Origin: Desulfotignum sp.
Lineage (GTDB): Bacteria; Desulfobacterota; Desulfobacteria; Desulfobacterales; Desulfobacteraceae
Direction: 5' to 3'
Assembly: GCA_018399285.1 (NCBI GenBank)
Contig: JAGYOW010000007.1
Location: forward strand, 1 to 64,000
Length of the DNA: 64,000 nucleotides
Part shown: positions 1 to 64,000 of the stretch, piece by piece
Layout: every line of letters begins with the position of its first letter
Position numbering within the stretch: the first letter of the stretch is position 1
Notes under the pieces: generated by a model
Seen by the model: the letters and a program-made list of their open reading frames with translations, nothing else
What the model was told of the DNA's origin: nothing
The model's database searches: none
Translations under genes and position numbers: made by a program

Positions 1-68
1 CCTTCCGGACGGTCTTTCAGTTGCAGCGGCCACAGAAAAAAGCCTGAAAACATGGGACCGGGAGCCCC
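1..68 (+). other. Flank left of the IS, possibly the end of an interrupted gene
   Basis: The 68 bases before the insertion sequence are open in two plus-strand frames. The frame starting at base 2 reads like a protein tail (key part VAAATEKSLKTWDREPL) and runs straight into the IS terminal repeat. It may be the 3' part of a gene disrupted by the insertion. The family cannot be recognised from so few residues. Confidence 0.2.
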
Positions 69-96
69 TGCGGCGGACCCAAACCTTTGGACAGTG
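69..96. repeat. IS3 terminal inverted repeat, orfB-distal end
   Basis: This end begins TGCGGCGGACCC and matches the reverse complement of 1410-1437 at 20 of 28 positions. It is about 140 bases beyond the stop of orfB. Confidence 0.75.
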
Positions 97-142
97 AACC
101 AAGCAAGTTAAGCTACCATATACCATATTCTGCACGGCGTGA

Positions 143-209
143 GCAGAAAATTTTCAAATGCGAGAATGGGCCCTCAAATACCCGTCGGAGTATTTGAAAA
201 TTTTTCTGC
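143..209. repeat. Subterminal inverted repeat within the IS
   Basis: An arm at 143-159 (gcagaaaattttcaaat) pairs with 192-209 apart from one extra T. A second, nested inverted repeat, caaatac/gtatttg, lies at 175-196, so two alternative hairpins can form. The structure sits between the orfB stop and the terminal repeat. It could block read-through transcription or help bind transposase. Confidence 0.6.
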
Positions 210-234
210 GGATCAGGCCCCCGGCGCAAGGTCT

Positions 235-1068
235 TCAGGCAGCCTCTGCAAACGGATGAGGCAGCTCATAGTAGATCTCATCAGGTGTACAGTCGGAAAG
301 TCTCTGGTGAGACCTTTCGTGATTGTAGAACCGGAACCATTTTTGGAGACCTTGCCTCAAATCTCTGCCATTGTCAAACGACCACAGGTACAGATACTGG
401 TATTTCAACGTCCACCATAATCTTTCAATAAAAATGTTGTCTAAAAAACGGCCGCGGCCGTCCATACTGATTTTAATTCTGTTCTCCTCTAAAACATTGA
501 TAAAGGAGTCACTGGTAAACTGGCTGCCCTGGTCGGTATTGAATATCTCAGGACATCCATATTTGGCTATAGCGTCTTCCAGGGCTTCTATACAAAAATC
601 GGCCTCCATTGAATTGGATATCCGCCAGGACAATACTTTCCGGCTATGCCAGTCCATGATGGCCACCAGATACATAAATCCTTTTTCCATTGGTACATAT
701 GTGATGTCAGCAGCCCATACCTGATTGGGGCGATTTATTTTTAATCCCCTCAACAGGTAAGGATATACCTTGTGCTGCGGATGGGGCTTTGTTGTTTTGG
801 GTTTCGGATAGATGGCTTGCAAACCCATCAGCCGCATTAAACGCTGGATGGGTTTCCGTTTGATTTTCCAGCCCAATCTCCTGATATGATTTCGCATTGA
901 CCGGCTCCCGTAAAAAGGTGTTTCCAAATATTGTTCATCAATGATCCGCATTAACTCCAAATCCCTTTTTTTGGCAAGTTTTGGCTTATAATAGACTGAG
1001 GATCGATTAAGGCCCAATAGGCGACATTGAAATGCCACACTGATTTTGGAGCGGTTGAAATCTATCAT
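235..1068 (-). CDS. IS3-family transposase OrfB (DDE integrase)
   Basis: This 277-residue protein has the rve integrase fold of IS3 OrfB. An N-terminal HTH_21-like segment is followed by the catalytic triad: Asp in WAADITYVP, Asp in NTDQGSQFTS and Glu in DNIFIERLWW. It catalyses strand transfer during transposition. The reading frame stays open upstream of the ATG and overlaps the end of orfA (SLNRDKRRQM in that frame). The active form is therefore expected to be an OrfAB fusion made by -1 frameshifting rather than a product of independent initiation. No internal stops or frameshifts are visible. Confidence 0.93.
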   Translation of the reverse strand: MIDFNRSKISVAFQCRLLGLNRSSVYYKPKLAKKRDLELMRIIDEQYLETPFYGSRSMRNHIRRLGWKIKRKPIQRLMRLMGLQAIYPKPKTTKPHPQHKVYPYLLRGLKINRPNQVWAADITYVPMEKGFMYLVAIMDWHSRKVLSWRISNSMEADFCIEALEDAIAKYGCPEIFNTDQGSQFTSDSFINVLEENRIKISMDGRGRFLDNIFIERLWWTLKYQYLYLWSFDNGRDLRQGLQKWFRFYNHERSHQRLSDCTPDEIYYELPHPFAEAA

Positions 1069-1088
1069 TTGTCTCCGTTTATCACGGT

Positions 1089-1382
1089 TCAGAGATTGAG
1101 CTTTTCGGACAAAAAATCGTTGGCCACCTTCAGTTTGCCGATTTGTTTATACAATTCATCGACTTTGGCTTCATTTTCTTTTTTAGATTTTTGACCTTTC
1201 CCAAAGACATCGGCTGCACTCTCCAGTAAAGAGCGCTTCCACCGGTTAATCATGGTCGGATGCACCCCAAATCTGGCTGATAATTCTGACATTGTTTCTT
1301 CATTTTTAACTGCGGCAAGGGCAACTTTAGCCTTGAACTCCGGACTGTACATTTTCCTTTTCTTTCCCATGTTGCTCTCCAA
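1089..1382 (-). CDS. IS3-family transposase OrfA (helix-turn-helix)
   Basis: This 97-residue DNA-binding protein belongs to the HTH_8/IS3-IS911 OrfA family. The segment SPEFKAKVALAAV and the helix-turn-helix around SELSARFGVHPTMINRWK recognise the terminal repeats. The C-terminal part (VDELYKQIGKLKVANDFLSEK) is a leucine-zipper-like helix for dimerisation. The last codons contain T-TTT-TTG in the zero frame (1116-1110), a classic -1 slippery site. Slippage there continues into the orfB frame and yields OrfAB. Confidence 0.9.
   Translation of the reverse strand: MESNMGKKRKMYSPEFKAKVALAAVKNEETMSELSARFGVHPTMINRWKRSLLESAADVFGKGQKSKKENEAKVDELYKQIGKLKVANDFLSEKLNL
1110..1116 (-). other. Probable programmed -1 frameshift site
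   Basis: On the minus strand the heptamer TTTTTTG is read by orfA as (ga)T TTT TTG, fitting the X XXY YYZ rule. A -1 shift leads into an open frame reading VRKAQSLNRDKRRQM and then orfB, as expected for OrfAB synthesis in IS3 elements. Confidence 0.6.
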
Positions 1383-1409
1383 TTTTAAATTTCAAATGAG
1401 AGCTTAGCA

Positions 1410-1437
1410 CATTGTCCCGTTTTTGGGGACCGCCGCA
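1410..1437. repeat. IS3 terminal inverted repeat, orfA-proximal end
   Basis: On the minus strand this end begins TGCGGCGGTCCCC and lies 28 bases upstream of the orfA start. It pairs with 69-96. The IS promoter should lie just inside this end. Confidence 0.75.
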
Positions 1438-1539
1438 GTCAGATCCGGTCTTATGACTCCGCCAATGTTCCCAGATGAAACCGCCCGGCACGGGTCGTTT
1501 GATCCACCGGTACCGGCAGGTAAGGAATTTTCAACACGG

Positions 1540-2100
1540 TTATGCCAGCAGCCGCACCAGCAGGATCCGAAAACCGATACCGATGAGCACCAGCCCCCCA
1601 ACGATCTCCATGCGCTTGCCCAGCATTGCCCCCAGATGCCGCCCGATGCGGATGGCCAGCAACGACATGCCCGAGGTAACCACCCCGATGACGATGCTCG
1701 GAAACCAGATAGCCACCCCCAGCATGGCAAAACTCAAGCCCACGGCCAGCGCATCAATGCTCACGGCAATGCTCAGCATCACCATGGTCATGCCCCGGGA
1801 CGGGTCTTTGCCATGGGATTCCGGATTTGGATCCAGCCCGGACATCACCATGCGGCCGCCCACCACCATCAGCAGAAGAAACGCCACCCAGTGACTGACC
1901 GCCTGGATGAACACCAGAAGCCCCAGTCCCAGGAACCAGCCCAGCACCGGAAACAGAAACTGGAACAGCCCGAAATGAAAGGACAGCCGGAACACGGCCC
2001 GGGCATTGCCGGCATATCCCGCCGCTGAGGCAGCCAGACTCACGGCGGCCGCATCCATTCCGAGGCCCAGGGCGATCAGAAAAATGTCCGCTGCTCCCAC
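1540..2100 (-). CDS. mntP: Manganese efflux pump MntP
   Basis: The 186-residue protein matches MntP (formerly YebN, DUF204), a six-helix inner-membrane Mn(II) exporter. Two similar halves each carry the family Asp-containing helix: LGLGMDAAAVSLA near the N terminus and SIAVSIDALAVGLSF in the middle. The start is GTG at 2100, preceded by the strong ribosome site AAAGGAGG. No yybP-ykoY manganese riboswitch is seen in the 45-base gap upstream. The gene follows the dsrE-like gene on the same strand and may be co-transcribed with it. Confidence 0.92.
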   Translation of the reverse strand: MGAADIFLIALGLGMDAAAVSLAASAAGYAGNARAVFRLSFHFGLFQFLFPVLGWFLGLGLLVFIQAVSHWVAFLLLMVVGGRMVMSGLDPNPESHGKDPSRGMTMVMLSIAVSIDALAVGLSFAMLGVAIWFPSIVIGVVTSGMSLLAIRIGRHLGAMLGKRMEIVGGLVLIGIGFRILLVRLLA

Positions 2101-2145
2101 GCCCCTCCTTTTTCAAAACCATCCCTGGACAACGGGTTCATTGAT

Positions 2146-2505
2146 TTACAGGCTGATCACTGCGGCATCACAGGACAAATTGATGAATTCCGCAGCCGAT
2201 GCCATGCGGGCGCCCTCGATCAGATCTTCTTCCTTGATCTGGCGGGCACTGGCACAGGGGGTGCACACCAGAATCGGCACCTCATGTGCCTGAAGATAGG
2301 CCAGAAGATCATCGGCCACATCCCCGGTGGCCGCTCTCACATGGGTAATGATCCCTTCTTTGGCCAGATATACCCCTTCATCCAGTAAAAACAGACTGGT
2401 ATTTTTCCCTTCCTTGTGCGCGATGGTGGCCAGGTGAATGGCCCGGGTCGCCCGATTGGTGTCATTGGTGCCACACGACAGTGCGATTACCACATTGTTT
2501 GTCAT
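2146..2505 (-). CDS. DsrE/DsrF-like sulfur-relay family protein
   Basis: This 119-residue protein has the DsrE fold (alpha/beta, DrsE-like Pfam family). The N terminus is hydrophobic strand VVIALSCGTND, and a conserved late Cys lies in ILVCTPCASARQI. Relatives carry sulfur as a persulfide or act as small peroxiredoxin-like subunits, and several sit near cytochromes in sulfate reducers. The start ATG has the ribosome site AAGGAG 5 bases upstream. Its position between a cytochrome gene and mntP gives no clear role. The exact sulfur acceptor is unknown. Confidence 0.75.
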   Translation of the reverse strand: MTNNVVIALSCGTNDTNRATRAIHLATIAHKEGKNTSLFLLDEGVYLAKEGIITHVRAATGDVADDLLAYLQAHEVPILVCTPCASARQIKEEDLIEGARMASAAEFINLSCDAAVISL

Positions 2506-2530
2506 TGGATGCTCCTTTTTTTCATGGATT

Positions 2531-2562
2531 CAAAAAATCAAGCTTCCGGGATCAAACCCCGG
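2531..2562 (-). terminator. Possible weak terminator after the cytochrome gene
   Basis: On the minus strand, a short stem CCGGG/CCCGG (2546-2562) is followed some bases later by a run of T (2531-2536). The stem is short and the T run is not adjacent, so termination may be partial. Confidence 0.3.
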
Positions 2563-2572
2563 TCCGACTGGA

Positions 2573-3928
2573 TCACAGCGTATGGGACGTCCGAACCATT
2601 TCCACCACGGGCAAAGGGCCTAACGGCTCACCGGGAAGCAGATTCAGCACCTTCTGGGGCATGCTCCGGTACAGCAGCCGGACCTGAATTTCCGATTCCT
2701 TTTCCAGGGCACGGTCCAGAGTGATCATTTCTTTTGCCTGCCCTTTTGCCGGAATCCGGTTGTCATGAAGCACTTCCCTGGCCTTGGCCAGGTTGAGAAC
2801 CGGATTGCCTTTGCCGTCCCCGAACACCGTTCTGTAGATCAACGTATTTTCAGGCAGTTCCTTTTTGTCATCCAGAATCCCGGTTTCAAAAATCCGGTTC
2901 CCGTTCTTGTCCTGGATAATGACTTCCAGCCACATCTGGCGCATGTCCGCCAGACCCGTGGGCAGGGAATGGCCGGCCCCGGTATTGGAAACAATGATAC
3001 CCAGCTGATTTTTGTCCAGATTCGACAGATCCAGATCCAGGTTGGCTGCATGCTGCAAGCGCTCTTCTGCCATGTCCGGTTTTTCCGAATCTCCGAAAGA
3101 TGCCGGCACACCTGAATTGGCCCCCACAAAATAATGGGTGTAGATATGGGGTCTTTCCATGCTGTAATCCGCAGCAGATCCCGGGTTTTCAGGCCGTTCC
3201 GTGGTGGCGGTGGCCGGCACGCCGGGCCGCTGGTACATATGGCACCCCTGACAGGTGATGCGTTCATCCGGGTCATCGGAATTATACGGGCTGTTTTTCC
3301 ATTCCGTGTAAGTGGTTTCCAGATCCGTGCCGAACGTCACATGTTTGACATCATGGCAGGTGCCGCAGAATTCAGCACTGTCATGCAGGGGGGAATAGGC
3401 CGCCTCGTGAAAATCAGGTTCTGCATCGTCAAACGGCCCGTGCTTGATACCGGGATCATCTTCCCCATACCCGGGTTCCAGCACCAGCCCGTTGTTGTAC
3501 ATCTTCTGCACATCCACTGCGGAATGACAGTAATCACACTGAATGCCATGGGTAGCGATCTCCGGAGTCTTTGACAGATCATCAGACAGTTTTTCCGGAA
3601 ATCCGGTGATCACGCCCACCGGGGTATGGCATTTCACGCACGACTCAGCCTCGTCGATCTCTCCCTGGTCGGTAAGCCCCTGGCGCAGAAACAATGCCAC
3701 CCGGTTATATACCGGATCCTTGTGGGCCAGGTTGTGCATGGAATTGGACCATTGCTCGAAAATTTCATAATGACATCCCGCACAGGTATCCGGATCAATG
3801 AACCGGTCCAGGTCCAGTGTCTGAGCCGGATTAGACAACGCAACAGCTCCCCACCCGAGGACTGCCGGGACAATCGCTAAAATCATCGCTTTGAAAATGT
3901 TGCTGTGGTTGCAGATCTGCTTTTTCAT
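2573..3928 (-). CDS. Periplasmic pentahaem cytochrome c (cytochrome c554-like)
   Basis: The 451-residue protein begins with an export signal (basic start, hydrophobic helix about residues 12-32). It has five CXXCH haem sites at about residues 49, 97, 131, 188 and 226. The haem part resembles the cytochrome c554 domain of multihaem electron carriers. The remaining 200 residues form a haem-free C-terminal domain of unclear type, with a conserved-looking AGHSLPTG segment common in such proteins. It probably carries electrons in the periplasm. Its ATG overlaps the stop of the upstream gene (ATGA), so translation is coupled. It is the last gene of a minus-strand series that starts at fumC. Confidence 0.88.
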   Translation of the reverse strand: MKKQICNHSNIFKAMILAIVPAVLGWGAVALSNPAQTLDLDRFIDPDTCAGCHYEIFEQWSNSMHNLAHKDPVYNRVALFLRQGLTDQGEIDEAESCVKCHTPVGVITGFPEKLSDDLSKTPEIATHGIQCDYCHSAVDVQKMYNNGLVLEPGYGEDDPGIKHGPFDDAEPDFHEAAYSPLHDSAEFCGTCHDVKHVTFGTDLETTYTEWKNSPYNSDDPDERITCQGCHMYQRPGVPATATTERPENPGSAADYSMERPHIYTHYFVGANSGVPASFGDSEKPDMAEERLQHAANLDLDLSNLDKNQLGIIVSNTGAGHSLPTGLADMRQMWLEVIIQDKNGNRIFETGILDDKKELPENTLIYRTVFGDGKGNPVLNLAKAREVLHDNRIPAKGQAKEMITLDRALEKESEIQVRLLYRSMPQKVLNLLPGEPLGPLPVVEMVRTSHTL

Positions 3929-4365
3929 GACATTGTTCCTTGTTTTACCCGTCCTTTGGAAAATTGTTTCACTTCTCCGTCCCGGGTCAGAATCATCCAG
4001 TCACCATTTTTTTCCAGGGCCGCCACCAGGCAGTCCACATCAGTACCATCGCTGAGGGTGATTTTGCAGGCACCGGAATCATCCGGGGTGTCCACCCGGT
4101 CGAACTGCCGGTCCCGGGCCATGGTCCTGAACATTTCCGTTCCTTTTTCAATGGCAAGGATCCGGTCATACGCGGCCGGATCCTTGCGTTTAATTTCCCG
4201 GCGCAGGTCCCGGACCTGTTGCTTTTGTTCGGCAATGGTCTGCATGACCTTTTCCATCTCCTCTTTTTGGTCGGATGGGATGGAAAAAAGAATGTGTTTG
4301 TGCAGTTCCATATCCGTTTCAATATACGAAATTTTCTTTAACAGATTTTCAACCTGGGAGTGCAT
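3925..4365 (-). CDS. Conserved hypothetical protein with coiled-coil N terminus
   Basis: This 146-residue cytoplasmic protein has no recognised family. The first 75 residues are heptad-rich and charged (MEKVMQTIAEQKQQVRDL), predicting a coiled coil. The last 60 residues look like a small beta domain (KITLSDGTDVDCLVAALEK). The start at 4365 is chosen because AAGGAATCAC precedes it; an upstream ATG at 4470 would overlap the 34-residue gene. The stop overlaps the start of the pentahaem cytochrome, so the two proteins may be made in fixed ratio. A link to cytochrome expression or assembly is conceivable but unproven. Confidence 0.65.
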   Translation of the reverse strand: MHSQVENLLKKISYIETDMELHKHILFSIPSDQKEEMEKVMQTIAEQKQQVRDLRREIKRKDPAAYDRILAIEKGTEMFRTMARDRQFDRVDTPDDSGACKITLSDGTDVDCLVAALEKNGDWMILTRDGEVKQFSKGRVKQGTMS

Positions 4366-4429
4366 GTGATTCCTTATGTTGTAAAAATTATTTTTCCAAT
4401 CCGGCGCCCGGCCGGTCATTCTTTTTGAC

Positions 4430-4534
4430 TCAGGAGGGACAAAGTTTTCCTTCCCGGGCCGCTTTTTCATTGCCCTGGATAATCCATTCCATCAGACGTT
4501 TCAACCAGTTTTTTTTCTTTTCTTTTTCAGACAT
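4430..4534 (-). CDS. Small 34-residue protein overlapping the reductase gene
   Basis: The ORF encodes a 34-residue basic, amphipathic peptide: a lysine-rich start, a tryptophan-rich helix (LKRLMEWIIQ) and the C-terminal tail GKLCPS with a single Cys. Its ATG overlaps the stop of the dihydrofolate-reductase-like gene in ATGTCTGA, a typical translational-coupling arrangement. It fills the gap before the next gene on the same strand. No family is recognised. The coupling and the protein-like composition argue that it is real. Confidence 0.55.
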   Translation of the reverse strand: MSEKEKKKNWLKRLMEWIIQGNEKAAREGKLCPS

Positions 4535-5036
4535 GAGGTATCACCTTGTAAATGAGCAGTAAATGCCCTTTTTCTATTTCTTTGCAGGTTTCATATGCCA
4601 AAGACAGATCCAAAGATGTATTGAACAAAGACAGGCCCTGACCGAACACGGCCGGTACCAGCGTCAAATGGATCCGGGTGATGAGGTTTTCTTTGGCAAA
4701 CAAAGAGTTGATGACCGATCCGCCGATCAGGGCGGCCCGTTCAAACCCCTGGCGCTTCAGATCCGCCAGTATCTTTGCCGGTGCCTGGCCGGTGAACACC
4801 AGGGACGGATCATCACTTTTCCGGGTCTTGTCCCTGGTCAAGACAATGTTTTTTCTTCCCGGCAATGGATGGCCGATGGTGTCAAAGGTTTTGGATCCCA
4901 TGATCACCACGCCGGCGTTCCGGGTGATCTTTACAAAATACTGCTTGTCTTTACTTCCGGTCCAGTTGACCAGTTCCATCTGATTTCTGGCGATTTTACC
5001 GTCCACGGTCATGGCCATGAGCAGAATCACTTCCAT
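4527..5036 (-). CDS. Dihydrofolate reductase / RibD C-terminal domain family protein
   Basis: The 169-residue protein matches the DHFR-like RibD_C fold, a Rossmann-like NADPH-dependent reductase. Family signatures are MTVDGKIA near the N terminus, VVIMGSKTFDTIG and PGRKNIVLTR in the middle, and the NADPH-binding loop ALIGGSVINSLF. It may reduce dihydrofolate or a related pterin or pyrimidine; the substrate cannot be assigned. Start 5036 is preferred over 5048 because GGAG lies 7 bases before it. Genes on both sides abut or overlap, placing it in the fumC-to-cytochrome series. Confidence 0.8.
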   Translation of the reverse strand: MEVILLMAMTVDGKIARNQMELVNWTGSKDKQYFVKITRNAGVVIMGSKTFDTIGHPLPGRKNIVLTRDKTRKSDDPSLVFTGQAPAKILADLKRQGFERAALIGGSVINSLFAKENLITRIHLTLVPAVFGQGLSLFNTSLDLSLAYETCKEIEKGHLLLIYKVIPHV

Positions 5037-5052
5037 GGGTTTCTCCATGATA

Positions 5053-5274
5053 TCAGTCTGCCTGTGTATCCGGCCAGGGCCGTTCAGATTCTTCCACCTG
5101 ATAACAGAACCGGGACCAGGAAAACTCTTTGCCCGACAGGGGACAGCGCAGGGTGACCTTGTGATCGGTCACATGGATCACTTCCCAGTCTCCGGACCGG
5201 GGAGAATCTTTGATACGGATTTTCTGTCCGACTTTAAAGGGATACCCTTTGAACACGGTGACATTTTCCAGCAT
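5053..5274 (-). CDS. Conserved small hypothetical protein, 73 residues
   Basis: The protein is rich in beta strands (FKVGQKIRIKDSPRSGDWEV, then HKVTLRCPLSGKEF), suggesting a small SH3-like or OB-like barrel. It has two Cys but no metal motif. The ribosome site AAGGAAGG is 7 bases before the ATG. It lies 16 bases after the fumC stop and 16 bases before the reductase start, so it is probably co-transcribed with both. No function is assigned. Confidence 0.55.
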   Translation of the reverse strand: MLENVTVFKGYPFKVGQKIRIKDSPRSGDWEVIHVTDHKVTLRCPLSGKEFSWSRFCYQVEESERPWPDTQAD

Positions 5275-5290
5275 ACGATACCTTCCTTTT

Positions 5291-6673
5291 TTATTTTTCG
5301 ATATTGAACGGCCGGGTCATGGCAGAGGGGTTCACCAATTGCCGGAATTCGTCTTTGGTCAGATACCCCAGATCGCAGGCGGCCTGCTCCAGGGTGATCC
5401 CTTGGGCATGGGCTTTTTTGGCGATCACGGCGGCCTTGTCATATCCGAATTCCGGGGCCAGGGCCGTGACCAGCATCAATGAATTTTCCAGATGAGTCTG
5501 AATATTTTTTTGATCGGGTTTCAGGCCGCGGACGCAGTGTGCCATGAACGAATCCGCGGCATCCCCCAGCAGCCGGGCCGACTGCAGGAAATTGTAAATG
5601 ATCACCGGTTTGAACACATTGAGCTCAAAATGCCCGGATGATCCGGCCACCGACAGGGTCGTATCATTGCCCATCACCTGGGCGCACACCATGGTCAGGG
5701 CTTCGGCCTGGGTCGGGTTCACCTTGCCGGGCATGATGGAGGACCCCGGTTCATTGGCCGGCAGCTGAAGCTCGCCGATACCGCACCGGGGACCGGACCC
5801 CAGCATCCGGATATCATTGGCGATTTTCATGAGACTCACGGCCACGGTTTTAAGTGCCCCATGACAGGCCACCAGGTCGTCATGGGCCGCCAGGACCGCA
5901 AATTTATTGGGGGCCGGTACAAACGGGTGTCCTGTGAATTTTGCCAGCATCTTTGTCACTTTCACATCAAACCCTTCCGGGGAATTCAAGCCGGTGCCCA
6001 GGACCGTGCCGCCGATGGCCAGGCGGGCCAGCAGAGGCAGGTGATCCATCAACACCCGGATGTCCTGTTCCACCATGGCCGCATATCCGGAAAATTCCTG
6101 GCCCAGGGTCAACGGCACCGCATCCATGAAATGGGTCCGGCCGATTTTGATGATCGTCTCCCATTCCCGGCTCTTTTGATCCAGTTCCCGGTGAAGGGCT
6201 TTCAGGGCCGGAATCGTGACCGTGACCAGCAGATCATAGGCTGCCATGTGCATGGCTGTGGGAAACGCGTCATTGGAGGACTGGGATTTATTGACATCAT
6301 CATTGGGATGCAGCTTTTGCCCGGACAGTTTCCGGGCCCGGCCGGCAATGACTTCGTTGACGTTCATGTTGGTCTGGGTTCCGGACCCGGTCTGCCATAC
6401 TTTTAACGGAAAATGACCGTCCAGATCTCCCCTGATGATTTCATCGCACACCTGCACGATGTCCTGAACCCTGGCGTCCGGCAGCAGCCCGAAACTTCCG
6501 TTCACCAGGGCTGCCGCTTTTTTCAGATATCCAAACGCCCGGATCACCGGAATGGGCATGGTTTCATCACCGATGTTGAAATTTTCAAAAGACCGCTGGG
6601 TCTGAGCCCCCCAATACACGTTTTCAGGGACACGGACCTCTCCCATGAAGTCTGTTTCAGTGCGTGCCGTCAT
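5291..6673 (-). CDS. fumC: Fumarate hydratase class II (fumarase C)
   Basis: This 460-residue enzyme interconverts fumarate and L-malate without an iron-sulfur cluster. It has the fumarase/aspartase superfamily signature [11 protein letters not shown], the [11 protein letters not shown] loop and the N-terminal YWGAQTQRS motif typical of FumC. Start 6673 is chosen because TTAGGAGAG lies just upstream. An earlier in-frame ATG at 6718 adds a Cys-rich stretch not found in the family and would lie upstream of the predicted transcription start. A sigma-70-like promoter lies at 6709-6738. Fumarase in this group serves the oxidative citric acid cycle or a malate branch. Confidence 0.96.
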
Positions 6674-6708
6674 CATCTCTCCTAAAAATGAGGATAAACA
6701 GATGTCAA

Positions 6709-6738
6709 AACATACCATCTGAACCGGGAGAGTGTCAA
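6709..6738 (-). promoter_or_regulatory. Sigma-70-like promoter for fumC
   Basis: On the minus strand TTGACA (6738-6733) is followed after 18 bases by TATGTT (6714-6709). The predicted start of transcription, near 6702, gives a leader of about 30 bases before the fumC ATG at 6673. Confidence 0.55.
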
Positions 6739-6786
6739 TGAAGATGCGATCCCGCCCGGATCAAAGCCCTGTTCAGCTGAATCTGC

Positions 6787-8116
6787 CTATCGCTGTTTTC
6801 TTCCTTTGAACCGGACGGCACACACCGCTGCCAGCACCAGAAAATTCACTGCAAAAAACAATGGAAACCAGAAAAACGTATCCCACGAACACGGTTTTCA
6901 ATGGTTTCACCAGACAGACCCGCCGCCGGATCCACCCCGGCTTTGGCCAGTTTCAACACCAGTGCGCAGGCCACCCCAACAACCCGTAGGAAACATTGTA
7001 GGACAATCCTTTGAAGCTCAGCACCGTGGCCCTTTGCCGGGAATCGGTTTCCCGGTTGATAAGCTGACAAAAAACCGGTGAAATTCATGGCGGCAAAGGT
7101 ATTGACCGGCACGATTCCCACCCAGAGCCGAATCCGTTCATGGTAATAAGCCCTGCCACGGCCAGGCCCGCCGTGATCAGAAGCGCTGTCTGGGAGACCG
7201 GTTTTCCGCGATCTGCCGGGCGATTTTCGGCACCACCACCCCCAGAAGCGCCACCACCGATCCCATGATGCCGAACAGGGATTCCGGAATGCCGATCATT
7301 CGGTAGTACTGGCTGGACAGGGTGATGACCAGCGGATGGTACCGTCCAGCAGCATGCCGAACAGCATCACCCACAGGACAAACGGGGTCTTCATGATCCA
7401 TACGGCGTTCAGGGTCACAGCAGGGGTTTGTTTCACCGGACCGTTCCGAGGACTCTGCCGCCGCCTGTTCCGGCTCCGTCATCTTCCAGGGTGCTCACAA
7501 ATGCCAGCAGGAGCCAGCACAAGGTCAGGTATAACCCGAGAGCATGGTCACCTCACGGGTCAGTGTGACACCAGGCCCATCAGGCCGCCAGCCGGCCCAT
7601 GGGATGGGGATCATACACCACGGCCCCGACAGTCATGGCAATCCACAAACCCGATGGCCTGGTACATGAGCACCTCAGGGGACCCGGCCCCACTGGTCGG
7701 CCATACCCGCCTCGTTCAGGCTGTCATAGGCCAGGGCCTCGTCCGCACCGCTGGCAGCCGCCTCTGCCCAGGCCGCTGAGCACCCGGTTCACCAGGAACA
7801 CGGAAAAAATCAGCATCGGGTCGATCCGGGGCATGAAACTGATGATGCCGATTTCAACAATCATCACACCCGCGGCAAAGTTCAACAGCCGCTTTCTGCC
7901 GATGATGTCGGCCACCGCACCGGACGGGACCTCCGACAGCACGATGGTGGCGGCCCAGACCGCGTTGAGCACCGAAAACTGGGCCACAGTCAGACCGAAA
8001 TCCAGAAACAGAATGGTGAACACCGGATAGTAGAATCGGGAATTGAAAAATACCCGGAACGCGATGAACCACCGGATATTGGGGATGTCAAACGGGGTTT
8101 TAAAACCGTCAGTCAT
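6787..8116 (-). pseudogene. MFS transporter gene broken by frameshifts
   Basis: A major-facilitator protein of about 440 residues can be followed across the region only by changing frame. The N-terminal part (8116 to about 7775) has the MFS loop VPSGAVADIIGRKRLL. A one-base shift near 7772 moves the frame to AAASGADEALAYDSLNEAG, a typical drug/sugar MFS continuation. Middle helices (SSQYYRMIGIPESLFGIMG) lie near 7300 in another frame. The C terminus (WDTFFWFPLFFAVNF, ending KGRKQR) occupies yet another frame and stops at 6787. At least three shifts are needed. The residues are still well conserved, so decay is recent or the shifts are sequencing errors. Confidence 0.8.
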
Positions 8117-8519
8117 GGGCACCTTTTATTTTTCATTCTATGGATTCATGATTCAAGATTGTTCATTTACCACAGTAGTGTCATCAAGTCACGTGTCAAT
8201 CCATGCACCGGCAACCACCGTTTTGCCGCAATCCCTGCCATTTTCCGTTGCTTGGCACCTGTAACACGGCGATTGATTTTTCACAAATTTATTCCAACCA
8301 TGTCCTTTTTTGTTTTAGAAAAGTCTCCAGCCATGGTTCCGTCGAATATTTTGTTTTGGAATAAAAAAACTCTTGACAAAAATAATATTTGGATGTTACC
8401 AATAAACTACCGTCCGGTAGGTAGGCAAACATGCCATATTTCTCTTTTTCGGGCTACATGTTGAACAGATCTGAACTTCACATCGGTATTTACCAAAAAC
8501 TTAGGAGGAATCTGCACCT
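8117..8519. other. AT-rich intergenic region between the MFS pseudogene and tetR
   Basis: These 403 bases hold divergent signals. For the minus-strand MFS gene, a possible promoter TTGACA-N16-TACTGT lies at 8199-8172. For the plus strand, the tetR promoter/operator lies at 8373-8420. The stretch from about 8270 into the start of tetR is clearly richer in A and T than the genes around it. No further gene is seen. Confidence 0.5.
8373..8420 (+). promoter_or_regulatory. tetR promoter with palindromic operator
   Basis: A TTGACA box lies at 8373-8378, with a weak -10 region near 8396-8402. Overlapping the expected transcription start is the perfect inverted repeat CTACCG-TC-CGGTAG (8407-8420), followed by another GTAGG. 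The size and position suit a TetR dimer that represses its own operon. Confidence 0.6.
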
Positions 8520-9131
8520 GTGGGAACCACAAAAAAAATCATAAAAAAAGCCGCCATCAACCTGTTTTATAAAAAAAGCTACTTTGCCACTGCCATGAGC
8601 AATATTGCCCTGGACAGCAATATTCGCAAGGCCAGTATTTACCACCATTATGCCAGCAAAGAAGATATCCTTTTCGATATCCTCATGACAACAATGAGGG
8701 CACTGGATGTCTATATCGACAACTGTCTCCAAGGCGTCGAGAACATTGAAAACAGAATGCGGATTGCTGTTAGGGCCCATGTGAAATTTCATTGTGACAA
8801 TCAGAAAGAAGTACTGATTTCCGACACAGAGCTCAGAGGTCTTACAGCCAAAAATTATAAAGCGTTTGTTGCCCTGCGGGATGCCTATGAAAAAAAATTC
8901 CAGGATATGATCGCTAAGGGAATTACCCAGGGATATTTTGCAGCGGGAGATGTCAAGGTCATTTCCTATGCTATCCTTACCATGTGTACAGCGGTAGCCA
9001 ACTGGTTCAAGCCGGATGGGCGGCTTTCCGGAGATCAGATTTCCACTATATATGAAGAGCTTGTTGTAACAGGACTTTTAAAGGAATCACTGCCCCTTCA
9101 CTCTCTGGCGACACCGATCTTCAGAGAATGA
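8520..9131 (+). CDS. TetR-family transcriptional regulator
   Basis: The 203-residue protein has an N-terminal TetR DNA-binding domain (about residues 1-55). Its recognition region reads AMSNIALDSNIRKASIYHHY and is followed by the usual KEDIL. The all-helical C-terminal domain (60-200) would bind a ligand, perhaps the CoA ester made by the operon, as in FadR/PaaR-type TetR proteins. The start is GTG at 8520; AGGAGG lies about 11 bases upstream, a slightly long gap. The gene heads the TRAP/carboxylase operon, so it is the likely local repressor. Its base composition is more AT-rich than its neighbours. Confidence 0.9.
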   Translation: MGTTKKIIKKAAINLFYKKSYFATAMSNIALDSNIRKASIYHHYASKEDILFDILMTTMRALDVYIDNCLQGVENIENRMRIAVRAHVKFHCDNQKEVLISDTELRGLTAKNYKAFVALRDAYEKKFQDMIAKGITQGYFAAGDVKVISYAILTMCTAVANWFKPDGRLSGDQISTIYEELVVTGLLKESLPLHSLATPIFRE

Positions 9132-9177
9132 AAAAGGCATTTTATTTCAATGTTCAACCCCAAAAAGGAGAGACACA

Positions 9178-10248
9178 ATGAAAACCGAAAAAAAAGCAGG
9201 AAATCGACTGTTTGGGACCAAAACCAGGTATGGTCAATACCTTTTTTTCATTCTGACAACACTACTCCTTGCCGCATTCATGACCGCGTCCTGGGCTTAT
9301 GCCGGCGGTACATATAAATGGAAAATCAGTCAGGGCATCGCAGAGGACCATCCCGCTTCCGCAAGATGTAAACAGTTTGCAAAAATTTTAGAAGAAAACT
9401 CCGGCGGAAAAATGAAACTCACCTATTTTCCGGCCGGTGCCCTGGGGGACTGGTCCGAACAGATCGAGGCCAACCGGATGGGAACATTGGAAATCGGCCT
9501 CAATGCCGGATCCACCTCCTATGATCCAAAAACAAATCTCATGTTCATGCCATACCTGTTTTCTTCCTGGGATGAGGCTCGTGCCGCCATCGGGTCAGAG
9601 GGATGGCTGACCCCCATATTTAACGAGCTGTATTCCGGTATCGGGCTCAAGGTGCTGGGTATTTATCTGAATGCCTGGGATGGTATGGCATACACCGGAC
9701 GGGTAAAACATCTGGTCAAAGTACCGGCTGATGCCAATGGAATCAAAATGCGGGTGCCTCCCATCAGAATATTTGAGGTGTACATACCCACCCTGGGGTT
9801 TATCTCCACGCCTGTGGCCTATTCAGAAACATTCACCGCCCTGCAGACAGGCATTGTTGATGCCAGATCCGCCTGCCCGGCCGTGGAGGCCTATGTGATG
9901 AGAGATGCCATAGACACCTTTGTGTTAAGCAAAGATGCTTTTGAATACTGGTTTTTGACCATGAACAAAGATCTTTGGGACAGCCTTTCTGTTGACGATC
10001 AGGCCATACTCACCGCCAGTGCCGACAAGGTTATGGCGGAACAGGCCGTGGCAGCGGAGCAGGATGAAAAAGATTTTATGGACAAACTCACGGCCGCCGG
10101 CGTCAAAGTGTATGAAGTCAGTGATGCGGAATGGCAGACATCGGCAAAAGCTGTCAGAAAAAATGCATGGCCTGTTATTGAAAAAGAACTTTTGGGATCT
10201 GAACTCATGGGTAAAATCTCACAATATGCCACTCCTATTTCCCAATAG
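9178..10248 (+). CDS. dctP: TRAP transporter substrate-binding protein (DctP family)
   Basis: The 356-residue protein is a periplasmic solute-binding subunit of a tripartite ATP-independent transporter. A long signal peptide ends near residue 42 (AYA/GG). The mature part has the DctP signatures GALGDWSEQIEANRMGT and IKMRVPPIRIFEVY, whose Arg normally binds the carboxylate of the ligand, and VDARSACPAVEAY. The ligand is therefore probably an organic acid. It precedes dctQ and dctM, from which it is separated by a stable hairpin that may raise its level relative to the membrane subunits. Confidence 0.92.
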   Translation: MKTEKKAGNRLFGTKTRYGQYLFFILTTLLLAAFMTASWAYAGGTYKWKISQGIAEDHPASARCKQFAKILEENSGGKMKLTYFPAGALGDWSEQIEANRMGTLEIGLNAGSTSYDPKTNLMFMPYLFSSWDEARAAIGSEGWLTPIFNELYSGIGLKVLGIYLNAWDGMAYTGRVKHLVKVPADANGIKMRVPPIRIFEVYIPTLGFISTPVAYSETFTALQTGIVDARSACPAVEAYVMRDAIDTFVLSKDAFEYWFLTMNKDLWDSLSVDDQAILTASADKVMAEQAVAAEQDEKDFMDKLTAAGVKVYEVSDAEWQTSAKAVRKNAWPVIEKELLGSELMGKISQYATPISQ

Positions 10249-10258
10249 AAAATTTTGT

Positions 10259-10286
10259 GTCTGGAAAGGATTTTTCCTTTCCGGAC
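10259..10286 (+). terminator. Hairpin between dctP and dctQ (attenuator or mRNA stabiliser)
   Basis: An 11-bp stem (10259-10269 with 10276-10286; one G-U pair) closes a 6-base loop ATTTTT. There is no T run after it, so full termination is unlikely. In operons with a binding-protein gene first, such hairpins protect the upstream mRNA segment. Confidence 0.6.
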
Positions 10287-10310
10287 CAACCCCGGCCAAA
10301 GGATGTAAAA

Positions 10311-10847
10311 ATGACCACAAACACCATTCAAGATACCTTTGCCGCAATCGACCAGGGGATAGCCCGCGCCTTTTCTTTTCTGCTTGTTGCCGGCGGCATT
10401 GTCATGACCTTGACAGTGGTGCTCCAGGTACTGCTGCGCTATGTGTTCAAGCTACCGCTTTTCGGGCTGGAGGAATTTTCACGCCTGGTGGCCATATGGA
10501 TCTATTTTATGGGAGCGGTTTTCAGTACAAGAGATGACAACCATGTCCAGGGAGGCGTGGCTGACAAATATATCACAAATGAACGCGCAAGATTATTTCT
10601 GCGGACTGGTGTGTGGGTGTTGTGTCTTTTCACCTGCGGCTTGTTTCTGTTTCATTCCGGCACCTATTCCTGGTGGATATACGGCACAGGGGAGCGCACC
10701 ACCGGCCTGTGGTGGCCGAGAATCATCAGTGTCAGCAGCATGTTTTTCGGGGCCTTTTTCATGGCTGTCTACAGTCTTGCCAATACAGTCAAATATCTCA
10801 CCACGGCGTTGCATTATAAACACGATCATCAAAGGAGCGTCCCATGA
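10311..10847 (+). CDS. dctQ: TRAP transporter small membrane subunit (DctQ family)
   Basis: This 178-residue, four-helix membrane protein matches DctQ. It shows the family's LQVLLRYVFKLPLFGLEEF segment and the MGAVFSTRDDNHVQ loop. With DctM it forms the sodium-driven membrane part of the importer. The ATG at 10311 is preceded by AAAGGATG; a start at 10257 lies inside the intergenic hairpin and is less likely. Its stop overlaps the dctM start (ATGA). Confidence 0.88.
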   Translation: MTTNTIQDTFAAIDQGIARAFSFLLVAGGIVMTLTVVLQVLLRYVFKLPLFGLEEFSRLVAIWIYFMGAVFSTRDDNHVQGGVADKYITNERARLFLRTGVWVLCLFTCGLFLFHSGTYSWWIYGTGERTTGLWWPRIISVSSMFFGAFFMAVYSLANTVKYLTTALHYKHDHQRSVP

Positions 10848-12145
10848 CCATTGTTTTTGGTATGTTGCTGATCGTCATTCTGATGATGCTGTCAGGGGTT
10901 CCTGTGGGATTTGCCTTCGGCCTGGGCGGGTTTGGCATTCTCTTTCTGACCGGCATTGACCCCAGGTTTGCCATGCCGGCCGCTTTCAGGTCCATTGAAT
11001 CATATACCCTCATGGCTCTGCCCCTGTTTATCCTGGCCGGTGGGCTGATCAGTGAATCTGGAATTTCCCGGCGCCTGCTGAACTTCACCATGTCCATTGT
11101 GGGACGGACAAAAGGGGGCTTAGGGGTTGTCTGTGTGGTTACCTGCACCATTTTCGGAGCGATTTCCGGGAGTGCGTCCGGTGCCATTGCCGCCATCGGC
11201 TCCATCATGATTCCGGAAATGACAAAACAGGGCTACCCCCGGGGGTATGCCACCGGGCTTGTGGCAACATCTTCCATGCTGGCGCTGCTGATTCCCCCGA
11301 GTATTCCCATGATCGCCTTCGCCATGACCGCACAGATCTCCATTCTGTCCGCGTTTTTAAGCACTCTGATTCCCGGCCTTTTGATGATGACCAGCTACAG
11401 CCTCATCAACATTTTTTTAAGCCGGCGTATGGAAAATCTGACCGTTGCCCCTAAACAGCCTTCCAGAGAAAAAGTCAGAGAAATCGGGCGCACCACAAAA
11501 CAGGCCACATTTGCCCTGTTAATGCCGGTGCTGATACTGGGCGGCATTTACGGAGGGATTTTCACCCCCACGGAAGCCGCTGCCATATCCGCCATTTATG
11601 CGGTGCTGGTAGGGCTGATCCTTTACCGGGCCATGACATTCAAAAAAATGTTTTCCACCATAAAACAGGCCATGATCACTTCCGGTGCTATCATGATTCT
11701 GCTGTTTTTCATCTTAATGGTTTCCCGGATTATGGTGACCCAGCAGGTGCCTCAGCTGCTGACCGAAGCCATGTTCAGCATCACCACCAACAAGTGGGGG
11801 GTGCTGCTCATGCTGAACATCATTTTACTGGCCATGGGCATGCTGGTGGATGATGTGTCCGGCAATATTCTGTCCGCCGCCATCCTGCTGCCGGTGGCCC
11901 AGTCTGTGGGCATTGATCCGGTGCATTTTGCCGCCATTTCCGTGACCAATCTCTCTTTGGGCAATGTAACCCCTCCCTGTGCCCCCATGCTGTATCTGGC
12001 AGGCATGATCGGCGGCAACCTGCCTTTGAACGAATATATCAAACCTGCCGGATATTTCATGATATTCGGCGCATTGCCTGTGATTCTCATGGTAACCTAT
12101 GTACCTGAATTTGCGCTGGTGTTGGTTAACCTGTTTTTGCGATAA
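10844..12145 (+). CDS. dctM: TRAP transporter large membrane subunit (DctM family)
   Basis: The 433-residue protein has about 12 membrane helices and the DctM signatures MALPLFILAGGLISESGI, SGSASGAIAAIGSIMIPEM and LLIPPSIPMIAFA. It is the permease that couples solute import to a sodium gradient. It overlaps dctQ by four bases and is followed 21 bases later by the hydratase gene, which ties uptake to the CoA-dependent catabolic genes. Confidence 0.95.
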   Translation: MTIVFGMLLIVILMMLSGVPVGFAFGLGGFGILFLTGIDPRFAMPAAFRSIESYTLMALPLFILAGGLISESGISRRLLNFTMSIVGRTKGGLGVVCVVTCTIFGAISGSASGAIAAIGSIMIPEMTKQGYPRGYATGLVATSSMLALLIPPSIPMIAFAMTAQISILSAFLSTLIPGLLMMTSYSLINIFLSRRMENLTVAPKQPSREKVREIGRTTKQATFALLMPVLILGGIYGGIFTPTEAAAISAIYAVLVGLILYRAMTFKKMFSTIKQAMITSGAIMILLFFILMVSRIMVTQQVPQLLTEAMFSITTNKWGVLLMLNIILLAMGMLVDDVSGNILSAAILLPVAQSVGIDPVHFAAISVTNLSLGNVTPPCAPMLYLAGMIGGNLPLNEYIKPAGYFMIFGALPVILMVTYVPEFALVLVNLFLR

Positions 12146-12166
12146 CCTGTTTTAATGGAGATTCCC

Positions 12167-12946
12167 ATGAAAGAAGACATTGTTGAAAATGAAACCGTAT
12201 TGTACCACCGGGAGAAAAATATCGGGATTATCACCCTGAACCGCCCCCACCGCCTGAATGCCATTAACCTGGATCTGCTCAAAGGGTTCATGGCGCAGCT
12301 CGGGGCGGCAAAACAGGATACCCGGGCAAAGGTCATTATCCTCACCGGCAAAGGCACCTCTTTTTGCGCAGGGGAAGACCTCAAAGAGACGGCTTCAGGA
12401 AAAAGCATGGAACAGTGGATGGATGAGGCGGAACGGCTCCAGGATGTCCAGCGCCTGACCATGCGGCTTGGCAAACCCATCATTGCAGCCATATCCGGAT
12501 ATGCCCTGGGCGGGGGATGTGAATTTGCCATGGGATGCGACATCCGCATCGCATCAGACACCGCAGTGCTGGGATTTCCGGAAACCACGGTGGGCATGAC
12601 CGTTACCAATGCCGGCACCAAAATTCTCACCCATCTGGTGGGCCTGGGAAAGGCCAAGGAACTGGTATTTACCGGGGACTTCATTGATGCCCAGGAGGCG
12701 GAAAAAATCGGCCTGGTGAACAAAACAGTGCCACAGGAATCGCTTATGGCGGAATCTATGGCCATGGCCCAGAAGATTGCCGGCCGGTCGCCACTGGCGG
12801 TGAGCCTGTCCCGTACCGCCATTGATATAGGTATGGAATCGAGCTTTGAACAAACCATGGAGCTGGAAAAAAGCCATCTGCTCATGTGTTCACAAAGTGA
12901 AGTTTCGTTTGTAAAAAAACGGCTCAGGGAAATGGGTGGCAAATAA
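12167..12946 (+). CDS. Enoyl-CoA hydratase/isomerase family protein
   Basis: The 259-residue crotonase-fold enzyme has the oxyanion-hole regions GTSFCAGEDLKE and ISGYALGGGCEFAMGCD and a Glu in GFPETTVGM at the usual catalytic site. Family members hydrate enoyl-CoA or methylglutaconyl-CoA. Next to a methylcrotonyl-type carboxylase, hydration of a 3-methylglutaconyl-CoA-like product is a reasonable guess. Start 12167 is preferred because TGGAGATTCCC lies just before it; an ATG at 12155 would overlap that site. Confidence 0.88.
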   Translation: MKEDIVENETVLYHREKNIGIITLNRPHRLNAINLDLLKGFMAQLGAAKQDTRAKVIILTGKGTSFCAGEDLKETASGKSMEQWMDEAERLQDVQRLTMRLGKPIIAAISGYALGGGCEFAMGCDIRIASDTAVLGFPETTVGMTVTNAGTKILTHLVGLGKAKELVFTGDFIDAQEAEKIGLVNKTVPQESLMAESMAMAQKIAGRSPLAVSLSRTAIDIGMESSFEQTMELEKSHLLMCSQSEVSFVKKRLREMGGK

Positions 12947-12988
12947 CCGGATCACTGCCGAAAATCAAGATCTGTCACAGGAGAAAAA

Positions 12989-14320
12989 ATGGAACATACA
13001 ATATTTAATCCGGAGATGGAGTCCATATCTGTACCGGAGTTAAAAAAATTGGAGCATGCCCTGCTGCTGGACCAGATTGATTATGTATATGCAAACAGCC
13101 GGTTTTACCAGGATAAATTTACGGCTGCCAAAATTGAAAAAGCGCGGATAAAAGATGTGCAGGACCTGTCGCTTCTGCCCTTTACCACCAAACAGGAGCT
13201 GCGGGAATCCCAGAAAAGAATGGCCCCGTTCGGAGATTTTCTGGCCGCACCGCCGGCACAGGTCAACCGGATCCACCGGACATCCGGCACCACCGGCAGC
13301 TTCATCTACACCGCCCTGACAAAAAAGGACCTGGATCTGACCCACAACTGCGGGGCACGCTCTTTCTGGGCAGCGGGGCTGCGGCCCCATCACCGGGTGG
13401 TGCACTGCCTGAATTACTGCATGTGGATGGGGGGATACACAGACCATGCCAACCTGGAAACCACCGGTGCTGCCGTCATCCCCTTTGGTGTGGGAAACTC
13501 AAAACAACTGATTCAAATCATCAGGGATGCCGGGATCAATGCCATTTCATCCACCCCGTCTTACCCCAACTACCTGGAAAAAGTCGTCCGGACAGAGTTT
13601 GCCATGGAACCCCGTGAACTGGGCCTTGAGTTGGGATTATTCGGCGGAGAACCCGGACTGGAAAACCCGGTATACAGAGAAAGGATCGAATCCACCTGGG
13701 GCATGAAGGCCCAGAACGCCAACTATGGGGTGTCTGATGTGCTGTGCAATTTTGCCTCGGTATGCCCGGAAAATTACAAGCTCCACTTTCTGGGACAGGG
13801 GGCCCTGCTTGTCCAGCTCATTGATCCCATGACCCTGGAAGATATCCCTGTAACAGACGGTGCCGTGGGGGAAATGGTACTGACCCATCTGCAAAAACAG
13901 GCCCAGCCCCTGGTCAGGTACCGCACCTCAGATTTGATGGAGATCCTGGAAACCGGCCCGTGCAAATGCGGCAGAACAGGGTTCCGTTTCAGAATCGTGG
14001 GACGGGCGGATGACATGCTCCATGTAAAAGGCATCAATGTGTTTCCCAACGGCATTGCCAGGGTCCTGGCAGATATGTTCCCTGACGTCACCGGTGAATT
14101 CCAGATCATTCTGGATCACCCGTCCCCGTATACGAGCCTGGATATCAAGGTGGAACACGGCCCCCACATCACCCCGGACCAGATACCGGGATTAAAAGCA
14201 GCCATTGAAAGCAAAATCAAAGAGGCGTTGAATTTCAAAGGGAATGTCGAACTGGTGGTGCCTGATTCCATTGAGCGGACCAGAATGGGAAAAGCCAGAC
14301 GGGTCATCCGCAAATTTTGA
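12989..14320 (+). CDS. PaaK-like AMP-forming acyl/aryl-CoA ligase
   Basis: The 443-residue enzyme belongs to the phenylacetate-CoA ligase branch of the adenylate-forming superfamily. It has the phosphate loop RTSGTTGSF, SSTPSYPNYLEK, the YGVSDVLC motif and the C-terminal hinge VGRADDMLHVKGINVFP, and ends with a Lys-containing GKARRV segment. It would activate the acid imported by the TRAP system to its CoA ester with ATP. PaaK relatives accept aromatic acids and other carboxylates, so the substrate remains open. AGGAG precedes the ATG. Confidence 0.88.
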   Translation: MEHTIFNPEMESISVPELKKLEHALLLDQIDYVYANSRFYQDKFTAAKIEKARIKDVQDLSLLPFTTKQELRESQKRMAPFGDFLAAPPAQVNRIHRTSGTTGSFIYTALTKKDLDLTHNCGARSFWAAGLRPHHRVVHCLNYCMWMGGYTDHANLETTGAAVIPFGVGNSKQLIQIIRDAGINAISSTPSYPNYLEKVVRTEFAMEPRELGLELGLFGGEPGLENPVYRERIESTWGMKAQNANYGVSDVLCNFASVCPENYKLHFLGQGALLVQLIDPMTLEDIPVTDGAVGEMVLTHLQKQAQPLVRYRTSDLMEILETGPCKCGRTGFRFRIVGRADDMLHVKGINVFPNGIARVLADMFPDVTGEFQIILDHPSPYTSLDIKVEHGPHITPDQIPGLKAAIESKIKEALNFKGNVELVVPDSIERTRMGKARRVIRKF

Positions 14321-14333
14321 TACCGGCAACCCT

Positions 14334-15179
14334 ATGACACCCATCTGTGCAGATCTTGCAGCAGAATACCAGGCCCTGGATGACCTGGCAGCCGGCCTGG
14401 CTAAAAACCAATGGTTTCTGGAAACCCGGTTTTTCAACTGGACCGTGTTTGATGAACTGGCCCACATCGCTTTTTTTGACCATGAAGCCCTGCTTGCCAT
14501 TGATGATCCCGCAAAGTTCAAGACCCGGGCCAGGGTCATAATGAAAATTGTGCTGTCTGAAGACAACTGGCCGTCCCATTTCAACCCCATGCTGGGCATA
14601 ACCGGACCAAATGAACTGCTGGTTTTCTGGCGCGATACCCGGTCCCGCCTGGTGCAGCGCCTGCAGGGCCTGGCCCCTGAAACCACATTGCCCTGGTACG
14701 GTCCTGATATGCGGGCCCATGCCTTTGCCGCAGCCCGGCTGATGGAAACATGGGCCCATGGCCAGGATATTTTTGACGTCCTCCACCAGAAAAGAACCCA
14801 TTTCCCCCGCCTTTACCATGTGGCCCATCTGGGTGTGATTACCTTTAAATGGAGTTTTACGGTGCACGGACTGAACCCCCCGGATATCCATCCCCGGGTG
14901 GTGCTGACCGGTCCGGGAAAAAAGATCTGGGAATGGGGAGAACCCGGTGCCCCGGACCAGGTCCGGGGCAGTGCAGAAGATTTTTGTCTGGTGGTCACAC
15001 AGAGACGTCATGTGGCTGACACAGACCTGAAATGGCGGGGCAGGCATGTGGAAAAATGGCTTTCCATGGCCCAGGCATTTGCCGGTATTCCCCAGTATCC
15101 GCCGAAACCGGATAGCCGGGCCATGGCTTTCAATAACACCCATACCCTGACCGGCACAACAAAAAATGAAAGCTGTTAG
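14334..15179 (+). CDS. TIGR03084-like putative metal-binding protein (DinB/MDMPI fold)
   Basis: The 281-residue protein resembles TIGR03084 proteins, related to the mycothiol-dependent maleylpyruvate isomerase N-terminal fold. A helix bundle supplies His residues at typical metal positions: DELAHIAFFDHE and LMETWAHGQDIFD. The function of the family is unknown; relatives sit in acyl-CoA or aromatic degradation operons. Start 14334 is 13 bases after the ligase stop. Its presence inside the operon suggests a role in an isomerisation or CoA-ester step. Confidence 0.7.
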   Translation: MTPICADLAAEYQALDDLAAGLAKNQWFLETRFFNWTVFDELAHIAFFDHEALLAIDDPAKFKTRARVIMKIVLSEDNWPSHFNPMLGITGPNELLVFWRDTRSRLVQRLQGLAPETTLPWYGPDMRAHAFAAARLMETWAHGQDIFDVLHQKRTHFPRLYHVAHLGVITFKWSFTVHGLNPPDIHPRVVLTGPGKKIWEWGEPGAPDQVRGSAEDFCLVVTQRRHVADTDLKWRGRHVEKWLSMAQAFAGIPQYPPKPDSRAMAFNNTHTLTGTTKNESC

Positions 15180-15226
15180 CTGAGTACTGATGGCTGACGG
15201 CTTTCATATAAAAAAGGGGGGAAATC

Positions 15227-16705
15227 ATGTCTGAAATCACCAAAATCCTGGTGGCCAACCGTGGGGAAATCGCCTGCAGGATACTGCGCACCCTTGACTG
15301 CATGGGTATTGCCGGGGCCGTTGTGTACCATCCCGTGGATGCGGCAACACCGGCAGTGAAAATGGCTGCCCAGGCTGTGGAGATACAGGGCCGTTCACCG
15401 GTGTCCGCCTACCTGGATATGGAAAATATCATCACTGCCTGCAGAAAAATCGGTGCAGATGCCGTGCATCCGGGATTTGGATTTTTAGCGGAAAATGCCG
15501 GCTTTGCCGAACGGCTGGCAGAAGAGGGCATTGTTTTTATCGGCCCGCTGCCGGATACCATGGCGTTGATGGGCAACAAACTGACAGCACGCGCTTTCTG
15601 CATGGAAAACGGGTTTCCTGTCCTCCCCTGCGTGTCTGAACAGAAAACAGGAAAAGCGTTTACAGCCGCTGCCAGGGAAATCGGGGTGCCGCTTCTCATC
15701 AAGGCTGCCGCCGGAGGGGGTGGAAAAGGAATGCACATTGTGCACGATTTTCATGATTTGGACACCGCTGTCCCTCTGGCCAAAGCAGAGGCCCTGCGGT
15801 TTTTCGGCAGCAATTCGGTGTATGCTGAAAAATATGTGGCATCCCCACGGCATATCGAGGTGCAAATCATGGCGGATCACCACGGCCATGTCCTGCACAT
15901 GGGAGAAAGAGACTGCTCGATTCAGCGCCGCTTTCAGAAAATCATTGAGGAAAGCCCTGCCCCGGAGCTGGCACCTGACCTGCGCCGGCAGATCTGTGAC
16001 ACAGCGGTTGAGATCGCCAAAAAATCAGGTTACCGCAATGCCGGTACTGTTGAATTTATCCTGGCACCTGACGGGCAGTTCTATTTTCTGGAAATGAACA
16101 CCCGCCTCCAGGTGGAGCATCCGGTGACGGAAATGGTGACCGGGCTGGATCTTGTGGAACTGCAGGTACGTGCTGCCCGAAATGAATCCTTTTCTTTGAC
16201 CCAGGATGATATCAAAACAAACGGGCATGCCATTGAGCTGCGCCTGTATGCGGAAGACCCGGAAAAAGAGTTTATGCCTGCCACAGGACAGCTGCTGGCC
16301 TATCATCTGCCCCGGGGGGAGGGTATCCGCGTAGAAAACGGATTTGCAGAAGGGATGCAGGTCTCTGCCGCCTTTGATCCCATGCTGGCCAAACTGATCG
16401 TTCATGACACAAACCGGGAAAAAACCATTGATCTGGCATTGCAGGCCCTCAGAGACACCCTGGTCCTGGGAGTGACCACCAACGCGGACTTTCTGATGCG
16501 GATTCTGTCCCATCCAGCCTATGGTTCCGGCCGAATACACACCGGGTTTATTCCCCTGTACCAGGCAGAGCTGCTGCCGCCGCCCTTGACCCAGGAACAG
16601 CGCAGCCTGCTGCTGGCTGCTGCGGCCCTGAGCAGCCGGGAGTTCATGGATACCGCCTTTGCAGTGCCGGAACCCCATGCTTTTTTCGGAAACTGGAGAA
16701 ACTGA
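15227..16705 (+). CDS. Biotin carboxylase subunit of an acyl-CoA carboxylase
   Basis: The 492-residue ATP-grasp enzyme carboxylates biotin. It shows the N-terminal ILVANRGEIACRI, the glycine-rich KAAAGGGGKGMHIV loop, MGERDCSIQRRFQKIIEE, EMNTRLQVEHPVTE and the C-terminal biotin carboxylase domain (about 340-445). The biotinyl carrier is a separate gene immediately downstream, unlike methylcrotonyl-CoA carboxylase alpha subunits, where both are fused. A GGGGGGAAATC ribosome site precedes the ATG. Confidence 0.94.
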   Translation: MSEITKILVANRGEIACRILRTLDCMGIAGAVVYHPVDAATPAVKMAAQAVEIQGRSPVSAYLDMENIITACRKIGADAVHPGFGFLAENAGFAERLAEEGIVFIGPLPDTMALMGNKLTARAFCMENGFPVLPCVSEQKTGKAFTAAAREIGVPLLIKAAAGGGGKGMHIVHDFHDLDTAVPLAKAEALRFFGSNSVYAEKYVASPRHIEVQIMADHHGHVLHMGERDCSIQRRFQKIIEESPAPELAPDLRRQICDTAVEIAKKSGYRNAGTVEFILAPDGQFYFLEMNTRLQVEHPVTEMVTGLDLVELQVRAARNESFSLTQDDIKTNGHAIELRLYAEDPEKEFMPATGQLLAYHLPRGEGIRVENGFAEGMQVSAAFDPMLAKLIVHDTNREKTIDLALQALRDTLVLGVTTNADFLMRILSHPAYGSGRIHTGFIPLYQAELLPPPLTQEQRSLLLAAAALSSREFMDTAFAVPEPHAFFGNWRN

Positions 16706-16706
16706 T

Positions 16707-17210
16707 ATGAAGCGCAGAATCGATCTGCTGGGCAGCCACTATACGGTCACCATTCTCACCAGGCCCGGAGAAACACACATGACCGTGGATACAGAAGCGC
16801 CTCGGCCCGTTGCCATCACAAAAGTAACCGATACAAAACATCTCATCCACATGGGGGAAAACCGGGCCCAGGTGCAGATGGCTGTCAAAGGAAACATGGC
16901 ATATATCCGTGCCTTTGACCGGACATTTGTCTTGGGCATTGTCAATCCTGTGGAACAGGCTGCCCAGGAAACAGGAAGTTCCAGCACCACCATCTGTGCG
17001 CCCATGCCGGGCATGGTGGTGGAGATCACGGCAGCTGCCGGTGACCGGGTTGCCAAAGGCCAGCCCCTCATGACCATAGAAAGCATGAAAATCCTGACAG
17101 TGCTCACAGCACCCAAAAATGGCCACATTGCCGGGATACTTTTTAACCCCGGTGATGCATTTGACAAGAATGCGGTGTTAATCACCCTGGCAGAAAAAAA
17201 GGAAATGTGA
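16707..17210 (+). CDS. Biotin carboxyl carrier protein
   Basis: The 167-residue protein ends in a biotinyl/lipoyl domain (about 95-165). The attachment lysine lies in IESMKILT, a variant of the usual AMKM; Glu-Ser-Met-Lys is also common in acyl-CoA carboxylases. An N-terminal beta-rich domain (1-85) resembles the BT domain that docks the carrier onto the carboxyltransferase. Its ATG directly follows the biotin carboxylase stop, and one base separates it from the carboxyltransferase gene. Confidence 0.9.
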   Translation: MKRRIDLLGSHYTVTILTRPGETHMTVDTEAPRPVAITKVTDTKHLIHMGENRAQVQMAVKGNMAYIRAFDRTFVLGIVNPVEQAAQETGSSSTTICAPMPGMVVEITAAAGDRVAKGQPLMTIESMKILTVLTAPKNGHIAGILFNPGDAFDKNAVLITLAEKKEM

Positions 17211-17211
17211 C

Positions 17212-18819
17212 ATGCGGCGCATCACCTCCAAAATTGATCCCCAGTCCGGCGAATTTTTTACATATGCGGCCCACAACCGAAAAATTCTGGCAGCATTTCA
17301 CGAAAAACAGCACCACGCCCGTTTCACACGCTCAGAACGGGATGTGGAACGGCTGCGAAACCAGAAAAAACTGCTGGTACGCGAGCGCATAGACCTGCTG
17401 CTGGATCCTGGCACCCCGTTTCTGGAACTGTCCACGCTGGCCGCCAACCTGGCCTATGATGGCAGTGTGCCGTCAGCCGGGCTGGTATCGGGCATCGGTA
17501 TTGTCAACGGCCGTGAAGTGATGGTGATGGCCAGTGACAGCACCATCAAAGGGGGCGCCTGGTATCCCCTTACCGTCAAAAAAATGGTCCGCACCCTGGA
17601 TATCTGCCTTGAAAACCATTTGCCGGTGGTCCACCTGGTGGATGCGGCCGGTGCGTTTCTGCCGCTTCAGTCCGGATTATTCCCGGACCGGCACATGGCC
17701 GGCCGCATTTTTCGCAACCAGTGTATCCTGAGCGCCAAAGGGATCAGACAGGTGGCCCTGGTGCTCGGGCACAGCACGGCCGGGGGTGCCTATATCCCTA
17801 CCTTAAGTGATTATTCGGTCATGGTGCGGGGAACCGGGGGGGTCTTTCTGGGGGGCCCGCCGCTGGTCAAGGCGGCCACCGGAGAAGAGGTCACCGCGGA
17901 TGAACTGGGCGGTGCCGACGTTCACAGCACCATCAGCGGAACTGCTGATTATGCGGTTGATTCTGAAAAAGAAGGCCTGGCACTGGTCCGTGAAATCATC
18001 GGCACCTTTGCCCGACCATCCAAAATGGCGATGGAAAAACGCGACGCAGAAGAACCGTATTACGATCCCGGAGAGCTTTACGGCATTATCCCGGATAATG
18101 TAAAAAAACAGTTTGACATGCGCGAAGTGATTGCCCGGATTTTTGACGGCAGCCGGTTTCATGAGTTCAAACCGGATTACGGGGCCACAGCTGTCTGCGG
18201 ATTCGCTTTTCTGTATGGCTGGAAAGTGGGAATCGTGGGCAATAACGGGGTTTTGTTTTCGGACAGCGCCCAGAAATGCACCCAGTTCATGCAGTTGTGT
18301 GACCGGGACCTCATACCTGTGATCTTTTTGCAGAACATCACCGGATTCATGATCGGCAAATCATATGAGCACGGCGGCATCACCAAGGACGGGGCAAAAA
18401 TGCTCATGGTGCAGAGCAATCTTTGTGTGCCCAAACTGACCATCATGACCAACGGCAGTTTCGGCGCAGGCAATTATGCCATGTGCGGCAGGGCATTTGA
18501 TGCCCGGTTTCTGTTTTCCTGGCCCAATTCCCAGATTTCCGTCATGGGCATGGAGCAGGCCATTAAAACATTGACCCAGATCCATATCAACGCGCTCAAA
18601 CGTCAGGGAAAAACCTTATCCCCGGAAGCAGTTCAAAAAATCAAAGAAGAGGTTTCCAAAGATTACATGGAAAAAAGCAGTGCCTATTATGCCACATCAG
18701 AACTGTGGGATGACGGCATCATTGATCCTGCAGACACCCGCAAGGTCCTGGGCATCTGTCTATCAGCAGCACTGCATCGAAAGATAAACACAACCTATAA
18801 CGGCGTGCTGCGGATATGA
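17212..18819 (+). CDS. Acyl-CoA carboxylase carboxyltransferase (methylcrotonyl-CoA type)
   Basis: The 535-residue protein has both carboxyltransferase halves. The sequence is closest to the MccB/geranyl-CoA carboxylase branch: KGGAWYPLTVKK, HLVDAAGAFLPLQ, GHSTAGGAYIPTLSDYSVM, FLGGPPLVKAATGEEV and NITGFMIGKSYEHGGITKDGAKM. It transfers the carboxyl group from biotin to the gamma carbon of a 3-methyl-branched enoyl-CoA, or to a related substrate. Together with the hydratase, the ligase and the TRAP importer it suggests degradation of a branched unsaturated acid. An acyl-CoA dehydrogenase and HMG-CoA lyase are not in the operon. Confidence 0.9.
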   Translation: MRRITSKIDPQSGEFFTYAAHNRKILAAFHEKQHHARFTRSERDVERLRNQKKLLVRERIDLLLDPGTPFLELSTLAANLAYDGSVPSAGLVSGIGIVNGREVMVMASDSTIKGGAWYPLTVKKMVRTLDICLENHLPVVHLVDAAGAFLPLQSGLFPDRHMAGRIFRNQCILSAKGIRQVALVLGHSTAGGAYIPTLSDYSVMVRGTGGVFLGGPPLVKAATGEEVTADELGGADVHSTISGTADYAVDSEKEGLALVREIIGTFARPSKMAMEKRDAEEPYYDPGELYGIIPDNVKKQFDMREVIARIFDGSRFHEFKPDYGATAVCGFAFLYGWKVGIVGNNGVLFSDSAQKCTQFMQLCDRDLIPVIFLQNITGFMIGKSYEHGGITKDGAKMLMVQSNLCVPKLTIMTNGSFGAGNYAMCGRAFDARFLFSWPNSQISVMGMEQAIKTLTQIHINALKRQGKTLSPEAVQKIKEEVSKDYMEKSSAYYATSELWDDGIIDPADTRKVLGICLSAALHRKINTTYNGVLRI

Positions 18820-18827
18820 GACAAAAT

Positions 18828-18850
18828 GTCCGGGCGGAATCTGCTCGGAC
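18828..18850 (+). terminator. Weak hairpin after the carboxylase operon
   Basis: Arms GTCCGGGC and GCTCGGAC (one G-T wobble) flank a 7-base loop. A T-rich but not continuous stretch follows. Termination here is plausible but weak. Confidence 0.3.
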
Positions 18851-18887
18851 CATGGTCATTTTATTTTCGGGCTCATTTTCACAAATG

Positions 18888-18958
18888 TGCGGCTTAACGG
18901 GCTGGAAAGATCCGTTCAGGGTTGAGGAAACCCCGAAACTGGGGTACTATGGCCCGCA
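18888..18958 (+). ncRNA. Possible structured leader RNA upstream of apbE
   Basis: The 71 bases can fold into a three-way junction: an outer stem TGCGG/CCGCA, hairpin AACGG/CCGTT (18896-18915) and hairpin ACCCC/GGGGT (18930-18945). It ends close to the apbE translation start. The sequence does not match the FMN, GEMM, TPP or molybdenum-cofactor riboswitch consensus as I recall them. It may be a cis-acting element or a chance fold. Confidence 0.3.
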
Positions 18959-18985
18959 TGATCCATGAAACAAGGAACAGACGGT

Positions 18986-20011
18986 ATGAAGACAGCCCAT
19001 AAAGGCCTGGTCCTTCTTTTTCTGGCCTGCATTCTCTTACTGGAGCTCTCAGGAACGGCCCATGCAAGGGAATACACGATCCAGGGCCGCACCATGGGCA
19101 CGTTTTACACGATCAAGCTGGTGTCAACCAGACAGCAGTCCATGGACCTGTGGCAGAAACAGATCGACACCCGGCTGGCACAGGTCAATGCCGGGCTGTC
19201 CATGTATGATCCGGACAGTAACCTGTCCCGGTTCAACCGGACAGAACCCGGCCGGCTGTTCCGGCTGTCCCGTGATTTCGCCCGGGTCATGGACACGGCC
19301 AGAACCGTGTTCACCTTGACGGACAGGGCCTGGGACGGCACGATCAAGCCCCTGGTGGACCTGTGGGGATTCGGCACCCGGGAGCCCACCGACACCCTGC
19401 CGGACCCGGATGCCATCGCCGAGGCCCTTGCCCTGACAGGATTTCAGCACCTGACATTTGAAAACAACCATGTAAAAAAAACAAAACCCGGCATCACCCT
19501 GGATCTGGGATCCATTGCCAAGGGATACGGGGTGGACGCCGTTGCAGGGGTCCTGACCCGGGTCGGGATTGACGACTTTCTGGTGGAGATCGGGGGTGAG
19601 CTGTACGGCTCAGGAATGAACCGCCATAAAAAACCCTGGTCCGTGGGCATTACCCATCCGTTGAAAACCGGTGCCGATACCGGCCTTTACAAGGTGGTGA
19701 ATCTGGAAAACAGGGCCATTGCCACCAGCGGGGATTACCGCAACTTTTTTGAATTCCGGGGCAGGACCTACTCCCATATCATCGATCCCAAAACCGGATA
19801 TCCCGTGGACAACCAGGTGGTCAGCGCGTCAGTCATTGCCGACACCTGCACGTTTGCCGATGCCCTGGCCACAGCCCTGGTGGTGATGAACCCGGAGGAC
19901 AGCCTGGCCCTGGTGGACACGCTGGAAAACGTGGAGTGCCTGATCATCCAGAAAACTTTGACCGGTTTCAAAGAATTCGCATCCCGTGGGTTTCACACCT
20001 TTGTCCAGTGA
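18986..20011 (+). CDS. apbE: FAD:protein FMN transferase ApbE
   Basis: The 341-residue exported enzyme attaches FMN to threonine in subunits such as RnfG and RnfD. A signal peptide or lipobox-less export signal (KGLVLLFLACILLLELSG) is followed by TMGTFYTIKL, a central LDLGSIAKGYGVDA and the hallmark HIIDPKTGYPV. The start at 18986 has AAGGA in front; an ATG at 18965 lacks a ribosome site. The Rnf genes at 33-37 kb of this window provide likely targets. It is convergent with the radical SAM gene. Confidence 0.93.
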   Translation: MKTAHKGLVLLFLACILLLELSGTAHAREYTIQGRTMGTFYTIKLVSTRQQSMDLWQKQIDTRLAQVNAGLSMYDPDSNLSRFNRTEPGRLFRLSRDFARVMDTARTVFTLTDRAWDGTIKPLVDLWGFGTREPTDTLPDPDAIAEALALTGFQHLTFENNHVKKTKPGITLDLGSIAKGYGVDAVAGVLTRVGIDDFLVEIGGELYGSGMNRHKKPWSVGITHPLKTGADTGLYKVVNLENRAIATSGDYRNFFEFRGRTYSHIIDPKTGYPVDNQVVSASVIADTCTFADALATALVVMNPEDSLALVDTLENVECLIIQKTLTGFKEFASRGFHTFVQ

Positions 20012-20035
20012 TCCGTCCGGCCGCAACCCGGGTTT

Positions 20036-20968
20036 TCAGGCCGGGTTTTCCGGCTGATATTTTTTCCCCTGAAATGTATCCCGTCGCACCAGGGCCTGCT
20101 GGATCAGGTTGAAGGTTTCCCGGTACCGGCCGGCCCATGCCGGGGCCCGCAGCTCACTGCCATGGGGATCCCCCGTGATCCGCTGAATCACCATCTGTTC
20201 CGGCAAAAGCTCCAGAAAATCACACACGGTTTCCACATATTCCGTCTGTGTCATGGGCTGATACTCTCCCGCCAGAAACAGCCGGTCCAGCGGCGTGTCT
20301 TTGATCACATACAGAAGATGAATCTTGACCCCGTCAATACCGGAGTAAGCCAGATACCGGGCCGTGTCCAGCATCATGTCCCGAGTTTCTCCGGGCAGCC
20401 CCAGAATCACATGAGCGCAGATCCGGATACCCCTTCCCCGGGTCATGGCCACGGCGTTTTCAAAATCTTTCAGCGTGTGCCCCCGGTTGATAAACGCCAG
20501 GGTAGTGTCATGAACTGACTGAAGCCCGTATTCCAGCCACACCAGATACTTTTGCGCATAGGACCCGATCAGGTCCAGCTTCGGTTCATCCACACAGTCC
20601 GGTCGGGTGCCCACGGCCATGCCCACCACCCCCTCGCAGGAAAACGCGGCATCATACATCGCCCGCATGTTCTCAACCGAGGTGTAGGTATTGGTAAACG
20701 ACTGAAAATAAGCCATAAATTTCCTGGCCTTGTATTTTTTCATCATGGGAATCTTGCCGGCCTCGATTTGCTCCCTGATGCCCATACCCCTGGCAAAGGC
20801 CCCGGTACCGGACCCTTTGGCATTGCAGTAGATACAGCCTTTGTTTGACAGAGTGCCGTCCCGGTTGGGACAGGTCAGCCCGGCATCCATGGCAACCTTT
20901 TGAACCCGCTCGCCGAACAGGCCCCTCAGATAGCTGTTGTAGTCAGTATACCGCTTTGATCGATCCAT
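20036..20968 (-). CDS. Radical SAM protein, TIGR01212 (YhcC) family
   Basis: The 310-residue protein has an N-terminal radical SAM cluster site of the unusual form C-x(7)-C-x2-C (LTCPNRDGT followed by KGCIYCNAKG). The family hallmark YTDYNSYLRGLFGERVQK precedes it, and the conserved WLEYGLQSVHD follows. The fold resembles Elp3-type radical SAM enzymes; the reaction of the YhcC family is not established. The ATG at 20968 is preferred over the TTG at 20974. Confidence 0.88.
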   Translation of the reverse strand: MDRSKRYTDYNSYLRGLFGERVQKVAMDAGLTCPNRDGTLSNKGCIYCNAKGSGTGAFARGMGIREQIEAGKIPMMKKYKARKFMAYFQSFTNTYTSVENMRAMYDAAFSCEGVVGMAVGTRPDCVDEPKLDLIGSYAQKYLVWLEYGLQSVHDTTLAFINRGHTLKDFENAVAMTRGRGIRICAHVILGLPGETRDMMLDTARYLAYSGIDGVKIHLLYVIKDTPLDRLFLAGEYQPMTQTEYVETVCDFLELLPEQMVIQRITGDPHGSELRAPAWAGRYRETFNLIQQALVRRDTFQGKKYQPENPA

Positions 20969-21458
20969 GAACAAGATCCTATCGTGTGAAATTTTTAACT
21001 ACTTGAATAATTATCACTCACTTTCGGGTTTAAAAAATTACTGGCTGACTTTCGTTTTTCTAACAAACCGGAACCTTGAAGTGCTGTAGTCATATTTACG
21101 CCTGTCCCGCACAAACACGAGTCTGGCAGCTTGTCCGCCTTTCAACGCTACCAATGCACTTGCCAGAATCTTTGCCCGGCCCCGGGACAACAGCCCTACC
21201 GCTTTGGACCGAGAACGGTCATAAGGGCTGTCATCCACAATCAGAACAGATTCGCGGTCTTTGTCTGTCAGCCGATTCAAAAAACCTTAAAGCTTGGTGC
21301 CGATACCCAACAACAGCTTTCTCCAGTTGGATTTATCCCCCTTCAGAACATCACAGGCAGCATCTTTACAAAATGCCAGGTTGTCGTTGATTGCAATGCC
21401 CTGAAAAAATTGCCCATAACTATCAAGATTCATTGCATTTTTCTGAATGTCACTGATT
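20969..21458. other. Gene-poor stretch holding a transposase remnant
   Basis: Between the radical SAM and hydrolase genes, 490 bases contain only pieces of an IS4-like transposase (21038-21433) and about 60 AT-rich bases next to the radical SAM gene. No intact gene is seen. Confidence 0.6.
21038..21433 (-). pseudogene. Remnant of an IS4-type transposase gene
   Basis: Two pieces in different frames resemble one IS4-like DDE transposase. The first, near 21433-21290, reads YGQFFQGIAINDNLAFCKDA and then WRKLLLGIGTKL. The second starts near 21280 and reads VLIVDDSPYDRSRSKAV, the catalytic Asp region. After LLSRG it jumps directly to AKILASALVALKGGQAARLV, which lies much later in intact proteins. 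So there is a frameshift and an internal deletion, and both ends are missing. Confidence 0.65.
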
Positions 21459-22352
21459 TTAATTCTTTGCCGGGTGATCCAGATAGCTCTCAATAAAGGA
21501 TTTCACGGCCGGTCCATATCTTCTGGTTCTGCTTGCACCGCTGTGGCCGGCATCTTTGGCAATATAGCAGGCCACCTTTTCATGAGCAAAACTGTGTTTA
21601 AGTGTCATAGCAAAGGATAAGGGAAACCGCCGGTCTTTTTCCCCGTGAATGAGCATGACCGGCATTTGGATACGTTGTGCCACCCGGGCCGGGCTGTAGG
21701 TTTCAGTTGCACCCCGGTACAGAATGCGCATCCAAAGCACAATTGCATGGCCGAAAAATTTGCCGAAAACCGGATTGAACCATCGGTAAAGGCTTAACAG
21801 GGCCTCTTTTGTATGGGCATAGGATGCTTCCAGAAACAGCAGCCGCACCATGGACGGATGTCGGGCCGCGGCAATGATGGCACCGGCGGATCCGGCGGAA
21901 TGGCCGTACAGAAGCACGGGTTCATTTACCCATTGGATGACCGATTCAATATCTTCGGCAAACCGCACCGCGTTCATACATTGTCTGGAACTGGAATTGC
22001 CATGATCCCGGGCGCTGTGCATCACGGTGGTAAATCCCCACTGGGCAAAAATCTTTGCCCGTTTCATCATCCGGTCCCGGTTTCTGCCCCAGCCATGGGC
22101 AAACACCACAATACCCCGGGACGGACCTTTGGGGTCGATGCGCCATACCTCCAGATATCCGCCGTCAATGGCCGGTATCCGGATGTCGGTAACCGTTCCC
22201 CACCGGGGCGGGTCCGTGACCGGTTTTCTGGGAATCTGCTGCACCAGCCAGGTGAGAAACAACGTGGCGGTCACATAGATCAGAGACACACCTGTCAGAA
22301 TATACAGCAGGTTCATCACATACGGCAGCAGGGTGGTATCCGGCACATCCAT
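21459..22352 (-). CDS. Membrane-anchored alpha/beta hydrolase
   Basis: The 297-residue protein begins with a membrane helix (about 12-36) and continues as an alpha/beta hydrolase. The nucleophile elbow is LYGHSAGSAG, the oxyanion region VFAHGWGRNRDRM, and the acid/His region is MLIHGEKDRRFP ... AGHSGASRTRR. It is similar to BAAT/dienelactone-like hydrolases of unknown substrate. Start 22352 is chosen because AAAGGAACTG precedes it; the longer reading from 22460 would cross the promoter region of the divergent gene. Confidence 0.82.
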   Translation of the reverse strand: MDVPDTTLLPYVMNLLYILTGVSLIYVTATLFLTWLVQQIPRKPVTDPPRWGTVTDIRIPAIDGGYLEVWRIDPKGPSRGIVVFAHGWGRNRDRMMKRAKIFAQWGFTTVMHSARDHGNSSSRQCMNAVRFAEDIESVIQWVNEPVLLYGHSAGSAGAIIAAARHPSMVRLLFLEASYAHTKEALLSLYRWFNPVFGKFFGHAIVLWMRILYRGATETYSPARVAQRIQMPVMLIHGEKDRRFPLSFAMTLKHSFAHEKVACYIAKDAGHSGASRTRRYGPAVKSFIESYLDHPAKN

Positions 22353-22453
22353 CGGGCAGTTCCTTTCATCAGGTTTGACGGCAACCCCGGCATTATGCCA
22401 GACATGGAAGGGATTATCCAGTATGGGATGGAAATATCTGCCATTGTTTTTAA

Positions 22454-22482
22454 TTGACACCAGACAGTGCGGCAGGATAAGG
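22454..22482 (+). promoter_or_regulatory. Possible promoter for the 60-residue protein
   Basis: TTGACA at 22454-22459 is followed after 16-17 bases by GATAAGG. The gene start at 22519 is about 37 bases beyond the -10 box, with AAGGAG in between. Confidence 0.4.
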
Positions 22483-22518
22483 TTTCAGCAGCCTGAATGT
22501 TTAACAAGGAGAAAGTAA

Positions 22519-22701
22519 ATGGCACAATCCAAATGCAGTACCTGCCGGTTTCGAAAAAAATATGATAAAAATCCGCAATCACTGCTCGGGCGGTTATGGC
22601 GGTGGCACACAAACTGGTGCCCCGGCTGGAAAAAATATATGCAATCCCTTCCGGAAAATGAACGCAAGGTCATTAAAGAAAAATATAAGATAACTGATTG
22701 A
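22519..22701 (+). CDS. Small Cys- and Trp-containing conserved protein, 60 residues
   Basis: This basic protein has an N-terminal CSTCRFRKKY pair of Cys and a later NWCPGWKKY, giving three Cys that could hold a metal together with His or another ligand. Trp and Lys are frequent. AAGGAG lies 7 bases before the ATG and a promoter-like sequence is upstream, so it is probably expressed. The function is unknown. Confidence 0.6.
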   Translation: MAQSKCSTCRFRKKYDKNPQSLLGRLWRWHTNWCPGWKKYMQSLPENERKVIKEKYKITD

Positions 22702-22738
22702 ACGCTATGGCAGCCTCAAAATTTCAGGGATTACTGCT

Positions 22739-23872
22739 TCACGATTTCTTATAGGCCAGAGTCTTGAGCTTCACCAGGTTGTAATCCCGGGTCCCCAGTC
22801 CGATCTTTCCCGCATAAGCCAGCTGATGGGACCAGTCCACATCCGGATACAGGCCTTTGAACTTGTCCTCCCCCGGGGCCAGGCAGGTCTTTAACTCAGT
22901 ATGGGGCAGGCCCGGCTGCTGATTCACCAGATCCACGCTGGCCTGGTCGATGGCCACGGGATCCAGGGATGCCACCACCCCGATATTGTTGACAATGGGT
23001 GATTCCGTGTAGGACAGGCAGTCGCATTTGGGGGCAATGTCCGTGATGAAATTGATGAACAGGCATTTACCGGGCTTGTTTTTCACGATCCCATAGGTAT
23101 ATTCCACCATTTTTTCCATGAATACCGGAATAGTCTGGTTCCAGTTGATGTTAATGGATCCGGTGGGACACCGGACAATGCATTCCGCACACCCGATGCA
23201 TTTTTCTTTTGTGATATAGGCTTTCTTGTCTTCCAGAAAAATCGCTTCCCCCGGGCAGTGGGCCGCGCATTCGCCGCATCCGATACAGGTCTTTCGCTTG
23301 ATTTTAGGCGACACATTGGAGTGCTGGTCCAGTTTGCCTCTGCGGGAGGCAGACCCCATACCGATGTTTTTGATGGTGCCGCCGAATCCGCTCAGTTCAT
23401 GACCTTTGAAATGGGCCACGGAAATCAGGGCCCCGGCCTGCATGATTTCGGACCCGATATACACCTGTTCGCAGTTTTTCAGTTTCACAGGGACCGGGGT
23501 TTCACTTTTGCCCAGCAGGCCGTCGGCAATGATGATGGGCGCGTTGTCCATGGACGAATAGGAAAAACCGTTTTCAATGGCGGTTTTGATATGGGACACG
23601 GCATTGGACCGGGTGCCCACATACAGGGTGTTGGCATCGGTCAGAAACGGCTGTGCACCGGTCGTTCGGATGGTTTCAATGATTTTCCGGATAAAGACCG
23701 GCCGGATATAGGCGGTATTGCCCTGCTCACCAAAATGAAGTTTGACCGCGGTGTGATCATTTTTACTTAATATGTTTTTGATTCCAGCTTTTTTTAAGAG
23801 CCGGCCCAGTTTCCCGGGCAGGTTTTCCCGGGATGTGGCAGTCAGATCCATGAAAAAAACGTCAGCTGGCAT
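22739..23872 (-). CDS. DUF362 protein with two 4Fe-4S clusters
   Basis: The 377-residue protein has the DUF362 domain (about 1-180 and 260-370; motifs VKLHFGEQGNTAYIRP and FKGHELSGFGGTIKNIGMG). Inserted between about 190 and 250 is a bacterial 2[4Fe-4S] ferredoxin, CIGCGECAAHCP and CIGCAECIVRCP. DUF362 proteins are common in strict anaerobes and are presumed redox proteins, but no reaction is established. AAGGAGG stands before the ATG. Confidence 0.88.
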   Translation of the reverse strand: MPADVFFMDLTATSRENLPGKLGRLLKKAGIKNILSKNDHTAVKLHFGEQGNTAYIRPVFIRKIIETIRTTGAQPFLTDANTLYVGTRSNAVSHIKTAIENGFSYSSMDNAPIIIADGLLGKSETPVPVKLKNCEQVYIGSEIMQAGALISVAHFKGHELSGFGGTIKNIGMGSASRRGKLDQHSNVSPKIKRKTCIGCGECAAHCPGEAIFLEDKKAYITKEKCIGCAECIVRCPTGSININWNQTIPVFMEKMVEYTYGIVKNKPGKCLFINFITDIAPKCDCLSYTESPIVNNIGVVASLDPVAIDQASVDLVNQQPGLPHTELKTCLAPGEDKFKGLYPDVDWSHQLAYAGKIGLGTRDYNLVKLKTLAYKKS

Positions 23873-23927
23873 ACAATCCTCCTTGGATTTGGTTTTTAAA
23901 TGGTCATACGCAATTTTGCATGAAAAC

Positions 23928-25031
23928 TCAACCCGGGATTTTTTTGTTCAGCCAGATCCATCCCATCACAGGGCCGGGTGTCAGGCACAGAAATGCCGTG
24001 TCGATTCCCCATTGCCGGATCCAGAAAGTCACCAGTTCAATGGAAAAAATGGTGATGACAAATCCGATGCAATTGACCAGTGTTAACGCGGAGCCCACAT
24101 ATCCGGCCGGGGCAAACCGGGTGTTTAAACAAGAAAACTGAGGAGAATCCGCCACCACGGCCATACCCCATAACAGAATCACGCCCAGAGCCACTGGGCG
24201 GGGCAAATAAAAAAAAGCCGGTGACATCAGGCAGCATAGCGCGGATATGATCAGGGCCGTGCCGGCCACGCGCCGGCTGCCCCATCTCACGGAAAGTATG
24301 CCCCCGGCAGCACATCCCATGAAACCGGCCCCAAAAAAAATAAACGCCCACATGTCAGCCTGATCAGGAATCATGGCAAAAAACAGAATCGGTATGGTTG
24401 CCCATACCGCGTACAGCTCCCACATATGACCGAAATAGCCTAAGGCCGACGCTTTAAAATAAGGATTCACAAACAGGTAACGGATCACTTTGGGGTCAAA
24501 AGGAGATCCCTTGGGCAGAAACGGCCCGTCCCCCACAAAAAAAACCTGAATCAGTCCGCCGGCCAGGCATGACACACTGGTTATCCACAGGATCATTCCC
24601 GGGTCTCCCTGCCAGTGAACCGCTTTGATCAGATAGGGAAATCCGGACGCCAGGACCAGGGCCCCCACCAGAAATCCCAGGGCCCGTCCCAGGGTGTCGG
24701 GATACCAGGATGCCGCGATTTTCATGCCCACGGGATAGATGCCGGCCAGAGAGATGCCGCATAAAAACCGGGAAGCCAGCAGAATTCCTCGGGAAGGAGG
24801 AAGCAGGGCTCCCCCTAAGTTGAATACAGCGCCTGCCAGCGCACAGACGAAAAACACCCTTACCGGAGGAAACCGATCCGACAGATTCAGGAATGCAAAG
24901 CTTAAGGTGCCGGCAATAAATCCCGCCTGCACGGCAGACAGTAAAAACTGCTGGTCAAAAAACGCGGCATTGGCGGCAAACCAGATGGAACCGGACAAAA
25001 ACTGGGCCAGAATAATCAGCAAGAGTCGCAT
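23928..25031 (-). CDS. MFS transporter
   Basis: The 367-residue membrane protein has about 11-12 helices and the MFS pattern: a loop with LSDRFPPVR after helix 2, and RFLCGISLAGIYPVGMKIAASWYP around helices 4-5. This resembles the nitrate/cyanate and sugar-phosphate groups. The substrate is unknown. The ATG lies 18 bases after the glutamate-dehydrogenase stop without a clear ribosome site, so translation may be coupled to that gene and transport may be related to amino acids. Confidence 0.8.
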   Translation of the reverse strand: MRLLLIILAQFLSGSIWFAANAAFFDQQFLLSAVQAGFIAGTLSFAFLNLSDRFPPVRVFFVCALAGAVFNLGGALLPPSRGILLASRFLCGISLAGIYPVGMKIAASWYPDTLGRALGFLVGALVLASGFPYLIKAVHWQGDPGMILWITSVSCLAGGLIQVFFVGDGPFLPKGSPFDPKVIRYLFVNPYFKASALGYFGHMWELYAVWATIPILFFAMIPDQADMWAFIFFGAGFMGCAAGGILSVRWGSRRVAGTALIISALCCLMSPAFFYLPRPVALGVILLWGMAVVADSPQFSCLNTRFAPAGYVGSALTLVNCIGFVITIFSIELVTFWIRQWGIDTAFLCLTPGPVMGWIWLNKKIPG

Positions 25032-25049
25032 AAACAGGGAAGTCTTTTT

Positions 25050-26927
25050 TCAATCCATGGTCTGGAGCAGCCGGAACAAGGTTTTTTTTGCCAGGATATC
25101 TCCGGAAACAATGCCTGCCACCCGGTCTTTTTTTACAATGGGCATGGCTGATATTTCGTGGTTTTCCAGCATTCTGACACAGTCCAGGATCGGGGTGTCC
25201 GGACCGGTAGCGATCACATCTGTTGTCATCACCCGGGTCAAAGGCGCATCCATGGGCAGGTGGGAGGCCATGGCCCGGGTGATGTCCCAGTTGGTGACAA
25301 TACCGATGAGTTTGCCTGTTTCAGACACCACATTGACAATGGATACCCGGGATTTGACCAGCAGTCTGGCCGCATCCGCGATCTGCCGGTCCACACCGAT
25401 GGTGGGGGCGTCTTCCATGACATCTTTGGCCGTCCTGGTTTTTTCCATGGATGCGATGCGCCGGATGCTGATGGTTTCAGCCACATCACAGGGCAGACTG
25501 TCCGCATCCTTGCACAGGCCGTCAATGAGTTCTTCCATATTGTTGCGAATCACGGTTTCCAGCTTTTCCACGGCCGCTTTCCGCCGGATTTCCGCCAGTT
25601 GGGCAAACGCCGCCTGGTTTTTGTGCAGCCAGGCATCGATTTTTTTAGGATGTCCCAGAATGTCTCTGGGAATCAGCAGGTCATCCGGGGTGGGAATCAT
25701 GCGTTCGTGGGCCGCATAAATCACGCCACCGGAATTCACCAGAAAGTCCTTGGCAATGAGCACCCCTTTGTCCCGGTAAACATGGCGTTCCATGTGCCGC
25801 CGGGCCGCTTTTTTCGCCGGATCGGGAGAATAGGTGTTGGCGCCTTCCACAATCAGCTGCCAGTGTCCCATCCGGTCCACGGTCATGGACGGATTCGAAC
25901 TTGCGTCCACATCCAGATAGTTGGATACGGGAGATGCCGGTATCAGGCAGAACCCGGATTCCCTGAGCAGGTTGTCGGCACAGCTGGAATAAATGGTCCG
26001 GGAATCGGCGTTTTGTGTGCCGTGGAGGATGGTGTCGTGAAAATAGCGCCGGGTCACTTCACCGAACTGTTTCCACAGGTCAAACAGCTGCTGCCAGGGC
26101 AGGCCGTTTTCATTCATCAGAAACCCGTGGGCATCACTGATGCCCTTGATGACCGGAGGGGTGTGCGGATCATATTCGTGAAAGATCCGGGCCACATGGG
26201 CTCCGACCGCACCGAATCCCTGGATGAGGATGGTCTGGTCTTCCGGAAAGGGAAGAGTCAGGTGCCGGAACTGGGGCAGGTTTTTGAGCCGGGGCAGCTG
26301 TTTTACCAGGGTCTTGAACGCCACCACCACCCCGTTGGCAGCCCCGCCCAGCTCATCGATCCGGTTTCCGCCCATGTCCGCGGGTTTGGATACGGCGTTG
26401 TTGAGCCCGTTTTCAATGGCGAATCGTTTCATGTCCGCATCATTGGTGCCCACATCCGGGCCGGGAATATAGATTTTGCGGTATCGTTTCAACAGCCGCC
26501 CGAATCCGGTGATGACGGCAGGCCTGTCAGCCGGGGTGAGATCTTCGGGTCGGACAATGCCGGATTTTCCTCCCCCAAAAGGCAGGGCTGCGGCCGCATT
26601 TTTCAATGTCATGCCCCGGGCCAGATTGTGAATGATGTCCGGGGTAACGTCCGGCAGCATGCGGGTGCCGCCCATAGAAGGCTGCCCCATGGCCAGGTTG
26701 TCCACCACCAGAAACCCGCCGATCTCCAGCGGGCTGTCCTCATCCCACATGCAGACCACCAGCCGGGGACCTAAACGGTCCACCCGGATGCCTAAGCGCT
26801 GAAGCCGGTCCACATCCAGGGGGCCGAATTCCATGAACCGGAGCGGGCCGTCCTTGATCAGCCGGTTCTGCCACACTTTGTCCGGCAGGACCTTTTGCAG
26901 CAGGGCTTTCATTTTCAATGGAATCAT
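25050..26927 (-). CDS. Glu/Leu/Phe/Val dehydrogenase fused to a CBS-domain pair
   Basis: The 625-residue protein has a full amino-acid dehydrogenase (about 25-460). The catalytic region is MTLKNAAAALPFGGGKSG (Lys109, Lys121), the Asp motif is GPDVGTND (156-163), and the NAD(P)-binding loop is ILIQGFGAVG (233-242). A helical linker leads to two CBS motifs (500-552 and 565-618), which usually bind adenine nucleotides. It would deaminate an amino acid, probably glutamate, under control of the cell's energy charge. GGAGAGG precedes the ATG. Fusion of CBS modules to this enzyme family is not usual. Confidence 0.88.
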   Translation of the reverse strand: MIPLKMKALLQKVLPDKVWQNRLIKDGPLRFMEFGPLDVDRLQRLGIRVDRLGPRLVVCMWDEDSPLEIGGFLVVDNLAMGQPSMGGTRMLPDVTPDIIHNLARGMTLKNAAAALPFGGGKSGIVRPEDLTPADRPAVITGFGRLLKRYRKIYIPGPDVGTNDADMKRFAIENGLNNAVSKPADMGGNRIDELGGAANGVVVAFKTLVKQLPRLKNLPQFRHLTLPFPEDQTILIQGFGAVGAHVARIFHEYDPHTPPVIKGISDAHGFLMNENGLPWQQLFDLWKQFGEVTRRYFHDTILHGTQNADSRTIYSSCADNLLRESGFCLIPASPVSNYLDVDASSNPSMTVDRMGHWQLIVEGANTYSPDPAKKAARRHMERHVYRDKGVLIAKDFLVNSGGVIYAAHERMIPTPDDLLIPRDILGHPKKIDAWLHKNQAAFAQLAEIRRKAAVEKLETVIRNNMEELIDGLCKDADSLPCDVAETISIRRIASMEKTRTAKDVMEDAPTIGVDRQIADAARLLVKSRVSIVNVVSETGKLIGIVTNWDITRAMASHLPMDAPLTRVMTTDVIATGPDTPILDCVRMLENHEISAMPIVKKDRVAGIVSGDILAKKTLFRLLQTMD

Positions 26928-27059
26928 GAACCTCTCCGTGAATGGGGTGAATGATTGCCGTTATTGTCTTTCATACCCGGAAAAATGTCAAAATAAAATA
27001 TTTTTGAACCTGACAGGCAGGCCCATGTAGCGGAATTTTAACGTGTGAGGCATATGGCC

Positions 27060-27142
27060 GCCCCGGTGGGGGTGTCTTACTGCCGGACAGGAATCCACGG
27101 GGTGGCTCCGACAGTCCGTCAGCAAGACACCCCCACCGGGGC
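27060..27142. repeat. Long inverted repeat, 19-bp perfect arms
   Basis: Arms 27060-27078 and 27124-27142 are perfect complements (GCCCCGGTGGGGGTGTCTT). The 45-base loop holds a second, imperfect pair (CTGCCGGAC with GTCCGTCAG), so an 83-base hairpin can form. It lies in the 321-base gap between the dehydrogenase and purine genes. It could end transcription of neither or both, or be a small non-autonomous mobile element. Confidence 0.7.
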
Positions 27143-27181
27143 TCCGCTGTCATCAGCGACGAGTGCCGGGTGCCTCTTTGC

Positions 27182-27210
27182 TTGACGTAGACGGGTCTGC
27201 GTGGTATGGA
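27182..27210 (+). promoter_or_regulatory. Sigma-70-like promoter for the purine genes
   Basis: TTGACG (27182-27187) and TATGGA (27205-27210) are 17 bases apart. Transcription would start near 27217, about 32 bases before the ATG at 27249. No PurR-type operator or riboswitch is recognised. Confidence 0.55.
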
Positions 27211-27248
27211 ACATCACGATTTTACGAGATAAATGAAAGGACGATATA

Positions 27249-27932
27249 ATGGCAAAAAATGTGGTGGAAAAAGTGGATGATCAAGTGAAGATCAACACCC
27301 TGCTGGTGAGCGTGTCGGATAAAACCGGGCTGGACACATTGATTCCGGGCATGATTGCCGTGAACCCGGATCTGGTGATCCTGTCCACTGGCGGTACATT
27401 TGCACGGATCAAAGAGATTCTGGGGCCCGGGGCCGACATGCATCTGCAACAGGTGTCTGATTACACGGGCCAGCCTGAAACCCAGGGCGGTCTGGTAAAA
27501 ACCCTGGATTTCAAGATTTATCTGGGATTGCTGACAGAAACCTATAATCAGGCCCATCAGGCGGATCTGGTGCGGACCAAAGCCCGGCCCATCGACATGG
27601 TGGTGGTCAATCTCTATCCCTTTGCCCAGACCATTGCCCGGCCGGACATGACATTGGAAAACGCCCGGGGGAATATCGATATCGGAGGCCCTACCATGAT
27701 CCGGGCCGCTGCCAAAAATTTTATCCGGGTGACATCCGTGACCAACCCGGAAGACTATTCTAAAATTCTTGAAAAACTCACCGCCGGCAAGGGATGTCTG
27801 ACCCTGGCGGACCGGTATGATCTGGCGGCCCGGGCCTTTGCGCACACGGCTGCCTATGACCGGGCCATTGCCGATTATCTGGCCGGCACAGCCGGCACTG
27901 CACTTTTATCATGTTATCAACCAGGAGTTTGA
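27249..27932 (+). CDS. purH: IMP cyclohydrolase (N-terminal half of PurH as a separate protein)
   Basis: The 227-residue protein matches the MGS-like IMP cyclohydrolase domain of PurH: VSVSDKTGLD near the N terminus, STGGTFARIKEI, VSDYTGQPETQGGLVKTL, VVVNLYPFAQT and NIDIGGPTMIRAAAKNF. It closes FAICAR to IMP, the last step of purine synthesis. It stops where the usual linker begins, and the formyltransferase is encoded by the next gene. AAAGGACG precedes the ATG. Confidence 0.9.
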   Translation: MAKNVVEKVDDQVKINTLLVSVSDKTGLDTLIPGMIAVNPDLVILSTGGTFARIKEILGPGADMHLQQVSDYTGQPETQGGLVKTLDFKIYLGLLTETYNQAHQADLVRTKARPIDMVVVNLYPFAQTIARPDMTLENARGNIDIGGPTMIRAAAKNFIRVTSVTNPEDYSKILEKLTAGKGCLTLADRYDLAARAFAHTAAYDRAIADYLAGTAGTALLSCYQPGV

Positions 27933-27935
27933 ATC

Positions 27936-29186
27936 ATGTCTGATGATCTTAAAAAAATGTATAAAACCATTATGGATGACCATTTTCCCTCCCGTATGGA
28001 GATTGCTTTTGTGGAGGAAAATACCCGGCAGACCCTTTTTTATGAAAAAGTGTCCTGGGTGATTGACGGGGTTGAAAAAGGCCTTCGCTATGGAGAGAAT
28101 CCGGGCCAGGAAGCCGCATTGTACCGTTTGATCAACGGCAACCTGACTTTGGGCGACGCAAAGACCATTCAGCCGGGACAGCACCTGGTGTCGGATATCG
28201 AGCTGCTCCAGTCCGGCAAGCATCCGGGCAAAACCAATCTGACAGATGCAGACAACTGTCTGAATATCCTGCGGTATTTCACCGACACCCCCTGTGCCGT
28301 GATCGTCAAGCACAACAATCCCTGCGGGGCGGCCCGGGGCCACAGTCTTGAGGCGGCGTATACCCGGGCCTATATGGCGGACCGGGTGGCGGCGTTCGGC
28401 GGATGCATCGGGTTGAACCGGGCAGTGGACAAAGCCACGGCCCAGGCCATCGCTTCCCAGTATGCCGAAGTGGTGGTGGCACCGGAATTTGAAGACGGGG
28501 TTTTGGAAATCCTGGGCGCCCGGAAAAATCTGCGGGTCATCCGCATCCAGGCCATGGACCGGCTCCAGCGTTTTGTGGGAGAGCGGGTGGTGGATTTCAA
28601 AAGCCTGATGGACGGCGGGGTTGTGGCCCAGTGGTCGTTTGTGCCAAAGGCCCTGACCAGAGAAGATCTCATACCGGCGGTAACGGATTATCAGGGGCAG
28701 ACCTTTTCAGTGAACCGGCCGCCCACGGACCGGGAATATGAGGACATGCTGTTCGGGTGGCTGGTGGAATCAGGCATCACCTCCAACTCCGTGATCTATG
28801 TCAAAGACAATGTGACCGTGGGCATCGGCACGGGGGAGCAGGACCGGGTGGGCGTGGCCCAGATCGCCGTGGACAAGGCATACCGTAAACTGGCAGACCG
28901 GTATTGTTTTGAACAATACCATCAATCCTGTGCTGATCTGAACGATGAAGACAAAAAACAGGAAATTAATGCCAGGGTGGCTGAAGAAAAGGGCGGGCTG
29001 ATCGGTGCGGCCATGATTTCAGATGCGTTTTTCCCGTTCCGGGACGGCATTGATGTGGGGCTGTCCCAGGGGATCAAAGCGGTGATTCAGCCCGGAGGCT
29101 CCCTGAATGATTACCAGTCCATCCAGGCCTGCAACGAATATGACGCAGCCATGGTGTTTACAGGTCAGCGCAGTTTCAAGCATTGA
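27936..29186 (+). CDS. AICAR formyltransferase (separate from IMP cyclohydrolase)
   Basis: The 416-residue protein matches AICARFT: LRYGENPGQEAALYR, AVIVKHNNPCGAARG (Lys-His-Asn-Asn catalytic region), AFGGCIGLNRAV and FFPFRDGIDVGLSQGIKAVIQPGGS near the C terminus. It formylates AICAR with 10-formyltetrahydrofolate. An unusual N-terminal portion (about 1-40) replaces the normal linker. Only three bases separate it from the cyclohydrolase stop, and AGGAG lies in the preceding gene's end, so the two subunits are made together. Confidence 0.9.
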   Translation: MSDDLKKMYKTIMDDHFPSRMEIAFVEENTRQTLFYEKVSWVIDGVEKGLRYGENPGQEAALYRLINGNLTLGDAKTIQPGQHLVSDIELLQSGKHPGKTNLTDADNCLNILRYFTDTPCAVIVKHNNPCGAARGHSLEAAYTRAYMADRVAAFGGCIGLNRAVDKATAQAIASQYAEVVVAPEFEDGVLEILGARKNLRVIRIQAMDRLQRFVGERVVDFKSLMDGGVVAQWSFVPKALTREDLIPAVTDYQGQTFSVNRPPTDREYEDMLFGWLVESGITSNSVIYVKDNVTVGIGTGEQDRVGVAQIAVDKAYRKLADRYCFEQYHQSCADLNDEDKKQEINARVAEEKGGLIGAAMISDAFFPFRDGIDVGLSQGIKAVIQPGGSLNDYQSIQACNEYDAAMVFTGQRSFKH

Positions 29187-29204
29187 AAAATTGCTGGGGG
29201 GCCA

Positions 29205-31184
29205 TTACACACAGAACAAAGACAGCTGATTCCGCCGGGCATCCACATGCTGGACCGTGACCTGAATGGCATCTCCCTGTTTGAGTTTTAACCCGGAGGA
29301 CGGCAGCCTGGCTTCCAGCATGAATTCCTTGAGCAGAATATTGTAATGGTCCCGGTGGCATTCCAGCACCAGGGCATCGATACTGTCTCCCCGCATGGAT
29401 TCCAGCAGCTTGAGCAGCCAGTACCGTTTTCTGGCGCCCTGAACCCGGCCGGCATTGGCCATGGGAACGGACACGGCCTGCAGAATTTCTTCCAGATCTT
29501 TTTTTGAATAGGCCGGGTTCAGACCCAGCACCGCTTTAATCTGGCGCTGGGTGAGCAGATCATGGTATCTGCGGATGGGAGAAGTGGCCGTGGTGTATGC
29601 CTTGACCCCCAAACCGGAATGGGGCTGGGGAGTGGTGGTGACCATGGCCCGGCTCAGATGCCTGCGCTGCATGAGATTGGGCAAAAGTGCCGTTTCAATG
29701 CCATTGAACAGCCGCTGGCTGGGGGGCGGCTGGGACCGAAATACCGCCGGCATCTGATGATCGGCCAGAAATTTGGCCATCAGGGAATTGGCAAAAATCA
29801 TCATTTCCGAAACCAGCATCCGGGAAGGGTTTTCCCGGTCCACCTTGGCATATCGGATCTCTTTGTTGTCTTCGAGCCAGACATTGACTTCCGGCAGAGT
29901 GATCTGGACCGCACCGGCTTTGAGCCGTTTTTCCCTGAGCAATGTGGCGATTTTATGAAGGCTGGTGATGGGGTCATCCTTGCCGTTCAGCAGGTTGGCT
30001 TCCATGTAGCTCATCTGGTGATGCACCTGAATGATGCTGGGGATGATCTGGACATCCCGGATTTCAAAAAACCGGCTCATCTGGATCATTGTGGAGATGG
30101 CCGGCCGGATTTCCCCCTGTTTGAGGCTGCACAGATCATCGGACAGATCTGCGGGCAGCATGGGCAGTTTATCATCGGGCATGTAAATGGAACTGGCCCG
30201 CTCCCGGGCCGCCATATCAATGGGATCTCCGGATTTGATATACGCCCCCACATCAATGATATGAATCCCCAGGCGATAGCCCTGGTCGGTGTTTTCCAGG
30301 CTGATGGCATCATCATAATCCAGGGTGGACTGGCCGTCGATGGTGATCAGAGGCACCTGGGTCAAATCCTTACGGCCCTGGTCCTGATAGACACGGGTAC
30401 TGAAGGACGACAGAAGGCGGCCTGCCGCCTTGACTTGCTGAGAAAATCGGGTGGGAATGCCCAGGGACAAAAGATCCACGTTTTCATCCACATCCCAGAT
30501 ATTGGATCGGACAAAAAATTGAAACAAGGGGTCCGGGGTTGTCAGGCCGGCGTTTTTGAGCATCTGTCTGGCTAAAGATGCATGAACACTGTCATTTCCG
30601 AACAGGTAATAATCTTTCAGGCATTCCAGAACGTCGGGATCTGCATCAAAGGAGGTTTCCGGTTCCGTCTGCATGGCGGTCAGCCAGGCCACCCCTTGCT
30701 GAATCAGGCGGTCTCTTTTTTCCGCTTCTTTGATCTGGCGCTTTTTGGCATCCACCTGTGCCGGTGTAAACGGAGAAAAACAGTTCTGATTGAACTTGAA
30801 ATACAGGCGGTCATAAAAAACCGCCCGGATCACCGCAGCTTCATGGTCGCAGCACAACGGGGGATCAAAGCAGAAAACCGTCATGGCGGACAGGTCGATA
30901 TTTTCAGATTCTTCGTGAAGAATTTCCCAGATTTCAAATATATCGATCTGATCGGACAATTGCCCGCGGGTTTGGGCCGTGGCTTTTAACTGGTTGATCA
31001 GATGATTTCTGGGCTGGGTGACGTCCAGACATACCTGTGAGACATGAAGCAGTCTTTTTTCAGAAAGACTGACTTCCCGGCTGTTTTCATTGAGTAACTT
31101 GAGCTTGTCTTTTTTTTCGCTTAATATTACTGCTGTTATGATTTTCTGTTGATCAATATATTCAACAATGGTCCCAATTTTCAT
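29205..31184 (-). CDS. RNase II/R family exoribonuclease
   Basis: The 659-residue protein has an RNB catalytic domain (about 270-570) with the Asp cluster in ITIDGQSTLDYDDAISL and the motif TSPIRRYHDLLTQRQ. A short C-terminal S1-like part ends the protein. It degrades RNA from the 3' end. The N-terminal cold-shock domains are divergent, so assignment to RNase R or RNase II is uncertain. There is no ribosome site, and the predicted transcription start is almost at the ATG. It is convergent with the formyltransferase gene. Confidence 0.88.
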   Translation of the reverse strand: MKIGTIVEYIDQQKIITAVILSEKKDKLKLLNENSREVSLSEKRLLHVSQVCLDVTQPRNHLINQLKATAQTRGQLSDQIDIFEIWEILHEESENIDLSAMTVFCFDPPLCCDHEAAVIRAVFYDRLYFKFNQNCFSPFTPAQVDAKKRQIKEAEKRDRLIQQGVAWLTAMQTEPETSFDADPDVLECLKDYYLFGNDSVHASLARQMLKNAGLTTPDPLFQFFVRSNIWDVDENVDLLSLGIPTRFSQQVKAAGRLLSSFSTRVYQDQGRKDLTQVPLITIDGQSTLDYDDAISLENTDQGYRLGIHIIDVGAYIKSGDPIDMAARERASSIYMPDDKLPMLPADLSDDLCSLKQGEIRPAISTMIQMSRFFEIRDVQIIPSIIQVHHQMSYMEANLLNGKDDPITSLHKIATLLREKRLKAGAVQITLPEVNVWLEDNKEIRYAKVDRENPSRMLVSEMMIFANSLMAKFLADHQMPAVFRSQPPPSQRLFNGIETALLPNLMQRRHLSRAMVTTTPQPHSGLGVKAYTTATSPIRRYHDLLTQRQIKAVLGLNPAYSKKDLEEILQAVSVPMANAGRVQGARKRYWLLKLLESMRGDSIDALVLECHRDHYNILLKEFMLEARLPSSGLKLKQGDAIQVTVQHVDARRNQLSLFCV

Positions 31185-31191
31185 GAATCAG

Positions 31192-31220
31192 ACAATAGCA
31201 GGAAGGGGGGGCAAAGTCAA
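31192..31220 (-). promoter_or_regulatory. Promoter for the exoribonuclease gene
   Basis: On the minus strand TTGACT (31220-31215) and TATTGT (31197-31192) are 17 bases apart. The expected start near 31185 is one base from the ATG at 31184, predicting a leaderless mRNA. Confidence 0.45.
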
Positions 31221-31243
31221 ATACAGAAACTGAGGCCATTGTC

Positions 31244-31272
31244 TTGAAAAATCGGCAAAATTAACGTAAAAT
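31244..31272 (+). promoter_or_regulatory. Promoter for the Smr-domain gene
   Basis: TTGAAA (31244-31249) and TAAAAT (31267-31272) are 17 bases apart. Transcription would start near 31279, about five bases before the ATG at 31284. It is divergent from and adjacent to the exoribonuclease promoter. Confidence 0.45.
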
Positions 31273-31283
31273 CAAAGACCTGT

Positions 31284-31895
31284 ATGGGAAAGAAAAGAAA
31301 ATACAAGCCGAAGCTGGTGGGGCCGGATGAAGACCTGTTAAAGGCGTTCACCCGAAAATCCGACACCCCCCGTTCGTTTGCGTGCAAAAATACCTCCGCA
31401 CCCGTGAACCGCCATGGACTGCCCGTGGTGGACCAGGTGTTTTCCGATTCATATGCCGGGACCTGCGAAAAAAAGTGCCCGCCAAAAGCCGAAGATGGCC
31501 CTGCCCAGGATTTTACCGCGTTGCTGGAATCGTATCTGTCCAGACCCCGGCAAAAAAAACAATCAATACCTTCTAAACCCATGCCGTACCATAAAAGAAT
31601 CAAGCGGTATCCGCCTCCGGAAAAAGACCTGGACCTGCATGGGTTCACCGCGTTAGGCGCCCAGTTAAAAGCCCGGTCTTTTTTGACCACCTGCAAACTT
31701 CAGGGCTATTTTACCGTGCGGATCATTGTGGGCAAGGGGCTGCATTCCGATCTGGGACCGGTGCTGCCGGATACCATTGAAGACCTTTTATCCCAGTTAA
31801 AGGCCCAGGATATTGTTCTGGGGTTTGCCTGGGAGCGCAAAAAAAAATCCCGGTCCGGTTCCGTGATTGTGTATCTTCGCCAGTTCAGCGATTAA
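31284..31895 (+). CDS. Smr-domain protein
   Basis: The 203-residue protein has a disordered, basic N-terminal half and a C-terminal Smr domain (about 112-200). The domain has the typical DLDLHGFTALGA and VRIIVGKGLHSD motifs. Smr domains nick DNA or RNA, and some act on collided ribosomes. No ribosome site precedes the ATG, fitting a leaderless or near-leaderless transcript. It is divergent from the exoribonuclease gene. Confidence 0.85.
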   Translation: MGKKRKYKPKLVGPDEDLLKAFTRKSDTPRSFACKNTSAPVNRHGLPVVDQVFSDSYAGTCEKKCPPKAEDGPAQDFTALLESYLSRPRQKKQSIPSKPMPYHKRIKRYPPPEKDLDLHGFTALGAQLKARSFLTTCKLQGYFTVRIIVGKGLHSDLGPVLPDTIEDLLSQLKAQDIVLGFAWERKKKSRSGSVIVYLRQFSD

Positions 31896-31951
31896 GGGGC
31901 CGGGTTGCCCGTAAAAAGACATGTCCCGGTTGTGGGTGGAAGTGATCAGGA

Positions 31952-32956
31952 TCACTGGTTGAGCTGATATTTTCTGACGGCCCGGTTGTGTTCTGCCAAA
32001 GTTTTGGAAAAATAATGGGTTTTATCATTTTTGGACACAAAAAACAGAAAATCGCTTTCAGCCGGGAACAGGGCCGCTTCAATGGCTTTTGCCCCGGGAT
32101 TGGCAATGGGTCCTTTGGGAAGGCCGTGCATCTGGTAAGTGTTGTATTCAGTTTTTCTGCGCAGATGCCGGGTCCGGATCCGGCCTTCAAATGCCGGATC
32201 CCCGTATATGACGGTGGGATCACTTTGCAGACGCATGCCTTTTTTCAACCGGTTATGGAACACCGATGAGATCACCGGCTGTTCCGATGCCACACCGGCT
32301 TCGGTTTCAATCATGGAGGCCAGGGTGACAATTTCTTTGAGGGTGAATCCCAGATCATCTGCTTTTTTTTCCCACTCTGGCGTGTATACGGAAAAAAACG
32401 TGGTCACCATTTTTTCGATGATTTGACGGCAGGTGGTGGTTTTGGGAAAGAAATAGGTTTCAGGAAACAAAAATCCTTCCAATGTGTGGGACGGGATGCC
32501 AAGGTCTGCGATGACGTCCGGATCCCGGCAAAGGGCTAAAAAAAGGTCCGGCTCACACATGCCGGTTTTCGCCACCACGGATGCGGTTTCCGCCATGTCC
32601 AGCCCTTCAGGAACGGTGAGCCGGTACAGTTTGATCCGGGCTTTGAGCAGTTGATCCAGGATTTGTGCAGGAGAGGCCGGTGTAAACAGCCGGTGTTCAC
32701 CGGCCTGAATGCGGGTGGCGGTTTTCTGATACCGGGCATAGGCCCGGAAAACAAGCGCATTTGGAATCAGACCTGAAGATTCGAGATTTTTGGCAATCTG
32801 CTTCAGGTGCTGCCCGGGTTCAATTACAAAAATGATTTCTTTGTCATCAACTTTTAAAGGGGTATGCAGCGTATGCCATACCCAGATGCCTGTGACCACA
32901 AAAAATAATCCTGCCGGGATCAGTAATCCCAGCAGAATTTTTATACGGGTTTTCAA
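31952..32956 (-). CDS. mltG: Endolytic murein transglycosylase MltG
   Basis: The 334-residue protein has an N-terminal membrane anchor (about 7-29) and a YceG/MltG domain. The catalytic Glu lies in MIETEAGVASEQPVISSVFHNR, and the C-terminal region shows NTYQMHGLPKGPIANPG. It cuts nascent peptidoglycan strands at the membrane. It follows rnfA by 28 bases, in the place where rnfB usually stands. Confidence 0.93.
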   Translation of the reverse strand: MKTRIKILLGLLIPAGLFFVVTGIWVWHTLHTPLKVDDKEIIFVIEPGQHLKQIAKNLESSGLIPNALVFRAYARYQKTATRIQAGEHRLFTPASPAQILDQLLKARIKLYRLTVPEGLDMAETASVVAKTGMCEPDLFLALCRDPDVIADLGIPSHTLEGFLFPETYFFPKTTTCRQIIEKMVTTFFSVYTPEWEKKADDLGFTLKEIVTLASMIETEAGVASEQPVISSVFHNRLKKGMRLQSDPTVIYGDPAFEGRIRTRHLRRKTEYNTYQMHGLPKGPIANPGAKAIEAALFPAESDFLFFVSKNDKTHYFSKTLAEHNRAVRKYQLNQ

Positions 32957-32984
32957 GGGCCTGGTACCATTTTTTGAAACTATT

Positions 32985-33557
32985 TTACACCATTCCCCTG
33001 AAAGAGGTAAAGGTCAAAGCGATGATCCCTGCGGTGATCAGGCCGATGGAAGTGTCCTGCAGCGGTTTGGGTACCCGGCCCAGATTGACCCGTTCCCGGA
33101 CTCCGGCAAACAGCACCAGGGCCAGTCCAAAGCCCACGGCATAGGAAAAAGAGGACATCAAAGCTTTGGTAAAGACAAATTCATTACTGATATTCAGCAG
33201 GCAGGCACCCATGACCGCACAGTTGGTGGTGATCAACGGCAGAAAAATTCCTAAACCGGCATACAGGCCGGGGATGCTTTTCTTTAAAAACATTTCAACA
33301 AATTGCACCAGAGAGGCGATGACCAGAATAAAGGACAGGGTTCTGAGGTATTCGACATTCAGGGCTTTGAGCAGAAACATGTCCACGGACCAGGTGATCA
33401 TACCGGCCATGACCATGACAAATACTACGGCCATGGACATGCCCACAGCGGTTTCCATTTTTTTGGAAGTTCCCACAAACGGGCACATGCCAAGAAATTG
33501 AGCCAAAAGAATGTTGTTGATGAAAATACTGCCAATGGCCAATTCAAAATATTCCAT
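32985..33557 (-). CDS. rnfA: Rnf complex membrane subunit RnfA
   Basis: The 190-residue six-helix protein is RnfA, with NNILLAQFLGMCPFVGTSKK and LITTNCAVMGACLL. The Cys in these two motifs hold the membrane-embedded [2Fe-2S] cluster shared with RnfE. The complex couples ferredoxin oxidation and NAD reduction to ion pumping. It is the last rnf gene of this operon; no rnfB follows. Confidence 0.96.
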   Translation of the reverse strand: MEYFELAIGSIFINNILLAQFLGMCPFVGTSKKMETAVGMSMAVVFVMVMAGMITWSVDMFLLKALNVEYLRTLSFILVIASLVQFVEMFLKKSIPGLYAGLGIFLPLITTNCAVMGACLLNISNEFVFTKALMSSFSYAVGFGLALVLFAGVRERVNLGRVPKPLQDTSIGLITAGIIALTFTSFRGMV

Positions 33558-33569
33558 GGGGTTGACTCC

Positions 33570-34178
33570 TTATTTCTTACTGATCAGATTCATTCCGGCC
33601 AGCATCAGTCCCAAAGCCGCAAAAGCCCCCGGGGCCTCGACCATGTAGGTAAAAGGCTGGTACCAGGTAGTGATGTCAAAGACCGGGTTTCCTCCCCAGA
33701 TGGTAATGGTGCCGGCACCCAGGATTTCCCGGACAGCGCCCAGACTGGCCAGAGACAGGGTGAACCCGATTCCGATGCCCAGTCCGTCCGCAACGGCCAG
33801 AACGGGATTGTTTTTACTGGCAAACGCTTCTGCGCGGCCCAGTACAATACAGTTCACCACAATCAGGGGGATGAAGATTCCCAGTTTCAAAAACAACGGG
33901 TAGGTAAATGCCTGCATGACCAGCTCCACAATGGTAACAAATGTGGCAATGATGACAATATAGCAGGCAATTCTCACTTTGGTGGGAATGACATTTCTCA
34001 AAAGGGAAATCAACAGGTTTGAAAATACCAGCACAAAAGTGGTGGCAAGGCCCATACCGATACCGTTTTCAACGGATTTGGTCACCGCCAGTGTGGGGCA
34101 AAGCCCCAGTACCAGCCGGAAAGGAGGAATTTCAGCCCATAGTCCTTTTGTGAATTCTTTCGCCAAGGATTGTGCCAT
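33570..34178 (-). CDS. rnfE: Rnf complex membrane subunit RnfE
   Basis: The 202-residue membrane protein matches RnfE: a start AKEFTKGLWAEIPPFRLVLGLCPTLAVT and a second Cys motif LIVVNCIVLGRAEAFA. It pairs with RnfA around the intramembrane iron-sulfur cluster. Short gaps to rnfG and rnfA show one transcript. Confidence 0.96.
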   Translation of the reverse strand: MAQSLAKEFTKGLWAEIPPFRLVLGLCPTLAVTKSVENGIGMGLATTFVLVFSNLLISLLRNVIPTKVRIACYIVIIATFVTIVELVMQAFTYPLFLKLGIFIPLIVVNCIVLGRAEAFASKNNPVLAVADGLGIGIGFTLSLASLGAVREILGAGTITIWGGNPVFDITTWYQPFTYMVEAPGAFAALGLMLAGMNLISKK

Positions 34179-34200
34179 TTGTGTATATCTCCTTATTCCC

Positions 34201-34785
34201 TTACTGGATCTGTTTTATGATTTCGGGTTTCAGGTTCTTATAAAGGGTCTGAGCCTGGATGGCAGCCCGGGTAACGGCCCTGGAGGTCACAGTGGCGCCT
34301 GACATGGCATCAATGGTACCGTTGTCCGCTTTCAGGGCCAGGTTGGTGTCCATGGTTTTATCATTGAACTGGGAAACAAACTGCAGATCATCTTTGGCCC
34401 GGGATCCCAGCCCGGGCGTTTCTGCATGGGTGGTGACCCGTGCGCCGACCAGACTGTCCTTGTCCAGACTGATGGCTACCATCAGGCCGATATCACCACC
34501 ATAACCCCCTTTGCCCAAAGTTTCGAAAGCAACCGCCATGGAACCGTCTGCCATTTTTCCCGGAAAGATCTGGATTGATGCATCTTCGGTTTCCAGGTTG
34601 AACCGTTCTTTAAGCGGGTCATTGGTCACATTTGAAAATAGAGATTCAATGGCCGGGGCTTTCTGAAATTTTAGAATCTGTTCTTCAATCCGCAGTTCCG
34701 TCCCGGATTTGACAGCTGCCAAAAGACCACCGGAAACAGAAGCAAGCAGAGTTAAAACCACAATCATGCTCAGCATTTCACGCAT
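34201..34785 (-). CDS. rnfG: Rnf complex flavoprotein subunit RnfG
   Basis: The 194-residue protein has one N-terminal membrane helix and a periplasmic FMN-binding domain. The motif DAMSGATVTS (about 159-168) marks the Thr (about 165) that receives covalent FMN from ApbE. It overlaps the end of rnfD by eight bases. ApbE is encoded at 19 kb of this window, not in the operon. Confidence 0.95.
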   Translation of the reverse strand: MREMLSMIVVLTLLASVSGGLLAAVKSGTELRIEEQILKFQKAPAIESLFSNVTNDPLKERFNLETEDASIQIFPGKMADGSMAVAFETLGKGGYGGDIGLMVAISLDKDSLVGARVTTHAETPGLGSRAKDDLQFVSQFNDKTMDTNLALKADNGTIDAMSGATVTSRAVTRAAIQAQTLYKNLKPEIIKQIQ

Positions 34786-35740
34786 TGCTCATATCCTTTC
34801 CCAAAGCGGTTGGTCTGATGTTGTCCAGCAACGGGTTCACAACATTCACCAGCAGAATGGCCAGAATGGTGCCATCTGCATAGGTACCGATATTGCGCAT
34901 TAAAATAATCATGAAACCGGCCAGAAATCCATAAATAAACATGGGAATCCGCTGAACCGGAGAAGAAGCACTTTCCGTGATCAGAAAAAATGCCCCCAGC
35001 ATGGTGTATCCGGAAAACAGATGAAACCAGGGTCCGGCATATTTCTGCGGACTGGCCATGTAAAAAAGGAATGCCGTCACCAGAATCCCGGCAATAAAGG
35101 AAACCGACAGTTCCCAGCGGATATAGCCCCGCAGAATCAGGTAGATGCCTCCGATGATGAGTCCGAGGCTGAACGTGGCGCCGATGGCACCCACTTCTTT
35201 TCCCATGAACAAATCGTTCAATGGAAACAGTTCGGTGGCGGCACCCTGGAATTTCACAGCAGCCAAAGGGGCCAGTGCGGTGAAACTGAATTCATAGTTC
35301 ACATAGGCCGTGTTGAAATCAAAAAACATATTCCAGGCCAGCATCAGCACGGCCATACCCAGTAACGCCGGGTTGAATGGGTTGGCACCGGTGCCACCGA
35401 AAATCATCTTGCCCATGAATACCGCGACGAATGTCCCCACCACCACCACCCACCAGGGGATGACCGCCGGCAGCATCATGCCGAACAACAGCCCGATCAA
35501 GGCTGAATCCAGGTCACCAATGGTGGATGGTTTTTTGGAAATCATGTTGATGATCTGTTCCCAGAGCATGGCACTGGATAGGGACAGAGCCAGCACTCCC
35601 AGAGCCGGGGCACCGAATTGCAGGATTCCGAAAATCGCTGCCGGCAGCAGGGCCAGGATAAAATTGAGATTTTTTTTAAACAGACTGTCTCCGTCATGCC
35701 AGAACGGGGCATGGGAAACGGTGAGTTTCGTGTTATTCAT
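34778..35740 (-). CDS. rnfD: Rnf complex membrane subunit RnfD
   Basis: The 320-residue membrane protein shows the RnfD motifs LDSALIGLLFGMMLP and GGTGANPFNPALLGMA. The expected flavinylation motif (S/T-G-A-T type) is only weakly present as QGAATE (165-170). Either Thr169 still carries FMN in an altered motif or the covalent flavin is missing. Start ATG at 35740. Confidence 0.93.
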   Translation of the reverse strand: MNNTKLTVSHAPFWHDGDSLFKKNLNFILALLPAAIFGILQFGAPALGVLALSLSSAMLWEQIINMISKKPSTIGDLDSALIGLLFGMMLPAVIPWWVVVVGTFVAVFMGKMIFGGTGANPFNPALLGMAVLMLAWNMFFDFNTAYVNYEFSFTALAPLAAVKFQGAATELFPLNDLFMGKEVGAIGATFSLGLIIGGIYLILRGYIRWELSVSFIAGILVTAFLFYMASPQKYAGPWFHLFSGYTMLGAFFLITESASSPVQRIPMFIYGFLAGFMIILMRNIGTYADGTILAILLVNVVNPLLDNIRPTALGKDMSNA

Positions 35741-35753
35741 GGACAGTCTCCCT

Positions 35754-37022
35754 TTATACGTCGGTTCTCAGTTTTTGCAGTTCATGTTTTCCCAGCCGGA
35801 TATACTGGGACAACGCAATGTGTGCGGTACAGACATAGGCGCACAGTCCACAGTCGATACATGATTCCAGATCGCATTTGTCGGCAGCGGCTTCATACTG
35901 AGCTGCCTGGAGAAACCGGACCAGCAGATTGACCGGTATGTCGGCCGGGCAAACCTGGATGCATTTGCCGCAGTTGACACAGTTGTTGTCTGACAGCGGG
36001 GTAATGGTTTTCCGGTCCTGGACCAGAATCGTGTCCATATCCGGTGTCACCGGGTGGTGAGGGGTGAATGTGGCAAATCCCTGCATGGGTCCCCCGATGA
36101 CAACGCGGTCCAGTTCATTGATCTGAATGCCCAGCTGGCTGAAAATCTGGCCCAGCGGGGTACCGATCACCGCTTCCACCCGGTGGCGGGTCCCGGTTTT
36201 GTCAATCAGAGTGATACATTTTTCAAACACCGGGGCGTTGGTTTCAAACGCCCGGGCCAGAGATACCACGGCTTCGGCTCGGATATAACAGATGCCCATT
36301 TCCTCGGGGGTTTTGCCGGCCGGCAGAATTTTGTCCAGATGATTTTTCATGATCATGGCAGGCAGGGTTTCCGGATACTCCAAACGCGCCGGCAACAGGG
36401 TCATGCTGTCGAACCGGACACGGTCCTGGAGCCTGTCCGGCAGGACCAGATATATCTTGGGCACCTTTGTGATCTGTTTGAGGATCTGTACCCCTTTTTG
36501 CAGTGTTGCGGCGTGCACCGTGCCCATATACTGGGAAGTGGTGGTCAGCAGGTCCGTGTCTGACACCATGATGATCAGGGAATTGACAGGGACCTCGGTC
36601 CGGGCAAGACGGGCGAACGGGGGTGCACCGGGCAGGTGATTCAGATGCCGGGCCGCAAAGGACAGCTCGTGTTTCATTTCCGGATATTCGATCTGATCGG
36701 TTGCCTGTGTGTCCTTTTCTATGGCAATACGGGTGCGCAGACCGCTGAAATCATCGGCAGTGAATGTATCAATGGATTTTATGGTGCCTGATACCGGTGA
36801 AACCGCATAATCAATGCTGTCTTCATACAGCTGAAGTTTCTGCCCTTTTTTGACGGGATCGCCTTTCTGGATCAAAACGTCCCGGGACCCGTCAAGGGGT
36901 TCGGGTAGCAGCAGTGTCAAAAGGGCGGGTACATCGATTTTTTGGGGCGCTTCAGGATCGGGTTCCAGCAGGTCGCAGGTCAACCCGGGTTTGGACAGCG
37001 CAAAGAAAGATCGTTTAATCAT
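35754..37022 (-). CDS. rnfC: Rnf complex NADH-binding subunit RnfC
   Basis: The 422-residue peripheral subunit has an N-terminal RnfC barrel (lipoyl-like VLIQKGDPVKKGQKLQLYED), a central Complex1_51K-like FMN/NAD region (GGPMQGFA) and two C-terminal 4Fe-4S motifs, CVNCGKCIQVCP and CIDCGLCAYVC. It passes electrons between NADH and the other subunits. It is preceded by a tetrahaem cytochrome gene. Confidence 0.94.
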   Translation of the reverse strand: MIKRSFFALSKPGLTCDLLEPDPEAPQKIDVPALLTLLLPEPLDGSRDVLIQKGDPVKKGQKLQLYEDSIDYAVSPVSGTIKSIDTFTADDFSGLRTRIAIEKDTQATDQIEYPEMKHELSFAARHLNHLPGAPPFARLARTEVPVNSLIIMVSDTDLLTTTSQYMGTVHAATLQKGVQILKQITKVPKIYLVLPDRLQDRVRFDSMTLLPARLEYPETLPAMIMKNHLDKILPAGKTPEEMGICYIRAEAVVSLARAFETNAPVFEKCITLIDKTGTRHRVEAVIGTPLGQIFSQLGIQINELDRVVIGGPMQGFATFTPHHPVTPDMDTILVQDRKTITPLSDNNCVNCGKCIQVCPADIPVNLLVRFLQAAQYEAAADKCDLESCIDCGLCAYVCTAHIALSQYIRLGKHELQKLRTDV

Positions 37023-37091
37023 GAGTTACGTCCTTGTTTCAAAAAGCGGTTGTCATGACTGACGCAAGACAAAGGCGGCAGAATAACGGAT

Positions 37092-37457
37092 TTAAAGCAC
37101 ATGACAGGCATTACAATCGACCGGTCCTGCGCCGTAATCCGCATGGCACCCGATGCATGTCTCGTGAAGGGCATCCGTTCTTGACGGCATGTAATCGTCT
37201 CCGGTCTCCTCATGGCAGTCACTGCAATTGTATGTCTCATCATCATAGATGTTGTGATGACAGTCCAGACAATCCAGGTAATAGTCCTCCGTGTGTATCT
37301 GATGCGTGAAAAGGACTTTTCCGGCATCGTTTTGAAACATGATGCGAACCGGATCCGCCGGTTCGGGAGGGGAAAAAGCAGCGTAACAGACGATCCCTGT
37401 GATCATCAAAACAGCCATGATCAAGACCGCAAACTTCAGATGTGGTTGTGATGTCAT
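37092..37457 (-). CDS. Membrane-anchored tetrahaem cytochrome c (Rnf-associated)
   Basis: The 121-residue protein has a hydrophobic N-terminal signal or anchor (about 9-27) and four CXXCH motifs: CLDCH, CSDCH, CIGCH and CNACH. The His-rich VLFTHQIHTEDY before them is typical of cytochrome c3/c7 folds. Cytochromes lead rnf operons in some sulfate reducers and in Methanosarcina, where they link Rnf to periplasmic electron pools. A promoter lies just upstream. Confidence 0.92.
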   Translation of the reverse strand: MTSQPHLKFAVLIMAVLMITGIVCYAAFSPPEPADPVRIMFQNDAGKVLFTHQIHTEDYYLDCLDCHHNIYDDETYNCSDCHEETGDDYMPSRTDALHETCIGCHADYGAGPVDCNACHVL

Positions 37458-37516
37458 ATGTCAATCTTCCAGTCTAAGGGGTTAGCGTTTATGTGACAAA
37501 CCCACAACTGGCAGCG

Positions 37517-37545
37517 TATATAGTATATTGCTGCTGGGTTGGCAA
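37517..37545 (-). promoter_or_regulatory. Promoter of the cytochrome-rnf operon
   Basis: On the minus strand TTGCCA (37545-37540) and TATATA (37522-37517) are 17 bases apart. AACCCA and TGGGTT flank the region as a loose inverted repeat that might be an operator. The ATG of the cytochrome is about 50 bases downstream. Confidence 0.5.
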
Positions 37546-37554
37546 GAAAAAAAA

Positions 37555-38022
37555 TTATTTTGGAGACGGCTTGCAGGCGGGCGCTGTCACTGTTTTTGTT
37601 TTGCGGATCAGCACGGGTTTGAATTCACTTTTTTGATTCATTGCCGCCGATTTTTTGTGAAGAATGAAAAAAGCGATGCCAAAAAAAGAAAAACCCAATA
37701 CCATGGCGGCAAATGACGCATTGACCTGGAGTAAAGGGCCTAAGCTGTCGCCGATCAAGGCACCGACGACCAGGCAGAGAATAGGAACAATATATATCAG
37801 AAAGGTCAGCAGCAACGCGGATTTTGTCTGCATGCCGATCAGCACGGAATCTCCTGATTCAACCCCTAATGTGTTGGGGACTTCTACAATCATTTCTTTT
37901 CCCTGGTGAATGGTGCCGCAACTGCCTTTGGCCGCACAGCTCTCACAGGCTGCGGCCCGGTTGGTTTTAATCAGCGCCACATCCGGAGTGGCCCGGGTGA
38001 CAATGCCCTGTTCAGTAATCAT
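37555..38022 (-). CDS. rseC: RseC/SoxR-reducing-system family protein
   Basis: The 155-residue protein has the RseC pattern: an N-terminal part with Cys cluster ACESCAAKGSCG, then two membrane helices (about 68-90 and 98-122) and a basic tail. RseC proteins accompany Rnf/Rsx complexes. It lies upstream of the cytochrome-rnf operon on the same strand but has its own promoter. A ribosome site AGGACA precedes the ATG. Confidence 0.88.
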   Translation of the reverse strand: MITEQGIVTRATPDVALIKTNRAAACESCAAKGSCGTIHQGKEMIVEVPNTLGVESGDSVLIGMQTKSALLLTFLIYIVPILCLVVGALIGDSLGPLLQVNASFAAMVLGFSFFGIAFFILHKKSAAMNQKSEFKPVLIRKTKTVTAPACKPSPK

Positions 38023-38085
38023 GGTGTGTCCTGTTTCCTGGATTGTTATGTTAATATGGTTGTGTCAGGCGCTATGTCCGGTGCA

Positions 38086-38114
38086 TTATTACCCTTTCCG
38101 AAAACCCCTGTCAA
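38086..38114 (-). promoter_or_regulatory. Sigma-70-like promoter for rseC
   Basis: On the minus strand TTGACA (38114-38109) and TAATAA (38091-38086) are 17 bases apart, giving a leader of about 57 bases. Confidence 0.6.
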
Positions 38115-38131
38115 ATTTTTGTTTTTTTATC

Positions 38132-38160
38132 TTGACAACCAGTGGGTGATCTTATATAAA
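38132..38160 (+). promoter_or_regulatory. Strong promoter for tRNA-Asn
   Basis: TTGACA (38132-38137) and TATAAA (38155-38160) are separated by 17 bases, almost perfect consensus. The tRNA begins 26 bases after the -10 box. Confidence 0.8.
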
Positions 38161-38185
38161 CGTCGAGTCTTGATTCAAGACATGC

Positions 38186-38261
38186 TCCCCAGTAGCTCAG
38201 TTGGCAGAGCAATTGGCTGTTAACCAATGGGTCCGCGGTTCAAGTCCGTGCTGGGGAGCCA
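38186..38261 (+). tRNA. tRNA-Asn (anticodon GTT)
   Basis: The 76-base gene folds into a standard cloverleaf. The acceptor stem TCCCCAG pairs with CTGGGGA, followed by G and an encoded CCA. The D-arm is GCTCAGTTGGCAGAGC, the anticodon loop CTGTTAA and the T-loop TTCAAGT. A consensus promoter precedes it and a strong terminator follows. Confidence 0.97.
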
Positions 38262-38276
38262 AATTAAATGTCATCA

Positions 38277-38316
38277 CCCCGACAAGATGGTCCTCCTTAT
38301 CTTGTCGGGGTTTTTT
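38277..38316 (+). terminator. Rho-independent terminator after tRNA-Asn
   Basis: A perfect 12-bp stem (38277-38288 with 38299-38310, CCCCGACAAGAT) closes a 10-base loop and is followed directly by six T. Confidence 0.92.
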
Positions 38317-38490
38317 GTTTTTCCCTCCGAAGTCTTTTCAGCCGGAAAAAATTTTCTTCCCTGCCGCCATTGAGTCGATTATTGATTATTTCTATGGAAC
38401 CTATGATCTGTGACAGAAATTTTGAATTTGATCTGAAGCTGAAAATAAGAAATAATATTTTTTTTAAAAACAAGCCATCAAGGAGATGAG

Positions 38491-39555
38491 ATGAATCAGG
38501 CATCAAATAACCCCGTGCAACCCATCCGGTTGACCCAGTGTGTCAAAGGGGCCGGGTGAGCGGCCAAACTTCCGCCGGGGGACCTGGCGGCAGCGTTGGA
38601 AGGATTGTCCGTTCCGACGAATGAAAACGTTCTGGTGGGAATGGGGACGGCAGATGATGCCGGGGTCTACAGAATCAGTGATGACCTGGCCCTGATCCAG
38701 ACCGTGGATTTTTTCACGCCCATTGTGGATGATCCGTATGATTTCGGGCGCATCGCCGCGGCCAACGCCTTATCCGATGTCTATGCCATGGGAGGCATCC
38801 CCAAAACCGCCATGAATCTGGTGGCGTTCCCTTTGGGATCCATGGATATGGCGGTTTTGAAAAACATCCTGGCCGGCGGAATCCGCATCCTGGAAGAATC
38901 CGGTACCGTGCTGCTGGGCGGGCACAGTGTGGAAGATGATGAACTCAAGTATGGATTGTCCGTCACAGGCTTTGTGCATCCGGACAGGATACTGGCCAAC
39001 CAGGGGCTGAAACCCGGTGATCGGCTGATTCTCACAAAACCCCTGGGCACCGGTGTCATGAACACGGCGGTCAAAGCCGGTCTGGCTTCCCGGGGCCAGA
39101 TAGAAGAGATTACAGAGCTGATGGCCACTTTGAACCAGGATGCGGCCAAAGTTATGACCCGGTTCCCCATTTCCGCCTGTACTGATATCACGGGATTCGG
39201 TCTTCTGGGGCACCTGGCTGAGATGGTATCCGGCACGCCGGCGGCCGTGCGTATTGTCAGTGATCAGGTACCCCTGATCGCCGGGGCACTGTCGTTTGCT
39301 GAAATGGGCCTGGTGCCGGGCGGCGCATTCCGGAACCGTCAGTTCCGGAGTCCCATGGTATCCCTGGCCGATCATATCCGCCCGGCCCTGCGGGATCTTC
39401 TGTTCGATCCCCAGACCTCGGGGGGCCTGCTCATGGGGTGTCCGGAAAAACAGGCCCGTGACCTTGTGGCAGCGCTGCACGATCGAGGCGTATTCAGTGC
39501 GTGCGTGATCGGGGAAGTGTCGGACCGGGAATCTGGAAAAATAGAGGTAGTCTGA
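38491..39555 (+). CDS. selD: Selenide, water dikinase with selenocysteine (SelD)
   Basis: The 354-residue enzyme makes selenophosphate from selenide and ATP for Sec-tRNA and selenouridine. The reading frame from ATG 38491 (AAGGAGATGAG upstream) passes through one in-frame TGA at 38557-38559, codon 23. It reads CVKGAG-Sec-AAKLPPGDL, exactly where SelD has its catalytic Cys or Sec. A SECIS-like hairpin follows. Downstream motifs GTADDAGVYRI, FFTPIVDDPYDFGRIAAANALSDVYAMG (in two parts) and PQTSGGLLMG complete the family pattern. A caller that stops at TGA would shorten it to start at 38596. yedF follows. Confidence 0.95.
38557..38590 (+). promoter_or_regulatory. UGA selenocysteine codon and bacterial SECIS hairpin
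   Basis: Twelve bases after the TGA a stem CCGCC (38572-38576) pairs with GGCGG (38586-38590). Above it lie a bulged T (38585), two more G-C pairs and the loop GGGA. A bulged U and a G-rich loop above a short stem are the features bound by bacterial SelB. Confidence 0.75.
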
Positions 39556-39614
39556 CAATTCAAAACGGAAATGCCGGACACAAATTAACCCATTCACAAA
39601 TGAAAGAATAAAAA

Positions 39615-40247
39615 ATGACAACCGATATCGATGCCCGGGGACAGGCCTGTCCCCAACCCGTCCTGATGACCAAACAGGTGGTGGATAACGACCGGCCTTC
39701 CCGGTTGTCCGTGCAGGTGGACAACCAGGCCGCCGTGGAAAATGTTTCCCGGTTTCTGGGAACAAGGGGATATGAGACCACGTCGAACGGACAGGGGGGG
39801 GCCTTCACGGTTTCCGGGATAGACGTCTCGAATTCAGAAAGGGAAAACAATGCCGCTGAAAGCGTTGAACCTGTAACGGCAGTGCCGGACTCCTTTCACA
39901 GGGAAGAAACCGGGAAGATGCTGGTGCTCATCGCTTCGGACCGGATGGGGGCTGGGGATGATGACCTGGGACAGAAATTGATGATCAGTTTTATTAACAC
40001 GCTGGGAGAAATGGGCAATGATCTGTGGCGGATCGTGTTTGTCAATAACGGGGTTAAGTTGACCATTGCGGAGTCTCCGGTGCTGGAATCACTCACGGCA
40101 TATGAAAAACAGAATATTTCCATCTGGGTCTGCGGCACCTGCCTGACCCATTTTGATCTGCTGAATGAAAAACAGGTGGGAGAAACCACCAATATGCTGG
40201 ATATTGTCACGGCCATGCAGCTGGCCACCAAAGTGATCACACTCTGA
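39615..40247 (+). CDS. yedF: Selenium-metabolism protein YedF (TusA plus DsrE-like domains)
   Basis: The 210-residue protein has an N-terminal TusA/SirA domain (1-70, DARGQACPQPVLMTKQ, with the active Cys) and a C-terminal DsrE-like domain (100-210) with CGTCLTHF. This two-domain form is typical of the YedF family found next to selD in Sec-using anaerobes, where it is thought to handle selenium or sulfur as persulfide. The gap to selD is 59 bases. Confidence 0.92.
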   Translation: MTTDIDARGQACPQPVLMTKQVVDNDRPSRLSVQVDNQAAVENVSRFLGTRGYETTSNGQGGAFTVSGIDVSNSERENNAAESVEPVTAVPDSFHREETGKMLVLIASDRMGAGDDDLGQKLMISFINTLGEMGNDLWRIVFVNNGVKLTIAESPVLESLTAYEKQNISIWVCGTCLTHFDLLNEKQVGETTNMLDIVTAMQLATKVITL

Positions 40248-40335
40248 AGCAGGGAAAAATACCGATTTTTTACTTTAACCGGTGCCTGAAGCTGTGATAG
40301 GATGCAGGAGTCACTTTTCAAGGGAGGCTAATATT

Positions 40336-41457
40336 ATGACTCAGACATCTTCACAACAACTGGTTACAGATCTGTTCGCCGCTGCAGGCGTGAAAATCAA
40401 CGGTGAAAATCCCTGGGATATTCAAATAAAGCAGAATTTCTTTTTCAAACGGCTGATGGCCGGCGGATCCTTGGCTTTGGGTGAAAGTTATATGGACGGG
40501 TGGTGGGAATGCCCCAGACTGGACCAGTTTTTCGATAAAATTCTTCAGGCCCGGCTGGATGAACAGGCCATAAAATCCATACATGCCGTGTGGTGTCGTG
40601 TCAAGGCGATGTTGACGGCATCTCCGGGAAAATTCAGAGCGTTTGAAATCGGCCGGCGGCATTACGATATCGGCAATGAACTGTTTTCGCTGATGCTGGA
40701 TAAATCCATGAATTATTCCTGCGGGTACTGGAAAAATGCCGATACCCTGGAAGCAGCCCAGGAAGCCAAAATGGAGTTGATCTGCCGGAAATTGCAGCTG
40801 GCACCCGGTATGCGGGTGTTGGACATCGGTTGCGGATGGGGGGGCTTGTCTGCGTATATGGCACAAAAATATCAGGTGAGCGTGGTGGGTGTCACCGTGT
40901 CAAAAGAGCAGGTGACCCTGGCTACGGAACGGTGCCGGGAACTGCCTGTGGAGATCCGGCTCGTGGATTACCGGGATCTGAATGAACCCTTTGACCGGAT
41001 CGTGTCTGTGGGAATGTTCGAGCATGTGGGAAGGGCCCACTACAAAACCTTCATGGCCGTGGTTCACCGGTGCCTGAAGGATCAGGGGCTTTTTCTGCTG
41101 CACACCATTGCCGGTAACCGGTCCGTGCGCAGCAGCGACCCCTGGATTTCCAAATACATTTTTCCCAATTCCATGGTGCCGTCCGGCCGCCAGATCACAA
41201 TGGCGGCGGAAAAATTTTTCATTCTGGAGGACTGGCACAGTTTCGGTCCTGATTATGATCCCACTTTGATGGCCTGGCATGACAATTTTGTGGCCAACTG
41301 GGACAGGATCAAACACCGGTATGACAACCGGTTTTTCCGCATGTGGACCTATTACCTGCTGGCCTGTGCCGGCACGTTCAGGGCCCGAAGCAATCAATTG
41401 TGGCAGATTGTTTTCTCAAAAGGCGGTATCCGGCCGACATATACCAGTGTGCGATGA
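40336..41457 (+). CDS. cfa: Cyclopropane-fatty-acyl-phospholipid synthase
   Basis: The 373-residue SAM-dependent methyltransferase adds a methylene bridge to unsaturated membrane lipids. It has the family motifs GESYMDGWWECPRLDQFFDKIL, HYDIGNELFSLMLD, MNYSCGYW, the SAM loop VLDIGCGWGGLS and GMFEHVGRAHY. Start 40336 is preferred because GGGAGGCTAA precedes it. Confidence 0.95.
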   Translation: MTQTSSQQLVTDLFAAAGVKINGENPWDIQIKQNFFFKRLMAGGSLALGESYMDGWWECPRLDQFFDKILQARLDEQAIKSIHAVWCRVKAMLTASPGKFRAFEIGRRHYDIGNELFSLMLDKSMNYSCGYWKNADTLEAAQEAKMELICRKLQLAPGMRVLDIGCGWGGLSAYMAQKYQVSVVGVTVSKEQVTLATERCRELPVEIRLVDYRDLNEPFDRIVSVGMFEHVGRAHYKTFMAVVHRCLKDQGLFLLHTIAGNRSVRSSDPWISKYIFPNSMVPSGRQITMAAEKFFILEDWHSFGPDYDPTLMAWHDNFVANWDRIKHRYDNRFFRMWTYYLLACAGTFRARSNQLWQIVFSKGGIRPTYTSVR

Positions 41458-41465
41458 TTCAACGG

Positions 41466-42098
41466 TCAGGGGTCAGGAGAGATCAGCCCTTTGGCAATGG
41501 CGTATCGGGTCAGATCGGCCACGCCCTGAATGCCCAGCTTGGACTTGAGGTTCCGGCGGTAGACATCGATGGTTTTTACGCTTAAATTCAGGATTTCTGC
41601 GATTTCTTTGGAACTGTGACCTTCAGAGATATGGACCAATACCTGTTTTTCCCGTTTGGACAAACGACTCAGGCGATCCGGTGAATCCCCCACCAGCAGG
41701 TGAGTGATTTCCGGACTTACATACACATGGCCGTCCAGCACTGATTGAATGGCGGTCTCCAGTTCTTTGAAAGAGCAGGATTTGAGCACATAACCGGATG
41801 CGCCGGCAGTAAGCATGCCTTTGACATAAATTTTTTCCGTATGCATGGACAGGGCCACAATGCGGATTTCCGGATGGATTGCCAGAATTCTACGGGTCGC
41901 TTCCATACCGTTGAGATCAGGCATGCTGATGTCCATGAGGATAAGATCCGGGGCGGCTTTTTCAGTTAAGGACACGGCCTGGGCCCCGTTGACGGCCCGG
42001 GCCGTGACAGTGAATTTGCCGGTTGCTTCAAGCGCCTTGCAAATGCCGTCGTGAAAGACCCGGTGGTCATCCACAATGATGATGGTTTTCTTATTCAT
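41466..42098 (-). CDS. NarL/LuxR-type response regulator
   Basis: The 210-residue protein has a receiver domain (1-120: IIVDDHRVF, phosphorylated Asp in DLILMDISMPDL, Lys in YVLKSC) and a C-terminal LuxR-type DNA-binding domain (145-205: LSKREKQVLVHISEGHSSKEIAEIL). It overlaps the stop of the kinase gene by eight bases (ATGAATAA), so the two are a cognate pair. The targets are unknown. Confidence 0.94.
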   Translation of the reverse strand: MNKKTIIIVDDHRVFHDGICKALEATGKFTVTARAVNGAQAVSLTEKAAPDLILMDISMPDLNGMEATRRILAIHPEIRIVALSMHTEKIYVKGMLTAGASGYVLKSCSFKELETAIQSVLDGHVYVSPEITHLLVGDSPDRLSRLSKREKQVLVHISEGHSSKEIAEILNLSVKTIDVYRRNLKSKLGIQGVADLTRYAIAKGLISPDP

Positions 42099-44232
42099 GG
42101 GTATGAGATTCTCTGGGATTGACCGGCGCAGTCAGCAGAATTTTCGTTCCTTTGCCGGGTGTGGATGTGATGGTCAGGGTGCCGCCGAAATTCTGAATCC
42201 GTTCAGACAGACTGTACAGACCAAACCCGTGATCCTTGGATGGTTTCAATGTCTGAACATCCATGCCTGCACCTGAATCTTCCACCTGCAGACAGATATC
42301 TGGTTCAGACACCCTCAGTTCGATTGTGGCGTTGGGGGTGCCGGCATGTTTTTGGATGTTGGTCAGCAATTCATTGACCGCCCGGTACAAGGTGAGCTTC
42401 AGCGCATGGGGCAGCGGAATGGAATCGGTGACTTTATTGATGTACCTGTATGTGGTCCCTTCCCGGGCATTGATCTCTTCGATCAGCGCCCCAATGGCGA
42501 CATCAATATCAAAGTCATCCAGAATCGGGGGAGACAATTTGTAAATCATTGTTCTGATTTCGTGAACCGCTTGTTCTATAATGTCTTGAATGACCCAGAT
42601 CTGGTCCGGCCGGGGCGGGTGATTGGATTCCGCCAGATTTTTTGTCCGTGAAATGCCCAGGCCCAATGTCTGGACAACGCTGTCGTGCAGATCCGCAGCG
42701 ATCATTTTCCGTTCTACTTCATCCGAGTGAACCAGGTATTCATTGAGTTTTTTCAGCCGGTCCGCCTGATGGGACAATGCTTGAATATGGACTTTTTCCC
42801 TTTGCTGGGACTGTTGCAAACGATGAATCATTTCATTGAAGGCCCGGGACAGTTCCCCGATTTCATCGCTGCCGTTTTCCGGGGCTTTTTCTGAATACAC
42901 TTCCTGGGATATCCGGCGCGTCAGGCGGGTTAACTGCTTGAGGGGACGGATAAACCGTATGATGGTTGAATAGATGACCCCCATGGCCACAAACAAAATA
43001 ATACCGGCATAGATCATGAAATTTTTCAGGATATCTGACAGGTTGTGATCCATTACTTTGCGTGTCTGCTGAATGGAGTTGAGCAAATTTTTCTCGCTGC
43101 TGACCAGCACAATATGCCAGTTGGTTTGAAGGAGACGATGGGATGCCAGAATATAGGACTGGTTTTGTATGGTCAGCGTGTCCAGGTATGACGTGGCATT
43201 TAAAATATGACGCGCGGTTTGTTCAATGACAGACTGCCGGGATTTGGTAAGATTCAGCGGCAGGATATCGTTTGAATGCTTGAAGCGGGTAATGTCTTCG
43301 TCCAGGCCAAGCAAGGGCAGCAAGGCAACAGGAAAAGAGATCAATCGGCCCTGTGAATCCATGAGAAGCGCAAAAAAATCCCCGGAAAGGGCATCTGGAT
43401 TCGAAAAAAGTGGATGGTCTTTGTCCAGATCCTGAAACATGTCGGCCAGAGGGATGTCCATGCCCGTGACTCCTTTGAGCCGGCCGTTTCCATCCAGTAT
43501 GGGGGCAACACCTGTCATCATCAGTCCGGGTGCCACATCATCTTTGTAAGGCCGGGTCCAGCGAAACCCGTAGTCCGCTTCGGACTGTTGGATAAACGTG
43601 GTCATGGGTTCACCGTTTCGGATGTCAAAATCAGCAGGGTCCGGCAGGTTGAAACACGCCTGCCGCATGTCCGGATTCAACGTATAGTATTTTCCGATTC
43701 CCGTCCGGGTGATGATATGGGCGGCCATGGCCCGGTGGCAGTTTTTTTTGGCCATGATCAGATACAGATCCATTTCCGCCAGGGCTTGCAGTTCCGATAC
43801 AATGGGCAAAGACAGGGTGTCATTTCCCCAGAATGCCGTGATAAGAGGGTCGGATTCAGGGGTATACCATATGGCGTTTTCAGAATTGCGTATCAAGGAC
43901 GGAACCATGGAATGGAAAGCATAGCCGGCTGCCAGGCGGGTATAGATTTCACTGGCTTTCATTCCCAGAAATGTCACGGATGTTTGATAATGTAAAAACA
44001 TTTCATCATATTTTCGGGCTTTTTCCTGGGCCATGCCGGCCAGATATTGATTGGCCATCTGTTTGATTTGTCTGGTATTGGCGATATCTGCGAACTGACC
44101 CAGATTTTTCAGCGATTGATTGACCAAAAAAAACAAAAGCGTGGTTAAAATCAGTATGTAGATGACAGAACTGCTGAACAGTTTGATGGAAAGCGGTATT
44201 TTTTTAAAAAAAGTGTTTTTTTCCACTGCCAT
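42091..44232 (-). CDS. Sensor histidine kinase (HisKA_3 type) with large extracytoplasmic domain
   Basis: The 713-residue protein has a first membrane helix near residue 15-35, a long periplasmic part of a dCACHE type (about 40-320), a second helix, HAMP, then a coiled region and the dimerisation motif MIAADLHDSVVQTLGLG with the phosphorylated His. An HATPase domain ends the protein (DSGAGMDVQTL, HGFGLYSLSERI). dCACHE domains bind small molecules such as organic acids. Start 44232 is preferred because AAGG precedes it. Confidence 0.88.
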   Translation of the reverse strand: MAVEKNTFFKKIPLSIKLFSSSVIYILILTTLLFFLVNQSLKNLGQFADIANTRQIKQMANQYLAGMAQEKARKYDEMFLHYQTSVTFLGMKASEIYTRLAAGYAFHSMVPSLIRNSENAIWYTPESDPLITAFWGNDTLSLPIVSELQALAEMDLYLIMAKKNCHRAMAAHIITRTGIGKYYTLNPDMRQACFNLPDPADFDIRNGEPMTTFIQQSEADYGFRWTRPYKDDVAPGLMMTGVAPILDGNGRLKGVTGMDIPLADMFQDLDKDHPLFSNPDALSGDFFALLMDSQGRLISFPVALLPLLGLDEDITRFKHSNDILPLNLTKSRQSVIEQTARHILNATSYLDTLTIQNQSYILASHRLLQTNWHIVLVSSEKNLLNSIQQTRKVMDHNLSDILKNFMIYAGIILFVAMGVIYSTIIRFIRPLKQLTRLTRRISQEVYSEKAPENGSDEIGELSRAFNEMIHRLQQSQQREKVHIQALSHQADRLKKLNEYLVHSDEVERKMIAADLHDSVVQTLGLGISRTKNLAESNHPPRPDQIWVIQDIIEQAVHEIRTMIYKLSPPILDDFDIDVAIGALIEEINAREGTTYRYINKVTDSIPLPHALKLTLYRAVNELLTNIQKHAGTPNATIELRVSEPDICLQVEDSGAGMDVQTLKPSKDHGFGLYSLSERIQNFGGTLTITSTPGKGTKILLTAPVNPRESHTHE

Positions 44233-44316
44233 GGATTGTACCTTAACATTATTCCCATGGACTTTGCAAGCCATGGAATTCGCCGGTTGCAGTTTCTAAA
44301 GTTTCGATAACGGGCA

Positions 44317-45069
44317 TCAGCGGTTCAATGTCCAGTCGTAATACAGATATTGGATAGAAATTTCACCGGTGGCAGCGGTGTTATCCAGCGCCTGTTTCAA
44401 GGCATCATCTGCATACCGGCGGATGATGCTTAAGGGGTTGCCTGAAAAATCCGCTTCAAACCATTTAAAAATCCGGCTGACAAAAAGGGTGCCGTTTTTT
44501 AAAAACGTGTTGCCCGGATGGTTGATGAATCGCCGGGTCTGATCATCCAGGCGGGATTCCAGGGTGTCGCCTTCATAGGGTTCGTTTAAAAGCGGGGGGC
44601 AGCTTTTCGCCGCACAATTGATGGCAAAATGCATTCGTGGATCCTTGAACCGGGGCCTGAGAATGTCATGTTCGATATGGTCCAGATTCACCTTGAACCC
44701 GTTGAGGGGAATGAATTTTTTATTCCAGGGATTGGAAAAAAAACCGCCGATCTCCTTGATGGAATTGATGCCCGGATACCGGGTCAGGATCAGCTTGATG
44801 GTAAATGCGTTGTACGCGTTGATATAAAAGGCGAACTGGTGATGGTGAGATAACGTGCCCGGGTCTGTGGCACTTAAAATGGCCAGGTATTGATCCAGTT
44901 TGGTTTCATCCTGTTTGAACCCGTCATAGTCCACCCGCCCGTTTTGGACATGGGCTTTAAGCAGTTCGGCCCACAACCGGTTGTCCACGGAATCTGCGGC
45001 AACTGATAAATCAGGGGTGGCCAACCCCATTGAAATGATGACAAATATGAAAAAAACCGCTGGTTTCAT
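44317..45069 (-). CDS. Exported DUF547 protein
   Basis: The 250-residue protein has a signal peptide (about 1-25, ending SVAA) and a DUF547 domain with FAFYINAYNAFTIKLIL, HFAINCAAKSCPPL and a C-terminal FKWFEADF. The domain resembles papain-like or peptide-processing proteins, but the activity is unknown. The ATG at 45069 is chosen since it begins the signal peptide; a GTG at 45105 would add a non-signal extension. Confidence 0.8.
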   Translation of the reverse strand: MKPAVFFIFVIISMGLATPDLSVAADSVDNRLWAELLKAHVQNGRVDYDGFKQDETKLDQYLAILSATDPGTLSHHHQFAFYINAYNAFTIKLILTRYPGINSIKEIGGFFSNPWNKKFIPLNGFKVNLDHIEHDILRPRFKDPRMHFAINCAAKSCPPLLNEPYEGDTLESRLDDQTRRFINHPGNTFLKNGTLFVSRIFKWFEADFSGNPLSIIRRYADDALKQALDNTAATGEISIQYLYYDWTLNR

Positions 45070-45140
45070 TCTGCCAGTTAACCACAGTTTTTCAGTAATT
45101 GCCACCGGATTTTACGATCTTCAAATGTCATGGCCCGGGT

Positions 45141-46340
45141 TTAAATCCTGCCGATGCCGGCAGCCAGATTCAACCCGCCGTGGAAAAAAGGAAATGGTTT
45201 AAGGTTGAGATAGTTGAGGTCACTGAATTGCTTACCGGGAAAAATCAGTCCCGCGCGCCAGCCTTTAAAATCCATTGCCAGCTTCCGGATGATTTCCCGG
45301 TAAAAGGCGGTGGTATCCAGATGATTTTCCAGGCGCCTTCCATAGGGCGGATTCAGCACCACGACCCCTTTTTTACGGGTGAATTGATCCGGATGCAGAT
45401 CAAAAAAATTGTGTTCAAAAGCATGCACCGGGGCCAGAAACGCATGGTCGGACAGATTGCGGGTCAAGGCGGCCAGGGCATGCGGATTCACATCAGAGGC
45501 AAATATGGAAGCGGCCGTTGAAAACTGCTGTGCCGCCTGTGACCGGGCATGGGCAAACCCCGCCGGGCTGAAACCGGGCCAGGCTTCACAGGCAAATCTG
45601 CGATAAAATCCCGGCGGGATCCGGGCCTGAATCATGGCCCCTTCAATGGCAAAGGTGCCGGACCCGCACATGGGATCCATGAGCACGTCCTGTCCGGTGA
45701 ATCCGGCTGTTTCCAGGATGGCAAAGGCCAGGTTTTCCCGCAACGGGGCCGCGGTCACCTGTTTTTTGATGCCGCGTTTGAACAACGCAGGGCCTGACAT
45801 GTCCAGGGAGATCTCAAACCGGTTGTTTTCAGCCCGGATCATGACCGTTTGCGACGGGATGTCTTTTTGCGACGAAATGTCAAACCCGGAACCACAAAGA
45901 TCCGTGTCACCGGGTTTGACGTCTAACGCAGCCCGGATGATGGGGTCACACCTTTGGGCGATGGCATCGGAATGATATAGCCGGGAAGTATGGGTGGTCA
46001 CCTGGATGGACGGGTCAGTGCCGGCCGGCAGAAACAATTCCCAGTCAATGTCTGACAATTTTTTTTCCAGCAAAGAAAAATGAGTGGCCCTGAATCGGGC
46101 CAGGCGCATGAGAATTCGGGATGGTGAGCGCAACCACAGGTTGGCCGGGCAGGCATCGGCTAATTTGCCGGAAAAACTCACCCCGCCGGGCACCACCTGA
46201 ATATCGTGAATCCCAAGGTTCAGGCGGGTGAGTTCTCTGGCACACACCTGCCGGAGCCCGGGCGGGCATACAGCGAAAAATTCATGGACCCTGGCACTGA
46301 CACGGCGTTTGACCCGCCTGGCAAAGGCCGAATCCGTCAT
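45141..46340 (-). CDS. THUMP-domain 23S rRNA methyltransferase (RlmL-like)
   Basis: The 399-residue protein has an N-terminal THUMP RNA-binding domain (about 50-170) and a SAM-dependent methyltransferase domain with MDPMCGSGTFAIEGAM and the catalytic VVLNPPYGRRLENH motif of N2-guanine/N6-adenine enzymes. It lacks the second (RlmK) domain of the gammaproteobacterial enzyme. The start at 46340, just after the PocR gene stop, is chosen because a longer reading would overlap that gene. Confidence 0.85.
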   Translation of the reverse strand: MTDSAFARRVKRRVSARVHEFFAVCPPGLRQVCARELTRLNLGIHDIQVVPGGVSFSGKLADACPANLWLRSPSRILMRLARFRATHFSLLEKKLSDIDWELFLPAGTDPSIQVTTHTSRLYHSDAIAQRCDPIIRAALDVKPGDTDLCGSGFDISSQKDIPSQTVMIRAENNRFEISLDMSGPALFKRGIKKQVTAAPLRENLAFAILETAGFTGQDVLMDPMCGSGTFAIEGAMIQARIPPGFYRRFACEAWPGFSPAGFAHARSQAAQQFSTAASIFASDVNPHALAALTRNLSDHAFLAPVHAFEHNFFDLHPDQFTRKKGVVVLNPPYGRRLENHLDTTAFYREIIRKLAMDFKGWRAGLIFPGKQFSDLNYLNLKPFPFFHGGLNLAAGIGRI

Positions 46341-46347
46341 AAAGGTG

Positions 46348-46860
46348 TCAGTTTTCTGGGTCGCAGGAATCCAGAATCCGCTGAATCCGTTCCTGGATGA
46401 AATCAATGGCTGCCGCAATGGTGTCGGGTGAAACAGGCGGGACATCGGAACCCAGGCGCTTGACCTCTGCTTCATCCATGTCAGCGATTTTGGATACGGC
46501 AAAACTGTCCACGGCTTCCCCCTCGGGCAGCAGTCCGCATCCCCCCACCACGCCGAGAAATTCATCTTTGTGAAAAACAGGGACCACCAGTTTGGTCAAA
46601 CCGGCGTCGCATTCTTCCACCAGGAGTTCACGGGATTTTTTCACCATGGCATTCATGTTCATATGTGCCGCCGAGCAGATAAAAGTCTGGCCTTTTTCAA
46701 TGGACTTGATGGCAGGGCACAAGGGGTTGGAAAAATTTTTTACCGTAGTGATACGCACGCCTTCGGGGTTGAACACAGACCCCTGAAGGTTGAATTTCTC
46801 ATACAAATCGATTTCCAGCGCTTCCCATGTTTCCAGAGGACAAATATCTAAAAGGGTCAT
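46348..46860 (-). CDS. PocR-type sensory domain protein
   Basis: The 170-residue protein consists almost entirely of a PocR domain: CPAIKSIEKGQTFICSAAHMNM and a Cys in VEECDAGLTKLVVPVF. PocR domains bind small organic ligands and are usually fused to regulators; here there is no output domain. It has a perfect sigma-70 consensus promoter and is followed directly by the rRNA methyltransferase gene. Confidence 0.85.
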   Translation of the reverse strand: MTLLDICPLETWEALEIDLYEKFNLQGSVFNPEGVRITTVKNFSNPLCPAIKSIEKGQTFICSAAHMNMNAMVKKSRELLVEECDAGLTKLVVPVFHKDEFLGVVGGCGLLPEGEAVDSFAVSKIADMDEAEVKRLGSDVPPVSPDTIAAAIDFIQERIQRILDSCDPEN

Positions 46861-46881
46861 ATCAGATTCCTGAAAATCTTA

Positions 46882-46910
46882 ATTATATTCAAGCATGATG
46901 TGAATGTCAA
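46882..46910 (-). promoter_or_regulatory. Consensus sigma-70 promoter for the PocR gene
   Basis: On the minus strand TTGACA (46910-46905) and TATAAT (46887-46882) are exactly 17 bases apart, a perfect match to the consensus. The start near 46875 leaves a leader of about 15 bases. Confidence 0.8.
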
Positions 46911-46915
46911 TGGAT

Positions 46916-46994
46916 TCTGGAACCCCGGGATGGTGACACCTTGTTTTAAGGGGTAAGATAGGAGGGTAAGATGCCACCATCCCGGGGTTCCAGA
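46916..46994. repeat. Long inverted repeat, 20-bp perfect arms
   Basis: Arms 46916-46935 and 46975-46994 are perfect complements (TCTGGAACCCCGGGATGGTG). The 39-base loop contains the direct repeat GGGTAAGAT twice. It lies right behind the PocR promoter and after the NifX-like operon. Its build is like that of the element at 27060-27142. Confidence 0.75.
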
Positions 46995-47019
46995 CATTTT
47001 TTTTGATGTCGGTTTGGTA

Positions 47020-47043
47020 CCGGGCATGCAGGTCCATGCCCGG
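47020..47043 (-). terminator. Hairpin after the NifX-like operon
   Basis: A perfect 9-bp stem CCGGGCATG/CATGCCCGG with a 6-base loop lies just beyond the stop codon at 47052. No T run follows on the minus strand, so it may stabilise the mRNA end rather than terminate. Confidence 0.4.
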
Positions 47044-47051
47044 CACAGGAT

Positions 47052-47411
47052 TTACCAGTGACCTTCAGTATTGGCCGCAGATGAAAATGTGTATTCTCCC
47101 GCCTTGAATCTTTCCACGGCCGATTGAACCGTGCCGCTGACATCGTTGGCCACTTTGATGTTGGCGGCATCCAGTGTTTTAAACGCGTTGGGTCCGCAAA
47201 ATCCGGTCAGCAGCACCTGGGCCCCTTTTTCGCTGACCGCGGCAGCCGCCTGAATACCGGCCCCTTTAAAGGCGTCCTTGTTGGCGGCGTTATCGATGAC
47301 TTCCACATCCAGTGTTTCGGAATCCACCACCAGAATATAGGATGCTCTTCCGAAACGCGGGTCCACATCGGCAGACAGATCCGTGCCCGTGGCTGTAATG
47401 GCAATTTTCAT
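47052..47411 (-). CDS. NifX/NifB-type dinitrogenase-cofactor family protein (ORP-like) 1
   Basis: The 119-residue protein has the Nitro_FeMo-Co fold: IAITATGTDLSADVDPRFGRA at the N terminus and QVLLTGFCGPNAFKTL. In Desulfovibrio a protein of this family, the orange protein (ORP), binds a molybdenum-copper-sulfur cluster and is encoded beside MinD-type ATPases. The same neighbourhood is present here. The ribosome site is AAGGAG. It is the last gene of the minus-strand operon. Confidence 0.88.
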   Translation of the reverse strand: MKIAITATGTDLSADVDPRFGRASYILVVDSETLDVEVIDNAANKDAFKGAGIQAAAAVSEKGAQVLLTGFCGPNAFKTLDAANIKVANDVSGTVQSAVERFKAGEYTFSSAANTEGHW

Positions 47412-47420
47412 GAAATCTCC

Positions 47421-47804
47421 TTATTGTCCGCCGCCACCGCCGCAGACCTGGTCATTGGTGATTTCCGGCAGTTTGCCGGCAATGAGATCCATGACCACGG
47501 GCTCGATTTCCGGCCGCTGGTCATCATGGAACACGTCAATGCCCACCTGACGGAATCCCATCAAAGGCCGCATGCCGATGCCGCCCACGATCAGGGCGTT
47601 GACCCGGTGTTCCGCCAGCAGATTCACCGGTACCATGCATCCGCCCTGAACATGTTCCTGGTTGTCCAGCGTGGAAACCCCGGTAATTTTGCCGTCTTCC
47701 ACATCCACAAAGGTAAACACGTCACAATGTCCGAAATGACCGGAACGAGTGCCTTTGAGGCCTCCCTCACCATTGGAGGGAATCGCGATTCTTCCGTTTT
47801 TCAT
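47421..47804 (-). CDS. NifX/NifB-type dinitrogenase-cofactor family protein (ORP-like) 2
   Basis: The 127-residue protein has the same fold as its neighbour, with GTRSGHFGHCDVFTFVD and NALIVGGIGMRPLMGF. It ends in a Gly-rich tail with one Cys (QVCGGGGGQ). The two paralogues could be cluster carriers or scaffold partners. AAGGAG precedes the ATG. Confidence 0.88.
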   Translation of the reverse strand: MKNGRIAIPSNGEGGLKGTRSGHFGHCDVFTFVDVEDGKITGVSTLDNQEHVQGGCMVPVNLLAEHRVNALIVGGIGMRPLMGFRQVGIDVFHDDQRPEIEPVVMDLIAGKLPEITNDQVCGGGGGQ

Positions 47805-47844
47805 ACAATCTCCTTCAAACTGATATTTGGTTGTTCATGGTTTA

Positions 47845-48738
47845 TTACATCAACCGTTCTAATTTCATGGCAGGATGCGTCATCACGGTTTCCCAGATGT
47901 TTCTGACCGCTTTGGCAGCCGGGCAGGTATCATCATATTCCAACAGCGTCTGAATCTGGATCATGGCTTTGGTAAAGACCGGATCAAAAGGAATTTTCCC
48001 TGCCACCAGAATATTTTTTTCCCGGGCAATGGTTTCGATGGCCCGGGTCTGGTCCAGGTTCAGATCAAATTTATTGATGCACACCATGGCCGGGATCTTG
48101 AAGTGGGCTGCCAGTTCCCCCACCCGTTTCATGTCATGGATACCCGACACCGTGGGTTCTGCCACGATGAGAATGGCACTGGCCTGGCCGATGCTGGCAA
48201 TGACCGGGCATCCGATACCCGGAGGCCCGTCCGTGAGAATCAAATCAATGTGTGCGTCTCTGGCCCGTTTTTTGGCCTGTTCCCTTACTAAGGCCACCAG
48301 CCGGCCGGAATTTTCTTCTGCAATGCCTAACCGGGCATGGACCATGGGACCGAATCGGGTATGGGACACAAACCACTGGCCGCAGGTTTTCGGGGGAAAG
48401 TCAATGGCGGATTCCGGGCACATGTCCACACAGACACCGCAGCCTTCACAGTTCAAGGCATCCACGGTATATTCTCCCTGATTTTCATCAATGGCATCGA
48501 ACCGGCACAGTTCCAGACACGTTCCGCAGCCGGTACAACGGTCCGGAGCGATGACCGCCTCATTGCCGCCCACAAAATCATGGGTTTCCTGAACATCCGG
48601 GGCCATAATCAGGTGCAGGTCGGCTGCATCCACATCAGCATCACAGAGCATCAATGAGGACTCAAGCCCTGCAAATGCGGCAGTCAGGCTGGTTTTGCCA
48701 GTGCCGCCTTTTCCACTCAATATCACCAGCTCTTTCAT
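47845..48738 (-). CDS. MinD/Mrp-type ATPase with inserted ferredoxin domain 2
   Basis: The 297-residue P-loop ATPase starts with the deviant Walker A motif SGKGGTGKTS. An inserted 2[4Fe-4S] ferredoxin follows (about 60-110: CTGCGTCLELC, CEGCGVCVDMCP), and later LILTDGPPGIGCPVIAS. Such proteins bind and move iron-sulfur or molybdenum clusters in ORP-type operons. Its ATG overlaps the stop of the other ATPase gene (ATGA), so the two are probably made as a pair. Confidence 0.92.
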   Translation of the reverse strand: MKELVILSGKGGTGKTSLTAAFAGLESSLMLCDADVDAADLHLIMAPDVQETHDFVGGNEAVIAPDRCTGCGTCLELCRFDAIDENQGEYTVDALNCEGCGVCVDMCPESAIDFPPKTCGQWFVSHTRFGPMVHARLGIAEENSGRLVALVREQAKKRARDAHIDLILTDGPPGIGCPVIASIGQASAILIVAEPTVSGIHDMKRVGELAAHFKIPAMVCINKFDLNLDQTRAIETIAREKNILVAGKIPFDPVFTKAMIQIQTLLEYDDTCPAAKAVRNIWETVMTHPAMKLERLM

Positions 48739-49598
48739 GGGGCACACTTTTCTGAATCTGCCAGAAAGCAGATTTTTTTGTAAAGGGTTTGAAATTTTTC
48801 TTTGTAATCTTCCTGCTGTGAGATGATCAGATCGCCTTTGGAATAGGCCTGGGCAATGGCCTTGTCATAGGGGATTTCCATGAGAACCGGCAGGTTTTTA
48901 TCTTTGGCATAGGCATATACGGCATCATCTCCCATTCCGGCCCGGTTGATGATCAGGCCGTGGGGAATATTCAGCAGCCGCACCGTTTCCACAGCCAGTT
49001 TCAGGTCATTGAGTCCGAATGGGGTGGGTTCTGTGACCAGAATGACAAAATCAGTGTCTTTCATGGCGGCGATGACCGGACATGATGTGCCGGGCGGGGC
49101 GTCGATCAAGGTGATACCCTGATCCGGGGCCCGGTGGGATTTCACCTGGCGGATCACGGGCGGGACCATGACCTGGCCGATGTCCAGCAATCCCTGGCCA
49201 AAATTCATGTCCGGCAGCGGCACGGTGCCGGTTTCCACGGTGCCTAAAATCCGTTCTTTTTCAGTGACGGCATTTTCCGGACAGATGACCGTGCACCCGC
49301 CGCAGGAATGGCACAGTTCAGGAAACGTGACCACGGTGTTTGCCGTGACTGCAATGGCATTGAACCGGCAGATGTCCATACATTTTTTGCAGAACGTGCA
49401 CCGGTCCAGATCGATTTCCGGCACAGGTGCAATCACTTTTTCCCGGGATTGGATTTCCGGGTGCAAAAATAAATGGAGGTTGGGTTCTTCCACATCACAA
49501 TCCAGCACCGTGACCGGCTGATTCAATGAAGCGGCCAGATTGGCGGCAACCGTTGTCTTTCCGGTACCGCCTTTTCCGCTTGCAATGCTGATGATCAT
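48735..49598 (-). CDS. MinD/Mrp-type ATPase with inserted ferredoxin domain 1
   Basis: The 287-residue protein has the Walker A motif ASGKGGTGKTT, an inserted ferredoxin (about 65-115: CTFCKKCMDIC and CHSCGGCTVICP) and LIDAPPGTSCPVIAAM. The two ATPases are only moderately alike. They correspond to the paired ATPases of the Desulfovibrio ORP operon, a cluster-assembly and cell-division-linked complex. Confidence 0.92.
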   Translation of the reverse strand: MIISIASGKGGTGKTTVAANLAASLNQPVTVLDCDVEEPNLHLFLHPEIQSREKVIAPVPEIDLDRCTFCKKCMDICRFNAIAVTANTVVTFPELCHSCGGCTVICPENAVTEKERILGTVETGTVPLPDMNFGQGLLDIGQVMVPPVIRQVKSHRAPDQGITLIDAPPGTSCPVIAAMKDTDFVILVTEPTPFGLNDLKLAVETVRLLNIPHGLIINRAGMGDDAVYAYAKDKNLPVLMEIPYDKAIAQAYSKGDLIISQQEDYKEKFQTLYKKICFLADSEKCAP

Positions 49599-49612
49599 TT
49601 ATGATACCTCTT

Positions 49613-50002
49613 TTAAATTACAATTAGGTTCAGTTTTTTCAAGATGGCCACCAGTTTTTCTCCGGATTCAGCATCCGGGGCCGGTGGCAGCTGCATGAGT
49701 ACGCCATATCCTTCATACGTCTCATGAAATTCATCTGCAGATAACGTGCTGACGGCAACACAGCTGGTCATGGGACTTGTCATGATCACTTGTTCCACCA
49801 GTTCCCGGCCGGTCATGTCTGCCAGGGTTTCGTCCGTGATCACCAGATCAATTTTTTTCCCTTTGTCCCCGGCCCGGGAGATGCGTTCCAAAACGGATTT
49901 CCCCGTGTCGGTCCACTGAATATCCATTGGAGACTGCTGTAACACCCCTGCCATTTTTTCAAATGTCTGTTTGTCTTTTGCCGCCAGTACCGCGTATATC
50001 AT
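49613..50002 (-). CDS. Degenerate receiver-like protein
   Basis: The 129-residue protein has the length and strand pattern of a receiver domain. The candidate phosphorylation Asp is in DLVITDETLADMTG, with a Ser/Thr near VAVSTLS. The acidic pair near the N terminus (IYAVLAAKDK) and the final Lys-Pro are missing. It may be a pseudo-receiver used for protein contact. It is the first gene of the minus-strand operon, directly behind a sigma-54 promoter. Confidence 0.65.
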   Translation of the reverse strand: MIYAVLAAKDKQTFEKMAGVLQQSPMDIQWTDTGKSVLERISRAGDKGKKIDLVITDETLADMTGRELVEQVIMTSPMTSCVAVSTLSADEFHETYEGYGVLMQLPPAPDAESGEKLVAILKKLNLIVI

Positions 50003-50070
50003 GGTTTTTCCTTAAGTTCTTTGTCCTGTTTTTGAACCATACCGGGTTCATTCAACACCCATTCTCACAA

Positions 50071-50086
50071 AGCAAGGCCTGTGCCA
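50071..50086 (-). promoter_or_regulatory. Sigma-54 promoter of the ORP-like operon
   Basis: On the minus strand the sequence is TGGCACAGGCCTTGCT: the -24 box TGGCAC, five bases, then the -12 box TTGCT. This is a perfect match to the sigma-54 consensus. Transcription would begin near 50060, with a leader of about 58 bases. Confidence 0.88.
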
Positions 50087-50326
50087 TTCAGTGTATTTTT
50101 GTACATAAAACAGTGTTTGCTCGAGATATCAGGCTGTTGCCCGGCACATTAGCATTTTTTGTCAGAGGATAGATGAAAAGATGCAGTGCCAAAGTTGCGG
50201 TTGTGCGACCTGGAGTGTCGTTTCTGAATCAGTGCAGGTGCCCCTTTATCGGCACGTATCCATATAAACCCCCGCGGATCGCCTGAATACAGGACTCACC
50301 GAAGCATGTGTCAGAGATAAATTTTT

Positions 50327-50342
50327 TGGCATAATGCTTGCT
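50327..50342 (+). promoter_or_regulatory. Sigma-54 promoter of the Hdr operon
   Basis: TGGCATAATGCTTGCT has the -24 GG and -12 GC with correct spacing; only one position differs from TGGCAC-N5-TTGC. It lies about 60 bases before the first gene, which has GGGAGG as ribosome site. Confidence 0.72.
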
Positions 50343-50401
50343 TCAACCTAATAGTTCATTGTAACATATTTGATAGATCCTGAGCTAAGGGAGGTGTCTT
50401 G

Positions 50402-51700
50402 ATGTCAGATCCCAGCAAGCGTCCGGCGGATACGGGATCTGCCCGTGTCGGAATACAGGAAAACAGGCAGCTGTACCCCAAAAATTCATGGACGATCCTG
50501 GTGATCGACGATGAACCCGATGTGCGGGATGTCATGGTCATCAGCCTGGAAGATGCCGGTTACAGGACCCTTTCCGCGCCGGACGGTGAAACGGGTCTCA
50601 GGCTGCTGGAAACCCGGGCACCTCAGATCCTTATCACGGATATCAAGATGCCGGGCATGAGCGGCCTGGAAGTGTTGAAAAAAGCCCACCTGATCCGGCC
50701 TGAAACCCAGGTGATCGTCACCACGGGATTTGCAGACATCAAAAAAGCGATCACCGCGTTGCAGTACGATGCGTCTGATTTCATCACCAAACCCGTGGAC
50801 GACACCACGTTGCACCTGGCCTTGAAGCGGGCCATGGAACGATATCAAAATCAGAAAGAACTGGCGGATTATACGCGGCTTCTGGAACAGACCGTCCTGA
50901 ATCAGGAAAAGATTCTGCACCAGGAAAAAATGATGTCTTTAGGCCGCCTGGCCGCCAGTATGGTCCATGAGATCAACAACCCGCTGTCCGGGATTCTGAA
51001 TTATATCACGCTGATGATCCGGCTGGTGGAAAAACCGGGGTGGGACGGGGCCGGTCAAAACCGTTTTAAAGAGTATCTGACCATTATTCATCAGGAAACC
51101 CGGCGGTGCGCTGATCTGGTTTCCGGACTGCTGCAGTTTTCCAGAAAATCCAGCCTTCAATTCAAGCCCGTGGATATCTGCGAGCTCATCGAGTACAGCC
51201 GGATGCTTTGCAACCACAGGCTGGAACTGGCGGATATCGTTTTTAAAATTACCTGTGATCCGACAATTCCAAAGGTGTCGGGCGATATCAACCAATTGCA
51301 GCAATGTGTGATCAATCTGATTTTCAATGCCATTGACGCGATTGAAGGAAAGCATCCGGCAGCATCGGACAGTATGAAGGAACCTTCTCTCACGGCCCGG
51401 CCGGCGGGACGGATCCGGATCAAGGCAGATATCGAGCATGCGGATCATCAGGCATGTATCCGGGTGTCGGATGACGGCAAAGGCATTCTTCCCGAGGATC
51501 TGCCCCGCATTTTTGAGCCGTTTTTTACCACCAAACAGGACGGTCACGGTGTGGGCTTAGGCTTGTCCACGGTGTACGGCATCATTGAACACCACAACGG
51601 CACCATTAGCGTGGACAGTGAGCCGGGACAGGGAACCTGTTTCACCATCCGATTGCCTGCGTTAGATGAAACCACAAAAACAAAGGAATCAAATTCATGA
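50402..51700 (+). CDS. Receiver-histidine kinase hybrid (cytoplasmic)
   Basis: The 432-residue soluble protein has an N-terminal receiver (about 31-150: VIDDEPD, phosphorylated Asp80 in LITDIKMPGMSG, Lys-Pro in FITKPVDD), a coiled linker, the HisKA dimerisation motif with His189 (AASMVHEINNPLSGIL) and an HATPase domain (VSDDGKGILPEDL, GVGLGLSTVYGI). It has no sensor domain of its own, so it probably relays signals from another kinase, such as the haem kinase at 61203. It overlaps the start of the HdrA gene by four bases. Confidence 0.92.
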   Translation: MSDPSKRPADTGSARVGIQENRQLYPKNSWTILVIDDEPDVRDVMVISLEDAGYRTLSAPDGETGLRLLETRAPQILITDIKMPGMSGLEVLKKAHLIRPETQVIVTTGFADIKKAITALQYDASDFITKPVDDTTLHLALKRAMERYQNQKELADYTRLLEQTVLNQEKILHQEKMMSLGRLAASMVHEINNPLSGILNYITLMIRLVEKPGWDGAGQNRFKEYLTIIHQETRRCADLVSGLLQFSRKSSLQFKPVDICELIEYSRMLCNHRLELADIVFKITCDPTIPKVSGDINQLQQCVINLIFNAIDAIEGKHPAASDSMKEPSLTARPAGRIRIKADIEHADHQACIRVSDDGKGILPEDLPRIFEPFFTTKQDGHGVGLGLSTVYGIIEHHNGTISVDSEPGQGTCFTIRLPALDETTKTKESNS

Positions 51701-54700
51701 TACCTGACTATTTGCCAGTACGTGTGGGGGTTTATATCTGTCACTGCGGCGTGAACATCGCCGGAAAAGTGGATGTGGCAGATGTCAGTGAATGGGCCGG
51801 ATCCCTGCCCCATGTGGTCGTTTCCAGGGACTACAAATTCATGTGTTCCGAGCCGGGTCAGGCCATGATAGAAACAGACATCAAAGAATATGGACTGAAC
51901 CGGGTGGTGGTGGCGTCCTGTTCCCCGAGGCTGCATGGGAAAACCTTTATGGAAACCTGCCGGAGAGCCGGGATCAATCCGTATTATTTTAACATGGCTT
52001 CGGTCAGAGAACAGGTGTCCTGGGTGACCAGAGACCGGGACCGGGCCACCCGCAAGGCCCGGCGCCTGGTGGCGGCGGCTGTGAGCCGGGTGGCCTTTCA
52101 TCAGCCGTTGACCACGGGCCTGTCCAAGGTGCATCCGGATGTGGCCGTCATCGGCGGGGGCATTGCCGGGATGCAGGCAGCCATCGATATCGGCAATGCC
52201 GGGCTTACGGTGCATCTCATTGAAAAAGACAGCACCATCGGCGGGCACATGCTCCAGTTTGACAAAACCTTTCCCACCCTGGACTGTGCCGCCTGCATCG
52301 GTACGCCCAAGATGGTGGAGGTGGCCCAGAACTCAAATATCGATCTGCACACCTTCAGCCGGGTGACGGAAGTGACCGGGTTTGTCGGCAATTACACGTT
52401 GGATATCACGGAAAAACCCCGGTATGTGAATGCGGATCTGTGCACGGGATGCGGCGAGTGCGCCACGGTGTGTCCCGTGTCCATTCCCAGTGACTGGGAC
52501 ATGGGACTGTCGAACCGAAAAGCCATTGGCAGAAGTTTTCCCCAGGCCATTCCAATTACGTTTCAGATTGAAAAAAATCAGACCGCGCCGTGTACCCGGA
52601 CCTGTCCGGCCGGCATCAATGTCCAGGGATATGTGCAGCTGGCCAAACAGGAAAAATATGATCAGGCCCTGGCATTGATCATGGAAAAGGCCCCGTTTCC
52701 CGGGGTCTTAGGCCGGGTGTGCCCCCATCCCTGCGAAACGGCCTGTGCCCGGGGAGAAACAGACAAACCCGTGGCCATCCGCCTGCTCAAACGATATGTG
52801 TCCGACATGGCCGGGCCGGATGCCCGACAGATCCCGGACATTGTTGACAAAGAAGAAAAAATCGCGGTGATCGGGGCCGGACCGGCCGGGCTGACGGCGG
52901 CCTATTTTCTGCGGCTGAAAGGCTACCAGGTCAAGGTATTCGAGGCCTCCGACCAGGCCGGTGGCATGCTTCGGACCGGCATCCCTGCGTACCGTCTGCC
53001 CCGGGATGTGCTGGATCAGGAAATCCAGCACATCTTGGACCATGGCATCGACCTGAAACTGAATGCCTGCCTGGGAAAAGAGGTGGATCTGGCAGGTTTG
53101 AAAGAACAGGGCTTTTGTGCCTTTTACCTGTCCACGGGGGCCCATCGCTCCCTGAAACTGGGCCTGGAAGGCGAAGACACTTTTTCCGGGGTCATGGACG
53201 CGACCGCGTTTTTAAGACAGATCAATCTGGGAGAAGACACGGCCTGTCACGGCAAGGTCCTGGTGGTGGGCGGCGGCAATGTGGCGATGGATGCGGCCCG
53301 GTGCGCCCGGCGGATTCCCGGATGCGAGGTGACCCTGGTCTACCGCCGCACCCGGGAAGAGATGCCGGCCTATGCCGATGAAATTCAAGGGGCCCTCCAG
53401 GAAGGGATCACCATTTTAGAATTGGCCAGTCCGGTCCGGCTGGAAGTGGATCAGGGAAAGCTCACACAGGTGGTGTGTCTGAAAAATGAACTGGGACCGC
53501 CGGATGCTTCCGGACGGCGGCGGCCCGTGCCCGTGGAAGGATCGGAATTTGTCCTGCCCTGTGACACCCTGATCCCGGCCATCGGCCAGTATCCGGATGA
53601 CCTGGGAATGGATGGGCTGCCCGGGATCGAGATCACGGGCCGAAATCGGGTCAAGGTGGATGGCATCACCTTTCAGACCGGTGAACCCGGCGTGTTTGCC
53701 GGTGGAGACCTGGTCCTGGGGCCGGCCACCGTGGTCCAGGCTGTCGGCCAGGGCCGTGCCGCAGCTAACTATATCCATGAATTTATCCAGGACCCGGCCC
53801 GGTTTGAACCGGGGGCCGATACGGGCATGGCGGATACATCCGTCACCGGACCTGCGGACATCACGGGGGCTGACTGGAACACGGCTGACGGGGCAGCGCC
53901 TTTGTCTGAAAACAGATCCGAAAACAGGTTCGAAAAAAGCACTGACAAAAGGGCTTTGAACGCTTTTACATCAGAGCCTTCGGGTGCCGTCCCCCGGGCC
54001 GAACCGGCCTGGATGGACCCGGATCAACGGATTTCAGGGTTTGACGAGGTGGAAGCCTGCCTCACCCCGGACCAGGCCCTGGCAGAAGCGGGCCGGTGTC
54101 TTAACTGCGGGATCTGCTGCGAGTGTAAAGCGTGTGTGGCCGCCTGCGAACGGGATGCCATTAACCATGACATGAAAGAAAAACACTATCAGATCCAGGC
54201 GGGCAGCATCATTCTGGCCACAGGCTATGACACCCTGGACCCGACGGCCATGACCCGGTTCGGTTACGGCCGGTACCCCAATGTGTACACGGCCCTGGAG
54301 TTCGAGCGCTTAAGCAATGCCACGGGCCCCACGGGCGGACAGATCCTGATGCGCGACCATGACCGGACATTCACACGGCCTCCAAGGTCCGTGGCCATTG
54401 TGCATTGTGTGGGGAGCCGGGATGTGAATTTCCATGAATACTGCTCCCGGGTCTGCTGTATGTATGCGTTGAAATACACCCACCTGATCAAGGAGAAAGT
54501 GGGCCATGACACAAAGGTGTATGATTTTTATATTGATATGCGCTGTTTCGGCAAAGGGTATGAAGAGTTTTACAACCGGTGCCAGCAGGAGGGGACCGTT
54601 TTCATCCGGGGCAAGGTGGCCCGGATCACGCATCAACCCGGGGCTGACGGGGATTCGGAAACACTGGTGGCCGTGGCCGAAGATACCCTGATGGGAGAGG

Positions 54701-55215
54701 TGATTGAAGTGCCCGTGGACATGGTGGTGTTGTGTACGGCCATCCAGGCCCGACAGGATGCGGGAGAGATCGGCCATGTCCTGGGGCTCAACCAGGGGGC
54801 GGACGGGTTTTTCCTGGAGGAACATCCCAAACTCGGGCCCGTGAATACATCCACGGAAGGCGTATTTTTAAGCGGGTGCTGCCAGAAACCCATGGACATT
54901 CCGGACACGGTGTCCCAGGCATCCGGCGCTGCGGCCAAGTCCTTGTCCCTGGCGTCAAGGGGTCAGGTGGAGATTTCTCCCACTGTGGCCAGCATTGATC
55001 CGGATATCTGTGCCGGATGTCAATTGTGTCTGGTGCTGTGCCCCTATGGGGCCATTGAATTTGATGAAGACCGGCAGGTGTCCGTGGTCAATGAAGCCGT
55101 GTGCAAAGGATGTGGTTCCTGTTCCGGGGCCTGTCCCAGCGGTGCAGCCGTGAGCCGTCATTTTACCCGAAAACAGATGTTTGCCGAAATCAGCGGTGTG
55201 CTGGCGGAATTGTGA
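51697..55215 (+). CDS. hdrA: HdrA-type flavoprotein with inserted GltD/NfnB-like NAD(P)H oxidoreductase
   Basis: The 1172-residue protein is a heterodisulfide-reductase HdrA cut by a large insert. HdrA N-terminal domain (1-145); FAD loop VIGGGIAGMQA (151-161); FPTLDCAAC (192-200); ferredoxin CTGCGECATVCP (249-260). Then a complete GltD/NfnB-like module (about 288-700): Fe-S domain Cys (299-350), FAD loop VIGAGPAGLTAAY (391-403), nucleotide loop VVGGGNVAMDAARCARR. A poorly conserved linker (700-770) leads to a second ferredoxin (801-817), the HdrA C-half (IVHCVGSRDV, CSRVCCMYALK) and a C-terminal double ferredoxin (1105-1148). It likely takes electrons from NAD(P)H and bifurcates them. Confidence 0.93.
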   Translation: MIPDYLPVRVGVYICHCGVNIAGKVDVADVSEWAGSLPHVVVSRDYKFMCSEPGQAMIETDIKEYGLNRVVVASCSPRLHGKTFMETCRRAGINPYYFNMASVREQVSWVTRDRDRATRKARRLVAAAVSRVAFHQPLTTGLSKVHPDVAVIGGGIAGMQAAIDIGNAGLTVHLIEKDSTIGGHMLQFDKTFPTLDCAACIGTPKMVEVAQNSNIDLHTFSRVTEVTGFVGNYTLDITEKPRYVNADLCTGCGECATVCPVSIPSDWDMGLSNRKAIGRSFPQAIPITFQIEKNQTAPCTRTCPAGINVQGYVQLAKQEKYDQALALIMEKAPFPGVLGRVCPHPCETACARGETDKPVAIRLLKRYVSDMAGPDARQIPDIVDKEEKIAVIGAGPAGLTAAYFLRLKGYQVKVFEASDQAGGMLRTGIPAYRLPRDVLDQEIQHILDHGIDLKLNACLGKEVDLAGLKEQGFCAFYLSTGAHRSLKLGLEGEDTFSGVMDATAFLRQINLGEDTACHGKVLVVGGGNVAMDAARCARRIPGCEVTLVYRRTREEMPAYADEIQGALQEGITILELASPVRLEVDQGKLTQVVCLKNELGPPDASGRRRPVPVEGSEFVLPCDTLIPAIGQYPDDLGMDGLPGIEITGRNRVKVDGITFQTGEPGVFAGGDLVLGPATVVQAVGQGRAAANYIHEFIQDPARFEPGADTGMADTSVTGPADITGADWNTADGAAPLSENRSENRFEKSTDKRALNAFTSEPSGAVPRAEPAWMDPDQRISGFDEVEACLTPDQALAEAGRCLNCGICCECKACVAACERDAINHDMKEKHYQIQAGSIILATGYDTLDPTAMTRFGYGRYPNVYTALEFERLSNATGPTGGQILMRDHDRTFTRPPRSVAIVHCVGSRDVNFHEYCSRVCCMYALKYTHLIKEKVGHDTKVYDFYIDMRCFGKGYEEFYNRCQQEGTVFIRGKVARITHQPGADGDSETLVAVAEDTLMGEVIEVPVDMVVLCTAIQARQDAGEIGHVLGLNQGADGFFLEEHPKLGPVNTSTEGVFLSGCCQKPMDIPDTVSQASGAAAKSLSLASRGQVEISPTVASIDPDICAGCQLCLVLCPYGAIEFDEDRQVSVVNEAVCKGCGSCSGACPSGAAVSRHFTRKQMFAEISGVLAEL

Positions 55216-55293
55216 ATCTGCCGGTATTCATTGCCAATGACTATTAGACTGTTTGATTATTTGACTGTTTGACCATTTCAACAGGAGGACCCC

Positions 55294-55776
55294 ATGACCC
55301 AGACCGTAATGGAACCATCACAGGCATCACCCGCTAAAAATCCATCTTTGGCCGGAGATGCGTTCGAACCCGTGCTCATTGCATTTGTGTGCAACTGGTG
55401 CACCTACACGGCCGCGGACCTGGCCGGTACCTCCCGTCTGACCTATCCGGACAATGTCAGACTGGTGCGGGTCATGTGTACGGGCATGGTGGATCCCCAG
55501 TACGTGATCAAGGCGTTTCTGGAAGGGGCCGATGCCGTGCTGGTATCCGGGTGTCATCCAGGAGACTGCCACTATATCAATGGGAATTATAAAGCCCGGC
55601 GCAGGATTTTGTTGCTGAAACAGATTCTGCCCCGATTCGGCATCGATGCGAAAAGGCTTCGGCTGACCTGGATCGGGGCCAGCGACGGGATCGAATTCGC
55701 CCAGACCATGACCCGGTTTGTGAAAGATATCAAAGAGATAGGGCCGTGTCAGGCCCGGCTGCAACCGGTCATCTGA
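55294..55776 (+). CDS. mvhD: MvhD-like iron-sulfur subunit
   Basis: The 160-residue protein matches MvhD, the small [2Fe-2S] protein that links hydrogenase, formate dehydrogenase or NAD(P)H modules to HdrA. The Cys motifs are FVCNWCTYTAADLAG, RVMCTGMVDP and SGCHPGDCHY. AGGAGG lies before the ATG. It sits 78 bases after the HdrA gene. Confidence 0.94.
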   Translation: MTQTVMEPSQASPAKNPSLAGDAFEPVLIAFVCNWCTYTAADLAGTSRLTYPDNVRLVRVMCTGMVDPQYVIKAFLEGADAVLVSGCHPGDCHYINGNYKARRRILLLKQILPRFGIDAKRLRLTWIGASDGIEFAQTMTRFVKDIKEIGPCQARLQPVI

Positions 55777-55814
55777 ACACCAGGCACCCATTGTCCAATA
55801 CGACAGGAGAAATT

Positions 55815-56975
55815 ATGATTGCATCCATTCAAACCAAAAACCAGTCCATCACCCGGACCCTTCAGGATTTTTTTGCCGACCTGCTTAAAACCGGGGCCGT
55901 GGATGCCGTGCTGGTGCCGTCCCGGATTTCAAAATCCCCATATGTCAAACCCTGCCTGATCACTTCTGCCGATCAGATGGACCAGACCGTCCCGTTGGGG
56001 CCGGGCTTTTTTGTCAATGCCGGCCCCATGGTGTCCCGGCTGACCCGGACAAGGGCCGATGCCACCATCGGGGTGTGGCTTCGTCCCTGTGAAGTCCGGG
56101 CCTTTGTGGAACTGACCAAACTCAGACAGGGGGGCAGACAAGATGTAATTATTTTGAGCATGGACTGCCCCATGGCCCTGTCCCGCAAAGACTATGAAGA
56201 CTGGGCAGCCCAGGGGGAAGGGGGACTCGGGGATGTGGATAAATGGATTCACACCGTGTATCAGAAACCCGTGACAAAAGCGGATGCATGGCCCGTGGCC
56301 CGGGCATGTCAAGTGTGCGAAAGCCCTTATCCCGTGAACGCGGATGTGTCTGTGATGCTTATGGGCGCAGACCTGGACAAAGAGATCCCGGTGCGGGCCG
56401 ACACTGAAAAAGGAGAAAAACTGCTGGCCGCACTGGACCTGACAGACAATGGCCAGGAACCGGCACAGCGCAAAGCCATGCTGGCGGATCTGACGGCGGA
56501 CCGCACCGCAGCATTTCAGGCCATGGACGAGGAAATGCTCGTCCGGACCGGCAGCATTGACGCGTTGAACCGATTTTTCAGCGCCTGCGTCAACTGCTAC
56601 AACTGCCGGAGCGTGTGCCCGGTCTGTTATTGCAAGGAATGTGTGTTCAACACGGATGCCGTGGCATACGCTCCGGCCCAGTACCTTTCCTGGGCCGACA
56701 AATGGGGTCAGGTCCCGATGCCCAATGATACCGTGTTTTTTCACCTGACCCGCCTGGCCCATATCGGGTGCACCTGTGTGGGGTGCGGCCAGTGCACCCT
56801 GGCCTGCCCCAGTCAGATTCCCGTGGCCGACCTGTTCATCAGTGTCACCCGGAACGTCCGGAAGGCCTTTGACTATGTCCCGGGCAGGGATGATGCGGAA
56901 GCGCTGCCCCTGTCTGTGTTTCAGGAATCGGAATTTACCGATATCGTGGGAATGGGAAACAAGGAGGTCACATGA
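55815..56975 (+). CDS. FrhB/FdhB-like iron-sulfur flavoprotein
   Basis: The 386-residue protein resembles the beta subunit of F420-reducing hydrogenase and the FdhB-like proteins seen beside HdrA-MvhD. It shows WLRPCEVRAFVEL and two Fe-S motifs: CVNCYNCRSVCPVCYCKEC (258-276) and CTCVGCGQCTLACP (319-332). No formate dehydrogenase or hydrogenase large subunit is encoded near it, so its electron partner is unclear. The ATG at 55815 follows AGGAGAAATT. It overlaps the next HdrA gene by four bases. Confidence 0.85.
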   Translation: MIASIQTKNQSITRTLQDFFADLLKTGAVDAVLVPSRISKSPYVKPCLITSADQMDQTVPLGPGFFVNAGPMVSRLTRTRADATIGVWLRPCEVRAFVELTKLRQGGRQDVIILSMDCPMALSRKDYEDWAAQGEGGLGDVDKWIHTVYQKPVTKADAWPVARACQVCESPYPVNADVSVMLMGADLDKEIPVRADTEKGEKLLAALDLTDNGQEPAQRKAMLADLTADRTAAFQAMDEEMLVRTGSIDALNRFFSACVNCYNCRSVCPVCYCKECVFNTDAVAYAPAQYLSWADKWGQVPMPNDTVFFHLTRLAHIGCTCVGCGQCTLACPSQIPVADLFISVTRNVRKAFDYVPGRDDAEALPLSVFQESEFTDIVGMGNKEVT

Positions 56976-59782
56976 CAGATCAAATCGGCAAAACCCTGGT
57001 GATCGGCGGCGGTATTTCAGGGATCCGGGCATCCCTGGATCTGGCCCAGGCCGGCTTTCAGGTGATTTTGATGGAACAGGCGGACCGGGTGGGAGGACTC
57101 TTGTCCCAGCTGGACACCCAGTTTCCCACCTCCACCTGCGGCATGTGCCGGATGCTGCCCATGATGGACCGGGATCATGTGGACCCCCAGTGCCTGCGCC
57201 GGGGGCTTGCCCATGACAACATCGAGATCTGTGTGTCCACGGACCTGATCTCCCTGACAGGGGAGCCGGGTCATTTCACGGTGTCTTTCATCGCTCAAAC
57301 GGATGGGGGCCGGCAGGAATGCCCCGTGCTGGTGGTGGATGATGAAAAAATCGTCAGAGATTCCATGAAGGAATGGCTCAGGGAAGAAGGATATCCGGTT
57401 CAGACGGCAGAGTCAGCGGCCACGGCCCTGGAACTTCTTAAAACAGGGAATTTCAAGGCAATGCTCACGGACATCAAAATGCCGGGTATGGACGGGGTGA
57501 CCCTGTTGACCCGGGCCAAAGAGATCCAGCCGGACCTGGCCGTGGTGATGATGACGGCATATGCGGCCGTGGACACGGCCGTGGAAGCCATGAAACAGGG
57601 TGCGCTTGATTATCTGGTCAAACCCTTTGATCCGGATGCCGTGCTTTTGATGGTGGACCGCATCTATAAAGATGCCGTGGCCCAAAATGCCCGGATCGAT
57701 ACGGTGGATGCCGTGATACTGGCAACCGGGGCCACTTTTTTTCACCCGGACCAGGGTATCAACGCTTATGGATACGGCCGGATTCCCGGCGTGGTCACCA
57801 ACCTGGAGTTTGAACGCATGCTCAGCCATGCCGGCCCGGGGGGCATGGATCTGACGCATCCTGTGACGGGCCGGCCCGTGACCCGGATCGCCTGGTTTCA
57901 ATGTGTGGGGTCCAGAGATATCCAGACCGGCACCCCGTTTTGTTCTGCCACCTGCTGCATGATTTCCGTCAAGCAGAGCCTGCTGGCGAAAACCATGTAT
58001 CCTCATGTGACTGAGGCCTGTGTGTTTTATATGGATCTGCGCACATGGGGCAAGGCATCGGATGCATATGCCCGGCAGGCGGAAGCGGCGGGAGTCCGGT
58101 TTGTCCGGGCCCGGGTCCATTCACTGGCCCCGGGCCTAAAAGAACCGGACGGGGCCATTCCGGTGGTGTGGATGGACCCGTCCGGAGAGCGGAACCAATC
58201 TTTGTTCGATCTGGTGGTCCTGGCCCCGGGACAGCATCCGGATGCGTTTCTGACCGGGTTTGTCAAAGACCAGGAACTGACTGCAGATGACTGGGGATTT
58301 GTCCGGCCGGAACCTTTTTTACCCGCACACACCAGCCGGCCGGGGATCTTTGCCTGCGGCAGTGCCACCGGACCCAAAGATATTCACGATTCCGTGACCG
58401 GGGCCACAGCGGCAGCCCTGTCTGCCATGCAGGTGATGGCCGGGGCCGGCCGGCATCTGGTTCAGAATTCAGAACAGACGGAATCGCCGGTCCAGCAGGC
58501 GGCTGGCATATCTCTTTTCCCCGGAGCCCTGGTCATCGGCGGAGGAATCGCCGGCATGACCGCAGCGCTGGCCATTGCAGATCAGGGGTTTGAAGTGGAT
58601 CTGGTGGAAAAAACCGATCATTTGGGGGGAAATCTGGTGTGGCTTAAGAAAGGCATCCAGGGGGCGGACGATTTTCTGGAACAGCAGATGGCCGCGGTCC
58701 AGGCCCATGACCGGATTCGGATTCACACCCGCAACTGTGCGGCAGAAACAACGGGCCGTCCCGGCCGATGGATCACCCGGCTGACACCGGTTGAGGACGC
58801 TGTGGACCAGTCTGCCGGAGTCCCGGTCCGGCACGGGGTGGTGGTGCTGGCCGTGGGCGGTGTCGAAGCCGGGCCTGACGCGCCGGAACCGGATCAGAAA
58901 TCCGGCTTTTATACCCAGCAGCAGTTTCAACAGCTCCTGGACGGCAATGACATCGATTCAGGTTCGCCCCTTCAGGTGGCCCTGTTTCAATGCCACGGCA
59001 GCCGGGAACCCGGCCGGGAATATTGTTCCCGGGTCTGCTGTCCCCGGTCCCTGGACCAGGCCATGCAATTGAAATCCCTGAATCCCGACACCCGGGTGGT
59101 GATTTTTTACCGGGACATGATGACGCCGGGCCTGACCGAGGCCGACTATACGGAAGCCAGAAAAAAAGGGGTGGTGTTTGTGCCCTATGAGCCCGGGAAT
59201 GCACCCAACCTGGCTGCGGAGGATACCGGGTGCAAAGTGACCTGGACCGACCCGATTCTGGGGCGGGCCATGGAAATGGATGCAGATTACGTGATTTTGG
59301 CCAAAGGCATCCGGTCCGGACTGTCCAAGGATCTGGCACACATGTTCGAAGCCGACCTGGACGGGTCCGGATTTTTTGACCAGGCCGATATCAAGTGGCG
59401 GCCCGTGGAAGCCATGGATCCCCGGGTGCTGGCCTGCGGCATCTGCCTGGAACCCGGAAGTCTGGCCCTGACCCTGGCCTCAGCCCGGGCTGCGGCCGCC
59501 AAAGCAGTATCCCTGCTGGGCCGGCAGACCTTTTTCCCGAGTCAGGACACGGCCCGGGTCAGAAGCGCGTTCTGCAGCCTGTGCCGGATCTGTATTGACG
59601 CGTGCCCGTTCAATGCCCGGTTCATCGATCCGGAAACCCGCACACTGAAGGTGGATCCCCTGGCCTGCCAGGGATGCGGGATCTGTGCGGCTGCCTGTCC
59701 CTCCGGGGCTGCCGTGGTGGCGGGCCGGTCTCTGGCACCCATGATGAAAACCATTCATGCCGCGTTAAACGCGCCGTTATAA
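56972..59782 (+). CDS. hdrA: Double HdrA-type flavoprotein with an inserted phospho-receiver domain
   Basis: The 936-residue protein has two HdrA-like flavin modules. Module 1: FAD loop VIGGGISGIRA (10-20) and FPTSTCGMC (51-59). At about 118-240 a complete response-regulator receiver stands where HdrA normally holds its internal ferredoxin: VVDDEK (Asp123/124), Asp167 in LTDIKMPGMDG, Thr195 in MMTAYA, Lys217 in LVKPFDP. The HdrA sequence resumes at AVILATG. Module 2 starts with VIGGGIAGMTA (521-531). The C terminus has two ferredoxin motifs (CSLCRICIDACP, CQGCGICAAACP). All receiver key residues are present, so phosphorylation could control electron flow. Confidence 0.94.
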   Translation: MTDQIGKTLVIGGGISGIRASLDLAQAGFQVILMEQADRVGGLLSQLDTQFPTSTCGMCRMLPMMDRDHVDPQCLRRGLAHDNIEICVSTDLISLTGEPGHFTVSFIAQTDGGRQECPVLVVDDEKIVRDSMKEWLREEGYPVQTAESAATALELLKTGNFKAMLTDIKMPGMDGVTLLTRAKEIQPDLAVVMMTAYAAVDTAVEAMKQGALDYLVKPFDPDAVLLMVDRIYKDAVAQNARIDTVDAVILATGATFFHPDQGINAYGYGRIPGVVTNLEFERMLSHAGPGGMDLTHPVTGRPVTRIAWFQCVGSRDIQTGTPFCSATCCMISVKQSLLAKTMYPHVTEACVFYMDLRTWGKASDAYARQAEAAGVRFVRARVHSLAPGLKEPDGAIPVVWMDPSGERNQSLFDLVVLAPGQHPDAFLTGFVKDQELTADDWGFVRPEPFLPAHTSRPGIFACGSATGPKDIHDSVTGATAAALSAMQVMAGAGRHLVQNSEQTESPVQQAAGISLFPGALVIGGGIAGMTAALAIADQGFEVDLVEKTDHLGGNLVWLKKGIQGADDFLEQQMAAVQAHDRIRIHTRNCAAETTGRPGRWITRLTPVEDAVDQSAGVPVRHGVVVLAVGGVEAGPDAPEPDQKSGFYTQQQFQQLLDGNDIDSGSPLQVALFQCHGSREPGREYCSRVCCPRSLDQAMQLKSLNPDTRVVIFYRDMMTPGLTEADYTEARKKGVVFVPYEPGNAPNLAAEDTGCKVTWTDPILGRAMEMDADYVILAKGIRSGLSKDLAHMFEADLDGSGFFDQADIKWRPVEAMDPRVLACGICLEPGSLALTLASARAAAAKAVSLLGRQTFFPSQDTARVRSAFCSLCRICIDACPFNARFIDPETRTLKVDPLACQGCGICAAACPSGAAVVAGRSLAPMMKTIHAALNAPL

Positions 59783-59792
59783 AGGAGTGAGT

Positions 59793-60362
59793 ATGCACCT
59801 GACAGACATACGCGAAAAACTGGCGGCCCGGCCGGACCTGACCCGGCACCTGGCGCAGGTCAAGGAACAGATGGCCACCTGCATCCAGTGCGGGACCTGT
59901 TCGAGCTCCTGTCCCAATGCCGGATTCATGGATATGACGCCCCGGCGCATGTGGCGGGCCGTGCTGACGGACCGGGTGGACATGGTTTTTTCCAGCCAGA
60001 CGTTCATGCTGTGTGCCAGCTGTTATGTGTGTACCCTGCGCTGCCCCCGGGGACTGCCTTTGACCGATGCCATGGCCGAACTCAAGCAGGTGGCGTTTGC
60101 CCTGGACCTGGATCGGTTCAGGCGGTCCACGCGGTTTTATCGGGCATTTATGGACAATATCCGTCAATACGGCCGGGTCCGGGAAACCGAAATGATGGCC
60201 CGGTATTTTCTGGCGGTCAAAGACCCCCGGGTGCCCATGTCATACACGGGCATGGGCATCAAGCTCATGGCTAAACACAAACTGCACCCGCATTTTCCCA
60301 CCCTGGGACCGGGCCGGCTGGGGCCGCTGTTTGAACGGGCAACGCAACAACAGGAGCAATGA
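59793..60362 (+). CDS. hdrC: Heterodisulfide reductase subunit C-like protein
   Basis: The 189-residue protein has two 4Fe-4S motifs, CIQCGTCSSSCP (30-41) and CASCYVCTLRCP (74-85), as in HdrC. It carries electrons from HdrA to HdrB. No membrane helix is predicted. Start 59793 has AAAGGAG five bases upstream; the nearby GTG at 59787 is less likely. Confidence 0.93.
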   Translation: MHLTDIREKLAARPDLTRHLAQVKEQMATCIQCGTCSSSCPNAGFMDMTPRRMWRAVLTDRVDMVFSSQTFMLCASCYVCTLRCPRGLPLTDAMAELKQVAFALDLDRFRRSTRFYRAFMDNIRQYGRVRETEMMARYFLAVKDPRVPMSYTGMGIKLMAKHKLHPHFPTLGPGRLGPLFERATQQQEQ

Positions 60363-60363
60363 C

Positions 60364-61206
60364 ATGGACTATCTGTATTATCCGGGCTGCTCCCTGGAAG
60401 GCACAGCCAACGAATATGATCTTTCCTGCCGGGAACTGTTCAAGGCCCTGGGGGATTGCCTGACCGACATCCCGGACTGGACCTGCTGCGGGGCCACAGC
60501 AGCCCAGTGCGTGGACGCGTTTCTTTCCGTGGTGCTGCCGGCCCGGAATCTGGCCCTGGCGGAAAAAACCGATACCGGCCTGGATGTGCTGGTCCCGTGC
60601 AGCGCCTGTTACCTGAACCTGAAAAAAGCCCGGCAGGATCTGCTGGAAAACAGTGCCCTGCAGGCTCGGGTGAACCAGGTGCTGGCGCCGGACGAACTGG
60701 CGGTTAACGCCTCCGTGCGGGTCCGGCATCTCCTGGATGTGCTGAGCCGGGACGGGGCCGTGGACCGGGTGGCCGAACTGGCGGAAAATCGCATGAAAGG
60801 GTTCGTGGTTGCGCCATATTACGGATGTCAGTGTCTGCGGCCTTTTGCGGAGTTCGATGACCCGGAACAGCCCCGGTCCATGGATGCCCTGATCCGGGCC
60901 ACGGGCGCGGATGTGCTGGCATGGGACATGGGAGGGGTGTGTTGCGGGGCTTCCACGGCCACCACCAAACCCCAGGTGGGAAAGGAACTGGTGGGCCGGA
61001 TTCTGGATCAGGCAGGGGATGCCCATGCCGTGGTGACCGTGTGCCCCATGTGCCAGATGAACCTGGAGCGGTTCCAGCCCCGGCCCGTGCCGGTCCTGTA
61101 TCTGCCGCAGTTTTTAGGGTTGGCCCTGGGACTGTCCGGCAAGTCTCTGGGCTGTGACATGAATCTGTCCGATATCAAACCGGTGCTGTCCCGGGTGGCT
61201 TCATGA
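60364..61206 (+). CDS. hdrB: Heterodisulfide reductase subunit B-like protein
   Basis: The 280-residue protein has both CCG domains of HdrB. The first has CSLEG..., CCGAT (41-43) and CSACYL (79-82); the second has YYGCQCLRP (155-157), GVCCGAS (193-194) and CPMCQM. These Cys bind the two non-cubane 4Fe-4S clusters that reduce a disulfide. The physiological disulfide in sulfate reducers is not known (DsrC is a candidate). It overlaps the kinase gene by four bases. Confidence 0.94.
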   Translation: MDYLYYPGCSLEGTANEYDLSCRELFKALGDCLTDIPDWTCCGATAAQCVDAFLSVVLPARNLALAEKTDTGLDVLVPCSACYLNLKKARQDLLENSALQARVNQVLAPDELAVNASVRVRHLLDVLSRDGAVDRVAELAENRMKGFVVAPYYGCQCLRPFAEFDDPEQPRSMDALIRATGADVLAWDMGGVCCGASTATTKPQVGKELVGRILDQAGDAHAVVTVCPMCQMNLERFQPRPVPVLYLPQFLGLALGLSGKSLGCDMNLSDIKPVLSRVAS

Positions 61207-63503
61207 ACCATTTGTTGAATTATTTCCGGCACAGCCTGGTGTTCCGGCTCATTTTCATTGTCAGCCTGACAGTGGTTCTGTCCATTTCGTTGTGGGCCTT
61301 TGTCAATGTCAGAAATTTCAAGGCCCGGAACATGGAAAACCATATCGCGTCAACGGACCGGCTGAGCAATTCCATCAAACTGGGGACCCATTATGCCATG
61401 ATGCTCAATTCCCGGGACGACATCAACCAGATCATCAACAATATCGCCCGCCAGCCCGGGATTGAAAACATCCGCATCTACAACAAGGAAGGCCAGATCA
61501 AATTCACCAATCAGCCCCATGAGGTGGAGCAGTTTGTGGATATCAAGGCCGTGGCCTGTGATATCTGCCATAAAAAGGATCCCGCACCCTCAACAATCTC
61601 TCTTAAGGAACGGACCCGGATCATTCAGTCTTCGGAAGGACACCGGCTTTTGGGCATTGTGCAGCCCATCCGCAATGACCCGGGGTGCGCCACCAGTGAC
61701 TGCCATTTTCATTCTAAAGATCAGACCATTTTAGGGGCACTGGATGTGGTGGTGTCCTTGAAAGAAACCGATGCCCAGGTGGTGAAAATGGAACAAGGGG
61801 TTTTCAGCCTGGCGTTTTTCACGATTCTGATCACCTCGGTCATCATTTTTTTCACCACGTTGTTTTTTGTGAAAAAACCCATCATCAAGCTGGTGGAAGG
61901 CACCCGCCGGATTGCCAGCGGTGATTACGAGGCAGACATCGATATCGGCCGGGCCCATGAAATTCAGCCCTTAGGCAAAGCGATCCAGCAGATGGGCAAA
62001 AAAATCGGAGCCCATCAGGCAGCCCTCAAAAAACAGAAAAACGAATACCAGGCATTGTTTGACAATGCCCCGTGCATGATCGCGGTGCAGGATAAAAATT
62101 TCCGGCTGATCCAGTACAACCGGGCGTTCAAGGAACGGTTCGATCCCCGGCCCGGTGATTACTGCTATTCGGTTTATAAAGGGCTGGATCATCAATGCCC
62201 GGACTGCCCCGTGGAAAAAACTTTTGCCGACGGCCAGTCCCACTACGGGGAGACGGAAGGGGTCGGCCGCAAGGGCCAGAAAAAGCACTGGATCTTCATC
62301 ACCGCGCCCATGCGGGATGAAAACGGTGACATTGTGGCAGGCATGGAAATGAGCATCGACATCACCCAGCGCAGACACCTGGAACAGGATTTGAAAAAAT
62401 CGGAAGAAAAATACCACGCCATTTTCAACAATATTTTCAATCCTGTATTTGTGGTGGACCAGGAATCACTTGAAATTCTGGACTGCAATATCAAAGCCGT
62501 GGACCTGTATCATGCCGGCGGAAAAAACCTGACGGGAAAATTGTTCAGTGATTTTTTCCCTCGAGAGGATCAGGCGCACATGATCCGTCAGGTGAAATCC
62601 AAAAAAGAGATCTCCAAAGTCCAGCATATCAAGGCGGACGGCAGAAAAATCGATGTGGACATGTGGGTGGCCCCGGCGGAATACTCGGGTCAGAACGTGT
62701 TTCTGATCACCATCAATGACATCACCCTGCGTCTGGAAACCGAGCAGCACCTGCTCCATGCCAGCAAAATGGCCACTTTGGGCGAGATGTCCACGGGCAT
62801 CGCCCATGAGTTGAATCAGCCCTTGTCGGTCATTAAATCTTCGGCCAGTTTCTGCCTGCGAAAGATTCATAATCAGGAGTCTATTTCAGAAGAGATTTTC
62901 CACAAACTGATCGGAAAAATCGACATCAATGTGGACCGGGCCGACAAAATCATCCAGCACATGCGCCAGTTTGCCAGAAAATCCGATATCAGGCTGGTGA
63001 GAACCCGGATCAATGACGTGATCCAGCAGACCTTTGACATGCTCAATCAGCAGTTGAAAATCCGGGGGATCCAGGTATTATGGGAGAAGAACGATGCGTT
63101 GCCCGAGATCCAGGCGGACCCGGACCGCCTGGAACAGGTTTTCATCAACCTGGTGATGAATGCCAAGGATGCCATTGAAGCCAAATGGGAGGCCCGGGGA
63201 AGCGGTGATGACGGCAAAGACCGGATTATGATCCATACGTTTGTGGCCAATGACAAGGTGGTTGTTCAGGTGAGCGACACAGGCATCGGAATCCGGAAAG
63301 AGGCAAAAGACCGTTTGTTTGAACCGTTTTTCACCACCAAGGAAGTAGGCAAGGGAACGGGCCTGGGCCTGTCCATCTCCTATGGGATCGTCAAGGACTG
63401 CAAGGGAGATATTCAGGTGGACACTCCTCCGGACGGCGGCGCAAAATTCACCCTGATATTTCCGGTTCCCGAAGCAACGGACGAAGATATCGAATATGCC
63501 TGA
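61203..63503 (+). CDS. Membrane sensor kinase with c-type haem motifs and two PAS domains
   Basis: The 766-residue kinase has a first membrane helix (about 12-33), a periplasmic domain (34-200), a second helix (201-223), HAMP, PAS 1 (285-390, with Cys pair CPDC), PAS 2 (402-510), the dimerisation motif [10 protein letters not shown] (His535) and HATPase ([28 protein letters not shown]). The periplasmic domain has CDICH (119-123) and CATSDCH (162-168), a CXXCH and a CX4CH haem site. It should sense redox state or a gas. Its gene overlaps hdrB (ATGA), so sensor and enzyme are co-translated. Confidence 0.9.
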
Positions 63504-63515
63504 AAGGAGGCGTTC

Positions 63516-64000
63516 ATGGACAAGACACCCTTCACCATTCTGATCGTGGACGATGAAGAAGATATCAGAGAGGTGCTTGAGATCGCGCTCATGGACATGG
63601 GGCATGAAGTGCTTTTGGCCCCGGACGGGAAAAAAGCCCTGGAACTGTTTGAAGACCATCATCCGTCCATTGTGATCACGGATATCAAAATGCCGGTCAT
63701 GGGCGGTATTGAACTGCTCAAACAGGTGAAACGCCGATCTCCGGACACGCAGGTGATCATGATCACCGGACACGGGGACATGGATCTCACCATTGACAGC
63801 CTGAAATTCGGGGCCACGGATTTCATTACCAAACCCGTGAACGTGGACATCCTGGAAATAGCTGTGACCAAGGCCGTGGATCAGCTCATTGCCCAGCAGA
63901 AACTGGTGGAATATACCCAGAAACTGGAACTGCTGGTGCTGGAAAAATCCAAACTCACGGATCATTTATCCTCTTTAGGCCTGATGCTGGGCACGGTATC
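63516..64000 (+). CDS. Response regulator (possibly receiver-kinase hybrid), cut by the window end
   Basis: The visible 161 residues hold a receiver domain: LIVDDEED, phosphorylated Asp in VITDIKMPVMGG, Thr in MITGHGD, Lys-Pro in ITKPVNVD. It continues into a helical region similar to that of the hybrid at 50402, so a kinase part may follow. AAAGGAGG precedes the ATG, 12 bases after the haem-kinase stop. It is the obvious partner of that kinase. Confidence 0.88.
   Translation, partial: MDKTPFTILIVDDEEDIREVLEIALMDMGHEVLLAPDGKKALELFEDHHPSIVITDIKMPVMGGIELLKQVKRRSPDTQVIMITGHGDMDLTIDSLKFGATDFITKPVNVDILEIAVTKAVDQLIAQQKLVEYTQKLELLVLEKSKLTDHLSSLGLMLGTV

What the first reader, a model, noticed from the sequence alone, without database searches (positions are those of the whole stretch)
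56972..59782. HdrA flavoprotein with a phospho-receiver domain in place of its ferredoxin
Seen: between residues about 118 and 240 a complete CheY-like receiver with all key residues (Asp123/124, Asp167, Thr195, Lys217) is placed between the HdrA parts ending in HFTV and resuming at AVILATG. Aligned with the HdrA encoded at 51697, the receiver sits exactly where that protein has its internal ferredoxin. Known: receivers switch proteins on phosphorylation; the HdrA flavin is the bifurcation centre. Inferred: a bifurcating enzyme controlled directly by two-component signalling, not through transcription.
Basis: partly seen in the sequence, partly recalled or inferred. Interest (0 to 1): 0.95.

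Follow-up and report, generated by a model that had tools for sequence, protein, structure and literature searches.

The report
Phospho-receiver inside an electron-splitting enzyme
Many sulfate-reducing bacteria carry an HdrA-type energy-metabolism flavoprotein with a bacterial signalling switch (a phospho-receiver) built into it beside an internal ferredoxin, so a signalling pathway may act directly on the enzyme; in this genome that ferredoxin has been lost and the switch remains.

Summary
Window 56972-59782 encodes a 936-aa double HdrA-like flavoprotein with a complete CheY-type receiver (Pfam 105 bits, residues 119-228). It is no artefact: 6 of 13 genomes of the genus (own included) hold this form, and the fusion spans 108 of 111 matches found in 291 genomes of the order.

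'In place of its ferredoxin' holds only for this subclade. In 80 of 80 relatives kept from a genome scan the receiver directly follows an intact inserted 2x[4Fe-4S] ferredoxin. The window's clade lacks exactly 73 residues carrying those eight cysteines, plus a second cysteine-bearing domain, and kept the receiver. So the receiver was added behind the ferredoxin, which was later lost.

Pocket residues are intact in 104 of 109 distinct receivers. The operon (hdrL-mvhD-fdhB-like-hdrA(REC)-hdrC-hdrB) is flanked by three kinase-type genes without a recognised DNA-binding domain; one has periplasmic c-heme-like motifs.

Most likely phosphorylation gates electron flow through HdrA. This is inferred, not shown. 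Receiver-enzyme fusions (e.g. with thioredoxin reductase) are known; my searches found no report of this one.

The parts
56972..59782 (+). REC-HdrA: 936-aa tandem HdrA-like flavoprotein with embedded receiver
56972..57307 (+). first FAD-binding part (residues 1-112), Cys56/59/74 conserved in 37 of 37 aligned rows
57308..57691 (+). receiver domain (residues 113-240); phospho-acceptor D167 is codon 57470-57472
57299..57310 (+). approximate junction where 73 residues (inserted 2x[4Fe-4S] ferredoxin) present in all 36 aligned relatives are missing
57692..58471 (+). return to FAD domain (residues 241-500) with the C311/C324/C328/C329 cluster motif
58463..58516 (+). second junction: 126-173 residues (HdrA N-terminal-type domain, four Cys in 36 of 36 relatives) are missing
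58514..59536 (+). second HdrA-like flavin half (residues 515-855)
59552..59710 (+). C-terminal 2x[4Fe-4S] ferredoxin (residues 861-913)
51697..55215 (+). HdrL: HdrA with GltD-like NAD(P)H-oxidoreductase domain inserted in its internal ferredoxin
55294..55776 (+). MvhD/FlpD electron-transfer subunit
55746..56975 (+). FdhB/FrhB-like Fe-S flavoprotein (Pfam match just under its cut-off; conserved operon position)
59787..60362 (+). HdrC-like
60331..61206 (+). HdrB-like, two CCG domains
61203..63503 (+). membrane histidine kinase (HAMP, PAS, HisKA, HATPase) with CxxCH and Cx4CH motifs before the HAMP domain
63516..64000 (+). receiver-HATPase protein (cut by window end; 381 aa in G062), no DNA-binding domain by Pfam
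50399..51700 (+). soluble receiver-HisKA-HATPase kinase directly upstream of hdrL

Best explanation
This is a conserved family of HdrA-type electron-transfer flavoproteins with a phospho-receiver built in at the root of the inserted-ferredoxin arm. The neighbouring kinases (a membrane kinase with a c-heme-like periplasmic sensor and two soluble receiver-kinases) phosphorylate Asp167. The receiver then changes shape and shifts or locks the low-potential arm, or the flavin domain to which it is attached, turning electron flow from HdrL/MvhD/FdhB-like to HdrCB and ferredoxin up or down without new protein synthesis. In the window's clade the ferredoxin of this arm has been deleted, so the receiver now acts straight on the flavin domain and the low-potential electron must leave elsewhere (e.g. 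HdrL) or not at all. Shown: architecture, conservation, operon. Supported by a tree: polarity of the ferredoxin loss. Inferred: phosphorylation, which kinase, heme binding, effect on electron flow.
For: Receiver at one site in 80 of 80 kept scan loci, all with the 8-Cys ferredoxin before it (the query contained that ferredoxin and only the best 80 of 326 were kept, so the set is biased toward it). Order: 111 of 291 genomes match (own and query genome included), 108 of those matches span the receiver and reach the flavin domain. Acid pair, Asp, Thr, Lys intact in 104 of 109 distinct receivers (recount); invariant in 37 of 37 aligned proteins. A kinase like those of the operon in 44 of 47 loci with more than 6 kb downstream. 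The window's three kinase-type proteins show no DNA-binding domain. Kinase relatives: CxxCH in 48 of 48, H-box in 48 of 48. Insertion point equals the end of the ferredoxin arm of 5odc. In methanogens a rotating mobile arm lets HA3 take the low-potential electron and pass it to HA5', and the authors write that this seems to be conformational gating (PMC12350162, passages). Omega 0.09-0.16 for the receiver in the ferredoxin-less clade.
Against: No phosphorylation, kinase specificity or activity data. G059/G060 lost the receiver yet keep the kinase elsewhere beside another receiver-kinase, so the kinase has other partners. Three genomes of family f112 have receivers with broken pocket residues at the same site, so the domain can be kept without phosphorylation. 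In the HRM2-like locus (L058) no match to the window's kinases was found in the 18 kb fetched; a relative lies elsewhere. 3 of 47 scan loci (L142, L165, L180) show no such kinase. Some relatives carry NtrC-type DNA-binding regulators nearby, and the window's genome has one with a similar receiver on another contig. AlphaFold models (pTM 0.78 and 0.83) came without coordinates or PAE, so receiver docking was not measured.
Confidence: 0.5

Rival explanations
1. Phosphorylation controls assembly or docking, not catalysis: the phospho-receiver dimerises or recruits a partner (polyferredoxin, HdrL, a dehydrogenase), so the signal decides which complex forms.
For: In methanogens the inserted ferredoxin domain is a docking site for MvhB (legend in PMC12350162, passages); the receiver sits on that arm. 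Nearest receiver relatives found (55-60% identity) lie in USP-receiver proteins beside the operon, also non-transcriptional.
Against: The ferredoxin docking surface is gone in the window's clade while the receiver is kept under purifying selection.
Confidence: 0.2
2. Information flows the other way or sideways: the receiver is a phosphate sink or relay node, and the redox state of the flavoprotein changes receiver dephosphorylation, reporting electron pressure to the kinases.
For: Two of the three neighbouring kinase-type proteins carry their own receivers, a relay layout; the kinase survives in genomes whose HdrA lost the receiver.
Against: The receiver itself has no redox centre, and nothing shows that flavin state reaches its pocket.
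Confidence: 0.12
3. The receiver is a structural spacer or dimerisation domain that is not phosphorylated.
For: Pseudo-receivers at the same site in three f112 genomes; in the window's clade the receiver alone bridges the gap left by the ferredoxin.
Against: All pocket residues are kept in 104 of 109 distinct receivers, and receiver omega ranks lowest, third lowest and second lowest of five domains in the three comparisons.
Confidence: 0.12
4. Assembly chimera or chance.
For: None found.
Against: Same architecture in many separate genomes, including complete chromosomes of isolates.
Confidence: 0.01

Closest known systems
HdrA of methanogen HdrABC (PDB 5odc, 7bkb, 8rvu/8rvy)
   Same: FAD domain, C...CS..CC cluster motif, C-terminal ferredoxin, and in relatives the inserted ferredoxin and N-terminal domain; best fold matches of both models
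   Different: Tandem of two flavin halves, embedded receiver; window copy lacks the inserted ferredoxin and the N-type domain; NCBIfam HdrA/HdrA2 cut-offs not reached (443 of 1100 bits for HdrA2)
HdrA4 of Desulfobacterium autotrophicum HRM2, locus VIII with hdrL, fdhB, hdrB/hdrC (PMC2702500, passages)
   Same: Same set of genes; G058 chromosome length equals the published 5 589 073 bp, and its copy has the receiver and the ferredoxin
   Different: Window copy lacks the ferredoxin; the passages read describe no receiver in HdrA4. Identity of G058 with HRM2, and of its copy with HdrA4, is inferred from length and gene content
Response regulators with enzymatic output, incl. receiver-thioredoxin reductase and receiver-pyruvate phosphate dikinase (PMC5847659, passages)
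   Same: Receiver joined to a metabolic enzyme; thioredoxin reductase shares the flavin fold
   Different: Here the receiver is internal, at the ferredoxin arm of an Hdr complex subunit, and conserved with its operon across an order
NtrC-type and USP-receiver-USP proteins (L010, L228; L157, L055)
   Same: Closest receiver sequences found: about 49% and 51% (NtrC-type L010, L228) and 55-60% (USP type) identity
   Different: Outputs are sigma-54 activator or universal stress domains

Membership tests
HdrA (bifurcating flavin subunit) | FAD Rossmann motif and C...CS..CC [4Fe-4S] motif in the thioredoxin-reductase-like core | tested here: met
   G12/G14/G17, C311, C324, C328, C329, K334 in 37 of 37 rows
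HdrA (bifurcating flavin subunit) | inserted 2x[4Fe-4S] ferredoxin | tested here: not met
   missing in the window; eight Cys present in 36 of 36 aligned relatives and 80 of 80 kept scan loci (biased set)
HdrA (bifurcating flavin subunit) | HdrA N-terminal domain | tested here: not met
   window lacks it; relatives have it between the two halves
HdrA (bifurcating flavin subunit) | C-terminal 2x[4Fe-4S] ferredoxin | tested here: met
   C868-C909, 8 Cys in 37 of 37
HdrA (bifurcating flavin subunit) | curated NCBIfam score cut-off | tested here: not met
   443.1 bits, cut-off 1100 (HdrA2); 333.8 bits, cut-off 1400 (HdrA)
HdrA (bifurcating flavin subunit) | flavin-based electron bifurcation | not testable with these tools
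   needs enzymology
Two-component response regulator | receiver domain above curated threshold | tested here: met
   105.3 bits, cut-off 30.2
Two-component response regulator | acid pair, phospho-acceptor Asp, Thr/Ser, Lys | tested here: met
   met by the window; intact in 104 of 109 distinct receivers, exceptions L102, L103, L104, L154 and L141 (masked)
Two-component response regulator | phosphorylated by a cognate kinase | not testable with these tools
   kinase genes adjacent, specificity unknown
HdrA4/locus VIII type of D. autotrophicum HRM2 | synteny hdrL-mvhD-fdhB-hdrA-hdrC-hdrB | tested here: met

The most novel reading that the evidence does not exclude
A whole bacterial order runs a post-translational clutch on an Hdr-type bifurcating complex: a c-heme sensor kinase reads the periplasmic or membrane redox state and, through a receiver built into the hinge of the low-potential arm, switches the enzyme between bifurcating and simple electron transfer within seconds. 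One lineage has gone further and traded the low-potential ferredoxin for permanent receiver control.
Probability: 0.35. Interest if true: 0.92.

Novelty: new variant of a known kind. Interest (0 to 1): 0.77.

Why it matters
Bifurcating Hdr complexes handle very low-potential electrons; control that I know of is by gene expression or partner availability (recalled). A receiver fixed at the ferredoxin arm across an order of sulfate reducers would mean that electron branching can be switched directly by a sensor kinase. It gives a natural handle (Asp167, BeF3-) to trap two states of a bifurcating flavoenzyme, for which electron transfer onto the flavin is still described as 'by an unknown mechanism' and arm movement as apparent gating (PMC12350162 passages). 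The ferredoxin-less clade is a natural deletion experiment.

Tried and rejected
Receiver as replacement of the ferredoxin: rejected as a general statement; relatives have both, and the tree nests the ferredoxin-less rows inside them. Strict dependence of the kinase on the receiver fusion: rejected; G059/G060 lost the receiver but keep the kinase elsewhere. A purely non-transcriptional two-component set in all relatives: rejected; several loci have NtrC-type regulators. Receiver-less group L226-L231 as ancestor: not resolved, long branch and midpoint root only. Structure: both AlphaFold models are fair to good overall but no coordinates or PAE were available, so docking near FAD was not measured. 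The literature searches showed no paper naming this fusion, as far as listed titles, starts of abstracts and the passages read go; passages only were read of PMC2702500, PMC5109826, PMC10553843, PMC4046663, PMC5847659, PMC4103992, PMC12350162 and PMC5296606, no whole paper and no supplement; subscription papers (e.g. the 2021 HdrA(BC) review by Appel et al., seen only as a reference) were not available. Changed on re-checking: the receiver count was 106 of 111 rows, where the window and one other receiver each stood twice; recounted as 104 of 109.
Full report
OBSERVATION. The ORF at 56972-59782 (+) encodes 936 aa. Pfam finds a response-regulator receiver at 119-228 (105.3 bits, cut-off 30.2), flavin-binding matches and a C-terminal 4Fe-4S dicluster domain; NCBIfam finds HdrA2/HdrA segments outside the receiver, below the curated whole-protein cut-offs. 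Of 13 genomes of the genus (own included), six hold the form without the ferredoxin: G000, G062, G063, G064, G067, G073 (85-96% identity of the best piece for the five others; loci L042-L044 read in full). Three (G065, G068, G070) hold the form with ferredoxin; the other four gave a partial match or none. So it is not an assembly chimera. Pairwise omega for the receiver is 0.09, 0.13 and 0.16.

DISTRIBUTION. With the flavin-ferredoxin-receiver-flavin part of the G021 copy as query, 111 of 291 genomes of the order match at E <= 1e-75 (G000 and G021 included), and in 108 of the 111 the match spans the receiver and reaches the flavin domain; G264 and G330 begin inside the receiver and G309 ends inside it. 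In a phylum sample 15 of 395 match, eight of them outside the order. A scan of named genomes with the flavin-ferredoxin alignment A1 gave 326 confirmed relatives, of which the best 80 were kept; all 80 have the receiver and all 80 an eight-cysteine ferredoxin before it. That set is biased toward ferredoxin-containing copies because the query holds the ferredoxin. Named isolates include Desulfosarcina widdelii, D. alkanivorans and Desulfonema magnum.

WHAT THE RECEIVER REPLACED, AND WHAT IT DID NOT. In the 37-row alignment every one of the 36 relatives has exactly 73 more residues than the window between window residues 104 and 118, with eight ferredoxin cysteines in 36 of 36, and 126-173 more between 494 and 520, the HdrA N-terminal-type domain, with four cysteines in 36 of 36. 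A profile of the family aligned with 5odc shows the inserted ferredoxin ending at 5odc residue 313, the flavin domain resuming at 318, and the receiver filling that gap. In a tree of the protein without its receiver (58 rows, quick method, SH-aLRT support, midpoint root; the window itself is represented by L042, 96% identical) the ferredoxin-less rows L042-L044 form one clade (support 100) inside ferredoxin-plus-receiver rows, and the receiver-less L061/L236 are sister to L058 (support 100). The simplest history: receiver joined to the ferredoxin arm, ferredoxin lost once in the window's clade, receiver lost once in the G059/G060 pair. The position of a second receiver-less group (L226-L231) is not resolved.

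OPERON. Receiver-kinase, hdrL, mvhD, fdhB-like, hdrA(REC), hdrC, hdrB, membrane kinase and receiver-kinase keep this order in close relatives. Among the 80 scan loci: mvhD in 54, fdhB-like in 54 and hdrL in 52 of the 55 loci with room upstream; hdrC in 41 and hdrB in 42 of 60 with room downstream; a kinase like those of the operon in 44 and the 61203-type kinase in 34 of 47 with more than 6 kb downstream. This is the gene set of locus VIII (hdrL, fdhB, hdrA4, hdrB, hdrC) of D. autotrophicum HRM2 (passages of PMC2702500), if G058, whose chromosome has the published length, is HRM2; its copy has ferredoxin and receiver. The membrane kinase and its relatives have CxxCH in 48 of 48, Cx4CH in 36 of 48 and an H-box in 48 of 48 distinct proteins, which suggests a periplasmic c-type heme sensor (inference). 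The window's three kinase-type proteins show no DNA-binding domain by Pfam (the third was scanned as its complete G062 copy).

PHOSPHORYLATION COMPETENCE AND ORIGIN. Of 109 distinct receivers, 104 have the acid pair, Asp, Thr and Lys; L102-L104 (family f112) are pseudo-receivers, L154 has Gly for the Asp, L141 is masked at the Lys. The nearest receivers found are in proteins beside the operon in L157, L181, L055 and L183 (55-60% identity; L157 and L055 scanned by Pfam and found to be USP-receiver-USP), then NtrC-type regulators, 42-51% among ORFs carrying at least one of two sigma-54 activator signatures searched for. The window's own neighbouring receivers are 32% and 37% identical. So the module probably came from an NtrC/USP-type receiver, not from the adjacent receiver-kinases (inference).

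MECHANISM. [quoted passage not shown] that HA5 lies in the inserted ferredoxin is recalled. A receiver at the root of the inserted ferredoxin is placed to move or lock that arm. In the window's clade the arm has lost its clusters; the receiver can then act only on the flavin domain or on partners, and low-potential output, if any, would use HdrL. These steps are inferred. AlphaFold gave mean pLDDT 78.5 / pTM 0.78 for the window protein and 83.1 / 0.83 for the D. alkanivorans copy; the best PDB matches of both are HdrA. Receiver docking was not measured.

COMPARISON WITH KNOWN SYSTEMS. [quoted passage not shown] HdrA is known. The embedded, order-wide combination was not found in the searches, which cover open-licence papers only and of which I saw listings and passages. 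I therefore file it as a new variant of a known kind.

RESULTS AGAINST. Kinase kept without the receiver in G059/G060; pseudo-receivers in f112; no match to the window's kinases in the 18 kb fetched around the HRM2-like locus and in 3 of 47 scan loci; NtrC-type regulators near some loci and one elsewhere in the window's genome; curated HdrA cut-offs and two HdrA features not met by the window protein.

Noticed in passing
window 51697-55215: HdrL: the internal ferredoxin of this HdrA is split by a GltD-like NAD(P)H-oxidoreductase domain (PRK12771 538.9 bits, above its cut-off of 516), so the same insertion region holds different modules in neighbouring genes.
   Followed up: partly
L157:15166-16485, L181:14174-15493, L055:11525-12949, L183:14885-16309: Genes beside the operon have a receiver 55-60% identical to the HdrA receiver; two of the four (L157, L055) were scanned by Pfam and are universal-stress-protein domain / receiver / universal-stress-protein domain.
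   Followed up: partly
L061 (G059), L236 (G060): Orthologues that lost the receiver but keep the ferredoxin; a kinase relative is encoded at another locus (L233, L234).
   Followed up: partly
L239, L240, L241 (G625, G733, G397): Divergent pseudo-receivers (acid pair and Thr altered, Lys lost in two of three, loci L102-L104) at the same HdrA site, paired with an HdrA lacking the GltD insert.
   Followed up: partly
L226, L227, L228, L232: Sister Hdr operons without the fusion have a stand-alone 120-131-aa receiver, a related kinase and a receiver-kinase nearby.
   Followed up: partly
window 61203-63503: Histidine kinase with CDICH and CATSDCH motifs before its HAMP domain (c-type heme-like sensor); CxxCH in all 48 distinct relatives examined.
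   Followed up: yes
window 49613-50002 (-), 47845-49598 (-): A weak receiver (29.5 bits, just under the Pfam cut-off) next to two ferredoxin-bearing NUBPL/MinD-type ATPases; kept in relatives L127 and L168.
   Followed up: no
window 55746-56975: FdhB/FrhB-like protein with no catalytic formate dehydrogenase or hydrogenase subunit among the operon proteins scanned; its electron donor is unknown.
   Followed up: no
window 58463-58516: Besides the ferredoxin, the clade also lost the HdrA N-terminal-type domain between the two halves: two cysteine-bearing domains removed from one protein while the receiver stayed.
   Followed up: partly
L142 (Desulfonema magnum): hdrA(REC)-hdrC-hdrB with no match to hdrL, mvhD, fdhB-like or the kinases within the 20.5 kb held, the barest version of the locus seen.
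   Followed up: no
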